Positions 1 through 39,193 of a stretch of DNA of 39,193 nt are shown in pieces (the stretch's first letter is position 1; every line of letters starts with the position of its first letter). The stretch lies in contig SUUL01000008.1 of NCBI GenBank assembly GCA_015062545.1, positions 1 through 39,193 on the forward strand. The letters are read 5' to 3'. The DNA comes from Alphaproteobacteria bacterium. Lineage in GTDB: Bacteria; Pseudomonadota; Alphaproteobacteria; Rs-D84. Both the position numbers and the translations under genes were made by a program. The notes beneath the pieces were generated by a model, which had not been told where the DNA came from, did no database searches, and saw nothing but the letters and a program-made list of their open reading frames with translations.

Positions 1-1675
1 TCTGTAAATAAGCCGTCATTTGGCGTTCCGCATCCGCATCTGCTTTCTTTTCCGCCAGACCTGTCGCCAACATCTGACCACCTGCACCGGTCGCTGCCAT
101 GGTCGCACCACCCAACATACGATTAGCAAACGATTGTTCACGTTCTTTGGCGGCCTTGACCTTCTCTTCTAAATCTTCTTCGCAACTTAGTCTGTCTTCT
201 GATTCCGCATAGCCACTGGCACAACCATCAACGATACATTCAATTTCTTTGGTATCCGGATTAAACTCACGATGAGACGCAGTGGAATGTTCAGGCGCAC
301 TGTCACATGGACCTGATATCTCAACACAAGAATCATCTTTCAGTTCATATCCATCTTCACACTTGGATGGCACACATTCGCCATTACGCATAACACCGGC
401 AGTCGCATGTGCCACACCAGACTGACATTCCGTACCATCTGCCGCAGGCGTTTGTGCCGGCGCAGCCGCCGAATTTTCATCAGTTGGCGCACTTGTTGTC
501 GTTCCATCATTTGATACCTGGGCAGATTCGCCTGCCGATGTATTATCAGATGCCGCGGTTTCTGACGTGTCTGTGCTTTGTGCAACACATTTGCCATTCA
601 CAACATGGTAATTCGCCATGCACTTATATGCAAAGCAAATATCATTACCTGATGTATCCTTGATGGTTATTTTTTCACTGTTGTCAATCAGGGATTGTAC
701 AATACTATTTTTATCCGCCTCTGGTATCTGATCTGACGAACACTGTTTTAAGTCTTTTTTTACAACAACACATTCGTTATTAACAACCTCATAATCAGAC
801 GAAACGCAACTGTCAACCTTGCACTTGGCTGTGCGCGATTGGGCATCCCATTCCAAATGCGCGGTTGCCGCATTCGCAGGCATTTCCGTACAGTCACCAT
901 TGACTTTCATACAAATAACTTTATTATCCGCATCTGCACTGGCGCGCCCATTTTCAACTTTGACTTTATAATCCTTTGGGCAACTGGCATCGGTTACACA
1001 CCACCCCTGATTTTTACCATTTTTGTAAACCAACCACGAACCCGATTTACATGCGGTCGCATAACATTGTAAATTTGAATTATATTTACCTGCACTGGCC
1101 CACCCCGCACGCATAACCTTGGCCAAATCATCCGGTGTACACGCACCACCATACGTTTTACGAGAAGCGACAACACCCGTACCTGTAACATTAGATTGTG
1201 TTTGCGATGATGGCGTTGTTGCCTCTCCTGTTTTTTTCACCTCATCATTGTCATAAAGTGTATTACACCTTTTACCATCTTTTGATGGCCACCCTTCATT
1301 GCACTCTAAAATCACAAACTCCCAACCACGCGATGGTCCAGACAACTCAGGATTACATGTAATCTTACATTTTTTCGCATCATTAGAAACGTTATCAAAA
1401 CGATAACAATCATCTATTGTCGTACTATCCCCCTTAAAATAATCACGACCACCATAGCTACATATTGTTGGTACGAATTCTTCTGGTTGTGCTACTGGCA
1501 TATTTGGCTGCTTATTACTTTTTTTACCAGAAGCAGCTTGTTGGAAAGTGCGTCCTAAATCAGCATACGGATTTGCCACATACCCATAACACACCTGATC
1601 AATGCCACAGAATACAAAAATTACTGAACAAAAAATCGCAAACTTAAACCGCAAAGCGCATTCTCCCTTTCGCAT
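1..1675 (-). CDS. Secreted Cys-rich protein, 5' part (runs off the left edge)
   Basis: The reading frame is open from the start codon to base 1, about 558 residues, and the 3' end is missing. The N-terminus is a signal peptide with a hydrophobic core (FAIFCSVIFVFC). The body holds repeated Cys-containing modules with endings such as NGECVPSKC and DDSCV, resembling short EGF-like or surface-protein modules, separated by a Ser/Thr/Ala-rich linker near residues 370-410. The last visible part (FANRMLGGATMAATGAGG) is Ala/Gly-rich and may be a membrane segment. I give the outermost ATG. It has no good ribosome site, while an AGGGAG sits 8 nt before an in-frame TTG at 1654, so TTG is probably the true start. 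I do not recognise the family. A surface-exposed or periplasmic protein is an inference. Confidence 0.75.
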   Translation of the reverse strand, partial: MRKGECALRFKFAIFCSVIFVFCGIDQVCYGYVANPYADLGRTFQQAASGKKSNKQPNMPVAQPEEFVPTICSYGGRDYFKGDSTTIDDCYRFDNVSNDAKKCKITCNPELSGPSRGWEFVILECNEGWPSKDGKRCNTLYDNDEVKKTGEATTPSSQTQSNVTGTGVVASRKTYGGACTPDDLAKVMRAGWASAGKYNSNLQCYATACKSGSWLVYKNGKNQGWCVTDASCPKDYKVKVENGRASADADNKVICMKVNGDCTEMPANAATAHLEWDAQSRTAKCKVDSCVSSDYEVVNNECVVVKKDLKQCSSDQIPEADKNSIVQSLIDNSEKITIKDTSGNDICFAYKCMANYHVVNGKCVAQSTDTSETAASDNTSAGESAQVSNDGTTTSAPTDENSAAAPAQTPAADGTECQSGVAHATAGVMRNGECVPSKCEDGYELKDDSCVEISGPCDSAPEHSTASHREFNPDTKEIECIVDGCASGYAESEDRLSCEEDLEEKVKAAKEREQSFANRMLGGATMAATGAGGQMLATGLAEKKADADAERQMTAYLQ

Positions 1676-1710
1676 AATTATATCAAATTACCCACTGCAA
1701 TCCAAGCACA

Positions 1711-1738
1711 AAAAACCGCCATCTGGCGGTCTTTTTTT
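1711..1738 (-). terminator. Intrinsic terminator, 3' of the 1737-2054 gene
   Basis: A hairpin with ACCGCC and GGCGGT arms is flanked by an A-run on the left and a T-run on the right. It can therefore work in either direction. It sits at the stop codon of the small gene to its right, and the Cys-rich gene to its left starts just beyond it. Confidence 0.8.
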
Positions 1739-2054
1739 ATTTCCCACGATTTTGTTCTTTTAAACGTTGGGGTTGAACAACCGAATACAAATACCCCATT
1801 TGATGAAACAAATCCAAAAACTGTTCTGGTTTTAATTCCAATTTTTTACCATCAACCGACACATACGCTTCTTGCATGTTCTGTTGTGGATTATTGGTTT
1901 CCACACCGCGTACAACCACACGTGGCAACCCCAAACCACCAAAACCATATTCCCACAACGCGGCCCCAGGCACAATTTCTGCAATCTTTTTACCATTAAC
2001 CCAAATATTTGAATTCGGGTCAACCAATAATGCCTTCAGTGATTCATAGTCCAT
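1737..2054 (-). CDS. Conserved hypothetical protein, 105 aa
   Basis: This is a soluble protein of about 105 residues without signal peptide or membrane segment. It begins MDYESLKALLVDPNSN and has a Gly-rich middle (WEYGFGGLGLPRVVVRG) followed by a more polar C-terminal half (LELKPEQFLDLFHQMGY). An in-frame upstream start at 2090 exists, but AAAGGGGG lies just before the ATG at 2054, so I use that. It stands alone between two minus-strand genes with its own terminator. I do not recognise the family and assign no function. Confidence 0.7.
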   Translation of the reverse strand: MDYESLKALLVDPNSNIWVNGKKIAEIVPGAALWEYGFGGLGLPRVVVRGVETNNPQQNMQEAYVSVDGKKLELKPEQFLDLFHQMGYLYSVVQPQRLKEQNRGK

Positions 2055-2105
2055 AAAACCCCCTTTCTTGTTTATTCTTAATACGGACATTTTACACTTT
2101 TGTAT

Positions 2106-2149
2106 AAAAAATTAAAGAAAAAAGTGCAGATGCGCCGTTGTTGGCAAGC
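2106..2149. repeat. Direct repeat, copy 1 (orphan left arm of a hairpin element)
   Basis: About 43 bases, starting AAATTAAAGAAAAA and ending GTTGTTGGCAAGC, recur almost unchanged at 2215-2257. In this copy the loop and right arm are missing. The bases between the copies contain a short hairpin (ATCCCAA ... TTGGGAT, about 2191-2214). The pattern suggests partial duplication of the element at 2215-2321. Confidence 0.8.
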
Positions 2150-2214
2150 CCCCAGGATTAGCGATAGAAATTAAATAGAATGATAAAAAAATCCCAAGCA
2201 CCTAGTTTTGGGAT

Positions 2215-2321
2215 AAAAATTAAAGAAAAATGTGCAGATGCGCCGTTGTTGGCAAGCGCAGTGTACAAATGCTACATAAACGCGCCAACAACAAGCAGAT
2301 GTGCAATTTTATTTAATTTTT
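2215..2321 (+). repeat. Conserved-loop hairpin element, copy A
   Basis: The element starts with AAATTAAAG and ends with the inverse TTTAATT. Inside is a 9-bp stem, GTTGTTGGC (2245-2253) with GCCAACAAC (2284-2292). The stem surrounds a loop at about 2258-2279 containing GTGTACA and CTACAT. The same loop, on different stems, occurs at 32658-32679 and 32748-32769. It lies just downstream of the fabF stop and might also help end fabF transcription. Confidence 0.7.
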
Positions 2322-3559
2322 TTTAATACAAGGCTGGCGTTCGTTCCGCCAAAACCAAAACTGTTACTTAACGCAACATCCACCTTGCGCTGTTTTGCAA
2401 CATTTGGTACCAAATCAAAATCACCAACCGCATCTTCTGGGTCTTCCAAGTTAATGGTTGGTGGAACAATGCCATCACGCATCGCCAACACACAGAATAT
2501 CGCTTCTACTGCACCGGCGGCACCCAACAAATGCCCCGTCACAGATTTTGTTGATGACATGGACACAGGCAAATCACCAAACAATGTCTGAACCGCCGCC
2601 AATTCACCCATATCACCCAGTCCCGTTGATGTACCATGTGCATTTACATAATCAACGTCCGCCGGTTGCAAGCCCGCATCATTTAATGCCGCCTGCATTG
2701 CACGCATACCACCTTCGCCATTTGATGCAGGCGCAGTAATATGATACGCATCACCCGACATACCATAGCCTGCAACCTCGGCATAAATTTTTGCACCACG
2801 TGCAACCGCATGTTCGTATTCTTCCAGAACCAAAATACCCGCACCTTCGGCCATGATAAAACCATCACGATTTTTATCCCATGGGCGTGATGCACGTTCT
2901 GGTTCATCATTACGCGTACTTAATGCACGCATCGCGCAGAACCCCGCCAATGCAATACGACTAACCACGCCTTCGGCACCACCGCAAATCATGATATCTG
3001 CATCGCCATATTTAATCATACGTGCGGCTTCGCCAATCGAATGCGCACCTGTTGCACACGCAGTTACCACAGAAATATTTGGTCCTTGGAAACCATACTT
3101 AATAGAAATATTTCCCGCAGTCATATTAATGATTCCCTTTGGGATAAAGAACGGACTGACACGGCGTGGGCCGCCGGTATGCAGTTCAATACAATTATCA
3201 TAAATCGTATCAAATCCACCAATACCACTGCCGACCGACACGCCAATACGTGTCTTGTCACCTGTGTAATTTTCCAAGCCCGCATCCTTGATTGCTTCAT
3301 CCGCCGCAACCATTCCATACATAATGCACTTATCCAATTTTCTTTGTTCGCGCGCATCAATAACCGCATCTGGGTTATATTGCCCCGGTTCTGTTCCACG
3401 CACAGGCACACCCGCAATTTGTGATGCCAAATCTGCCACATCAAACGTATCAATTTTGCGCACACCGGATTTACCCGCAACAACATTTTTCCACGCGTAT
3501 TCAATCCCCGTTCCAACCGGCGACACAATTCCCATACCGGTAATAACAACTCTTTTCAT
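2309..3559 (-). CDS. fabF: Beta-ketoacyl-ACP synthase II
   Basis: This enzyme condenses malonyl-ACP with acyl-ACP in the elongation step of type II fatty acid synthesis in the cytoplasm. The 416-residue length is normal. The catalytic triad is visible: Cys168 in VTACATGAHS, His308 in NAHGTSTGLGD and His343 in SVTGHLLGAAGA. The C-terminus has the usual SNSFGFGGTNASLVL. The ATG at 3559 is preceded by AAAGGA. The acyl carrier gene acpP lies 132 bases upstream on the same strand, with a hairpin between them, so fabF is either read through at reduced level or has a promoter in that gap. fabD and fabG, often neighbours, are not here. Confidence 0.97.
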   Translation of the reverse strand: MKRVVITGMGIVSPVGTGIEYAWKNVVAGKSGVRKIDTFDVADLASQIAGVPVRGTEPGQYNPDAVIDAREQRKLDKCIMYGMVAADEAIKDAGLENYTGDKTRIGVSVGSGIGGFDTIYDNCIELHTGGPRRVSPFFIPKGIINMTAGNISIKYGFQGPNISVVTACATGAHSIGEAARMIKYGDADIMICGGAEGVVSRIALAGFCAMRALSTRNDEPERASRPWDKNRDGFIMAEGAGILVLEEYEHAVARGAKIYAEVAGYGMSGDAYHITAPASNGEGGMRAMQAALNDAGLQPADVDYVNAHGTSTGLGDMGELAAVQTLFGDLPVSMSSTKSVTGHLLGAAGAVEAIFCVLAMRDGIVPPTINLEDPEDAVGDFDLVPNVAKQRKVDVALSNSFGFGGTNASLVLKKIK

Positions 3560-3636
3560 AACAAATAATCCTTTATCAAGGGTTAAACATAACTAACATA
3601 CGCAAATATCATATACATTTTATTCCCTAAAATACA

Positions 3637-3667
3637 GAAAAAAATACGCTGGCACAAACGCCAGCGC
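3637..3667 (-). terminator. Hairpin terminator or attenuator between acpP and fabF
   Basis: The arms CGCTGGC (3647-3653) and GCCAGCG (3660-3666) are followed, in the minus-strand direction, by a T-tract. It directly follows the acpP stop codon. It probably ends most acpP transcripts, giving more acpP than fabF mRNA, as expected for a very abundant carrier protein. That consequence is inferred. Confidence 0.8.
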
Positions 3668-3691
3668 ATAAAAAACTTAACAATACACTAA

Positions 3692-3928
3692 TTAGTTTTT
3701 CTTGTGTTCGTCAATGTATTTTACTGCATCACCAACTTTTTCCAATTTCGCAGCTGCATCGTCTGGAATTGTGATATCAAATTCTTTTTCAACTTCCATA
3801 ACGAATTCAACAACGTCCAAGCTGTCTGCACCCAAGTCATTTACGAATGCTGCAGATTCTGTAACCTTTTCTTCTGGCACACCCAGTTTTTCAGCTACGA
3901 TTTTTTTTACTTTTTCAAAAGTTGTCAT
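3692..3928 (-). CDS. acpP: Acyl carrier protein
   Basis: This 78-residue acidic protein carries growing acyl chains on a phosphopantetheine arm. The attachment site is Ser36 in [12 protein letters not shown], the standard motif, and the start is the usual [25 protein letters not shown] lies ahead of the ATG. Two good promoter-like sequences lie upstream, and a hairpin follows the stop codon, consistent with strong, largely monocistronic expression with some read-through into fabF. Confidence 0.98.
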
Positions 3929-3989
3929 TTCTTTTTTCCTTTGTTTTAGTTAAATTGTTTGGTCCATACCACGACCGTCATTACCCACT

Positions 3990-4018
3990 AAACTATCATT
4001 TTCTGATATTGCTGTCAA
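3990..4018 (-). promoter_or_regulatory. acpP promoter P2
   Basis: TTGACA (4013-4018) and TAGTTT (3990-3995) are separated by 17 bases on the minus strand. The predicted start lies about 55 bases before the acpP ATG. Confidence 0.6.
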
Positions 4019-4021
4019 GGA

Positions 4022-4050
4022 ATTATAACAAACAATAACAAACTTGACAA
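4022..4050 (-). promoter_or_regulatory. acpP promoter P1
   Basis: TTGTCA (4045-4050) and a perfect TATAAT (4022-4027) are separated by 17 bases on the minus strand. It lies immediately after the stop codon of the recombinase-like gene and in tandem with P2. Confidence 0.65.
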
Positions 4051-4053
4051 AAA

Positions 4054-5067
4054 TCAGCCCTGGACAGGTTCATCTAAAATTTCATCTAACAAGCTGTTCA
4101 AATTATCACGAAAGTCTTCCTTGTCTGATGCCCAAACAACCCGGCGCATCAAGAACTTATGCACATCATCCATTGTTAAATTTGGTATACCTGCATTTGT
4201 TACAACACGTTTCCACGCGGTACGTGGATCTATCAAATGCATACCACCACGACTGGCAAAAACCCATTGACCATCTTGTGGCAAATCTTGCAACAACAGC
4301 ACCGCCCGATTAGACAACGGCCATCCATTCCACATATCATGATTAAAATCCAAGTCTTCCCATGCCATCGCAAAAACTTTGGAACGTGACGCAAATCCAT
4401 ATATCAACATCAAAAACGCAGAACGCAACACAATATCCGATTCGCGCCCGATTGCATGCACCAATCGCAACAGTCCCGCCCGGTTCAGCGGACGAACACG
4501 CCGATTTTGTACAATCTTGTCCAAGCATGACACAGGATTACTTTTCGTATATCCCATTTCAATGGCATAATTAAAAATACTGTGCAGCAATTCTTGCATA
4601 CGTGCCGCGATTGCATTTCCACGTATATTACCAATTACACCACGCACATCATCGGGGGTAATTTCTGCAATTTTTTTATCAAACAACCCCACCAAATGCA
4701 AATTAATTGCACGCACCAGTTTCATATAAGAATCTTCGCCACGGCGAACCCGATTCGCCAAATACAAATCCAAGAATTGTTTGAACGAAATCTTCTTGCG
4801 GCGAATCGGCGGTTTTTTATTTACATTATCCAATATTGTCACAACCATTGCGCGCGCATCTTCTATATCGACATCTGGATAGTTACCAATTATGATTCTT
4901 TTATCTTTGCCGCGCACACGTTTACGAACAAAGAAAGTTTTTGCACCACGACTGGTAATATACATACGCAAACGCGGTTCAGAAATATCTTGGACAACAT
5001 CAAAGCCCGCCGCCGGTGCTGGCAGGTTATCCAATATATAAGAATTAAAATAAAATTGGTGCGCCAT
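4054..5067 (-). CDS. Tyrosine-recombinase-like protein lacking catalytic residues
   Basis: This 337-residue protein has the layout of phage P4-type integrases: an N-terminal arm-type domain (about 25-75, TFFVRKRVRGKDKRIIIGNY), a SAM-like core-binding domain (about 93-180) and a catalytic-like domain (about 190-315). The active site looks lost. Box I reads FASRSKVFAMAWEDLDF where G-x-R-x-x-E is expected. Box II reads MDDVHKFLMRRV where H-x-L-R is expected. The protein ends at about the point where the nucleophilic Tyr would lie. The frame is intact, with AAAGGGGG before the ATG. It is 21 bases behind the small gene 5089-5469, apparently in the rbfA-lepA operon. A domesticated DNA-binding role is an inference. 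Confidence 0.7.
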   Translation of the reverse strand: MAHQFYFNSYILDNLPAPAAGFDVVQDISEPRLRMYITSRGAKTFFVRKRVRGKDKRIIIGNYPDVDIEDARAMVVTILDNVNKKPPIRRKKISFKQFLDLYLANRVRRGEDSYMKLVRAINLHLVGLFDKKIAEITPDDVRGVIGNIRGNAIAARMQELLHSIFNYAIEMGYTKSNPVSCLDKIVQNRRVRPLNRAGLLRLVHAIGRESDIVLRSAFLMLIYGFASRSKVFAMAWEDLDFNHDMWNGWPLSNRAVLLLQDLPQDGQWVFASRGGMHLIDPRTAWKRVVTNAGIPNLTMDDVHKFLMRRVVWASDKEDFRDNLNSLLDEILDEPVQG

Positions 5068-5088
5068 GGTGGCCCCCTTTGATTTTAA

Positions 5089-5469
5089 TTATTTTACACG
5101 CTCAAATTTTTTACCCCAGAATTTATCAACTGTCTGACGTAATGCATCCGCTTTGTCATACGCATCATGATATTCACGATTTCGTTCCGCATAATCGCAT
5201 TTACTTTTAAGAAAATCTACGCCCCCGCGACAGGCATACCACACGGGACACATCTGTTCTTTCATATTTTTATTTTCATCAATAATGTAATTTACACACG
5301 AATATGGACGTGCATATTTTGTCACATCATGCACACTAGAAATTCTGCCACGCGCAGCCAGCATTGCATTATGCGCATCTTCTGCCTGTTGACGTAAATC
5401 TTGAAATTCTGCCCAGTCAGTTTTTTTCTGTTCCAGGCTTGTTTTGATTAAATATTTCCAAAATGACAT
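5089..5469 (-). CDS. Small Cys-containing protein, paralogue of the 5541-5951 gene
   Basis: This 126-residue cytoplasmic-looking protein starts MSFWKYLIKTSLEQ and ends VDKFWGKKFERVK. The ending matches the upstream neighbour (VNTFWKDKFARAK), and both share an N-terminal charged helix, a middle block of Cys residues and a C-terminal helix, so they look like tandem paralogues. Visible Cys residues lie in SCVNYII, MCPVWYACRGG and KCDYAE. There is no signal peptide. GAGGT precedes the ATG, and an 11-bp inverted repeat lies directly upstream. I do not recognise the family. Metal binding is only a possibility. Confidence 0.65.
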   Translation of the reverse strand: MSFWKYLIKTSLEQKKTDWAEFQDLRQQAEDAHNAMLAARGRISSVHDVTKYARPYSCVNYIIDENKNMKEQMCPVWYACRGGVDFLKSKCDYAERNREYHDAYDKADALRQTVDKFWGKKFERVK

Positions 5470-5485
5470 TTTTTACCTCATTTAC

Positions 5486-5528
5486 GTCACATCTTGAACA
5501 TACATAACTTTGTTATCCAAGATGTGAC
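5486..5528. promoter_or_regulatory. Long inverted repeat in the leader of the 5089-5469 gene
   Basis: GTCACATCTTG (5486-5496) and CAAGATGTGAC (5518-5528) are perfect 11-base inverse copies. The 21-base loop contains a second inverted repeat (GTTAT/ATAAC around TTT). No T-tract follows on either side, so it is not a standard terminator. It ends about 15 bases before the start codon of the downstream gene, suggesting an operator or a structured mRNA leader. Confidence 0.6.
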
Positions 5529-5540
5529 TAACAACCTTAA

Positions 5541-5951
5541 TTATTTTGCACGTGCAAATTTATCTTTCCAGAACGTGTTTACCGCACATTCCAATTCTTC
5601 AACTTTTTTCAGACTGTCTTCATACATATGATTATATTGAACATTTGGACAATCCAATTTAGTGCAACGATTTCCACGATGTGAAAAATGTTCACAATAT
5701 TTTTTCTGTACATATGGGGTTGGCTCTGCCGCGCCATCTGACATATCCATTGGATCAAACTTATGCACGATACATCTATTTTTCACCGATTCCATTCTTT
5801 CATTATCATCGCAACTATACACAAGACTGTAATAACATGAATCCGACCGCTTGCGCGCCAATGCAAACATTTCTTTCAAGTGTCTATATTCCTTAAAATC
5901 TTTCCATTTCTGATCGGCACTAACATCAAGCATATATCTAATCATAGTCAT
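5541..5951 (-). CDS. Small Cys/His-containing protein, paralogue of the 5089-5469 gene
   Basis: This 136-residue soluble protein is related to its downstream neighbour by its ending (FWKDKFARAK) and helix-Cys block-helix layout. Cys residues occur in SDSCYYSLVYSCDD, NRCIVHKF, KYCEHFSHRGNRC and KLDCPNVQ. The C-x2-H plus further Cys spacing could bind zinc, but no named finger fits. AAAGGAG lies 6 nt before the ATG at 5951, and the lepA stop codon is only 16 bases away, so it is probably translated from the lepA mRNA. The function is unknown. Confidence 0.65.
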   Translation of the reverse strand: MTMIRYMLDVSADQKWKDFKEYRHLKEMFALARKRSDSCYYSLVYSCDDNERMESVKNRCIVHKFDPMDMSDGAAEPTPYVQKKYCEHFSHRGNRCTKLDCPNVQYNHMYEDSLKKVEELECAVNTFWKDKFARAK

Positions 5952-5967
5952 ATCAGACTCCTTTGGT

Positions 5968-7761
5968 TTAAGATACTTTCAATGCGTTGATAAACGCACT
6001 CTGTGGGATTTCAACATTTCCAAAAGAACGCATACGCTTTTTCCCTTCTTTTTGTTTTTCCAACAGTTTACGTTTACGTGTTATATCCCCCCCATAACAT
6101 TTCGCAGTAACATCTTTGCGATATGCTGCGATTGTCTCGCGCGCGATAATTTTTCCACCGATTGCAGCCTGTAACGGAATCTTGAATTGATGACGTGGAA
6201 TCAAATCTTTCAATTTTTCCACAATCTGACGACCGCGTTTTTCTGCAAAAGACCGATGACACATAAAAGACAAAGGTTCTACATTTTCTTCATTAACCAA
6301 AATATTCACCTTGACCAAATCAGATGCCTGATACCCATACACCACATAGTCAAACGATGCATACCCCGAAGATATAGATTTCACCCTGTCATAAAAATCA
6401 AATACAATCTCTGCCAATGGTAATTGATATACCAACACAGCACGATTACCAACATAAGAAATATTTTCTTGCACACCACGTCTTTCTGCACACAGTGACA
6501 TAATTCCACCCATATATTTATCGGGCATCATAATTGTCGCACGCACCCATGGCTCTTCAATAGATTCTATTTTTGTAGGTTCTGGCATATCGGCTGGATT
6601 TTCCAAGTCAATCACTTCGCCATTACGCAAATGAATTTTATACAACACACTTGGCACGGTATTAATCAGATTCAAATTAAATTCACGCGCCAATCTCTCG
6701 CTGATAATTTCCATATGTAACAATCCCAAGAAACCGCACCGCAATCCAAACCCCAGCGCAGACGACTTTTCCACCGTAAACATAAATGACGCATCGTTTA
6801 ACGCCAACTTCTCTGCACTTTCACGAAATGTTGGATAATCGTCTGCCTCTACTGGAAAGAAAGAAGAAAACACAACCGGCACAGATGGCTTAAACCCAGG
6901 CAGCATCTTGGCATTTTCTGCACGCGCATCAACAATCGTATCGCCCACCTTGCAATCATGAATTGTTTTCATACCTGTAATAATAAAGCCAATTTCACCC
7001 GTATGCAGTTTATCCACATTTACCATTTTTGGCGTAAAGTAACCAATTTTATCAACAACATATTCTGCACCCGTTGCCATAAATTTAATTTTCTGACCGC
7101 GATTTAATTCACCATCAACCACACGCACCAAAATCACAACACCCAAATAAGAATCGTACCAAGAATCCACCAACAACGCACGCGTTGGCGCATTTTCATC
7201 CCCATGTGGCGCAGGTAATTTTGTTACAATTTCTTCCAACAAATCTGCAACACCTTCACCTGTTTTACCAGACACCGCCAACGCTTCATTTGCATCCAGC
7301 CCAATAACATCTGCAATTTGTTCGCGCGTTCCAACAACATCACTTGATGGCAGGTCAACCTTGTTCAAGACCGGCAACATTTCCAAATCATTATCCAATG
7401 CCAAATATGCATTTGCCAATGTTTGCGCCTGAACACCTTGGGTTGCATCCACCAGAACCAGCGCACCTTCACACGCGGCCAATGAACGCGAAACCTCATA
7501 AGAAAAGTCCACATGTCCGGGCGTATCCATCAAATTCAACTGATACACTTCGCCATTTTTTGCCTTGTAATTCAAACGCACCGTTTGCGCTTTAATCGTA
7601 ATACCGCGTTCACGTTCAATATCCATTGAATCCAATACTTGCGCCTTCATCTCACGCGATTGCAGACCACCTGTGATTTCAATCAACCTGTCTGACAGTG
7701 TTGATTTACCATGATCAATATGTGCAACAATGGAAAAATTACGAATATTACTTTGTTTCAT
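5968..7761 (-). CDS. lepA: Elongation factor 4 (LepA), ribosomal GTPase
   Basis: LepA is a translation GTPase that acts on stalled or back-translocating ribosomes and supports 30S assembly. The protein is about 597 residues. The GTPase motifs are clear: AHIDHGKST near the start, DTPGH, and NKVDLP. The C-terminus has the LepA-specific domain with [20 protein letters not shown]. In-frame translation could begin at a TTG at 7767, but AGGTG sits 7 nt before the ATG at 7761, giving the usual [18 protein letters not shown]. It follows rbfA by about 77 bases and precedes two small paralogues, so ribosome-associated genes share this operon. Confidence 0.97.
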
Positions 7762-7837
7762 ACACAAACACCTATGCTATACGTGGCATATACTAGTACA
7801 CTATTGCCGCATTCGCAAGATGAAATTTTTCAGAATT

Positions 7838-8188
7838 TTAATTTAGATTATTCAACAATTCATCAATTCTGGCGGCCTTTTCCAAGGTGTCATCATATTG
7901 GAATTTAATATCTGGGACATATTTTTGATTCATACGCGCCGCCAATTCAAACCGTACCATACGTGTAATTTCATCTAATCTTTTCTGTACAGCATCAATA
8001 TCTGAATTTCGTGTATAGAAAAACAAACGCACAAACTGCAAACCACCATGCGCCACACTACCCACCAACGACACACCTGATATCAACGCATCATCACCCC
8101 AGTTATCACGCAAAATTTCTGCGACCAATGTTTGTACTTTGGCAGCAACACGTTCACCACGATTTGAATTAAATTGTCTTTTTGGCAT
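7838..8188 (-). CDS. rbfA: 30S ribosome-binding factor A
   Basis: RbfA binds the pre-30S subunit and helps 16S rRNA maturation, including at low temperature. The 116-residue KH-like protein starts MPKRQFNSNRGERVAAKVQTLVAEIL and has the family features: a central hydrophobic strand followed by RKFY-like FYTRNSDIDAVQKRL and RMNQKYVPDIKFQYDDTLEKAARIDELL near the end. An in-frame TTG at 8194 is possible, but the ATG at 8188 gives the normal N-terminus. It is the first gene of the lepA operon, and the divergent DedA-like gene starts 86 bases away. Confidence 0.93.
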   Translation of the reverse strand: MPKRQFNSNRGERVAAKVQTLVAEILRDNWGDDALISGVSLVGSVAHGGLQFVRLFFYTRNSDIDAVQKRLDEITRMVRFELAARMNQKYVPDIKFQYDDTLEKAARIDELLNNLN

Positions 8189-8274
8189 ATTCAATATATC
8201 CTGTTAATAACTTATTGTTATTGTAAAATATAAAATATTAAATTACAATCAAGTAAATTTTTTTGGGGGAACTT

Positions 8275-8850
8275 ATGAAATTTTCAGAATATATATTAAA
8301 GAAGTCAGAATCACGCGGTTATTCATGGATTGTATTTTTATTAACAATATGCGAATCGATATTTTTATTTATCCCCCCCGAAGTCTTTATGACCCCACCA
8401 ATTATCGCAAACAAGAAACGCGCTGTTCCGATTACAATCGCGGCATCTTTGGGTTCATTGGTCGGTGGCGCATTGGCATACATGATTGGTATGTGGTTAT
8501 ACGATTCGCTGGGCATTTGGTTAATAGAAACATTCTCTAATCCAGAATTAATTGAATCTACGATAAAGCCAATGTTCAGCAAATATGGAATTATGATTAT
8601 TGTTCTAACTGCTGTAACACCAATACCATATAAATTACTTGCAATATGGTTGGGTTTTATCGGTTATCCGATTTGGTTATTCTTGGGCGTATCTGCAATA
8701 TTCCGCACAGGACGTTTTGCAATAATTGCGGCATTGTTATATTTCTTCCAAGAACGCGCAAATACGATTGTAACAAAATATTTCTGGCCATTAACGATTG
8801 GTGCAATTATTGCAGCAGGTTTGGGAATTGGTTTAGTCAGTTTATTCTAA
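8275..8850 (+). CDS. DedA/SNARE-associated family membrane protein (YqaA-like)
   Basis: This 191-residue protein has about five hydrophobic segments and the family signature: an acidic residue in the membrane (FLLTICESIFLFIPPEVFMTPPII) and a later TPIPYKLLAIWLGF followed by an FRTGRFAIIAALLYFF motif. DedA proteins act in the inner membrane and include undecaprenyl-phosphate and other polyisoprenoid lipid transporters. The YqaA-like branch is smaller, and its exact substrate is not known to me. GGGGGA lies directly before the ATG at 8275. An in-frame TTG at 8263 lacks such a site. It is transcribed divergently from rbfA and ends at a bidirectional terminator. Confidence 0.85.
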   Translation: MKFSEYILKKSESRGYSWIVFLLTICESIFLFIPPEVFMTPPIIANKKRAVPITIAASLGSLVGGALAYMIGMWLYDSLGIWLIETFSNPELIESTIKPMFSKYGIMIIVLTAVTPIPYKLLAIWLGFIGYPIWLFLGVSAIFRTGRFAIIAALLYFFQERANTIVTKYFWPLTIGAIIAAGLGIGLVSLF

Positions 8851-8863
8851 AGCGAAATAAAAA

Positions 8864-8889
8864 ATGCCCCGATGGGGCATCTTTTATTT
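8864..8889. terminator. Bidirectional terminator between convergent genes
   Basis: ATGCCCC and GGGGCAT form a 7-bp stem with a 3-base loop, with A-rich and T-rich flanks. It lies between the convergent stop codons of the DedA-like gene and the acyl-CoA synthetase gene. Confidence 0.85.
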
Positions 8890-10599
8890 TTCTTCGTCTT
8901 TATTATCTAAACCAATTTTTGTTTTGATTGGTTCAATAACAGATTCCTTGATTGGATCAACGATTGATTCCTTGGCACTGTCCAATGTACGAATTAATGC
9001 ACGGCGAATTTTGCCACTGATTGTCATTGGCAAACTGTCTACAAATTCAATAACACGTGGCATCTTGTAATGCGCGGTACGCGACTTTACATAATCTTGT
9101 AATTGCCGCACCAATACATCACCTGGCTGGAAATATTTATTCAACACCACAGTCGCCTTAACTGCCTGCCCACGCGCAGGATCTGGGATACCAGTTACTG
9201 CAACTTCACGTACAGCCGGATGTTCAATCAAAACAGATTCTACTTCAAACGGGCTAACACGATAACCACTCGCCTTGATTAAGTCATCGTTACGTCCCAC
9301 GAACCAGTAATATCCATCTGCATCACGATATGCCACATCACCTGTATGATAATATCCATCGCGATAAACCGCTGCCGTCTGCTTTTCATTTTTATGATAC
9401 CCTTGGAACAGCCCCAGCGGCTTTGCGTCTTTAACCTGCACACAGATTTCCCCAACTGTCCCCGCTTCGGTTACCACGCGTCCACGTTCATCCAACAATA
9501 CAACATTCCAACCCGCGGCAGGCATCCCCATAGACCCAGGCTTTGGTTCAATCCATTGATTGTTAAACAGCATCACACACGTTTCCGTCTGTCCAAAGCC
9601 TTCATGCAATTTAACACCCGTTTTTTCCAAAAAGCGTTCATACACCTCTGGGTTCAACGCTTCACCTGCGATATCCGCCTTTTTCAATGCGGACAAATCA
9701 TAGTTAGACATATTTGCATGAATCATCATCTTGTATGCCGTTGGTGGCGCACAGAAAGACGTGATATGATTTTCAGCAATCGCGGTCAACAAATCATGCG
9801 CTGTAAAGACACGTGCAAAATCAAACACGAACACAGTTGCCCCCGCCAACCATTGACCATACATCTTGCCCCAAGAACACTTGGCCCATCCCGATTCGGA
9901 CAAAGTAAAATGAATATCGCCATCATCCAAGCGTTGCCAAAACACAGCGGTATTTATATGTCCCAATGGGTATGCAAAATTATGCGCGACCATTTTTGGC
10001 ATATCTGTTGTACCACTGGTAAAATAAACAACCATTGTGTCTGTATTTTCATTTGGTACACGTTCCATCGTATTTGGATATGTATCACATGCGTTGGATA
10101 TTTCTGCACAGTCTATATACTGTATTTTTTCATCTGCACCAATAGCATCCTTGACTTCGCTACCAACAAACCCATCATCAAACACGACCACAGCTTTGGC
10201 ATTTGCGGCATCCAATCTATATTTAATATCCTTAGATTTCAGTTGATTGGTTGATGGAATTGGGATAACCCCCAACTTGTGCATTGCCATCATCAAGACC
10301 CAATATTCCCACCTTCTGCGCAAGAACAATAAAACCGTATCACCCTTTCTAAGACCACGTGCGCTTAAAAAATTCGCCACTGCATTTGACATTTTGGACA
10401 GATTATCAAAAGTAATTTCTTTTTTATCACCATCATCATTTGTCCACAGCACCGCCACCTTGTCTGGTGTTTCTGTTGCGATTACATCAACAACATCATA
10501 CGCAAAGTTAAAATTTTCTGGCACACTAGGGATTGCGTTTTGCACATAATCATCATAATTATCAAAATTTTCTTTATTCAAGAATCTTGTTGCAAACAT
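8884..10599 (-). CDS. AMP-forming acyl-CoA synthetase (acetyl/medium-chain type)
   Basis: This 571-residue enzyme activates a carboxylic acid with ATP to an acyl-AMP and then to acyl-CoA. Motifs of the family are in order: the P-loop-like YFTSGTTDMPKMVAHN (about 192-206), HEGFGQTE, YHTGDVAYRDADGYYWFVGR, DDLIKASGYRVSPFEVE and the C-terminal SGKIRR, whose Lys completes the adenylation site. In the first motif Asp replaces the usual Gly (SGTTG). Length and layout fit medium-chain or acetyl-CoA synthetase-like enzymes, but the acid used cannot be read from sequence. About 50 C-terminal residues after SGKIRRALIR form a charged tail. AAAGGATG precedes the ATG. The two carbon enzymes ppdK and phosphotransacylase lie nearby. 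Confidence 0.9.
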   Translation of the reverse strand: MFATRFLNKENFDNYDDYVQNAIPSVPENFNFAYDVVDVIATETPDKVAVLWTNDDGDKKEITFDNLSKMSNAVANFLSARGLRKGDTVLLFLRRRWEYWVLMMAMHKLGVIPIPSTNQLKSKDIKYRLDAANAKAVVVFDDGFVGSEVKDAIGADEKIQYIDCAEISNACDTYPNTMERVPNENTDTMVVYFTSGTTDMPKMVAHNFAYPLGHINTAVFWQRLDDGDIHFTLSESGWAKCSWGKMYGQWLAGATVFVFDFARVFTAHDLLTAIAENHITSFCAPPTAYKMMIHANMSNYDLSALKKADIAGEALNPEVYERFLEKTGVKLHEGFGQTETCVMLFNNQWIEPKPGSMGMPAAGWNVVLLDERGRVVTEAGTVGEICVQVKDAKPLGLFQGYHKNEKQTAAVYRDGYYHTGDVAYRDADGYYWFVGRNDDLIKASGYRVSPFEVESVLIEHPAVREVAVTGIPDPARGQAVKATVVLNKYFQPGDVLVRQLQDYVKSRTAHYKMPRVIEFVDSLPMTISGKIRRALIRTLDSAKESIVDPIKESVIEPIKTKIGLDNKDEEK

Positions 10600-10687
10600 C
10601 TTTCATCCTTTAACTTATGCAAAAATAAATATGGTGCAAAATTCACAAAAAAACAAGTCCCCAGGTTAATTTTTTTGCAAAGAACGA

Positions 10688-10717
10688 TTGACAGACACAG
10701 GCAATTTTTGCGAAAAT
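10688..10717 (+). promoter_or_regulatory. Weak promoter candidate for the 10747-10986 gene
   Basis: TTGACA (10688-10693) is perfect, and 18 bases later there is GAAAAT (10712-10717), a poor match to TATAAT. The position, about 30 bases before the start codon, is suitable. Confidence 0.35.
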
Positions 10718-10746
10718 TCCCATGGAAACCAAAGGAAAGAACACTG

Positions 10747-10986
10747 ATGACAAATACGACAGTACCACATTGCGATGGCTGCGAACGCCATTGTGAATTT
10801 GACGCATTTACCCGCACACGCGATAAATCTATCTACCCTGTAATCGGCAAGAAAATCATCCAAGATTACACATCATCTGACCAATCGCATCAGTATATAT
10901 CTGCGGGTCAGTTACGCAGTTACGAAGCAGCCATTAAATTGGCACGAAAAATTGCATTATCCTGTAAACACTACAAGACAAAATAA
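10747..10986 (+). CDS. Small Cys-containing hypothetical protein, 79 aa
   Basis: This small soluble protein starts MTNTTVPHCDGCERHCEFDA, with three Cys in C-x2-C-x3-C spacing and a fourth near the end (LSCKHYKTK). That arrangement could bind a metal ion, but I cannot name a family. A longer frame begins at 10540, inside the divergent acyl-CoA synthetase gene. The ATG at 10747 is better because AAGGAAAG lies before it. It ends directly in an intrinsic terminator, so it is probably a single-gene unit. Confidence 0.65.
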   Translation: MTNTTVPHCDGCERHCEFDAFTRTRDKSIYPVIGKKIIQDYTSSDQSHQYISAGQLRSYEAAIKLARKIALSCKHYKTK

Positions 10987-11012
10987 AAATACCCCGAACG
11001 GGGTATTTTTTT
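10986..11012 (+). terminator. Intrinsic terminator of the small Cys gene
   Basis: A stem of AAAATACCCC against GGGGTATTTT with a GAAC loop is followed by a T-run. It follows directly after the stop codon. It lies close to the 3' end of the tRNA on the other strand and, by symmetry, may end that transcript too. Confidence 0.85.
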
Positions 11013-11015
11013 CTC

Positions 11016-11092
<77 letters not shown>

Positions 11093-11148
11093 AAAACTGC
11101 ATGTCGGATTATGCACACAAACAAAATTAAAATCAACAGTTTTCAAAT

Positions 11149-11175
11149 AAAAATCCCCCACCTGGGGGATTTTTA
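11149..11175 (-). terminator. Intrinsic terminator of ppdK
   Basis: ATCCCCC (11153-11159) and GGGGGAT (11164-11170) pair around ACCT, with A and T runs on either side. It lies just after the ppdK stop codon in the direction of transcription. Confidence 0.85.
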
Positions 11176-11181
11176 TTGTTT

Positions 11182-13842
11182 TTAGTTCTTTCTTGGGAAC
11201 TTAACTGCGGCCTGTGCAGCAGCCAAACGTGCGATTGGCACACGGAATGGTGAACAAGACACAGAATTAAATCCAACCTGATGGAAGAAGGAAATAGATT
11301 CTGGATCACCACCATGTTCACCGCAAACACCCAAGTGGATATGTTCGCCTTTGGTGTCACGCGCTTTTTTAACTGCGTCTTTAATCAACAAACCAACGCC
11401 CAACTGATCAACAGATGCGAATGGGTCTGCGATATAAACACCGCGCGCACGATATTCATCCAAGATTTTTGCTGTATCGTCACGTGACATACCCAATGTA
11501 GTCTGGGTCAAATCGTTTGTACCGAATTCAAAGAATTCACAAGATTCTGCAATTTCATTTGCCAAAACTGCGGCGCGTGGCAATTCAATCATAGAACCAA
11601 CTGTATATTCTACTGATGCGCCCTTTTCTGCGAACAAAGATTGTGCAGTTGCATCAATTACAGCCTTAACGATATCAACTTCTTTCTTAGAACCTACCAA
11701 TGGCACTTCAATTTCTGGGAACACTTGGATACCATTTGCTTTGCATTCCAGCGCAGCCGACAAGATTGCGCGTGTCTGCATTTCGCAAATTTCTGGGTAT
11801 GTAATTGCCAAGCGGCAACCACGATGTCCCAACATTGGGTTTTGTTCATGCAGTTGTTCTGCGCGTGCCTTGATGAATTCTACTGTTTTGCCGATATGTG
11901 CAGCCAATTCTTCAATTTCTGCATCTGTATGTGGCAAGAATTCATGCAATGGTGGGTCAATCAAGCGAATTGTCACAGGCAGCCCATCCATAATCTTGAA
12001 CAATTCAACAAAGTCCGCTTTCTGATATGGCAACAACTTTGCCAACGCAGCGCGGCGACCTGCTTCATCTTCTGCCAAAATCATTTCGCGCATATCTTGG
12101 ATACGGCTTGGGTCAAAGAACATGTGTTCTGTACGTGCCAGACCGATACCTTCTGCACCAAAGTCACGTGCTTGTTTTGCGTCTTTTGGTGTTTCTGCGT
12201 TTGCTTTGACTGTCAAAGTTTTGATTTCATCAACCCATCCCATCAAAGTACCAAAGTTACCTGTCAGTTCAACAGATACTGTTGGGATTTTACCTTCAAT
12301 GATTTGACCTTTTGCGCCGTCAATAGATACCCAGTCACCTTCGTGGATAACTGTACCATCTGTTGTTTTCAACGTTTTCGCTTCATAGTCAATTTTGATA
12401 TCAGGTGACCCAGATACGCATGGTGTACCCATACCACGTGCAACCACCGCTGCGTGTGATGTCATACCACCACGTGCGGTAATAACACCTTGTGCGGCAT
12501 TCATACCTGCAATATCTTCTGGTGATGTTTCAATACGGATTAACATAACCTGTTTGCCTTCTGCGGCCCATTTTTCTGCATCTTCTGCATTAAACACGGC
12601 CTGACCAACTGCGGCCCCTGGGGATGCAGGCAAACCTGTTGCGATAACTTTCTTTTCTGCCTTTGGATCCAACATTGGGTGCAACAAGTGATCCAACTGA
12701 TCTGCACCAACGCGCAAGATAGCTTCTTCTTTTGTCAGCAATCCTTCTTCTACCATTTCCACGGCCATACGCACTGCAGCGGCTGCTGTACGTTTACCAT
12801 TACGGCACTGCAGCATCCACAATTTTCCATGTTCGATTGTGAATTCCATATCCTGCATGTCTTTATAGTGCTTTTCCAACTTTTCACGAACATCGCACAG
12901 TTCTTGATATACAGATGGCATTGCTTCTTCCAGTGACAAGCGACCAGAACCATCTTTGCTCATTGGCTGTGGTGTACGAATACCTGCCACAACGTCTTCA
13001 CCCTGTGCATTAATCAGATATTCACCATAGTATTTATTTTCCCCTGTTGCAGGGTCGCGGCTAAAGCATACACCTGTTGCGGAATCATCACCAGAATTAC
13101 CGAATACCATCGCCTGAACATTCACAGCGGTACCCCAATCTGCAGGGATATTATTCAACTTACGATATGTGATTGCTTTCTTTGACATCCAAGAACCGAA
13201 CACAGCGCCGATACCCAACTTCAACTGTTCCCATGGATCTTGTGGGAAAACCTTACCAATTTTGACACCGATTTCCTTGAACTTTTCAACCAGTTCTTTC
13301 AAGTCATCTGCTGTCAATTCTGTATCCAGTTTATAACCTTTTTCATCTTTCATGCGTTCCAGCGTATGTTCAAACAGGTCAATATCTGCCCCCATAACAA
13401 CATCACTAAACATCATGATAAAGCGGCGATAAGAATCATATGCAAATCTTTCATTACCGGAAATTTTTGCCAACGCCTTAACTGTTTCGTCATTCAAACC
13501 CAAATTCAACACAGTATCCATCATCCCAGGCATAGAAACGCGTGCCCCTGAACGAACGGAAACCAGCAATGGATTTTCCAGATCGGCAAACTTTTTACCC
13601 ATAATGGATTCAACATGTGCGATACCAGCGCGCACTTGATCCATCAAATCTGCCGGATAAGTCTGATTATTTTCATAATAGTATGTACAAACTTCGGTTG
13701 TAACTGTAAAACCTGCAGGCACAGGCAAACCAACCAAGTTCATTTCGGCCAAATTAGCACCCTTACCGCCCAACAGATTTCGCATATCTGCCTGGCCTTC
13801 GGCTTGACCGTTACCGAATGTGTATACCCATTTGTTACTCAT
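11182..13842 (-). CDS. ppdK: Pyruvate, phosphate dikinase
   Basis: The enzyme interconverts pyruvate, ATP and phosphate with phosphoenolpyruvate, AMP and pyrophosphate. In anaerobes it often works in the ATP-forming direction in place of, or alongside, pyruvate kinase. The 886-residue length is typical. The N-terminal ATP-grasp region has LLGGKGANLAEM. The swinging phosphohistidine domain has GGMTSHAAVVARGMGTPCVSG, with the phosphorylated His near residue 463. The C-terminal PEP-binding barrel has ELPRAA, EFFEFGTNDLTQ and the catalytic Cys motif GVCGEHGGDP. GGAGAAACC precedes the ATG. It is preceded by a terminator after the phosphotransacylase gene and followed by its own, so it is probably monocistronic. 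Confidence 0.97.
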   Translation of the reverse strand: MSNKWVYTFGNGQAEGQADMRNLLGGKGANLAEMNLVGLPVPAGFTVTTEVCTYYYENNQTYPADLMDQVRAGIAHVESIMGKKFADLENPLLVSVRSGARVSMPGMMDTVLNLGLNDETVKALAKISGNERFAYDSYRRFIMMFSDVVMGADIDLFEHTLERMKDEKGYKLDTELTADDLKELVEKFKEIGVKIGKVFPQDPWEQLKLGIGAVFGSWMSKKAITYRKLNNIPADWGTAVNVQAMVFGNSGDDSATGVCFSRDPATGENKYYGEYLINAQGEDVVAGIRTPQPMSKDGSGRLSLEEAMPSVYQELCDVREKLEKHYKDMQDMEFTIEHGKLWMLQCRNGKRTAAAAVRMAVEMVEEGLLTKEEAILRVGADQLDHLLHPMLDPKAEKKVIATGLPASPGAAVGQAVFNAEDAEKWAAEGKQVMLIRIETSPEDIAGMNAAQGVITARGGMTSHAAVVARGMGTPCVSGSPDIKIDYEAKTLKTTDGTVIHEGDWVSIDGAKGQIIEGKIPTVSVELTGNFGTLMGWVDEIKTLTVKANAETPKDAKQARDFGAEGIGLARTEHMFFDPSRIQDMREMILAEDEAGRRAALAKLLPYQKADFVELFKIMDGLPVTIRLIDPPLHEFLPHTDAEIEELAAHIGKTVEFIKARAEQLHEQNPMLGHRGCRLAITYPEICEMQTRAILSAALECKANGIQVFPEIEVPLVGSKKEVDIVKAVIDATAQSLFAEKGASVEYTVGSMIELPRAAVLANEIAESCEFFEFGTNDLTQTTLGMSRDDTAKILDEYRARGVYIADPFASVDQLGVGLLIKDAVKKARDTKGEHIHLGVCGEHGGDPESISFFHQVGFNSVSCSPFRVPIARLAAAQAAVKFPRKN

Positions 13843-13902
13843 GGTTTCTCCTTTGAATTATACGCCTGCAGATTGTGGGGTATGCAGTGCAGAAAATCAA
13901 GA

Positions 13903-13930
13903 AAAAAATCAGCCCACCGGCTGATTTTTT
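13903..13930 (-). terminator. Intrinsic terminator of the phosphotransacylase gene
   Basis: ATCAGCC (13908-13914) and GGCTGAT (13919-13925) form a 7-bp stem around CACC, flanked by A6 and T6 runs. It overlaps the stop codon of the gene to its right. Confidence 0.85.
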
Positions 13931-14825
13931 ACATTGCGCATGCACATAATACAGAAAACAGCTTTGACACATCCGAATCGGACCGCGAATTAATGACGAC
14001 AGGCACACGTGCGCCCAAAACCACACCCCCGAATATCCAGTCCCCGAATTGTACCATGGATTTTAATGTATTATTACCGGCCTCTATATTATGGAACAGC
14101 AGCACATCTGCATCCCCTGCGATTGGTGCGACCACGCCCTTGGCACGTGCGGCATCTTTTGACACGGCAATATCCAACGCCAACGGCCCCGACACAATAC
14201 AATCTTTGATTTCCCCGCGCAGATTCATATTATGCAACGCATCTGCATCAACTGTTGCCTGCATTGCGGGGTTCAAAACTTCTACGGCGCACAATGGTGC
14301 AACCTTGGGTGTTGTTACCCCAGTATGCTGTGCCAACTTAACGGCATTGTTAATCAGGTGAACCTTGGTTTCCAAATTCGGATACATCACCATTGCGATA
14401 TCGGTCAAGAACAACGTGCGATTACGCGATGGCGAATACATCACCGCCACATGTGACAAGATATTATTTTCACGAATACCTGTTTCACGATTCAATACCG
14501 CGCGCAAGATATCTGCGGTATGAATTTGTCCTTTCATTAACACATTGGCGCGCCCATCACGCACAACCTGTACGGCACAGCGTGCGGCATCTAAATCTGA
14601 ATCTGCATTAATAATTTCAAACGGCGAAATATCAATATTATTATCATGCGCAACCTGCTTAATTTGCGCATACGGCCCACATAAAATTGCCCCCACACCT
14701 GCGACATCATACGCCTGACGTAAAGAAGCCAATACATTTGGATCTGTTGCCATTGCCACGGCGACAACATGCGTTTTACCTGCCATCATACCCAAGAATT
14801 TATTTTTCAACCCATCTGGAATCAT
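13929..14825 (-). CDS. Phosphate acetyl/butyryltransferase family protein
   Basis: This 298-residue protein resembles the phosphotransacylase family (Pta/Ptb), which exchanges CoA in acyl-CoA for phosphate and so links acyl-CoA to acyl-phosphate and ATP formation. Supporting segments are GAILCGPYAQIKQVA, VLMKGQIHTADILRAVL, FLTDIAMVMYPNLE, IVSGPLALDIAVS and the C-terminal LGARVPVVINSRSDSD. The length fits the short form without a regulatory N-terminal domain. The frame is open from 14918, but AAGGAAGTAGGA lies directly before the ATG at 14825 (MIPDGLKNKF). Acetyl versus butyryl preference cannot be read. No acetate or butyrate kinase gene lies in the window. Upstream lies the repeat-filled region. 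Confidence 0.85.
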   Translation of the reverse strand: MIPDGLKNKFLGMMAGKTHVVAVAMATDPNVLASLRQAYDVAGVGAILCGPYAQIKQVAHDNNIDISPFEIINADSDLDAARCAVQVVRDGRANVLMKGQIHTADILRAVLNRETGIRENNILSHVAVMYSPSRNRTLFLTDIAMVMYPNLETKVHLINNAVKLAQHTGVTTPKVAPLCAVEVLNPAMQATVDADALHNMNLRGEIKDCIVSGPLALDIAVSKDAARAKGVVAPIAGDADVLLFHNIEAGNNTLKSMVQFGDWIFGGVVLGARVPVVINSRSDSDVSKLFSVLCACAM

Positions 14826-14930
14826 TCCTACTTCCTTTATTTCACTTCGGGCATCAGCATAGCGCAAAAACGAATTCCCCGACAAGAAAAAAATACCCCC
14901 TGTTCCCTGCCCCCACATGTATGCACTCCA

Positions 14931-15000
14931 TTCCCTGCCCCCTTGTGGGGCGGGTCAGAATTCCCGACAATTTATTGACGTTGGAATTCTGGGGTGGGGG
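14931..15000. repeat. GC-rich REP-like repeat A, copy 1
   Basis: This 70-base unit begins TTCCCTGCCCCCTTGTGGGG and ends in a G-run. It contains the inverted pairs GCCCC/GGGGC and GAATTCC/GGAATTC. Copies follow at 15031, 15300 and, truncated, 15572. The CCCCCTTGTGGGG core resembles REP-type repeats found between genes in many alphaproteobacteria. That resemblance is from memory and untested. Confidence 0.8.
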
Positions 15001-15030
15001 TAAAATCACCCGTAAAAATATATGCCGATA

Positions 15031-15100
15031 TTCCCTGCCCCCTTGTGGGGCGGGTCAGAATTCCCGACAATTCATTGGCGTTGGAATTCTGGGGTGGGGG
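15031..15100. repeat. GC-rich REP-like repeat A, copy 2
   Basis: This copy differs from copy 1 at only a few bases and opens the first complete ~270-base composite unit, which continues into palindrome B copy 1. Confidence 0.8.
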
Positions 15101-15143
15101 TAAAAAACAAAGGAAATAAACAGAATTTTTGTGAAAAAATTCT

Positions 15144-15245
15144 GTCATTCTGAACTTGATTCAGAACCCAGGTAATGCGCGCACGCGCGCACAAATAACA
15201 TAGGATTAATTGTACCTAGGTTCTGGGGTCAAGCCCCAGAATGAC
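15144..15245. repeat. Palindromic repeat B, copy 1
   Basis: This 102-base imperfect palindrome runs from GTCATTCTGAACTTGATTCA to the inverse ending in CCCCAGAATGAC, with an alternating GCGCGCACGCGCGC centre. It is flanked by small inverted repeats, CAGAATTTTT/AAAAATTCTG on the left and ACAATTTTTT/AAAAAATTGT on the right. Confidence 0.8.
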
Positions 15246-15299
15246 AATTTTTTTGTAAAAAATTGTAGTAAGGAATTATAGTAAACAAATATGCTGATA

Positions 15300-15369
15300 T
15301 TCCCTGCCCCCTTGTGGGGCGGGTCAGAATTCCCGGCAATTTATTGGCGATGGAATTCTGGGGTGGGGG
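15300..15369. repeat. GC-rich REP-like repeat A, copy 3
   Basis: This copy starts 269 bases after copy 2 and opens the second composite unit. Confidence 0.8.
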
Positions 15370-15413
15370 TAAAAAACAAAGGAAATAAACAGAATTTTTG
15401 TGAAAAAAATTCT

Positions 15414-15515
15414 GTCATTCTGAACTTGATTCAGAACCCAGGTTTTGCGCGCATGCGCGCACAAATAACGAGGGATTAATTGTACCTAGGTTCTGGGGTC
15501 AAGCCCCAGAATGAC
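15414..15515. repeat. Palindromic repeat B, copy 2
   Basis: This copy is the same length as copy 1 and nearly identical. The centre differs (TTTTGCGCGCATGCGCGC here), as does the short stretch before the right arm. Its position relative to repeat A copy 3 matches the first composite unit. Confidence 0.8.
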
Positions 15516-15571
15516 AATTTTTTTGTAAAAAAAATTGTAGTAAGTAATTCTTGTGAAAAAATATGCTGATA

Positions 15572-15592
15572 TTCCCTGCCCCCTTGTGGGGC
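15572..15592. repeat. REP-like repeat A, truncated copy 4
   Basis: Only the first 21 bases of repeat A remain, preceded by the same ATATGCTGAT seen before copy 3. The repeat then runs into the terminator of the next gene. The repeat array therefore ends against this gene's 3' end. Confidence 0.75.
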
Positions 15593-15595
15593 AAC

Positions 15596-15618
15596 AAAAA
15601 ACCGCCAAATGGCGGTTT
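15596..15618 (-). terminator. Intrinsic terminator of the 15620-16966 gene
   Basis: AAACCGCC and GGCGGTTT form a stem just beyond the stop codon, with an A-run on the plus strand that becomes the T-tract of the minus-strand transcript. Confidence 0.85.
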
Positions 15619-15619
15619 C

Positions 15620-16966
15620 TTATTCAATCCAAATCTTGGCAGATGTCGTTGACGTTGCAGAACCCGCAGGTACCGTACCCCACTCTGCAACACCGGCGGT
15701 TGTTGCATTGGCGGTCGCAACATTAATCGAGTTATCTAAATCTGAAATGGTAACATTTGTCCCCGCAGTCAGTTTATTCTCTTCAATCTCGTTTTTCATA
15801 TATTCAACACTGGGAACGATCCTCCCTGCCTCATCAGAGGTCGCAGAATCTGCCCAGTTTAAACTCTGATCATCCGCATCAAGAAGTTCATCATCATCAT
15901 CCACCACCCAAACAACACCTGGAACAGGAACGCCGTTCAAACCATCGGGTGTCGCAAAGGGAATACCTATAACACCATCCTCAATAATAGGACCATAAGC
16001 ATCTTCTTCCCCGTCACGAGAAAATGTCAGTTCCGCGGCAGTCAAAAAATCTACCCCTGTCACTACGCCAGGCTCACGAGCATATGGGTCAGCTCCTAAA
16101 TTCATCCTAGCAAAACTTGCCAACGGGGGGGTATTCGCCGCAATCGCATCTTTCATATACGAAACATTCGGAACCAGCGCATCCATCAAATAGTCATAAT
16201 CTTCACTCATGTTGTTATAATCATCTTCACGAGACGCAATATAAACAGCACCAGGGGCCATTTCCAGACCATGATCCACCACGTCCCTATACGTAGGCGC
16301 AACCGGCAACAAAGACGCTGCAATTCTGCTGACTGCTTTTACCTGGCCACTTGAATTAACATACACAGGTTTACTTGTATCTCCCGCCGCATTCGGTTTA
16401 TTCGCCGCAATCTCGCCTTTCATATACTTAACGGTTGGAACTACCGACCCTGCATCACCAGCTGCATCAAGATTTGCCATCTCTTCTGACATACTTAACG
16501 AAGATTCATATTCATCATCATTACCCGCCACCCAAACAACACCAGCTACAGGCATAGGCACACTTTCCTGATTTTCAGCCATTGCGTAAGGGATAACTAT
16601 AGTACCATCGCTACGTATTCCAGGACCATAACCATACTGGTCAAAGCCATCTCCATAATAATACATCTCCGCATCAGACGCATATCTTATTCCACCTACC
16701 ATACCTAGTTCTGATTCTGCACTATCCCAATAATCTACTGCGGGGTAAAATTCTGCAACTGGTAACAAAGAACTTGCAATCGCAGTTACCGCGGCGGCTT
16801 TGCCATCATTATCAATATAGACAGGCGTACTTGTATTACCCGCTGCAGGCAACTTTTCATCCACATATTCATCCACATATTTTGTTGATGCAATATCGGC
16901 ATGGACGGCACCTGTGGCAAACAACGCAAACACAGAAATTGCAAGCACAAAGTTCTTCTTTATCAT
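15620..16966 (-). CDS. Secreted fibre-like repeat protein (cluster member 1)
   Basis: This 448-residue protein has a signal peptide (MIKKNFVLAISVFALFATG, cut near VHA) followed by DIASTKYVDEYVDEK. That is the ASTKYVD-type motif shared across this cluster and also seen in phage tail-fibre and fibre-like surface proteins. Internal repeats are clear: PVYIDNDGKAAAV / PVYVNSSGQVKAV, SSLLPVAEF / ASLLPVAPT, and three versions of VPxVxYMKxxIxxN. The region between repeats is acidic. It ends GSATSTTSAKIWIE without an outer-membrane anchor. A longer open frame starts at 17146, but the ATG at 16966 gives the signal peptide, has GGTGGGG upstream and a promoter. Function is unknown. A cell-surface or secreted role is inferred. 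Confidence 0.75.
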   Translation of the reverse strand: MIKKNFVLAISVFALFATGAVHADIASTKYVDEYVDEKLPAAGNTSTPVYIDNDGKAAAVTAIASSLLPVAEFYPAVDYWDSAESELGMVGGIRYASDAEMYYYGDGFDQYGYGPGIRSDGTIVIPYAMAENQESVPMPVAGVVWVAGNDDEYESSLSMSEEMANLDAAGDAGSVVPTVKYMKGEIAANKPNAAGDTSKPVYVNSSGQVKAVSRIAASLLPVAPTYRDVVDHGLEMAPGAVYIASREDDYNNMSEDYDYLMDALVPNVSYMKDAIAANTPPLASFARMNLGADPYAREPGVVTGVDFLTAAELTFSRDGEEDAYGPIIEDGVIGIPFATPDGLNGVPVPGVVWVVDDDDELLDADDQSLNWADSATSDEAGRIVPSVEYMKNEIEENKLTAGTNVTISDLDNSINVATANATTAGVAEWGTVPAGSATSTTSAKIWIE

Positions 16967-17011
16967 TCTGAAACCCCACCAATAAAATAATTCTCTGTTT
17001 TGTTTATATGC

Positions 17012-17041
17012 ATTATACCGATTTTGCCCGTCCCCACACAA
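17012..17041 (-). promoter_or_regulatory. Promoter of the 15620-16966 gene
   Basis: TTGTGT (17036-17041) and TATAAT (17012-17017) are 18 bases apart on the minus strand, about 45 bases before the start codon. A terminator of the preceding gene lies further upstream, so this gene is its own unit. Confidence 0.55.
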
Positions 17042-17111
17042 GAACAAAATAACACATATTGTAAAAATTCCAAAAAAACACCCTTGACTTGAAATTTTTA
17101 TAATACGGCCA

Positions 17112-17152
17112 CTAAAAAATTTTTGGGATGGGCGGTTTCCCCCCACCCCAAA
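17112..17152 (-). terminator. Intrinsic terminator of the 17173-17892 gene
   Basis: TTTGGGATGGG (17122-17132) pairs with CCCACCCCAAA (17142-17152), 11 pairs including one wobble. In the minus-strand direction a T-run follows. Confidence 0.8.
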
Positions 17153-17172
17153 TATTCATACCCCAACGGGAT

Positions 17173-17892
17173 CTATTCTGCAACTGCAGGTGTCACAGGA
17201 GGGATTTTACCTTCAACAGCTGTTGAACCGCTAATCAATTCCCATGCCAATTTACCATCACGTGCAACCATTGCACATTCCGCATTTTCTTCTTTGCATT
17301 TCGTAGGCAATGTATCAATCAAATTAATCCATCCGGCGTTTGAACCAATCTGATAATCCGCATCTGATTTGTCTTGCGCCGCTGCCGCCGCCGCTTTTGC
17401 TTCATTAATACCTATTTCAGCAGCAGTCTTATTTGAATTTACAGTCGATGTCAACGTGCTAACCGCTGAACTCAATCCCGCAGCAGCACCTGCCACAGCT
17501 GAAACTTCCGCATCTACATAATTAACAGACGCATAATATTTGGCCTGTTCTTCCGGAGATTTATCTTCCCAATCTTCAGGTTTTTCTTCTAACTTATTCG
17601 CGACATCTTCTTTATTAGTTATCGCAGTATATACAGCTTTTGATGTAGGTGCATTTCCATCAGTAGATTTTTCAGAAACTGTTGTATCAAACGCAACCTT
17701 CTGTGATGCAACTTTACCATCTGTTTCATTCACAAACGCAACATAGCTACCTTCAACACGCTGTTCTGTTACATCCAAATTATCAATTTCATCACCTATT
17801 TTACCAACTACATATTTTGTTGATGCAATATCTGCGTGTGCCGCGGAAACCGCCATCATCGCAACCAAAGATGCTGTTAATATTTTTTTCAT
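17173..17892 (-). CDS. Secreted fibre-like protein with C-terminal Cys pair (cluster member 2)
   Basis: This 239-residue protein has a signal peptide (MKKILTASLVAMMAVSAAHA) followed by DIASTKYVVGKIGDEIDN. The middle is Ala-rich and helical with a coiled-coil look (AAGLSSAVSTLTSTVNSN, then AKAAAAAAQDKSDADY). It shares a 238-base block with the next gene. The C-terminus has LPTKCKEENAECAMVARDG followed by KLAWELIS, a C-x6-C ... W pattern repeated in members 3 and 4. It ends with a Pro/Val-rich tail. GGAAAG precedes the ATG at 17892, so the upstream extension to 17955 is not needed. No membrane anchor is seen. Function is unknown. Confidence 0.75.
   Translation of the reverse strand: MKKILTASLVAMMAVSAAHADIASTKYVVGKIGDEIDNLDVTEQRVEGSYVAFVNETDGKVASQKVAFDTTVSEKSTDGNAPTSKAVYTAITNKEDVANKLEEKPEDWEDKSPEEQAKYYASVNYVDAEVSAVAGAAAGLSSAVSTLTSTVNSNKTAAEIGINEAKAAAAAAQDKSDADYQIGSNAGWINLIDTLPTKCKEENAECAMVARDGKLAWELISGSTAVEGKIPPVTPAVAE
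17376..17613 (-). repeat. 238-base duplicated block, copy in member 2
   Basis: This block matches 18333-18570 at almost every base and has exactly the same length. It encodes the stretch from KEDVANKLEEKPE through GINEAKAAAAAAQ. Flanking sequence diverges sharply on both sides, suggesting recent copying or gene conversion between the two genes. Confidence 0.85.
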
Positions 17893-17961
17893 TTTTCTTT
17901 CCTTTCTTTCGTTTTGGTCTGTTTTGCGTGTGGGAATGGGATCACCACCCCACACTAATTA

Positions 17962-19185
17962 TTATTTGTTTGGATTAGCATCCTTTGTGGCCAAAGTAAC
18001 TGGTGTACCTGCTGGCACTGTTTCTTCATCAAAGTCACGTTCAATAACTTCCCAAACAAAATTTGTACCATTGGTTGTCAACGCACAATACTTGGTTGGT
18101 TCTGAACATTCCATTGGAACACGTGAAATGCTCTGCAATGCCAAGGCAGCAATGCTGTTATCTGTATATGTCGCAGCTGTTGCTTCTGCACCAGACTTCG
18201 CATTTGCAATCGCCGTTGTGTTTTCACCCTTGAACGTGGTCATTTCTTCTTCTGATACATAAGTCACATTCAGATTATCAATCGCAGTTTTGTTTGATTT
18301 GGACAAAGCATCAGCCGCATCTGCAGTTGTCTGCGCCGCTGCCGCCGCCGCTTTTGCTTCATTAATACCTGTTTCAGCAGCAGTCTTATTTGAACTTACA
18401 GTCGATGTCAACGTGCTAACCGTTGAACTCAACCCCGCAGCAGCACCTGCCACAGCTGAAACTTCCGCATCTACATAATTAACAGATGCATAATATTTGG
18501 CCTGTTCTTCCGGAGATAAAGTATCCCAATTTTCAGGCTTTTCTTCTAACTTATTCGCGACATCTTCTTTTAATCCCAATGCTGTATTCATATCTGCTGT
18601 GGTTGTGTAGTTTTCAAAATTATTTGCATTTGCTGTAATCTGTGTCTGCAGTCCTCGGTCTGCTGTCTGATACGCAGTTGTAATGGCCGTTTCCCTGCCA
18701 TCTGTATAAGTCTTTGCAGCGGCGATTGCATCAGTTTCAGCTGTATCTGCATACTGATTCGAACGTGCCACTTCACTGGCGATTGCATCTGCAATTTGCT
18801 TCTTGACAGAACCTCCTTCAGTTGCTGCACCATTCAATGTATTAACAGTTGTTTGCAAAGTTTCCAAACTGCCAGACGTTGCAATACCAGTCAAACCCAA
18901 TGTACTGGTTTCTGCATCCCACGTCAAAACCCCACCGGTAACATTCAGTGTGTTTTGTTTTTTGCCCAATTCGGTATCAACATACGTTTTGTCTGCTTTT
19001 AATGCCACAGCCGCATCATTGTCTGTTTTATATCCAGCCAAATCTTGTGAAACAGTGTTAATAGATTCAGTCACAGTCTTAATTTGACCTGTAACATAGC
19101 CCTTGGATGCCACAGCCGCATCAGCAGCATTCACAGCAACCAAACCCATCAAAACGGAGAAAATTCCGGCAGTTAATTTTTTCAT
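17962..19185 (-). CDS. Secreted coiled-coil fibre-like protein (cluster member 3)
   Basis: This 407-residue protein begins with a signal peptide (MKKLTAGIFSVLMGLVAVNA) and AAVASKGYVTGQIKTVTES, the cluster's ASxxYV motif. Long helical stretches rich in Ala, Thr and Asn follow, with several 'AxxYxD' elements (ASEVARSNQYADTAETD, AAKTYTDGRE). The 238-base block shared with member 2 lies in the middle. It ends with VPMECSEPTKYCALTTNG and FVWEVIE, the C-x6-C ... W pattern. It resembles the stalk of trimeric adhesins but has no YadA-type anchor. AAGGAAAGGG precedes the ATG. It is 69 bases upstream of member 2 and could share its transcript. Confidence 0.75.
   Translation of the reverse strand: MKKLTAGIFSVLMGLVAVNAADAAVASKGYVTGQIKTVTESINTVSQDLAGYKTDNDAAVALKADKTYVDTELGKKQNTLNVTGGVLTWDAETSTLGLTGIATSGSLETLQTTVNTLNGAATEGGSVKKQIADAIASEVARSNQYADTAETDAIAAAKTYTDGRETAITTAYQTADRGLQTQITANANNFENYTTTADMNTALGLKEDVANKLEEKPENWDTLSPEEQAKYYASVNYVDAEVSAVAGAAAGLSSTVSTLTSTVSSNKTAAETGINEAKAAAAAAQTTADAADALSKSNKTAIDNLNVTYVSEEEMTTFKGENTTAIANAKSGAEATAATYTDNSIAALALQSISRVPMECSEPTKYCALTTNGTNFVWEVIERDFDEETVPAGTPVTLATKDANPNK
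18333..18570 (-). repeat. 238-base duplicated block, copy in member 3
   Basis: Partner of 17376-17613. Differences are scattered single bases plus a small patch around the LSPEEQ/KSPEEQ codons. Confidence 0.85.
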
Positions 19186-19230
19186 TTTATTCCCTTTCCT
19201 TCGGTTATTTTTATTTTATCATTTTTCGTC

Positions 19231-19267
19231 ATGGTGTGTAAAGGGTATTTTTTCATTTACACACCAT
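19231..19267. promoter_or_regulatory. 12-bp inverted repeat between members 4 and 3
   Basis: ATGGTGTGTAAA (19231-19242) and TTTACACACCAT (19256-19267) are perfect inverse copies with a 13-base loop. It lies just after the stop codon of member 4 and about 46 bases before the start of member 3. There is no strong T-tract in the direction of transcription, so it may be an mRNA-stabilising or regulatory hairpin rather than a clean terminator. Confidence 0.55.
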
Positions 19268-19279
19268 TGACATTATTTA

Positions 19280-20416
19280 TTACGCCTGTACTGGTTCTTC
19301 AACAGGTTCTGTCAGGTTAATCCATTGTACTTGACCACCCATGATACCCAATACACAGTTTCCATTTGCCTGTTTGCATACTTCTGGCATCGAGATTTTA
19401 TTTGCCAATTCTGAAACAGCCGTATCATAAGATGATACTTTTTCCGCTGTGATACCAGAATTTGTTGCCGACAACTGATTTGCATTCAAGGTATCTTGCT
19501 TTTGTGCAATTGCCGCAGCATTAGTCGCGATTGCTGATGTATTTGTTGCAACCTGACCATTTGCCAAATTTGTTACCTTCTGTTCAGCTGCCGCCTGTGC
19601 CGCAGAAATTTCACCCTGCAATTCAGATTTCAAGGTCGCATCCAAGCCAGCTGCAACACCAACTTTTTCATATGTTGTGTCCAAATTTAATGCAGTAATT
19701 TGCTGATCTGCATAATCTTTTGCAGCCTGTTCTGCATCTGCAATCGCATTTGCTGCATCTGATTTGTTAGTTGCAACAGTCTGTGTCAATGTTGAAACAA
19801 CGCCTTCCAACGCATCAACTTCACCCTGTGCATCTGTACCCGCCTTTTTGGCATCTGCAATCGCCGCAGTCACATCGCTCGTAGTACCCAAAGCGGTCAC
19901 AATACCATCAACAACAGATTTATCAGCCTTTTTTGCCAATTCTGTATCAACATAATCAGTCTTTGCATAACCACCCAAGTTAATATTACCGCCTTCCAAA
20001 CTTGTCAAAGTTTCAGTAATTCTCTGTTCAATCCTGTCATCAGTATATGTTTCTGATTTTGTATAGTAGTTGTCCAAAGCCGCATTATCAACCTTACCAG
20101 CCAACAAAGCATCTGCCGCTTCTTTTGTATAAACATTGCCCGCCAATTCAGTTAACGCAGATTGATCCGCCTTTAATGCAATTGCATCTGCATTAGCTTG
20201 AATCGCGGCATCTGTTGCAGACTTGTTATCTGCAACTGTTTGTGACAATGTTGAAACATTACCTTCCAATGTTGTTACCGCAGCCACATCTGCCTTGTTT
20301 TTCAATTTGCCATCAACATATGCTTGTGATGCAACGTTAATTGCCGCATGTGCACCGGAGACGCCCATCAAGATAGCCGCCATGAAACCGGAAAAAGCAA
20401 TATTTTTTACTTTCAT
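19280..20416 (-). CDS. Secreted fibre-like protein with YTKSE repeat (cluster member 4)
   Basis: This 378-residue protein has a signal peptide (MKVKNIAFSGFMAAILMGVSG) nearly the same as that of member 5, then INVASQAYVDGKLKNK. The body is Ala/Asp-rich helix with heptad-like TLEGNVSTLSQTVADNKS and TLTQTVATNKSDAANA. VYTKEAADALLAGKVD and NYYTKSETYTDDRIE match repeats seen in phage tail fibres. It ends MPEVCKQANGNCVLGIMGG and VQWINLTEP, the C-x6-C ... W pattern of members 2 and 3. AAAGGAAAG precedes the ATG. No outer-membrane anchor is visible. Function is unknown. Confidence 0.75.
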   Translation of the reverse strand: MKVKNIAFSGFMAAILMGVSGAHAAINVASQAYVDGKLKNKADVAAVTTLEGNVSTLSQTVADNKSATDAAIQANADAIALKADQSALTELAGNVYTKEAADALLAGKVDNAALDNYYTKSETYTDDRIEQRITETLTSLEGGNINLGGYAKTDYVDTELAKKADKSVVDGIVTALGTTSDVTAAIADAKKAGTDAQGEVDALEGVVSTLTQTVATNKSDAANAIADAEQAAKDYADQQITALNLDTTYEKVGVAAGLDATLKSELQGEISAAQAAAEQKVTNLANGQVATNTSAIATNAAAIAQKQDTLNANQLSATNSGITAEKVSSYDTAVSELANKISMPEVCKQANGNCVLGIMGGQVQWINLTEPVEEPVQA

Positions 20417-20502
20417 TTTTCTTTCCTTTCGTTTTTATTGCCTTTGGCGCTTATGGCGGTCATCGGCATGGTTAGTTAGTTTTTTTCAATCCGTTTTTAT
20501 TT

Positions 20503-21765
20503 TTAGTTAGAAGACAATGGTAAACCTGTCAGGACGTTTGTTACACCATCTGCACCAACAATTTCAATTGCTGTATAAGAAATGTTTTCACCGTCATTTG
20601 TTACCAAGAAGCTGCCTTCACCCATGGATGCCTTGCTCAAAGAATTTTGCTGCAAGGTTTCAATGTTGCCTTGGGCCGCTTCAATCGCAGCTTCATTTGC
20701 AGATACACGACCTGCCAATGGTGTGTCATCATATGCCGCCGCTTCAATTGCCGCATTCATTTGTGCTGTTGTTGAATAGTCAGCAATATTTGCATTGCCC
20801 AACTGTTCCTGCAATGTATCAATTTCGCTTTCAGCTGTGTCCAAATCACCTGCGATTGTGTCAACACGTGCAGACAACGCAGAAACGTTTGTACCCGCGC
20901 TGGCCAATTCATTCTTCAAGCCTTCAACCGAGTTAGCCACAGACCCAACCGTATCTTTGTCACCATTCAAAACTGCAATTGCTGCTTCGTTTGCATCGGC
21001 TTTGTCAGATACAGCATCAACTGTTCCTTCCAACGCTTCCAAATCAGTCTGTGCAGCCTTGCCTGCAATATCAGCTGTGTTCTGTTGAATCGCAGATGAC
21101 AATGCGCTGTCGTCATATGTATATGTAGAATTGATTTTCAATTCACCGGTTGTTTCATCTGTTGTAATCGAGATGTTTTCCCCAGCAGTCAATTTATCTT
21201 GTTTTGTTTCAGCCAATGCTTTCGCCTCATTCGCCGCAGTTACCGCATTGCCAGCCGCTGTTTCAGCACGACTCGCTGCCGCATCTGCTGTATTTGCAAC
21301 CTCCACTGCTGAATCCGCTGCTTCCTTGGCTGCATTCGCAGTAGATGTCGCTGTTGCTGCTGCATCTTTTGCTTCTTGTGCCGCTGTACCAGCTGCCGTT
21401 GCTGCTTCTTGTGCAGCACCCGCCGTACTTACAGCCTGACCAGCCTGTGTGACTGCATCCGCTGCATCTGAAGATGCTTGATTTGCAACAGATTCAACCG
21501 CTGCAATTGCAGTAGCAATCTGACCACCTTCTGCCAACGCACCAGCAATTTCGCCCGCTACGTCAACTGTGGAACTGATGACACCGCCTTCAATTTTGAT
21601 GCCAGCACCAGCATTGTCTTCATCCAAAAGATCCTGCTTCTTGCCCATTTCTGCAACAACATATTCCTGACTAGCCAATTTATATGCCGCCGCGTCTGCC
21701 GCACCGCATACCCCAGCCAAGATTGCTGCTGCAAATCCTGAGAACGCTATATTTTTTACTTTCAT
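20503..21765 (-). CDS. Secreted Ala-rich coiled-coil protein (cluster member 5)
   Basis: This 420-residue protein starts MKVKNIAFSGFAAAILAGVC, sharing its first eleven residues with member 4 although the codons differ. KLASQEYVVAEMGKKQDLL follows. Residues of about 90-180 are an almost pure Ala-rich helix with many short repeats of the A-A-x-x-A type, then KQDKLTAGENISITTDE, a small beta-like insert like those in trimeric adhesin stalks. Further coiled coil ends in SLSKASMGEGSFLVTNDGE and a beta-like tail instead of the Cys pair. AAGGAAGG precedes the ATG. Function is unknown. Confidence 0.75.
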   Translation of the reverse strand: MKVKNIAFSGFAAAILAGVCGAADAAAYKLASQEYVVAEMGKKQDLLDEDNAGAGIKIEGGVISSTVDVAGEIAGALAEGGQIATAIAAVESVANQASSDAADAVTQAGQAVSTAGAAQEAATAAGTAAQEAKDAAATATSTANAAKEAADSAVEVANTADAAASRAETAAGNAVTAANEAKALAETKQDKLTAGENISITTDETTGELKINSTYTYDDSALSSAIQQNTADIAGKAAQTDLEALEGTVDAVSDKADANEAAIAVLNGDKDTVGSVANSVEGLKNELASAGTNVSALSARVDTIAGDLDTAESEIDTLQEQLGNANIADYSTTAQMNAAIEAAAYDDTPLAGRVSANEAAIEAAQGNIETLQQNSLSKASMGEGSFLVTNDGENISYTAIEIVGADGVTNVLTGLPLSSN

Positions 21766-21819
21766 TTTTTTCCTTCCTTTTTTTGTTTTGGTGCGGTTTT
21801 CGCAACCGTTTGTTAATTA

Positions 21820-23226
21820 TTATAATTTCTGTCCATCAGGTCCGATGATTTCAATAGATACAAATTGTGGCCCTTGTGCGGTCTGCTTGACAAGAACCAT
21901 GTCCCCAACCGCCAAATCATCCACAGACGAAACATCAACATCAGATGCCGCAATCTTGTCTTTATACGCCAGCGCCCCCAATGTTTCACCACCGGTTATA
22001 CCCTGAATCTGGTTTTCCAAATCTTTTTTGACATCCGCCAACGCCGCCTGTGTTGCATGCGTACCAGATACTTGTTTCAAGCCTTCAATCTCTTCGGTGT
22101 TCAAATTCGTCAAACGCGACACATCGCCCAACGCCGCCTGTGTTGCAAATGTGGCATCTGTTTCACCCTTGGTATAATACTGTGTAGCATCAAAATTACC
22201 CGCCGCTTCAATCAAATCATCAACTTCGGATTTGGTGTAATAATTCGCCAAATCATCCACAGTTAAAAATGCATCCAACGAATTTTTCAATTTCTGTACA
22301 GCATCCTTGACAATCATATTATCCGAATTCAATGCCGCAACTGTCGTTTGCAATGCCAAAATATCATCAGCATTCTTCTTGTCAGATACCAATAACTTCT
22401 CAACATCTGCCTTGACAGCCACCAATTCCGCAGCACTTGCCGAATCGCCCATGTCATTCAACGCATCAATCGCCGCCTGCAACTGACCATCGGTCGCCGT
22501 CAACTGCGCAACCGCCGAATCCAAATCTGCCACCAACGCATAACCCGTCAATTCGTCACGTGTAACATAGTTATCTAAAACAACCTGATTAATCTTTTCT
22601 TCCAAAGCCGCCAAAGCATCCACACCGGCAAATTCTTTGTTCAAATCATATTCGGTTTTTACTTCCTTGCCACCAACAATTTTATAAACCGTCAAAATAC
22701 CTGCATCATATAATACACCTGAAACCGTACCCGCAGTCAACAAAGCCAGATCTGATTTCAATTTTTCAATATTTAATTCAGCTGCCTCTATACGACCAGA
22801 ATCATAAGAACCATCACCATCATATCCCAAATGCTGTTCCAAAATCCTGATACGTTCTTGCAAATTACCGTTATTAGCCGATTGCCCTGGCTTGGTCGTA
22901 CCAGTTGCCGCGCCCCCCAAAGACGCACTGCCCGCCAAATACTTACCAATCGACAAACGTGGCACCGCAGACGTACGCGTTGATGTCACCACATCACCAG
23001 TTGACGATGCAGCACCCCCCACACGCGTATTACCGCGCACCGCACTAATCGCAGAACTGCCCGCATCCGCCCCAGTTGCCTTGGCAGATGCCGCATTTGA
23101 TGCACTGGAATATGTGCCAACACCACCCAAAGCACGCACCGCAGGCGCAGAAAAAGCCGGTGCAGAAAAAGCCGCACAAAGCACGCAGGCGATGGATAAC
23201 GTTGATATTTTCAGCTCAGTTTTCAT
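21820..23226 (-). CDS. Secreted fibre-like protein with YTKSE repeats (cluster member 6)
   Basis: This 468-residue protein has a signal peptide (MKTELKISTLSIACVLCAAF, cut near FSA) and a low-complexity Ser/Ala/Gly segment to about residue 120. Coiled coil follows, with NLQERIRILEQHLGYDGDG and repeated DxYVTRDELTGY, YYTKSEVDDLIEAAG and YYTKGETDATF units, typical of tail-fibre-like chains. It ends MVLVKQTAQGPQFVSIEIIG, similar to the tail of member 5. A promoter with TTGACC lies upstream. It sits between the outer-membrane barrel gene and member 5, so it may be the first gene of the fibre group. Function is unknown. Confidence 0.75.
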   Translation of the reverse strand: MKTELKISTLSIACVLCAAFSAPAFSAPAVRALGGVGTYSSASNAASAKATGADAGSSAISAVRGNTRVGGAASSTGDVVTSTRTSAVPRLSIGKYLAGSASLGGAATGTTKPGQSANNGNLQERIRILEQHLGYDGDGSYDSGRIEAAELNIEKLKSDLALLTAGTVSGVLYDAGILTVYKIVGGKEVKTEYDLNKEFAGVDALAALEEKINQVVLDNYVTRDELTGYALVADLDSAVAQLTATDGQLQAAIDALNDMGDSASAAELVAVKADVEKLLVSDKKNADDILALQTTVAALNSDNMIVKDAVQKLKNSLDAFLTVDDLANYYTKSEVDDLIEAAGNFDATQYYTKGETDATFATQAALGDVSRLTNLNTEEIEGLKQVSGTHATQAALADVKKDLENQIQGITGGETLGALAYKDKIAASDVDVSSVDDLAVGDMVLVKQTAQGPQFVSIEIIGPDGQKL

Positions 23227-23247
23227 CAGATCTCTCTACTGTTGTTT

Positions 23248-23277
23248 AGTTTATCATATTTCGCGAATCGGGGTCAA
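23248..23277 (-). promoter_or_regulatory. Promoter of the 21820-23226 gene
   Basis: TTGACC (23272-23277) and TAAACT (23248-23253) are separated by 18 bases on the minus strand, about 20 bases before the start codon. Confidence 0.5.
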
Positions 23278-23305
23278 TACCTTTTTCTTAACTTTCCTAA
23301 AAAAA

Positions 23306-24031
23306 TTAAAATTCGTATCTTAACCCAACCGATATCGAGTTATCTAAAATCAACCCGATTTCGTTACTTATCGTATATTCGGCACCGTCATCCAATGCGA
23401 CAAATTTACGACTATGATCTGGCCCCCACAGCATCGCCAAGCGATATCTCAGATCCAATAACAAATTCTGGTCCAAATGATAAGACCAGCCCCCCATCAA
23501 ACCAAACATTGGCGAAATTGTGCGTTCTGCACTGCCACTGTCGGTAAAGAATACACTTTGAATATCTGTCTTTGGCAGTGCAAATCCCAACCCCGCACCA
23601 GCATACAAACCATTGGTAAAGTCATAATATCCATTTACCATAACATACGGCACGGTCAATTTGAATGTGGTACCGCCTTCTTCTTCTTCATATTGCCCCA
23701 TTAAACCAGCTTCGATTTCACCGCGCCAAAAATATTTATACGTATGTCCAACAAACGCACTGCCGCCAAAGACCATTTCCGAAAAAGATTCATCTTCCAA
23801 TTCTGGCTCACCTGCCAAAGTTGGTGCAGACGTACTGGATTTATTTGTCCAACTCATCAAATTCATGTCAAAACGACCGCCCATATACCACCAACCAGCA
23901 TCGCCACGATCTGTATAATCGTATGTAACCTTGTAACTGCCATCATTTGTGCGCGTTAAATGACTGGGTGCTGCATTTGCCCCCCCAATCGCAAACACTA
24001 CCAAAGCCGCAATAGACACTAATTTTTTCAT
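23306..24031 (-). CDS. Outer-membrane beta-barrel protein (OmpA-like/Opa-like small porin)
   Basis: This 241-residue protein has a signal peptide (MKKLVSIAALVVFAIGGANA) and alternating beta-strands such as GYYDFTNGLYAGAGLGFALP, HTYKYFWRGEIEAGLMGQY and LLLDLRYRLAMLW. It ends SVGLRYEF, with the C-terminal Phe recognised by the BAM insertion machinery. The size suggests an 8- to 10-strand barrel. GGAGGGG lies 8 nt before the ATG at 24031, and a TTGGAA-TATAAT promoter is further up. Its position directly upstream of six secreted fibre-like genes makes it a possible surface partner, but this is inference only. Confidence 0.8.
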   Translation of the reverse strand: MKKLVSIAALVVFAIGGANAAPSHLTRTNDGSYKVTYDYTDRGDAGWWYMGGRFDMNLMSWTNKSSTSAPTLAGEPELEDESFSEMVFGGSAFVGHTYKYFWRGEIEAGLMGQYEEEEGGTTFKLTVPYVMVNGYYDFTNGLYAGAGLGFALPKTDIQSVFFTDSGSAERTISPMFGLMGGWSYHLDQNLLLDLRYRLAMLWGPDHSRKFVALDDGAEYTISNEIGLILDNSISVGLRYEF

Positions 24032-24056
24032 GATAAACCCCTCCAATTTTTCCTAT

Positions 24057-24085
24057 ATTATACCACAAAAACACCCCCTTTCCAA
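24057..24085 (-). promoter_or_regulatory. Promoter of the outer-membrane barrel gene
   Basis: TTGGAA (24080-24085) and a perfect TATAAT (24057-24062) are 17 bases apart on the minus strand. The predicted start leaves a short leader that includes the GGAGGGG site. It is back to back with the pal promoter. Confidence 0.6.
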
Positions 24086-24101
24086 ATCATAAAATCAAAG
24101 A

Positions 24102-24131
24102 TTGACATCTTTTCCTATATTTTGATATATT
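24102..24131 (+). promoter_or_regulatory. pal promoter
   Basis: A perfect TTGACA (24102-24107) and TATATT (24126-24131) are 18 bases apart, about 35 bases before the pal start codon. Confidence 0.65.
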
Positions 24132-24166
24132 CATACATACATAAAGACAACAAAAAGGATTTATCT

Positions 24167-24565
24167 ATGAAAAAAACATTATTAATTTTGGCTGTTTTTG
24201 CAATGGCCGGTTGCACCAGTGTGCCTTCTGATATCGCAGGCCGTCAGGCATTCTTTGATTTTGATTCTGCAGAAATAACAAAACCTGCAAAAAAAGAATT
24301 AAAGAAACAGGCATTATATATGCAAAAGAACCCAGAAACAAAAATCATTATCGAAGGTCGCTGTGACGAACGCGGCTCAACCGATTATAATTTGGCATTG
24401 GGTGCACTGCGCGCGGGTAATGCGGCACACGAAATCATATATCACGGCGTTGAATCAGAACGCATAAAAACCGTATCTTATGGCAAAGAAAACCCAATCT
24501 ATCCGGGTACTGGCGAAGAAGTATGGTCAAAAAACCGTAATACAACAACACGTGTTGCAAAATAA
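24167..24565 (+). CDS. pal: Peptidoglycan-associated lipoprotein
   Basis: Pal anchors the outer membrane to peptidoglycan and works with TolB in the Tol-Pal system during cell constriction. The 132-residue protein has a lipoprotein signal (LAVFAMAGC, with Cys18 as lipid site). An OmpA-like domain follows: FFDFDSAEIT, IIIEGRCDERGSTDYNLALG, VSYGKENPIYPGTGEEVWSK and NRNTTTRV. Most Pal proteins have GHCDERG where this has GRCDERG. The upstream in-frame start at 24122 is ignored because AAAAGGAT lies just before the ATG at 24167. Unlike the usual tolB-pal order, tolB here is 3.4 kb away on the other strand. Confidence 0.95.
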   Translation: MKKTLLILAVFAMAGCTSVPSDIAGRQAFFDFDSAEITKPAKKELKKQALYMQKNPETKIIIEGRCDERGSTDYNLALGALRAGNAAHEIIYHGVESERIKTVSYGKENPIYPGTGEEVWSKNRNTTTRVAK

Positions 24566-24595
24566 AAATCCCCCCCGTTTGGGGGATTTTTATTT
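24564..24595 (+). terminator. Intrinsic terminator of pal
   Basis: ATCCCCC and GGGGGAT arms with A and T flanks follow directly after the pal stop codon. The end of the T-tract runs into the -35 element of the ftsE promoter. Confidence 0.85.
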
Positions 24596-24622
24596 GACGA
24601 TATATTTTTTTTCTATTATATT
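24594..24622 (+). promoter_or_regulatory. ftsE promoter, predicted leaderless start
   Basis: TTGACG (24594-24599), a 17-base T-rich spacer and TATATT (24617-24622) make a good promoter. The ATG of ftsE begins 8 bases after the -10 element, where transcription itself should start, and no GGAGG-like site precedes the ATG. Confidence 0.6.
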
Positions 24623-24629
24623 CCCTTAC

Positions 24630-25424
24630 ATGGAAGAAAAGACAGCTATATCATTTGCAAATGTGGCGGCACGCTATGACGGCACCCCAGACATATTAAC
24701 AGATGTTTCTTTTAACATCAGCAATGGCGCATTTTACTTTTTATCTGGCGCATCTGGCGCAGGCAAAACGACATTATTACGCTTGATTTACCAACTGCAC
24801 CAACCATCACGTGGTCAAATAAAATTATTCGGTCATGTCACCAACGATATGACACGCGATGAAATAACACGCATCCGCCAAAAAATGGCTATTGTATTCC
24901 AAGAATATTCATTACTGTCACACCTGTCGGTATTTGATAATGTTGCCCTGCCCCTGCGCGTGCGTGGCATTTCAGAAGACAAGATAAAAAAATTGGTGGC
25001 CAAGGTTCTTGATTGGGTCGGCCTGGGCAAATACGCTGATTCCAATCCAAAATCCTTATCTGGTGGGCAACAGCAACGTGTTTCTGTTGCACGGGCAATT
25101 ATTGTTCAGCCATCTATTTTGCTGGCTGACGAACCGACCGGCAACCTGGACGATGAAAACGCATCACGTTTAATGGAACTGTTTATTCAAATGAATAAAA
25201 TGTTTGGCACGACAATTATATTAGCCACACACAGCAAGAAGTTAATGGAAACATATAAATTTCCTGTGATACACGTGGAAAACCATCGTGTCAGCTTTTC
25301 CGGAAAAACAGCAAACAGCATCAACAAAACCGATTCGGAACCTAAAAAGATTTGGCGCGGTCCAAAACCCCAAAATTATTTTACAGAATTATCAAAACAA
25401 TTTGACGATATTGGGAACGCATAA
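24630..25424 (+). CDS. ftsE: Cell division ATP-binding protein FtsE
   Basis: FtsE is the ATPase of the FtsEX complex, which controls peptidoglycan hydrolases at the division site from the inner membrane. The 264-residue protein has Walker A (SGASGAGKTTLL, about 39-50), the Q-loop (VFQEYSLLSHLS), the signature LSGGQQQRVSVARA and Walker B (ILLADEPTGNLD), then the H-loop ATHSKK. About 40 residues beyond the usual end form a polar tail. The frame is open to 24480, but the ATG at 24630 fits the family N-terminus. Its stop codon overlaps the ftsX start by one base, so the two are translationally coupled. Confidence 0.9.
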   Translation: MEEKTAISFANVAARYDGTPDILTDVSFNISNGAFYFLSGASGAGKTTLLRLIYQLHQPSRGQIKLFGHVTNDMTRDEITRIRQKMAIVFQEYSLLSHLSVFDNVALPLRVRGISEDKIKKLVAKVLDWVGLGKYADSNPKSLSGGQQQRVSVARAIIVQPSILLADEPTGNLDDENASRLMELFIQMNKMFGTTIILATHSKKLMETYKFPVIHVENHRVSFSGKTANSINKTDSEPKKIWRGPKPQNYFTELSKQFDDIGNA

Positions 25425-26260
25425 TGAAGAAACCTATTGTATTTTCACTGGTTCGTGACCAGTCTATGTTTATGACAGCAATCATGTCATTACTGACTTT
25501 TTTATCTGTTTTGGCACTTGGTGTCGCACTATCAATCGGCACAGGCGTAATGCGTTGGAACAATCAGTGGGAATTGTTTGCAACCGTTCAAACGACAGAC
25601 AATGCCAAGGCCGAAAAAACAGAAAAAATCATAACATCAAATTCTGATAAAATAGAATCGGTTTCCAAGATATCAACTGCACAAATGCAAGACCTGATGA
25701 AACCTTGGATTTCTGGCGGCAGCGTTCTAAAAAATTATCTGCCACAAATGTGGGAAATTCAATTCAAGACCAAAGACGACCTGCAAACTGTTGGCAAACA
25801 AATATCTGAACATGCCCGCTTTTTGACACACGCCACCGCACTGAAATCGTCAACATCTGCGGGGTGGAAAATGATATTAATGTCATCTTTTATGCTGATT
25901 CTTACGTTGGGGGCAATCGGTATCTGCATTTCGTATATTGCACGCAACACGGCAATGCTGCACCGCCGCGAACTGGAAATATTAAACCAGATTGGCGCAT
26001 CTGATAACTTTGTTGCGGCCCAAATGCAAATTATTGTTGGCAAAATATCCGCCTTGGCCGCAGGTATTGGCTTTATTGCCGCCGCACCAATATTATTATT
26101 AATATTATCTACGGCGCACACGGCACGCGTTGGATTGATGTCTGCCATGAATTTATCTGGTACTGGATGGACAACATTATTATTACTGCCCGTTGCGATT
26201 GTAATATTTGCAATATGGGTTACCAAACGTACGACCATTAATATTCTAAAGCACAGCTGA
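25424..26260 (+). CDS. ftsX: Cell division membrane protein FtsX
   Basis: FtsX is the transmembrane partner of FtsE and carries the signal to periplasmic murein hydrolases or their activators. The 278-residue protein has one N-terminal membrane segment (about 17-40), a periplasmic domain of about 110 residues, and three C-terminal segments (about 150-170, 200-225, 247-265). The cytoplasmic loop RRELEILNQIGASDNFVAAQ is the family hallmark. It overlaps ftsE by one base and the next gene by one base, a tight operon. Confidence 0.9.
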   Translation: MKKPIVFSLVRDQSMFMTAIMSLLTFLSVLALGVALSIGTGVMRWNNQWELFATVQTTDNAKAEKTEKIITSNSDKIESVSKISTAQMQDLMKPWISGGSVLKNYLPQMWEIQFKTKDDLQTVGKQISEHARFLTHATALKSSTSAGWKMILMSSFMLILTLGAIGICISYIARNTAMLHRRELEILNQIGASDNFVAAQMQIIVGKISALAAGIGFIAAAPILLLILSTAHTARVGLMSAMNLSGTGWTTLLLLPVAIVIFAIWVTKRTTINILKHS

Positions 26261-26772
26261 TGATAAAACACATATTAACCCCATCTTTTGTACTGTTCAG
26301 TTGCTTTGTTATCGGCGGTATGTTGTTTCGCTCTTATGCGCCACGCAGTTGCGGTGAAATCTTACCGAACGACAGCATATTTGTATTAACAGGGGACGAA
26401 CGCAGAATACCATTTGCGATTCGTAAAATGAACGAATACCCAAACGCAGACCTGTATATCATCGGCGCTGGTGCCAACGGCATTGAAACAGGCCGCCCCG
26501 CAATCATTGAATCGCGTTCAAAATCAACATATCAAAACGCGCTGGCAATCAAGAAAATCGCAACAGAACGCAACTTGGACAGACTGGTCATCATCACAAC
26601 CGAAGATCACATGAACCGTGCAAAATATTTAATCCAAAGCGAACTGCCCGAAACGCAAATTATCACATGCCCCGCTATTTTAACAGAAATGCCCCCAACA
26701 AAAAGACTTGAAAGATGGGCAACAGAATATATAAAATACATTGTAACTATGATTGGCATCAAGGAAAGTTAA
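26260..26772 (+). CDS. YdcF-like DUF218 family protein
   Basis: This 170-residue protein has an N-terminal membrane segment (about 8-25) and a DUF218 domain: IFVLTGDERRIPFAIRKM, LYIIGAGANGIE, SRSKSTYQNALAIKK and LVIITTEDHMNRAKYL. The group includes ElyC/SanA/YdcF, linked to envelope and peptidoglycan-precursor metabolism, but the reaction is not established. The gene overlaps ftsX by one base and is followed after a 19-base gap by plsC. The order ftsE-ftsX-DUF218-plsC is a recurrent alphaproteobacterial arrangement in my knowledge, supporting an envelope role. Confidence 0.85.
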   Translation: MIKHILTPSFVLFSCFVIGGMLFRSYAPRSCGEILPNDSIFVLTGDERRIPFAIRKMNEYPNADLYIIGAGANGIETGRPAIIESRSKSTYQNALAIKKIATERNLDRLVIITTEDHMNRAKYLIQSELPETQIITCPAILTEMPPTKRLERWATEYIKYIVTMIGIKES

Positions 26773-26791
26773 ACAAAAAAAGGAAAGAAAA

Positions 26792-27499
26792 ATGTTCAGA
26801 ACAATTATCTTCAAAATTGCACTGGCAATATATTTTATACTGTGGTCACCATTATTGTTAATTGGTCTGGTATCCAAGAAATTATCACGCAAATTGGTAT
26901 TTACAGATGCGGCGGGCACATTGGTGTTGGCACGCCTGATTTGTGGGATAAAATACACTGTACATTATCCAAAAACCGAAGAAAACGGTATTCCAAACCT
27001 GCCAGACGGTAATAAAAGATTAGACGGCAAGGCAATCGTTGCGGCGAAACACATGTCAATATTGGAAATCGCCGCCATTTCCAAAGTTATGCCGAACACA
27101 TTTTTTATTATGAAACGCGAATTATTATGGATTCCTATCTACGGGTGGGCATTTTGGCGCTGTGGTATGTTGGGCGTGAATCGCGCACGCGGCAAAACCA
27201 ACATGAAACAACTGGCGGCAGATGTTGAAAAACGGGTTTTAGACGGATACACATTGGTAATATTCCCCGAAGGCACACGTGCAAAACCAGGCGAAAGAAT
27301 ACCGCTGAAACGTGGATTACTGATGTTGGCATACACATTAAAATTACCAATTTTACCGGTCGGCACAGACGCGGGCCTGTATTGGCCAAAACACGGAAAA
27401 ATGCGCCCAGGCATGGCAAATATATGGTTTGAGCCTTTATTGCCATGTAACGCATCGTTGGACGAAATCAGCGAGGCCATCAATCGTCACAGCGCATAA
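26792..27499 (+). CDS. plsC: 1-acyl-sn-glycerol-3-phosphate acyltransferase
   Basis: PlsC adds the second acyl chain to lysophosphatidic acid, making phosphatidic acid for membrane phospholipids. The 235-residue protein has an N-terminal membrane segment, the catalytic AAKHMSILEIAA motif (H87-x4-E92, the Glu variant common in alphaproteobacteria instead of H-x4-D), a MKRELLWIPIYGW stretch and the glycerol-phosphate-binding FPEGTRAKPGE (about 158-168). AAAGGAAAG precedes the ATG at 26792. The longer frame from 26753 is rejected because it would overlap the DUF218 gene. Last gene of the ftsEX operon. Confidence 0.93.
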   Translation: MFRTIIFKIALAIYFILWSPLLLIGLVSKKLSRKLVFTDAAGTLVLARLICGIKYTVHYPKTEENGIPNLPDGNKRLDGKAIVAAKHMSILEIAAISKVMPNTFFIMKRELLWIPIYGWAFWRCGMLGVNRARGKTNMKQLAADVEKRVLDGYTLVIFPEGTRAKPGERIPLKRGLLMLAYTLKLPILPVGTDAGLYWPKHGKMRPGMANIWFEPLLPCNASLDEISEAINRHSA

Positions 27500-27526
27500 A
27501 AATACCGCCAAATGGCGGTTTTTTTA
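27500..27526. terminator. Bidirectional terminator between plsC and the nuclease gene
   Basis: CCGCCA and TGGCGG form a short-loop stem with a T-run on the plus side and an A-rich left flank. It serves the ftsEX-plsC operon and the convergent nuclease gene. Confidence 0.8.
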
Positions 27527-27937
27527 TCTACACCACGACTGACGTTTACCACCACCATATTTGCGCGCCAAACCTTCTTGAATCAAAATATTACTAACAT
27601 TACGATTATCCGATGTGATTACATTTGCATCAATTCGCCCCAGATATTTATCATCTTTGATATTTTGTAAATCCACAACTTCACCCATGGGCAGCAATTC
27701 CGCCAACCTGTCTTTTGCACGATAAGCAGCATCTATTTCCGCATCACATTCACCATGTATTTCTGGGGTATCTATATTTAAGATACGCACACGCACAGTA
27801 ATCTCAATATCCGGCCCCAGTTTGACACCTGCAGCAAATGTATCACCATCTATAATATAATCAACCACCGCCGGCACCGCTTGCGCCGACATTGATAACA
27901 GTCCCACAAAACAAAAAATTATAAATCTCTTCATCAT
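27524..27937 (-). CDS. Secreted thermonuclease-like (SNase family) protein
   Basis: This 137-residue protein has a signal peptide (MMKRFIIFCFVGLLSMSAQA) and a staphylococcal-nuclease-like domain. The catalytic set is intact: Arg51, Asp56 and Glu59 in RILNIDTPEIHGE and Arg101 in DKYLGRIDA, matching Arg35, Asp40, Glu43 and Arg87 of the Staphylococcus enzyme. DGDTF supplies another conserved acid. It should cut nucleic acids in the periplasm or outside the cell with Ca2+. It could serve nutrient uptake, since no DNA-uptake or immunity gene adjoins it. It ends at the bidirectional terminator shared with plsC. Confidence 0.9.
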   Translation of the reverse strand: MMKRFIIFCFVGLLSMSAQAVPAVVDYIIDGDTFAAGVKLGPDIEITVRVRILNIDTPEIHGECDAEIDAAYRAKDRLAELLPMGEVVDLQNIKDDKYLGRIDANVITSDNRNVSNILIQEGLARKYGGGKRQSWCR

Positions 27938-27955
27938 TTAATATTTAACCCTTAT

Positions 27956-27980
27956 AAAAATGCCCATACGGGCATTTTTA
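27956..27980 (-). terminator. Intrinsic terminator of tolB
   Basis: TGCCC (27961-27965) and GGGCA (27970-27974) pair around ATAC with A and T runs on both sides. It lies at the stop codon of tolB. Confidence 0.8.
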
Positions 27981-29297
27981 TGGCAATCTGGGCGACCAAG
28001 TTGGCTCTAACCCATACACACCTTCTGGCAATTCAATATCATAGATATTCTGCCCTGTGATGTCAACGCTGCGAATGTGACTAATACGTTCTATATCATC
28101 CATCGCCTTTTCTGTCTCATAGTACACAATACGGCGCGACCCCGGGGCCCAAGATGGCGCTTCCATAAACCAACCGCCAGCCAAGATTTTTTCATTCCTG
28201 CCACGCGGGTCCATAATCCCAACATAAAATGTATCATCCGCAATCTTGGTAAAGGCAATAAATTGTCCATCCGGTGACCACGCAGGTGTCGCATATCGCC
28301 CTGCCCCATACGTAATACGCTCAACCTCGCCAGATTCTAAATCCAAAACATGAATTTGTTGACGACCCGACCGGTCTGAATTAAACGCCATTTTTTTACC
28401 ATCTGGCGAATAAGATGGACTGGTATTAATTGAATTTCCGAACGTTAATTGACGTAATTCCTTGGTCAAGGTATTAAATTCATATATATGTGTAATACCA
28501 TTTTTCACCAAAGAAATGGCCACCTTGGTACCATCTGGCGAAAAGCGTGGCGCAAAGTTCATACCACCAAATTGTCCCAAACGTCTTTGTTCACCAGTAT
28601 CCAAATCCAGACTCCACACCATCGGATCATCATTATAATATGACAAGAAAACAATAGATTGCATATTTGGCGAAAAATGTGGCGACATAACAAAAGTATC
28701 AGCATCAGACAAATACCGCATACCATACCCATCTTGATCCATAATTGCCATACGTTTCGTACGTTTTTGTATTGGTCCAGATTCTGCAATAAATACAATT
28801 TGCGTATCAAAATACCCGATTTCCCCAGTTAATCTTTCATATATTGCATCCGCCATAATATGTGCCAATCTGCGTACAGATTTTTTTGATGCAACCAAAG
28901 ATTGCGCTTCTATCTGTTCGCACCCATTCACATCCCACACAAAGAAATCAAGTTTATATTGACCATTTTGTGCAAGATTCATTTCCGCCTGAACCAAGAC
29001 TTGTGTTTTTATTGCCTGCCAAGATTTAAAATTCGGCATGGCATGCATTTTTACATATTCTGGGAACGCATTATGATTCACGATACGAAATAATCCAGTA
29101 CGTTTCAAGTCCGCCTCTACCACTTCACGAATTGTGGCGGCATCTGCACTTTTTACCCCGTTGCCCAGTTCAAACTTTTGTACAGCGATTGAAATTGGAT
29201 CTGTGCCACCCGCAACAATATCCACCTTTAATTCAGCATTTGCCGTCCCAATCATACACAAACAGGCAAAACAGCATAAAATAATTTTTTTCAACAT
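27978..29297 (-). CDS. tolB: Periplasmic Tol-Pal protein TolB
   Basis: TolB is a periplasmic beta-propeller that shuttles between Pal and TolA and so times outer-membrane constriction. The 439-residue protein has a signal peptide (MLKKIILCCFACLCMIGTANA), an N-terminal alpha/beta domain (about 22-165) and WD40-like blades recognised by SPDGTKVAISL, YSPDGKKMAFNSDRSG and WSPDGQFIAFTK. AAGGA lies before the ATG. It is monocistronic here, separated from pal, and tolQ, tolR and tolA are not in the window. Confidence 0.95.
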   Translation of the reverse strand: MLKKIILCCFACLCMIGTANAELKVDIVAGGTDPISIAVQKFELGNGVKSADAATIREVVEADLKRTGLFRIVNHNAFPEYVKMHAMPNFKSWQAIKTQVLVQAEMNLAQNGQYKLDFFVWDVNGCEQIEAQSLVASKKSVRRLAHIMADAIYERLTGEIGYFDTQIVFIAESGPIQKRTKRMAIMDQDGYGMRYLSDADTFVMSPHFSPNMQSIVFLSYYNDDPMVWSLDLDTGEQRRLGQFGGMNFAPRFSPDGTKVAISLVKNGITHIYEFNTLTKELRQLTFGNSINTSPSYSPDGKKMAFNSDRSGRQQIHVLDLESGEVERITYGAGRYATPAWSPDGQFIAFTKIADDTFYVGIMDPRGRNEKILAGGWFMEAPSWAPGSRRIVYYETEKAMDDIERISHIRSVDITGQNIYDIELPEGVYGLEPTWSPRLP

Positions 29298-29410
29298 GAT
29301 ATATATCCTTCACTTTCAATAAACACACACCCCAATTTTATATCTAATAAACACAAAATGCAAGCAACACAACCATCCACACATCCGTCAGCACACCAGT
29401 CATTACGCAT

Positions 29411-29442
29411 GTAAATATATTTGTATTGACAAATGTATTTAC
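29411..29442. promoter_or_regulatory. 32-base palindromic operator over the RHH-DinD-like promoter
   Basis: GTAAATATATTTGT (29411-29424) and ACAAATGTATTTAC (29429-29442) are inverse copies with 13 of 14 matches around a 4-base centre. The -35 element lies inside it. Ribbon-helix-helix proteins bind such palindromes as dimers of dimers, so autoregulation by the downstream gene is likely. Confidence 0.7.
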
Positions 29443-29453
29443 AATGGTATAGT
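29426..29453 (+). promoter_or_regulatory. Promoter of the RHH-DinD-like operon
   Basis: A perfect TTGACA (29426-29431) and TATAGT (29448-29453) are separated by 16 bases, about 45 bases before the RHH start codon. No LexA-like box is apparent. Confidence 0.7.
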
Positions 29454-29498
29454 TCTTTGTAAAGACTACAGTATTGCAACATGTATAGGAGATTGCAT

Positions 29499-29723
29499 AT
29501 GCCAAACGTTATGCAGCAATTATTCATTATGAATATTGAAACATTGCTGAAAGAATACGCCGCATACAAGGCGTTTAACAAATCCGATTGTGTTATCAAC
29601 ATGCGTATTCCACGCCCTATCTTGGACAAGATAAAAGAACTGGCGGACACACAACACGTCCCTTACCAATCATTAATATCATCGGTTTTATTTTCTTTGG
29701 CGAACCTTGAAGACAACAAATAA
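29499..29723 (+). CDS. Ribbon-helix-helix (CopG-like) DNA-binding protein, antitoxin-like
   Basis: This 74-residue protein has a C-terminal ribbon-helix-helix: the strand CVINMRIP, helix RPILDKIKELADTQHV and helix PYQSLISSVLFSLAN. The PYQSLI turn is typical of CopG/BrnA-type antitoxins. The N-terminal 30 residues are helical. AGGAG lies 7 nt before the ATG at 29499, so the earlier in-frame ATG at 29481 is not used. It starts a two-gene operon with the DinD-like gene 16 bases downstream, and the promoter carries a palindrome that could be its operator. An antitoxin role is inferred from this layout. Confidence 0.75.
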   Translation: MPNVMQQLFIMNIETLLKEYAAYKAFNKSDCVINMRIPRPILDKIKELADTQHVPYQSLISSVLFSLANLEDNK

Positions 29724-29739
29724 CCCAAAAGGCACCACA

Positions 29740-30672
29740 ATGCAACCAACCAACGATATCATTTTTAACAAACTAAACGAAGGTCGCCATACTACCGCCG
29801 CTACATTACAACAATTAGACATGTTTTCGGATATCCCCACCCCCACAAACACCACACCCACAGAATATTGGTACTATTCTGATTTACACAACCTGTTTGG
29901 AGAAACAAGTTTTCCCACAACCCCAGCTCCAAAAAAGGCACAATTACACACATGGCAAAAAATGTATGCCCCGCAAGTATCATCAACCACCACACAAACC
30001 AACCTATACAATTCCCACACAGAAATCACATACCGTTCATTTTTTCTGGGTGGCACACACTTCAAAAATGCCCAAGACATAAAACTGTCACGTTATGCAT
30101 GTTGGTGTCTGTCACGCAACAACCCATCCTTGGCATTTGCGCGCGCATATTTTCTGGCCCCTGTCATAACGCCAAACGCGACATTAAAAGACATCCAGAA
30201 TTATTCCTATCAAATATCTCGCATACACCTGCGTGAAACATTAAAACAATATGAAAAAAACCTGGCTGGAATTCTGAACAGATACCATGCAGACTTTTCA
30301 CGTTTCAATCACAGTATGACAATGGGCTTCTTTTATGGATACAGTGCAAATGACTTAAAAAATCATTACAACATCCCATCACGCAACAATGACCCACTGG
30401 CAAATTATATGGGATGCTTTTCATTGTACGCGCGCATCAACGCATTACACAAAACAATCTATCGTTTTAATACATCGCCGGTTAAAAACGCAGAAACAAT
30501 TTATTCTATCCTGCACCAGGAATTAATCCAAGAACGCGTTAACATGCTAAAAAAACACGGCATCGCCCCTGAACAAGACATTCATTCAACCAGTGTTACC
30601 AAAGTTGAATCACAATTAAAACAAACCGAAAAAGAATTTATTAAAAAATTTGCAAACCAAAAATTAAGATAA
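29740..30672 (+). CDS. DinD-like protein (DNA-damage-inducible protein D family)
   Basis: This 310-residue protein matches the DinD layout. It has an N-terminal BRO/KilA-N-like domain with EYWYYSDLHNLFG and the hallmark DIKLSRYACWCLSRNNPS followed by ARAYFLAP. An R-x-x-L-R-x-x-L-K helix comes next (RIHLRETLKQYEKNLAG), then a region like DinD's 'FQ..GY.GLY....' (FFYGYSANDLKNHYNI, NYMGCFSLYARI) and a charged C-terminal helix. In E. coli, DinD is SOS-induced and interferes with RecA filaments. That role has not been shown here. AAAAGG lies 8 nt before the ATG. Pairing with an RHH gene suggests regulation other than LexA. It ends at a terminator. Confidence 0.75.
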   Translation: MQPTNDIIFNKLNEGRHTTAATLQQLDMFSDIPTPTNTTPTEYWYYSDLHNLFGETSFPTTPAPKKAQLHTWQKMYAPQVSSTTTQTNLYNSHTEITYRSFFLGGTHFKNAQDIKLSRYACWCLSRNNPSLAFARAYFLAPVITPNATLKDIQNYSYQISRIHLRETLKQYEKNLAGILNRYHADFSRFNHSMTMGFFYGYSANDLKNHYNIPSRNNDPLANYMGCFSLYARINALHKTIYRFNTSPVKNAETIYSILHQELIQERVNMLKKHGIAPEQDIHSTSVTKVESQLKQTEKEFIKKFANQKLR

Positions 30673-30687
30673 ACAAACACAAAATTA

Positions 30688-30714
30688 AAAAACGCGGGCT
30701 TAACCCGCGTTTTA
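30688..30714. terminator. Bidirectional terminator
   Basis: AACGCGGG (30691-30698) and CCCGCGTT (30704-30711) form an 8-bp stem with A-rich and T-rich sides. It lies between the convergent DinD-like and VirB2-like genes. Confidence 0.85.
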
Positions 30715-31089
30715 TTATTTAAAAATATTGACCTCACAGCCTAACGAGCCACCTTCGCCCGCCATCTGCATAAAGATTTGTAACACAGTACCGATTGAAA
30801 ACAACAAAATAAACCCTAGCAACATACCAAAACCTTTTTCTTTTACTTCTTTGGTAATATCTACGGCTTTGCCACCAGATATATATCCCCATGCCCAACC
30901 AGCAATACTGATACCTGCACCAATAAATGCCAATGTACGCATCAAATTAAAAATATAACCAAATTCATTTGCCAATGTACAAATACCTTCCATTCCCTTG
31001 GACGAAGCCGCGCCACCCGCCGCCATAACCCGGGACGATGCCATAATACCAACAATCGCGAAATTCAGTTTATATATTAACTTTTTCAT
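30715..31089 (-). CDS. VirB2/TrbC-like small membrane protein
   Basis: This 124-residue protein has a signal-peptide-like start (MKKLIYKLNFAIVGIMASSRVMA) and two long hydrophobic segments (about 45-68, LMRTLAFIGAGISIAGWAWG, and 85-110, GFGMLLGFILLFSIGTVLQI) separated by a short charged loop (KAVDITKEVKEKG). This is the layout of the VirB2/TrbC pilins of type IV secretion. No other type IV secretion gene is near it, so it may be an orphan or serve another membrane role. AAAGGAG precedes the ATG. Two Cys lie outside the segments (GICTLA, LGCEV). Confidence 0.55.
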   Translation of the reverse strand: MKKLIYKLNFAIVGIMASSRVMAAGGAASSKGMEGICTLANEFGYIFNLMRTLAFIGAGISIAGWAWGYISGGKAVDITKEVKEKGFGMLLGFILLFSIGTVLQIFMQMAGEGGSLGCEVNIFK

Positions 31090-31173
31090 AAAAAACTCCT
31101 TTACCTTTTAACGCATTTTATCATAAAACAACCCATAATTCAAACAAATGTTTTAATTATTCCCAAACAACGA

Positions 31174-31191
31174 CATGCCCAAACGGGCATG
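31174..31191 (-). terminator. Possible terminator of the lipoprotein gene
   Basis: CATGCCC (31174-31180) and GGGCATG (31185-31191) pair around AAAC just after the stop codon. The T-tract in the minus direction is weak. Confidence 0.5.
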
Positions 31192-31194
31192 CCT

Positions 31195-31530
31195 TTATTT
31201 CACGAACACATACTTTTTTTGACCACATTTCTTTGAACACCCGCACGACTTGTTCGCCACAGGTTTTACCACATGACGTTCCAAATGTGTTTTTATATCA
31301 ATATTATCGCGCAGATATAAATCCTGACACATTGTATTTTCATAAATAATTTTCTTATCCATATCCAACGAACGAATATCTTTTGAATAATGACGACCAC
31401 GTTCCGCCGCATAGAACACACAATCATCACCATCTTGGGTATATCTGATTCCACTTTTGTAATAATCATAATATGTTGAACAACCCGCCAACAATGTCAG
31501 CCCCACCAATGCGAACAAGATTTTTTTCAT
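31195..31530 (-). CDS. Small Cys-rich lipoprotein
   Basis: This 111-residue protein has a lipoprotein signal (MKKILFALVGLTLLAGC), with the lipobox LAGC and lipidated Cys17. The mature part is Tyr/Asp-rich, with a C-terminal Cys cluster (NKSCGCSKKCGQKK). The family is unknown to me. The last Cys group could bind metal or form disulphides in the periplasm. It is transcribed divergently from the aldolase gene. Confidence 0.75.
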   Translation of the reverse strand: MKKILFALVGLTLLAGCSTYYDYYKSGIRYTQDGDDCVFYAAERGRHYSKDIRSLDMDKKIIYENTMCQDLYLRDNIDIKTHLERHVVKPVANKSCGCSKKCGQKKYVFVK

Positions 31531-31638
31531 AAGTAACCCCTTTTTATATAAACAATCTCTATCCGCGCCCCCGATTTACTTATATTGTTCCACATTTGCG
31601 CCAGGTGTCAAGAAAATGGATAAAAAAATCAAAATTTA

Positions 31639-31647
31639 TGCTATAAT
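31639..31647 (+). promoter_or_regulatory. Extended -10 promoter of fba
   Basis: TGCTATAAT (31639-31647) is a perfect extended -10 element. No good -35 lies upstream, as expected for this promoter type. The predicted start leaves a leader of about 13 bases carrying the AAGGAA site. Confidence 0.55.
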
Positions 31648-31666
31648 CTATGAAAAGGAAAAATTT

Positions 31667-32611
31667 ATGAAATACACTGAATTCGGACTGGTAAACACCA
31701 CAGACATGTTCTGCGATGCAATTCGCAACAAATACGCTGTGCCCGCATTTAATTTTTATAACATGGAAACTCTGGACGCAATATTAAAAGCCGCCCACAT
31801 AACCCACAGTCCAGTAATCTTGGCTGTATCAGAATCCGCCATGAAATACATGGGCGATGACATATTAATCGGTATGATACGTGGCGCACAAATTTCCACA
31901 TCAGATAAAATCGCCCTGCACCTGGACCACGGCCACAGCTTTGACGCATGTCGCCACGCCATAGATTTGGGATTTTCATCTGTCATGATTGATGCCAGTC
32001 ATTTATCACTGGACGAAAATATCAAATTATCCAAACAGGTCGCAGAATACGCACACAAACACAATGTCTCGACCGAAGCAGAACTGGGGCTTTTGGCCGG
32101 CACCGAAGACGAAAACACATCTGGCACACAGTCCAGTTTTACCAACCCCGCAGACGTAGAAACCTTTGTTAATGCAACAGGTGTTGATTCTTTGGCAATC
32201 GCCATCGGCACCAGTCACGGCGCACACAAACGCACACGCAATGACCAAGAATTACGCTTTGATATTTTAGCAGATATTGCACAACGCCTGCCTGGTTTTC
32301 CATTGGTATTACACGGCGCATCAAACATCCCGCAAAAGCTGGTTACAATTATCAATGAATTTGGTGGCAAAATATCTGGGGCACGCGGAATTGACACAGT
32401 TCAATTACGCCGCGCCACCAATATGAACGTATGCAAAATAAACGTGGACAGCGACCTGCGCCTGGGCTTTACCGCCGCCGTACGCAAATCATTATCTGAA
32501 AACCCCACAAATTTTAATCCGCGCGATTTTCTGTCTGCGGCACGCACAACAATGACACAAATCTGCGTGGACGAAATCAAATCCATAATGGGATCTGAAA
32601 ATAAAATTTAA
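31667..32611 (+). CDS. fba: Fructose-bisphosphate aldolase, class II
   Basis: This glycolytic enzyme splits fructose 1,6-bisphosphate into dihydroxyacetone phosphate and glyceraldehyde 3-phosphate using Zn2+. The 314-residue protein has the class II motifs: catalytic Asp87 and zinc-binding His88 in LHLDHGHS, TEAELGLLAG (Glu near 139), zinc-binding His184 in GTSHGAHK and His216 in LHGASNIP, then KINVDSDLRL near 257-266. Tagatose-bisphosphate aldolases look similar, so substrate is not certain. AAAAGGAAA lies before the ATG at 31667, with an extended -10 promoter just upstream. It pairs with ppdK for PPi-linked glycolysis. Two hairpin elements follow the gene. Confidence 0.92.
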   Translation: MKYTEFGLVNTTDMFCDAIRNKYAVPAFNFYNMETLDAILKAAHITHSPVILAVSESAMKYMGDDILIGMIRGAQISTSDKIALHLDHGHSFDACRHAIDLGFSSVMIDASHLSLDENIKLSKQVAEYAHKHNVSTEAELGLLAGTEDENTSGTQSSFTNPADVETFVNATGVDSLAIAIGTSHGAHKRTRNDQELRFDILADIAQRLPGFPLVLHGASNIPQKLVTIINEFGGKISGARGIDTVQLRRATNMNVCKINVDSDLRLGFTAAVRKSLSENPTNFNPRDFLSAARTTMTQICVDEIKSIMGSENKI

Positions 32612-32652
32612 TATACGGAATTAATAAAAATTAAAAGATAAAAGGAAAAACT

Positions 32653-32684
32653 ATGGCGTAGTGTACAAAAGTTACATGAGCCAT
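32653..32684 (+). repeat. Conserved-loop hairpin element, copy B
   Basis: ATGGC (32653-32657) and GCCAT (32680-32684) form a 5-bp stem around the 22-base loop GTAGTGTACA...TTACATGA (32658-32679). AATTAAAAGA precedes it. The loop matches copies A and C. A second small hairpin (ACCACC/GGTGGT) lies immediately downstream. It is about 40 bases after the fba stop codon. Confidence 0.7.
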
Positions 32685-32734
32685 CACCACCCCCTTGCGG
32701 TGGTAGAAATTAAAGATAATGATTTAGATAAAAA

Positions 32735-32782
32735 CAAATCGGGAATCGTAGTGTACAGACGCTACATGAGATTCCCGATTTG
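32735..32782 (+). repeat. Conserved-loop hairpin element, copy C
   Basis: CAAATCGGGAATC (32735-32747) and GATTCCCGATTTG (32770-32782) form a perfect 13-bp stem around the 22-base loop GTAGTGTACA...CTACATGA (32748-32769). AAATTAAAGATAAT upstream is roughly mirrored by ATTATTATATTTAATTT downstream. It lies just after the dnaN stop codon, and on the minus strand a T-rich stretch follows the stem, so it may also end dnaN transcription. Confidence 0.8.
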
Positions 32783-32813
32783 CTTTTAGATGAATTATTA
32801 TATTTAATTTATG

Positions 32814-33932
32814 TTACATGCGCATTGGCATCAACACATACAACGCATCCGTATCTTTATCGGTTGAGTTAATTTTAGTTGGAGCCAACGGATCTTGCAT
32901 TTCCATCTGGAACTTTTCGCCTTCTACTTGACCGGCAACATCCAACAAGAACTTAACGTTAAAGACAACCGTGAACGAACTGTCGCCATTGTATTCAATA
33001 TCCAATTCTTGGGTCGCAGTACCTGCATCTGGACTGGACGCATTGATAACCAATTTATTCATACTGAATGTCAACTGTACAGACTTTGTCTTGTCAACAC
33101 TTGCCACAGAAACCAAGTCAACAGCATTGATAAATTGCTTTCTATCCAAAATAGCAATCTTGTCATTACCCTTTGGAATCACAACGCGATAGTTTGGATA
33201 TTGCGCATCCACCAATTTGCTGGTTAATGTTGCACAACCAACTGTAAAACGTGCCTTGGTATCAGATAATTCAACCATAACATCATCGACATTGGCATCT
33301 TCCAACAATTTTGACAATTCACCAATCACACGTCTTGGCAAAATAACCGCAGGCATTTCCACGCTGCCGGCTGGTGCAGGCATTGCACACAACGCCATAC
33401 GTTGCGCATCCGTTGCAACTGCTGTTAACTTTTTCACATCACCATCATCTGCGATATGGAAATAAATCCCCCCCAAATGATAACGAACATCATCTGTTGG
33501 AATTGCAAACTTGGTTTGATTAATCAAGTGCGCCAAATCCCCTGTTGTCATCTGGAATTTTGTGGTCAAATTACTGCCCGCCATGGCTGGGAAATTTTCC
33601 GCAGGCAACGTTGGCAAACGAAATACTGCACGCCCACTTGATACAACCAGTTGATCACCAGACTGCTTAAAAGAAATTTCTGCATCATCTGGTAATTTAC
33701 GAACGATATCATACAACATCTGCACTGGCACAGTAATCTTTCCCCCCAGTGTGATATCGGCCGCAACATGTTCAACCAATTCCAAATCCACATTCGTTGC
33801 AGACAACACCAAATCATCTGCCACATCCAACTTTACATTCATCAATATCGGCAGTGTTGCGCGCTTTTCTACAATAGACTGCATATGCCCCAGCGCACGA
33901 ATCAAATCCTGACGAAATACAGAAAATTCCAT
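32814..33932 (-). CDS. dnaN: DNA polymerase III beta subunit (sliding clamp)
   Basis: DnaN forms the dimeric ring that holds DNA polymerase III on DNA. The 372-residue protein has three similar clamp domains. It starts MEFSVFRQDLIRALGHMQSI, has LPRRVIGELSKLLED in the linker region, and ends with the clamp C-terminus DALYVLMPMRM. CAGGAG lies upstream of the ATG. A TTGCAC-TACAGT promoter is visible. dnaA, gyrB and recF, common neighbours, are absent, so dnaN stands alone here. Confidence 0.97.
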   Translation of the reverse strand: MEFSVFRQDLIRALGHMQSIVEKRATLPILMNVKLDVADDLVLSATNVDLELVEHVAADITLGGKITVPVQMLYDIVRKLPDDAEISFKQSGDQLVVSSGRAVFRLPTLPAENFPAMAGSNLTTKFQMTTGDLAHLINQTKFAIPTDDVRYHLGGIYFHIADDGDVKKLTAVATDAQRMALCAMPAPAGSVEMPAVILPRRVIGELSKLLEDANVDDVMVELSDTKARFTVGCATLTSKLVDAQYPNYRVVIPKGNDKIAILDRKQFINAVDLVSVASVDKTKSVQLTFSMNKLVINASSPDAGTATQELDIEYNGDSSFTVVFNVKFLLDVAGQVEGEKFQMEMQDPLAPTKINSTDKDTDALYVLMPMRM

Positions 33933-33989
33933 TATAATACTCCTGTTTCCTTATATATATTTTTGTGTATCCTACACTCTTTTGAGTTT

Positions 33990-34019
33990 ACTGTACCAAA
34001 AAATCCCGATTCGGTGCAA
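33990..34019 (-). promoter_or_regulatory. dnaN promoter
   Basis: TTGCAC (34014-34019) and TACAGT (33990-33995) are 18 bases apart on the minus strand, about 50 bases before the dnaN start. Confidence 0.45.
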
Positions 34020-34032
34020 GACCAAATACACA

Positions 34033-34057
34033 CAAAGAAATCCCCAAAACGGGGATT
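34033..34057 (-). terminator. Terminator of the rluC-asmA-cdaA operon
   Basis: AATCCCC and GGGGATT (34039-34057) pair around AAAAC at the cdaA stop codon. The minus-strand transcript then has a T-rich stretch with one interruption. Confidence 0.65.
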
Positions 34058-34814
34058 ACTTATTTAATACTTTTTCTAATTTAGTGCGCAATTTTTTCAT
34101 ATCGTCATATTTGGTAAATTTACCTTTTTCTGCGATTGAAATATCGCCACTTTCTTCGGACACGACTAAAACCACCGCCCGTGAAACCTCGCTTATTCCC
34201 AACGCAGCACGATGACGCGTACCATATTTCCAATTCAAATTATTTTGTGACAGCGGCAAAATCGCCCCCGCATACGATATGCGATTATTTTCAATAATGA
34301 CCGCCCCATCATGCAATGGTGTCTTGTTAAAAAATATTGTCAGCAATAATTCTGAGCTAATACACGCATTTAACACAACACCCTTTTTTTCTATCACACT
34401 GTCATCCAGCAATCCTAAAAAAACAATCAATGCCCCCGTACGTTTGACAGACATATATTCAACTGCAGACACAATCGCATCCAACGACTTGGTATCCTTG
34501 GATTTAACACCACCTTTTTGAAACATGCGCCGCCATTCTTCTATATTCCCCATCAATGCCATAAACTTGCGCAACTCGGGTTGAAAAACGACAATCAAGC
34601 TGATTGATAAAAACAATGCCACCCAATGCAAAAATGTTGCGATTAACCCCAAACCAATCCACGACAAAACAAAGCTTAACATCCATAACAACGCCAGCCC
34701 CAACAATCCACGAACTAATTTTTCAGACTGTGTATTACGAATAAAACTGCGATAAAACAGATACATCATACCCGCAATAAAAACGATTTGAACAAAGTCC
34801 ATCCAATTAAACAT
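34056..34814 (-). CDS. cdaA: Diadenylate cyclase CdaA (c-di-AMP synthase)
   Basis: CdaA makes the second messenger c-di-AMP from two ATP at the inner membrane. The 252-residue protein has three N-terminal membrane segments (about 8-22, 35-57, 60-77) and a DAC domain. The catalytic motifs are intact: TPLHDGAVII (DGA at 169-171) and KYGTRHRAALGISE (RHR near 200-202). It follows the AsmA gene with a one-base gap, and its ribosome site lies inside that gene. The usual partners cdaR and glmM are not here. c-di-AMP synthases are common in Gram-positives but uncommon in alphaproteobacteria. No c-di-AMP phosphodiesterase or receptor is visible in the window. Confidence 0.92.
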   Translation of the reverse strand: MFNWMDFVQIVFIAGMMYLFYRSFIRNTQSEKLVRGLLGLALLWMLSFVLSWIGLGLIATFLHWVALFLSISLIVVFQPELRKFMALMGNIEEWRRMFQKGGVKSKDTKSLDAIVSAVEYMSVKRTGALIVFLGLLDDSVIEKKGVVLNACISSELLLTIFFNKTPLHDGAVIIENNRISYAGAILPLSQNNLNWKYGTRHRAALGISEVSRAVVLVVSEESGDISIAEKGKFTKYDDMKKLRTKLEKVLNK

Positions 34815-34815
34815 T

Positions 34816-36879
34816 TTATTCCTGCCTCAGTACGCTGCTAACCAGTTCTGCCATTGGTTGTGACAACCATTCTGGGTCATCACGATATGATGGTGCACCA
34901 CGTTCCATCGCTGTTTCACAAGGATGCACATCTGCCAACCAATTTTCTATCAAATTTCCTGCCAACAAACCCACACCTGCACCGGCAACCAAACCAATTC
35001 CACCTGTAAACGGTGCCAGCAACAATCCCAACCCTGTCGCAGATGCAACCTTGCCTGCCACGGCCGCACCACTAATTTTTATATCTGGTTCCGCCAAATT
35101 TCCCGCCAAAGTAATCGTATTAACAACATTTCCTGTCAAAGACAATTTCAATCCACGTACTGGCAACGTTGTCAAAGACAATTTCATTTCTTCTTGACCT
35201 AAATCCAAGCTGCCCGCCAAACGAATATTTATTGCATTTGTTTCAATCGCAAATCCATTTTGTGTTTCAAAACGACCATCACGCAATTTTACATTTAATG
35301 CCACACAAGATACCTTTATCTGATTATATTTCTTTTCAGAACTAAACAAATCCTGGATACTGTGCCGCAGCGATGTCAAGAAGTCCGTTCCATACATATA
35401 CGTCACCAAAGCAGAGTGCGCATATCCCGGTCCCACAGAATATACATACACAGGCCCTGTTACCGTTTGCATTAATTGCGATAAATTTTCACCATTTGCC
35501 TGCACATATAATTCCACATTTACTGGCAATTCCGACAAGAAATTACTTTTACCAACCTGGTTCAAAATTTCTCCGACATATATTCTTTCACCAATCGCCC
35601 CAACCTGGGCCCACAAATAGCCATTCTCATCAATATCTACATCTGCGCCAATTTCAACACCACCTTCGGCAACATTTACATCAACATCTATGCGCGCATG
35701 ATTATCGTGCAACTTCAGCACAATATCTGTATTTTTCAAATTCAAATCGCGATAGACCAAAAAATTATCAAAATCGACACGCAGATTAACATCCTTGTTT
35801 CTGAACCACTTGCCATACAATGGCACATCCTTAAAGACATTCAATTCACGTTTTGGGCGCACCCAACGTCCATCATACACGCCCGGTAACACATCTGCCA
35901 AATCCACCATTGCCGATCTTATATCCGCATTTATCACTGGCACACTCTTTGACCAATCAAAATTCCCCATTACTGTAAATTCCGTATTGCGTAACATAAT
36001 GGCAGATTTTCTGATTGTCAGTTTTTTTCTGTCCCAACCACCTGCGATATTAACCTGCAAATCGGGAACATCTGATAAATCCACACCAAAGACAGGCCCC
36101 CAAACAGCAACATTTGGTATATCGCCCCTGACGACAAAATCTATGGGCAACTTGCTTGTCCCTTCCAACGCGACATTTGCAATCAAAGCGTCCCCACCCA
36201 TAGACATCGCGACCTGCACAGGATAAATTTTTCTGTCGGCATTATATTCATCAAACGCCACAATGAACGGGAAAACATCTGTATCTACTTTTACCCACCC
36301 ATTATATTCTTGCTTTTCCCTTTTATATGATTTTCGTATATTAACACCACCCAAAGCATATTTATTACCAAAAATATTCATCTGCAGATTTTTTATTTCT
36401 ACACCGCCCAATCCCGCATCTTTGAAAGGATACTTTGCCACAGTTGTTTTCGCATTGGCATTTTTATCAACGGCCAAATTTGGTAAAGACACTTGACCTG
36501 CGGCATTTTTTTCAACATTTAATTTTGCATCATAAACCCTGACATTTTGTATTGTGGGTCTGTCCCTAAACAAAGACACCAAATTCAATCGCACATCTAT
36601 TTTTTTTGCATAAAATGCATCTTTATTTTTGGCCCATTCTGCATTTGCGACACGAACTTTATTTAATTCAATCTTGGGGCGCAAAGACAATTTCCACGAC
36701 ACATTACCATCTATTTCAACATTCAACCCCGTTGCATCCCGCAAGACCGCCAAAACATTTCCGCGCAACGATTCCATATCAACACTCGATATTGTCACAA
36801 CAAAAGCAACACCCAACACCGCAACAAACAGTGCAAATATTCTAAGAATTGGTAAAAATTTATTTTTTCTTACTCTCAT
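34816..36879 (-). CDS. AsmA family inner-membrane/periplasmic protein
   Basis: This 687-residue protein has one N-terminal membrane segment (about 13-30, FALFVAVLGVAFVVTIS) and a long beta-rich periplasmic body starting with the AsmA signature (ATGLNVEIDGNVSWKLSLRP). AsmA-like proteins form bridge-like grooves thought to move phospholipid between membranes. The C-terminal region has FAIETNAINIRLAGSLDLG and a Gly-rich segment GLLLAPFTGGIGLVAGAGVG that may be membrane-associated. Translation starts at the ATG at 36879, whose first base is the last base of the rluC stop codon, so it is coupled to rluC. cdaA follows immediately. Confidence 0.88.
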   Translation of the reverse strand: MRVRKNKFLPILRIFALFVAVLGVAFVVTISSVDMESLRGNVLAVLRDATGLNVEIDGNVSWKLSLRPKIELNKVRVANAEWAKNKDAFYAKKIDVRLNLVSLFRDRPTIQNVRVYDAKLNVEKNAAGQVSLPNLAVDKNANAKTTVAKYPFKDAGLGGVEIKNLQMNIFGNKYALGGVNIRKSYKREKQEYNGWVKVDTDVFPFIVAFDEYNADRKIYPVQVAMSMGGDALIANVALEGTSKLPIDFVVRGDIPNVAVWGPVFGVDLSDVPDLQVNIAGGWDRKKLTIRKSAIMLRNTEFTVMGNFDWSKSVPVINADIRSAMVDLADVLPGVYDGRWVRPKRELNVFKDVPLYGKWFRNKDVNLRVDFDNFLVYRDLNLKNTDIVLKLHDNHARIDVDVNVAEGGVEIGADVDIDENGYLWAQVGAIGERIYVGEILNQVGKSNFLSELPVNVELYVQANGENLSQLMQTVTGPVYVYSVGPGYAHSALVTYMYGTDFLTSLRHSIQDLFSSEKKYNQIKVSCVALNVKLRDGRFETQNGFAIETNAINIRLAGSLDLGQEEMKLSLTTLPVRGLKLSLTGNVVNTITLAGNLAEPDIKISGAAVAGKVASATGLGLLLAPFTGGIGLVAGAGVGLLAGNLIENWLADVHPCETAMERGAPSYRDDPEWLSQPMAELVSSVLRQE

Positions 36880-37847
36880 CAAGGCAACTTTAGTTCCAAC
36901 AACTTCATCACAGGCTGCATAAATTCAGGCACCGCCGCACGCAAAGTAATCAGTCGTCCTGTCGCCGGGTGCTGAAAAGTCAATTTATACGCAAACAAGA
37001 ACAAATTATTTGTTTCCAACATTGAACAAAGTGCACCACCCGTATTGCTACGCACCGCATACAACGAATCGCCAACAATCGGTGCCCCCAGACTATACGC
37101 GCTATGCAATCGTAATTGATGTGTCCTTCCTGTTTTAGGTGAAAACCATACCCATGAAACACATCCTGCGGCACTGCCCAATACTTTATATTCTGTTATT
37201 GCACGTTGTGGTCTGGGCCCTGCCCCTTTATTCAACCGTGTTGGTTCATCAAAAACCTGCCCTTTTAGCATATAATTATCAATCGTTCCTGCGCGCGGAT
37301 TAACATCACCATTTAACAGTGCCAAATATTCCTTGTGCGCAATCTTGGATTGAAACTGTTCCGACAATATCTGTGCGGCACGTTGGCTTTTTGCAACGAC
37401 TAACAACCCACTTGTTTCTTTATCCAAACGATGAACTAATGAAATCTTGTCATAAGGGAACAATGCCGCCGCCATTTTATCCACGGATTTTTTTATCCCA
37501 GTTCCTCCTTGAACTGCTAATCCTGCAGGCTTATTAAAGACAACAATATCTGCATCATTATGAATTATACATTTACGTAAATTTTCCAAATCTGTCAAAG
37601 AAAATAATTCACCACTTTCTGTTTTCTTGCGTGCAACCGCATATCCCATAATGGTCGGTGGAACACGTATCATATCGTCTGTACGCAAGATTTCCTGGCC
37701 GCGCACACGTTTTGAATTCACCCGAATTTGACCACCACGACACAATTTATAAAATTCACGTTGTGGCATAGATGGAAAATGACGCAAGAACCAACGCAAC
37801 AAACGCGTTCCATCTTCTACATTAGAAACCTGAATAAATTCTGCCAT
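36879..37847 (-). CDS. rluC: RluA-family 23S rRNA pseudouridine synthase (RluC-like)
   Basis: The enzyme isomerises uridines in 23S rRNA to pseudouridine. The 322-residue protein has an N-terminal S4 RNA-binding domain (about 12-65, REFYKLCRGGQIRVNSKRV) and the catalytic motif VHRLDKETSGLLVVAKS with Asp142 as nucleophile, plus PKTGRTHQLRLH later. RluC acts on positions 955, 2504 and 2580 (E. coli numbering). RluD-type specificity cannot be excluded. AAAGGT precedes the ATG. It is the first gene of a coupled rluC-asmA-cdaA operon. Confidence 0.92.
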   Translation of the reverse strand: MAEFIQVSNVEDGTRLLRWFLRHFPSMPQREFYKLCRGGQIRVNSKRVRGQEILRTDDMIRVPPTIMGYAVARKKTESGELFSLTDLENLRKCIIHNDADIVVFNKPAGLAVQGGTGIKKSVDKMAAALFPYDKISLVHRLDKETSGLLVVAKSQRAAQILSEQFQSKIAHKEYLALLNGDVNPRAGTIDNYMLKGQVFDEPTRLNKGAGPRPQRAITEYKVLGSAAGCVSWVWFSPKTGRTHQLRLHSAYSLGAPIVGDSLYAVRSNTGGALCSMLETNNLFLFAYKLTFQHPATGRLITLRAAVPEFMQPVMKLLELKLP

Positions 37848-37877
37848 ACCTTTGCCCCACTTGGCATCAAAACTATA

Positions 37878-38342
37878 CTACTCACCATAAGTTATCTGAA
37901 CAGAATTCGTGCCATTTGCGCCGGTACAGTTTCCATTTGCGCCACCACTTTTACCCCCAGACATCTGATATCCAACCGAATCAGACCACGCCTTGGCCAC
38001 CAAAGATTCACATTCCGATTGTCCCAACCCATTAATCGTAACAATAAACTGACGCGGATCAGACGGATCAACAGACAATTCGTATGTTCCACCGTATGGA
38101 TTTTTATTTGACATGCCAATGGCACCAAATATCGTTGTTCCATTCATAGTCGAAAAATCATCATATTCACCATGAATATTGCGCACCATCGTCACCATCT
38201 GAACAACCTCATCATTAACCGCGGTTAATTTTTGTGTGCGCATTGCAGTTGAAATCATTCCAATGGCCCCAACAGTAATAACCCCCATAATGGCCAACAC
38301 ACCCAACATCTCAATCATTGAACGACCTGATTCTTGATTCAT
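37878..38342 (-). CDS. Type IV pilin-like protein with GRSMIEML leader
   Basis: This 154-residue protein has a short leader MNQESG followed by RSMIEMLGVLAIMGVITVGA, the prepilin layout: cut after Gly6, Glu at +5 and a long hydrophobic helix. Typical pilins have FTLIEL there. The Arg at +1 and Met-rich core form a variant. The C-terminal globular half is Gly/Asn/Ser-rich with a Cys pair (SECESL, NGNCTGANG). AGAGG lies 8 nt before the ATG. No prepilin peptidase or pilus ATPase is in the window. It lies divergently from uvrC, 51 bases away. It may be a major or minor pilin, or a pseudopilin of a secretion system. Confidence 0.75.
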   Translation of the reverse strand: MNQESGRSMIEMLGVLAIMGVITVGAIGMISTAMRTQKLTAVNDEVVQMVTMVRNIHGEYDDFSTMNGTTIFGAIGMSNKNPYGGTYELSVDPSDPRQFIVTINGLGQSECESLVAKAWSDSVGYQMSGGKSGGANGNCTGANGTNSVQITYGE

Positions 38343-38393
38343 TAAAAAACCTCTTGTTTGCTATTTCATATTTATTATTCTATCATAAAGATT

Positions 38394-39193
38394 ATGAATA
38401 TTCAATTTTCTGATTTAATTGAAAATGCCCCCAGTGCACCCGGCGTATATCGGATGTACGATGCCGACAATAACCTGCTCTACGTTGGCAAGGCCAAGAA
38501 TTTGTTCAATCGTTTACACCAATATACAGACATATCAAAACTGGAATTACATAAACAAGTAATGCGCACCCTGGTCACACGTGTTGAATGGGAAACTGTT
38601 GCGACCGAATCGGATGCATTAATTCGCGAACAAGAACTTATAAAAACACAAAAACCCAAATATAACATTATGCTGACAGATGGAAAAATGTATCCAATGT
38701 TAGCACTAACCACAGGAAACTTTCCACGTCTGTTAAAATTTCGTGGCAAAATTTCTCAACGGCGCGATGTTTATGGTCCATATCCATCCGTATCTGCATT
38801 AAACGAAACGATTAAAACAATCCAAAAAGTTTGTCAAATCAGAACATGTTCAGACACACAAATGCGCAATCGTGCACGTCCTTGTCTGTTATACCAAATT
38901 GGACGCTGTTGCGCACCATGCTGTCACCCAGACAATGAAAAATACGCAGAAAACGTGCGTATAGCACGAAAAATATTAACCGGCGACAGCACACCAATCA
39001 TTACAGACCTTACACAACAAATGAAAGAATTATCTGACAAAATGGATTATGAATCTGCCGCGATAATACGCGATAAAATAGCGGCACTGACCCACACATC
39101 AAATCGCGGTATACGCACAGAATCAAGGCATAAACAAAATTACGACTGGGATAAAAATGTATCAGAACTGGAAAAATGGCTGGGCATAAAAAT
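38394..39193 (+). CDS. uvrC: UvrABC excinuclease subunit C, 5' part (runs off the right edge)
   Basis: UvrC makes the two incisions in nucleotide excision repair. The visible 266 residues start MNIQFSDLIENAPSAPGVYR with the GIY-YIG nuclease domain (PGVYRMYDADNNLLYVGKAKN, about 16-38). A Cys-rich stretch follows (CLLYQIGRCCAPCC), and then the UVR motif (LSDKMDYESAAIIRDKIAAL, about 207-226) that binds UvrB. SELEKWLGIKI appears only about 30 residues after the UVR motif. In standard UvrC a similar leucine-rich stretch before the C-terminal nuclease lies about 130 residues further on, so this protein may be shorter. The 3' end is missing. Confidence 0.92.
   Translation, partial: MNIQFSDLIENAPSAPGVYRMYDADNNLLYVGKAKNLFNRLHQYTDISKLELHKQVMRTLVTRVEWETVATESDALIREQELIKTQKPKYNIMLTDGKMYPMLALTTGNFPRLLKFRGKISQRRDVYGPYPSVSALNETIKTIQKVCQIRTCSDTQMRNRARPCLLYQIGRCCAPCCHPDNEKYAENVRIARKILTGDSTPIITDLTQQMKELSDKMDYESAAIIRDKIAALTHTSNRGIRTESRHKQNYDWDKNVSELEKWLGIK

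Follow-up and report, generated by a model that had tools for sequence, protein, structure and literature searches.

On the plus strand of the window, which is the whole 39,193-nucleotide stretch of DNA analysed here, a gene for a small RHH protein (ATG at 29499, stop ending at 29723, 74 aa) is followed after exactly 16 bases by a gene for a DinD-like protein, here called dinD (ATG at 29740, stop ending at 30672, 310 aa). A CopG-like and a DinD-like gene separated by this gap had been proposed in the first-pass annotation, and both open reading frames and the gap are confirmed; the RHH protein scores 35.2 bits against PF12441 (CopG_antitoxin), above the cut-off of 28. A sigma-70-type promoter precedes the RHH gene on the same strand (29426–29453), with TTGACA at 29426, a 16-nt spacer, TATAGT ending at 29453 and a TG extension (11 of 12 matches), and these hexamers are also found in the aligned promoters of congeners. 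The −35 had been reported to lie in a palindrome with 13 of 14 matches. It does, and the palindrome is longer than first described (29410–29443, 15-base arms with 14 matches and a 4-base spacer); when the intergenic region was shuffled 300 times, 14 of 15 matches per arm were never reached.

The divergent neighbour of the RHH gene, in the window and in the congeners read, is an ORF on the minus strand (27978–29297) that we take from its sequence to be tolB. Downstream, a stem-loop terminator-like site (30689–30713, scored on both strands) lies between dinD and a convergent gene on the minus strand (30715–31089) for a small membrane protein, presumably TrbC/VirB2-like, which marks the site with or without dinD. 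The TrbC/VirB2-like gene is found in nearly all genus members searched, with a second copy in some species, and is nearly absent from other families of the order. Further along the window, an ORF on the minus strand (34056–34814), which by eye we liken to a CdaA-type diadenylate cyclase, lies near a DnaN-like ORF (32814–33932); to our knowledge, c-di-AMP synthesis is unusual for an alphaproteobacterium.

The 12-bp array at the RHH promoter

The palindrome amounts to about three units, the most regular part, of a candidate operator array with a 12-bp period. Nine contiguous, in-phase 12-bp units with the consensus ACAnnnGTAWWK occupy 29369–29476 on the plus strand and read ACAACCATCCAC / ACATCCGTCAGC / ACACCAGTCATT / ACGCATGTAAAT / ATATTTGTATTG / ACAAATGTATTT / ACAATGGTATAG / TTCTTTGTAAAG / ACTACAGTATTG; two weaker units extend further, to 29500. 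Each unit has AC at positions 1–2 and GT at positions 7–8, alternating every 6 bases as contiguous inverted hexads, and the core GTAWWKAC recurs every 12 bp across the promoter, with both the −35 and the −10 inside the array. All nine units reach or exceed the 99th percentile of the single-unit score distribution across the genome.

The lag-12 autocorrelation of the RHH promoter region averages 0.53 over 30 genomes, with z = 7.0 in the window genome (G000) and 4.2–8.4 in the other 29. In the four genomes tested in full, shuffles gave lag-12 means of 0.25–0.27 and maxima of at most 0.41, and the observed value was not attained at any lag in 1,000 shuffles. Two genomes, G000 and G003, were scanned with PWMs that had each been built without the genome being tested: the RHH promoter gave six-unit scores of 58.5 (next best −0.2) and 56.4 (next best 1.3), respectively, and no multi-unit array was found elsewhere in either genome, leaving this promoter as the sole site. 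A spaced-pattern search over the congeners likewise placed the array essentially only there. Array length differs between genomes in steps of about 12 bp, and the distance from array to start codon is 57–58, 70–72 or 83–84 depending on the species, that is, it shifts by about one or two units, which is what a functional array gaining and losing units should show. It appears to be the autoregulatory operator of the RHH protein, which would bind it and repress transcription. The autoregulatory look of this promoter, already remarked upon in the first-pass annotation, is supported by a promoter-covering array at the RHH gene in each of the 30 readable congeners.

By analogy, the closest regulatory precedent is E. 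coli RelB–relO (relBE), where an RHH repressor also meets contiguous 12-bp palindromic sites with inverted TGTA-type hexads over the promoter, and where the two 12-bp half-sites bound by RelB must adjoin without any spacing (PMC2812701). The array described here may be regarded as an extended version, differing in that it has nine or more sites rather than two and that the partner is a DinD-like protein, often absent, and not RelE. Repeat arrays through which RHH proteins also autorepress are known from centromere-binding proteins (PMC5016525), and the RHH protein and its array could in principle form a segregation site of the ParR/parC or ParG/parH kind. We consider this extremely improbable, as no ParA- or ParM-type NTPase ORF, which a partition system calls for, lies beside the RHH gene in the window, and the origin, as judged from GC skew, lies close to parB and some 200 kb away from the array.

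The array also lies between divergent promoters, and with tolB as the neighbour in the congeners read, the main job for which the RHH protein is retained could be control of the tolB promoter, with dinD as a passenger. The tolB promoter itself lies past the far end of the array, and the distance from the array to the tolB start ranges from 71 to 214 nt (by a rough start call); in many genomes the array does not come near this promoter. Direct occlusion was rejected because these distances are not conserved, and control of tolB as the main function is quite unlikely.

The RHH gene and dinD across the genus

The window genome (0.94 Mb, 15 contigs) belongs to the genus Candidatus Enterousia, whose members are uncultured alphaproteobacteria of the gut and have genomes of about 1 Mb. 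The RHH gene is present in 33 of the 34 other genus members searched, in two of them only as contig-end fragments, and where complete its product is 68–96% identical to the window protein, with the first 30 residues almost invariant across the genus. The 30 congeners read share the order tolB (divergent), RHH, dinD where present, and convergent TrbC-like gene, the exceptions being G019, whose far side is rearranged, and a few genomes in which a contig ends. Conserved adjacency of the RHH and DinD-like genes, which the first-pass annotation had expected, holds in one direction: the RHH gene lies directly upstream at 34 of 34 DinD-like loci of the genus (GTDB r220), truncated by a contig end in two. 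It breaks in the other: of 30 congeners with the RHH gene and array, 13 have no dinD and one more retains only a remnant. The RHH promoter apparently drives dinD as well in slightly more than half of the species. The remnant (G005, L028) is an in-frame stretch of 54 codons that keeps the C-terminal end of dinD beside an intact RHH gene and array, which points to a recent loss. At the usual dinD site of another congener (G014, L049; 1760–2372 in RHH orientation), a pair of genes that by eye we take to be Phd/RelE-like lies between the RHH and TrbC-like genes.

Mapped onto a tolB tree, the presence of dinD requires about 7 changes, although the tree has many weak branches and its starred branches alone force only 3. 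The array does not shorten after dinD loss (9.4 units in genomes with a solo RHH gene versus 8.2 in paired ones), and RHH identity is 0.86 in both groups. As conservation of the RHH gene and array is the same whether or not dinD accompanies them, the RHH protein must have a use that is independent of DinD. The DinD-like proteins, at 28–44% identity, are the variable partner, whereas the RHH protein is the conserved one. We conclude that dinD is a dispensable, fast-evolving accessory cargo that has been repeatedly lost, and that the RHH protein is the core component, presumably an autorepressor.

These patterns bear on the toxin–antitoxin plan read into the locus at first pass. Under a type II reading of this kind, the RHH protein would neutralise a toxic DinD-like protein and repress the operon, and solo RHH genes would be leftover antitoxins. 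The PF12441 membership, the gene order, the promoter-overlapping operator and the presence of the RHH gene upstream of every DinD-like gene in the clade all fit such a type II system, and DinD is listed by PADLOC as a candidate defence gene. Genes of a type II pair are expected to be kept together, and the 13 congeners that retain the RHH gene without dinD argue that this is not an obligate toxin–antitoxin pair. Leftover antitoxins should moreover decay, yet the RHH gene and array have persisted undiminished through repeated losses; the RHH protein is nearly invariant against a highly divergent DinD, and no RHH gene was seen at 16 canonical DinD loci elsewhere in the class. The toxin–antitoxin plan is therefore not upheld, and we regard it as unlikely.

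As to the family relations of the RHH protein, PF12441 is matched above cut-off by 33 of 59 relatives. Outside the genus, it is closest to BrnA/CopG antitoxin-like proteins, whose genes are mostly preceded not by DinD but by what we recognised from translations, using no HMM, as presumably BrnT-like genes. The locus differs from BrnT–BrnA (PF12441 / NF047399) in that the RHH gene comes first and in the genus-specific, invariant N-terminal segment of its product. No BrnT gene was found adjacent to the RHH gene of the window, and its neighbours are tolB and DinD-like or TrbC-like genes. Residues 4–26 of the RHH protein are predicted, with low confidence, to be helical, followed by strand–helix–helix. 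This N-terminal segment more likely serves RHH–RHH contacts on the array, or binding of a core partner, than binding of DinD, because DinD varies and is often absent. A monomer model of the RHH protein had a pLDDT of 68, too low for its structural matches to homeodomains to be retained, and a clamp-type motif in the N-terminus (MQQLF) was dropped since its Q is not at position 1.

The DinD-like protein and its candidate clamp-binding motif

The DinD-like protein matches the NCBIfam DinD model (NF008573) over residues 28–303, almost its full length, with an E-value of 1.9e-19, and scores 70.1 bits against an equivalog cut-off of 242. It also matches the PADLOC candidate PDC-S13 (E 4e-27) and phrog_8036 (E 9e-22). 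By sequence similarity, it is a divergent relative of DNA-damage-inducible protein D and belongs to the DinD superfamily in a wide sense. It shares with E. coli DinD the near full-length HMM match, and differs from it in its position far below the cut-off, the RHH operon, an additional N-terminal clamp-type motif and the lack of a Bro-N match. For E. coli DinD itself, a modulator of RecA filaments, an interaction with these filaments has been reported, according to the passage of PMC4457935 that cites this work. Two genus members carry second, canonical DinD copies at other loci (G012, L020; G025, L023), which are shorter (281 aa) and have no RHH partner. A RecA gene is present in the window genome, and a loose regular expression, which is not decisive, found no S24-type LexA candidate there. 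A role of the module in DNA damage or against phages is possible.

Phage P22 offers a further parallel, as in its immI region arc, a gene for an RHH repressor, lies directly upstream of ant, a gene for an antirepressor-type protein, in one operon. The RHH and DinD-like genes share this arrangement and could be a phage-derived, chromosome-domesticated pair in which a Bro-N/antirepressor-type protein inactivates a repressor. Consistent with this idea, the RHH protein weakly matches Arc (E 0.033), and a canonical DinD of the genus weakly matches the PHROG anti-repressor Ant (E 0.025) and has Bro-N (PF02498), found in the copy tested, that of G012. The window protein, however, has no sequence match to Bro-N, and fold searches with the corresponding region gave no clear match; a Foldseek search with its predicted model (pLDDT 91.6 overall, residues ~21–40 of low confidence) returned no significant match and no confident viral fold match. 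The locus also lies among housekeeping genes and not in a prophage, and it differs from immI in being a chromosomal core locus with a long array and DinD in place of Ant. Such a phage-derived origin is very unlikely.

The predicted C-terminal helical domain of the DinD-like protein (residues 155–272) aligns with residues 110–223 of DdrC (Z 11.4, rmsd 2.4 over 111 residues), and three DdrC entries rank first, at 9% identity and a Foldseek E-value of 1.0. Helical bundles often reach such Z values through common or chance arrangements, and this resemblance of a predicted model is a lead only. DdrC of Deinococcus radiodurans binds and condenses DNA (PMC5436757).

Residues 25–29 of the DinD-like protein, QLDMF (codons 29812–29826, plus strand), lie in a loop with a pLDDT of 57–60 and form a candidate beta-clamp-binding motif. 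Relatives have QLSLF, QLDLF, QFSLF, QESLF or QPTLF at this position, and QL[S/D]LF or QxxLF is the published beta-clamp-binding consensus (PMC12309361). Among 39 DinD-like proteins, QxxL/MF occurs in 13 (0.47 expected from shuffles), a stricter form in 12 (0.03 expected) and the looser xx[SDTNA][L/M]F in 29; the Q at position 1 is missing in about two thirds, and the whole motif in a few. The strict motif is rare among six-frame ORFs: in G000 it is found only in the DinD-like protein and one spurious-looking ORF of 81 aa, and in G003, a genome without dinD, it occurs only at the C-terminus of a protein that we read as MutS-like. Ten canonical DinD sequences could be read, and the motif is absent from all of them. 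QLDMF is thus what is expected of a beta-clamp client, a consensus motif in a predicted disordered region, and its absence from canonical DinDs together with its place in the loop suggests that the DinD-like protein docks on DnaN through this putative motif. Among the papers searched, two mention DinD together with the sliding clamp, and neither has DinD as its subject in title or abstract.

Possible further targets and a proposed mechanism

Genome-wide, paired GTAWWKAC boxes with a 3- or 4-base spacer occur only in the RHH array (G000), upstream of a gene here called gene X (G003) and upstream of dnaA (both genomes), and shuffled genomes contain no such pairs. Gene X encodes 111 aa and is divergent from mraZ; NCBIfam and PDB sequences gave nothing on its family, and a weak match to FtsK_gamma (E 0.037) was set aside. 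In 29 of 30 congeners, the start of gene X is preceded at 62–76 bases by the arrangement GTAAATAC-N4/5-GTNNNTAC, two GTAAATAC-type boxes 12–13 bp apart; in the window genome this site lies at G000:C2, about 20500–20560 (L275, L309). Eleven relatives that have no RHH gene also lack the boxes, although most of these relatives have a diverged gene X adjoining mraZ. Upstream of dnaA, a 19-bp palindrome GT[AC]TATACANTGTATA[TG]AC is found in 8 of 8 congeners, namely G000, G003 and six more (G000:C10:10832; L336–L341; G003:C1:180205). The gene X boxes and the dnaA palindrome are possible further targets of the RHH protein. Since the gene X boxes of about 40% of congeners are spaced by 13 bp in place of 12, and those of the dnaA palindrome by 11 bp, another factor could own these boxes; the tie to the RHH protein moreover comes from one clade and is essentially one evolutionary event. 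A regulon sought through two-unit PWM matches at other genes was rejected, as these did not exceed a shuffled genome, and the genes sharing such matches between G000 and G003 (24 rows) overlapped at about the level of chance.

On the whole, we lean modestly towards an explanation with two parts: a clade-core RHH autorepressor that acts on the 12-bp array, and dinD as an accessory cargo whose product is recruited to the clamp. RHH dimers would sit side by side on the contiguous 12-bp sites, over the −35, the −10 and their flanks, and close the promoter cooperatively in proportion to the RHH level; dilution or removal of the RHH protein would open it. Where present, dinD would be co-expressed from this promoter, and its product would probably be recruited to replicating or repaired DNA via the QxxLF-type motif and act there on intermediates of recombination or replication. 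The RHH gene and array would be retained for a job independent of DinD, perhaps control of gene X and possibly of dnaA. An autoregulated RHH operon and a DinD-like protein are each of a known kind. A joint reading, in which a clade-specific RHH master repressor with a long ladder of sites also governs the gene X and dnaA boxes and the DinD-like protein docks on the clamp, is rather doubtful; if true, it would link the control of division and replication and add to DinD a previously undescribed branch that is coupled to replication.

Two things that seemed fused at first look now come apart: a DinD-like cargo that can be dispensed with, and a probable RHH autorepressor that is conserved and has an extreme array. 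With some nine sites and whole-unit differences between species, the array offers a natural series for studying how an RHH repressor counts sites and binds them cooperatively, and the clamp-type motif would give the poorly understood DinD family a concrete route to replication forks. Little is known about regulation in gut bacteria with reduced genomes, and the boxes shared by dnaA and the neighbour of mraZ suggest that a small core regulon may exist in these organisms.
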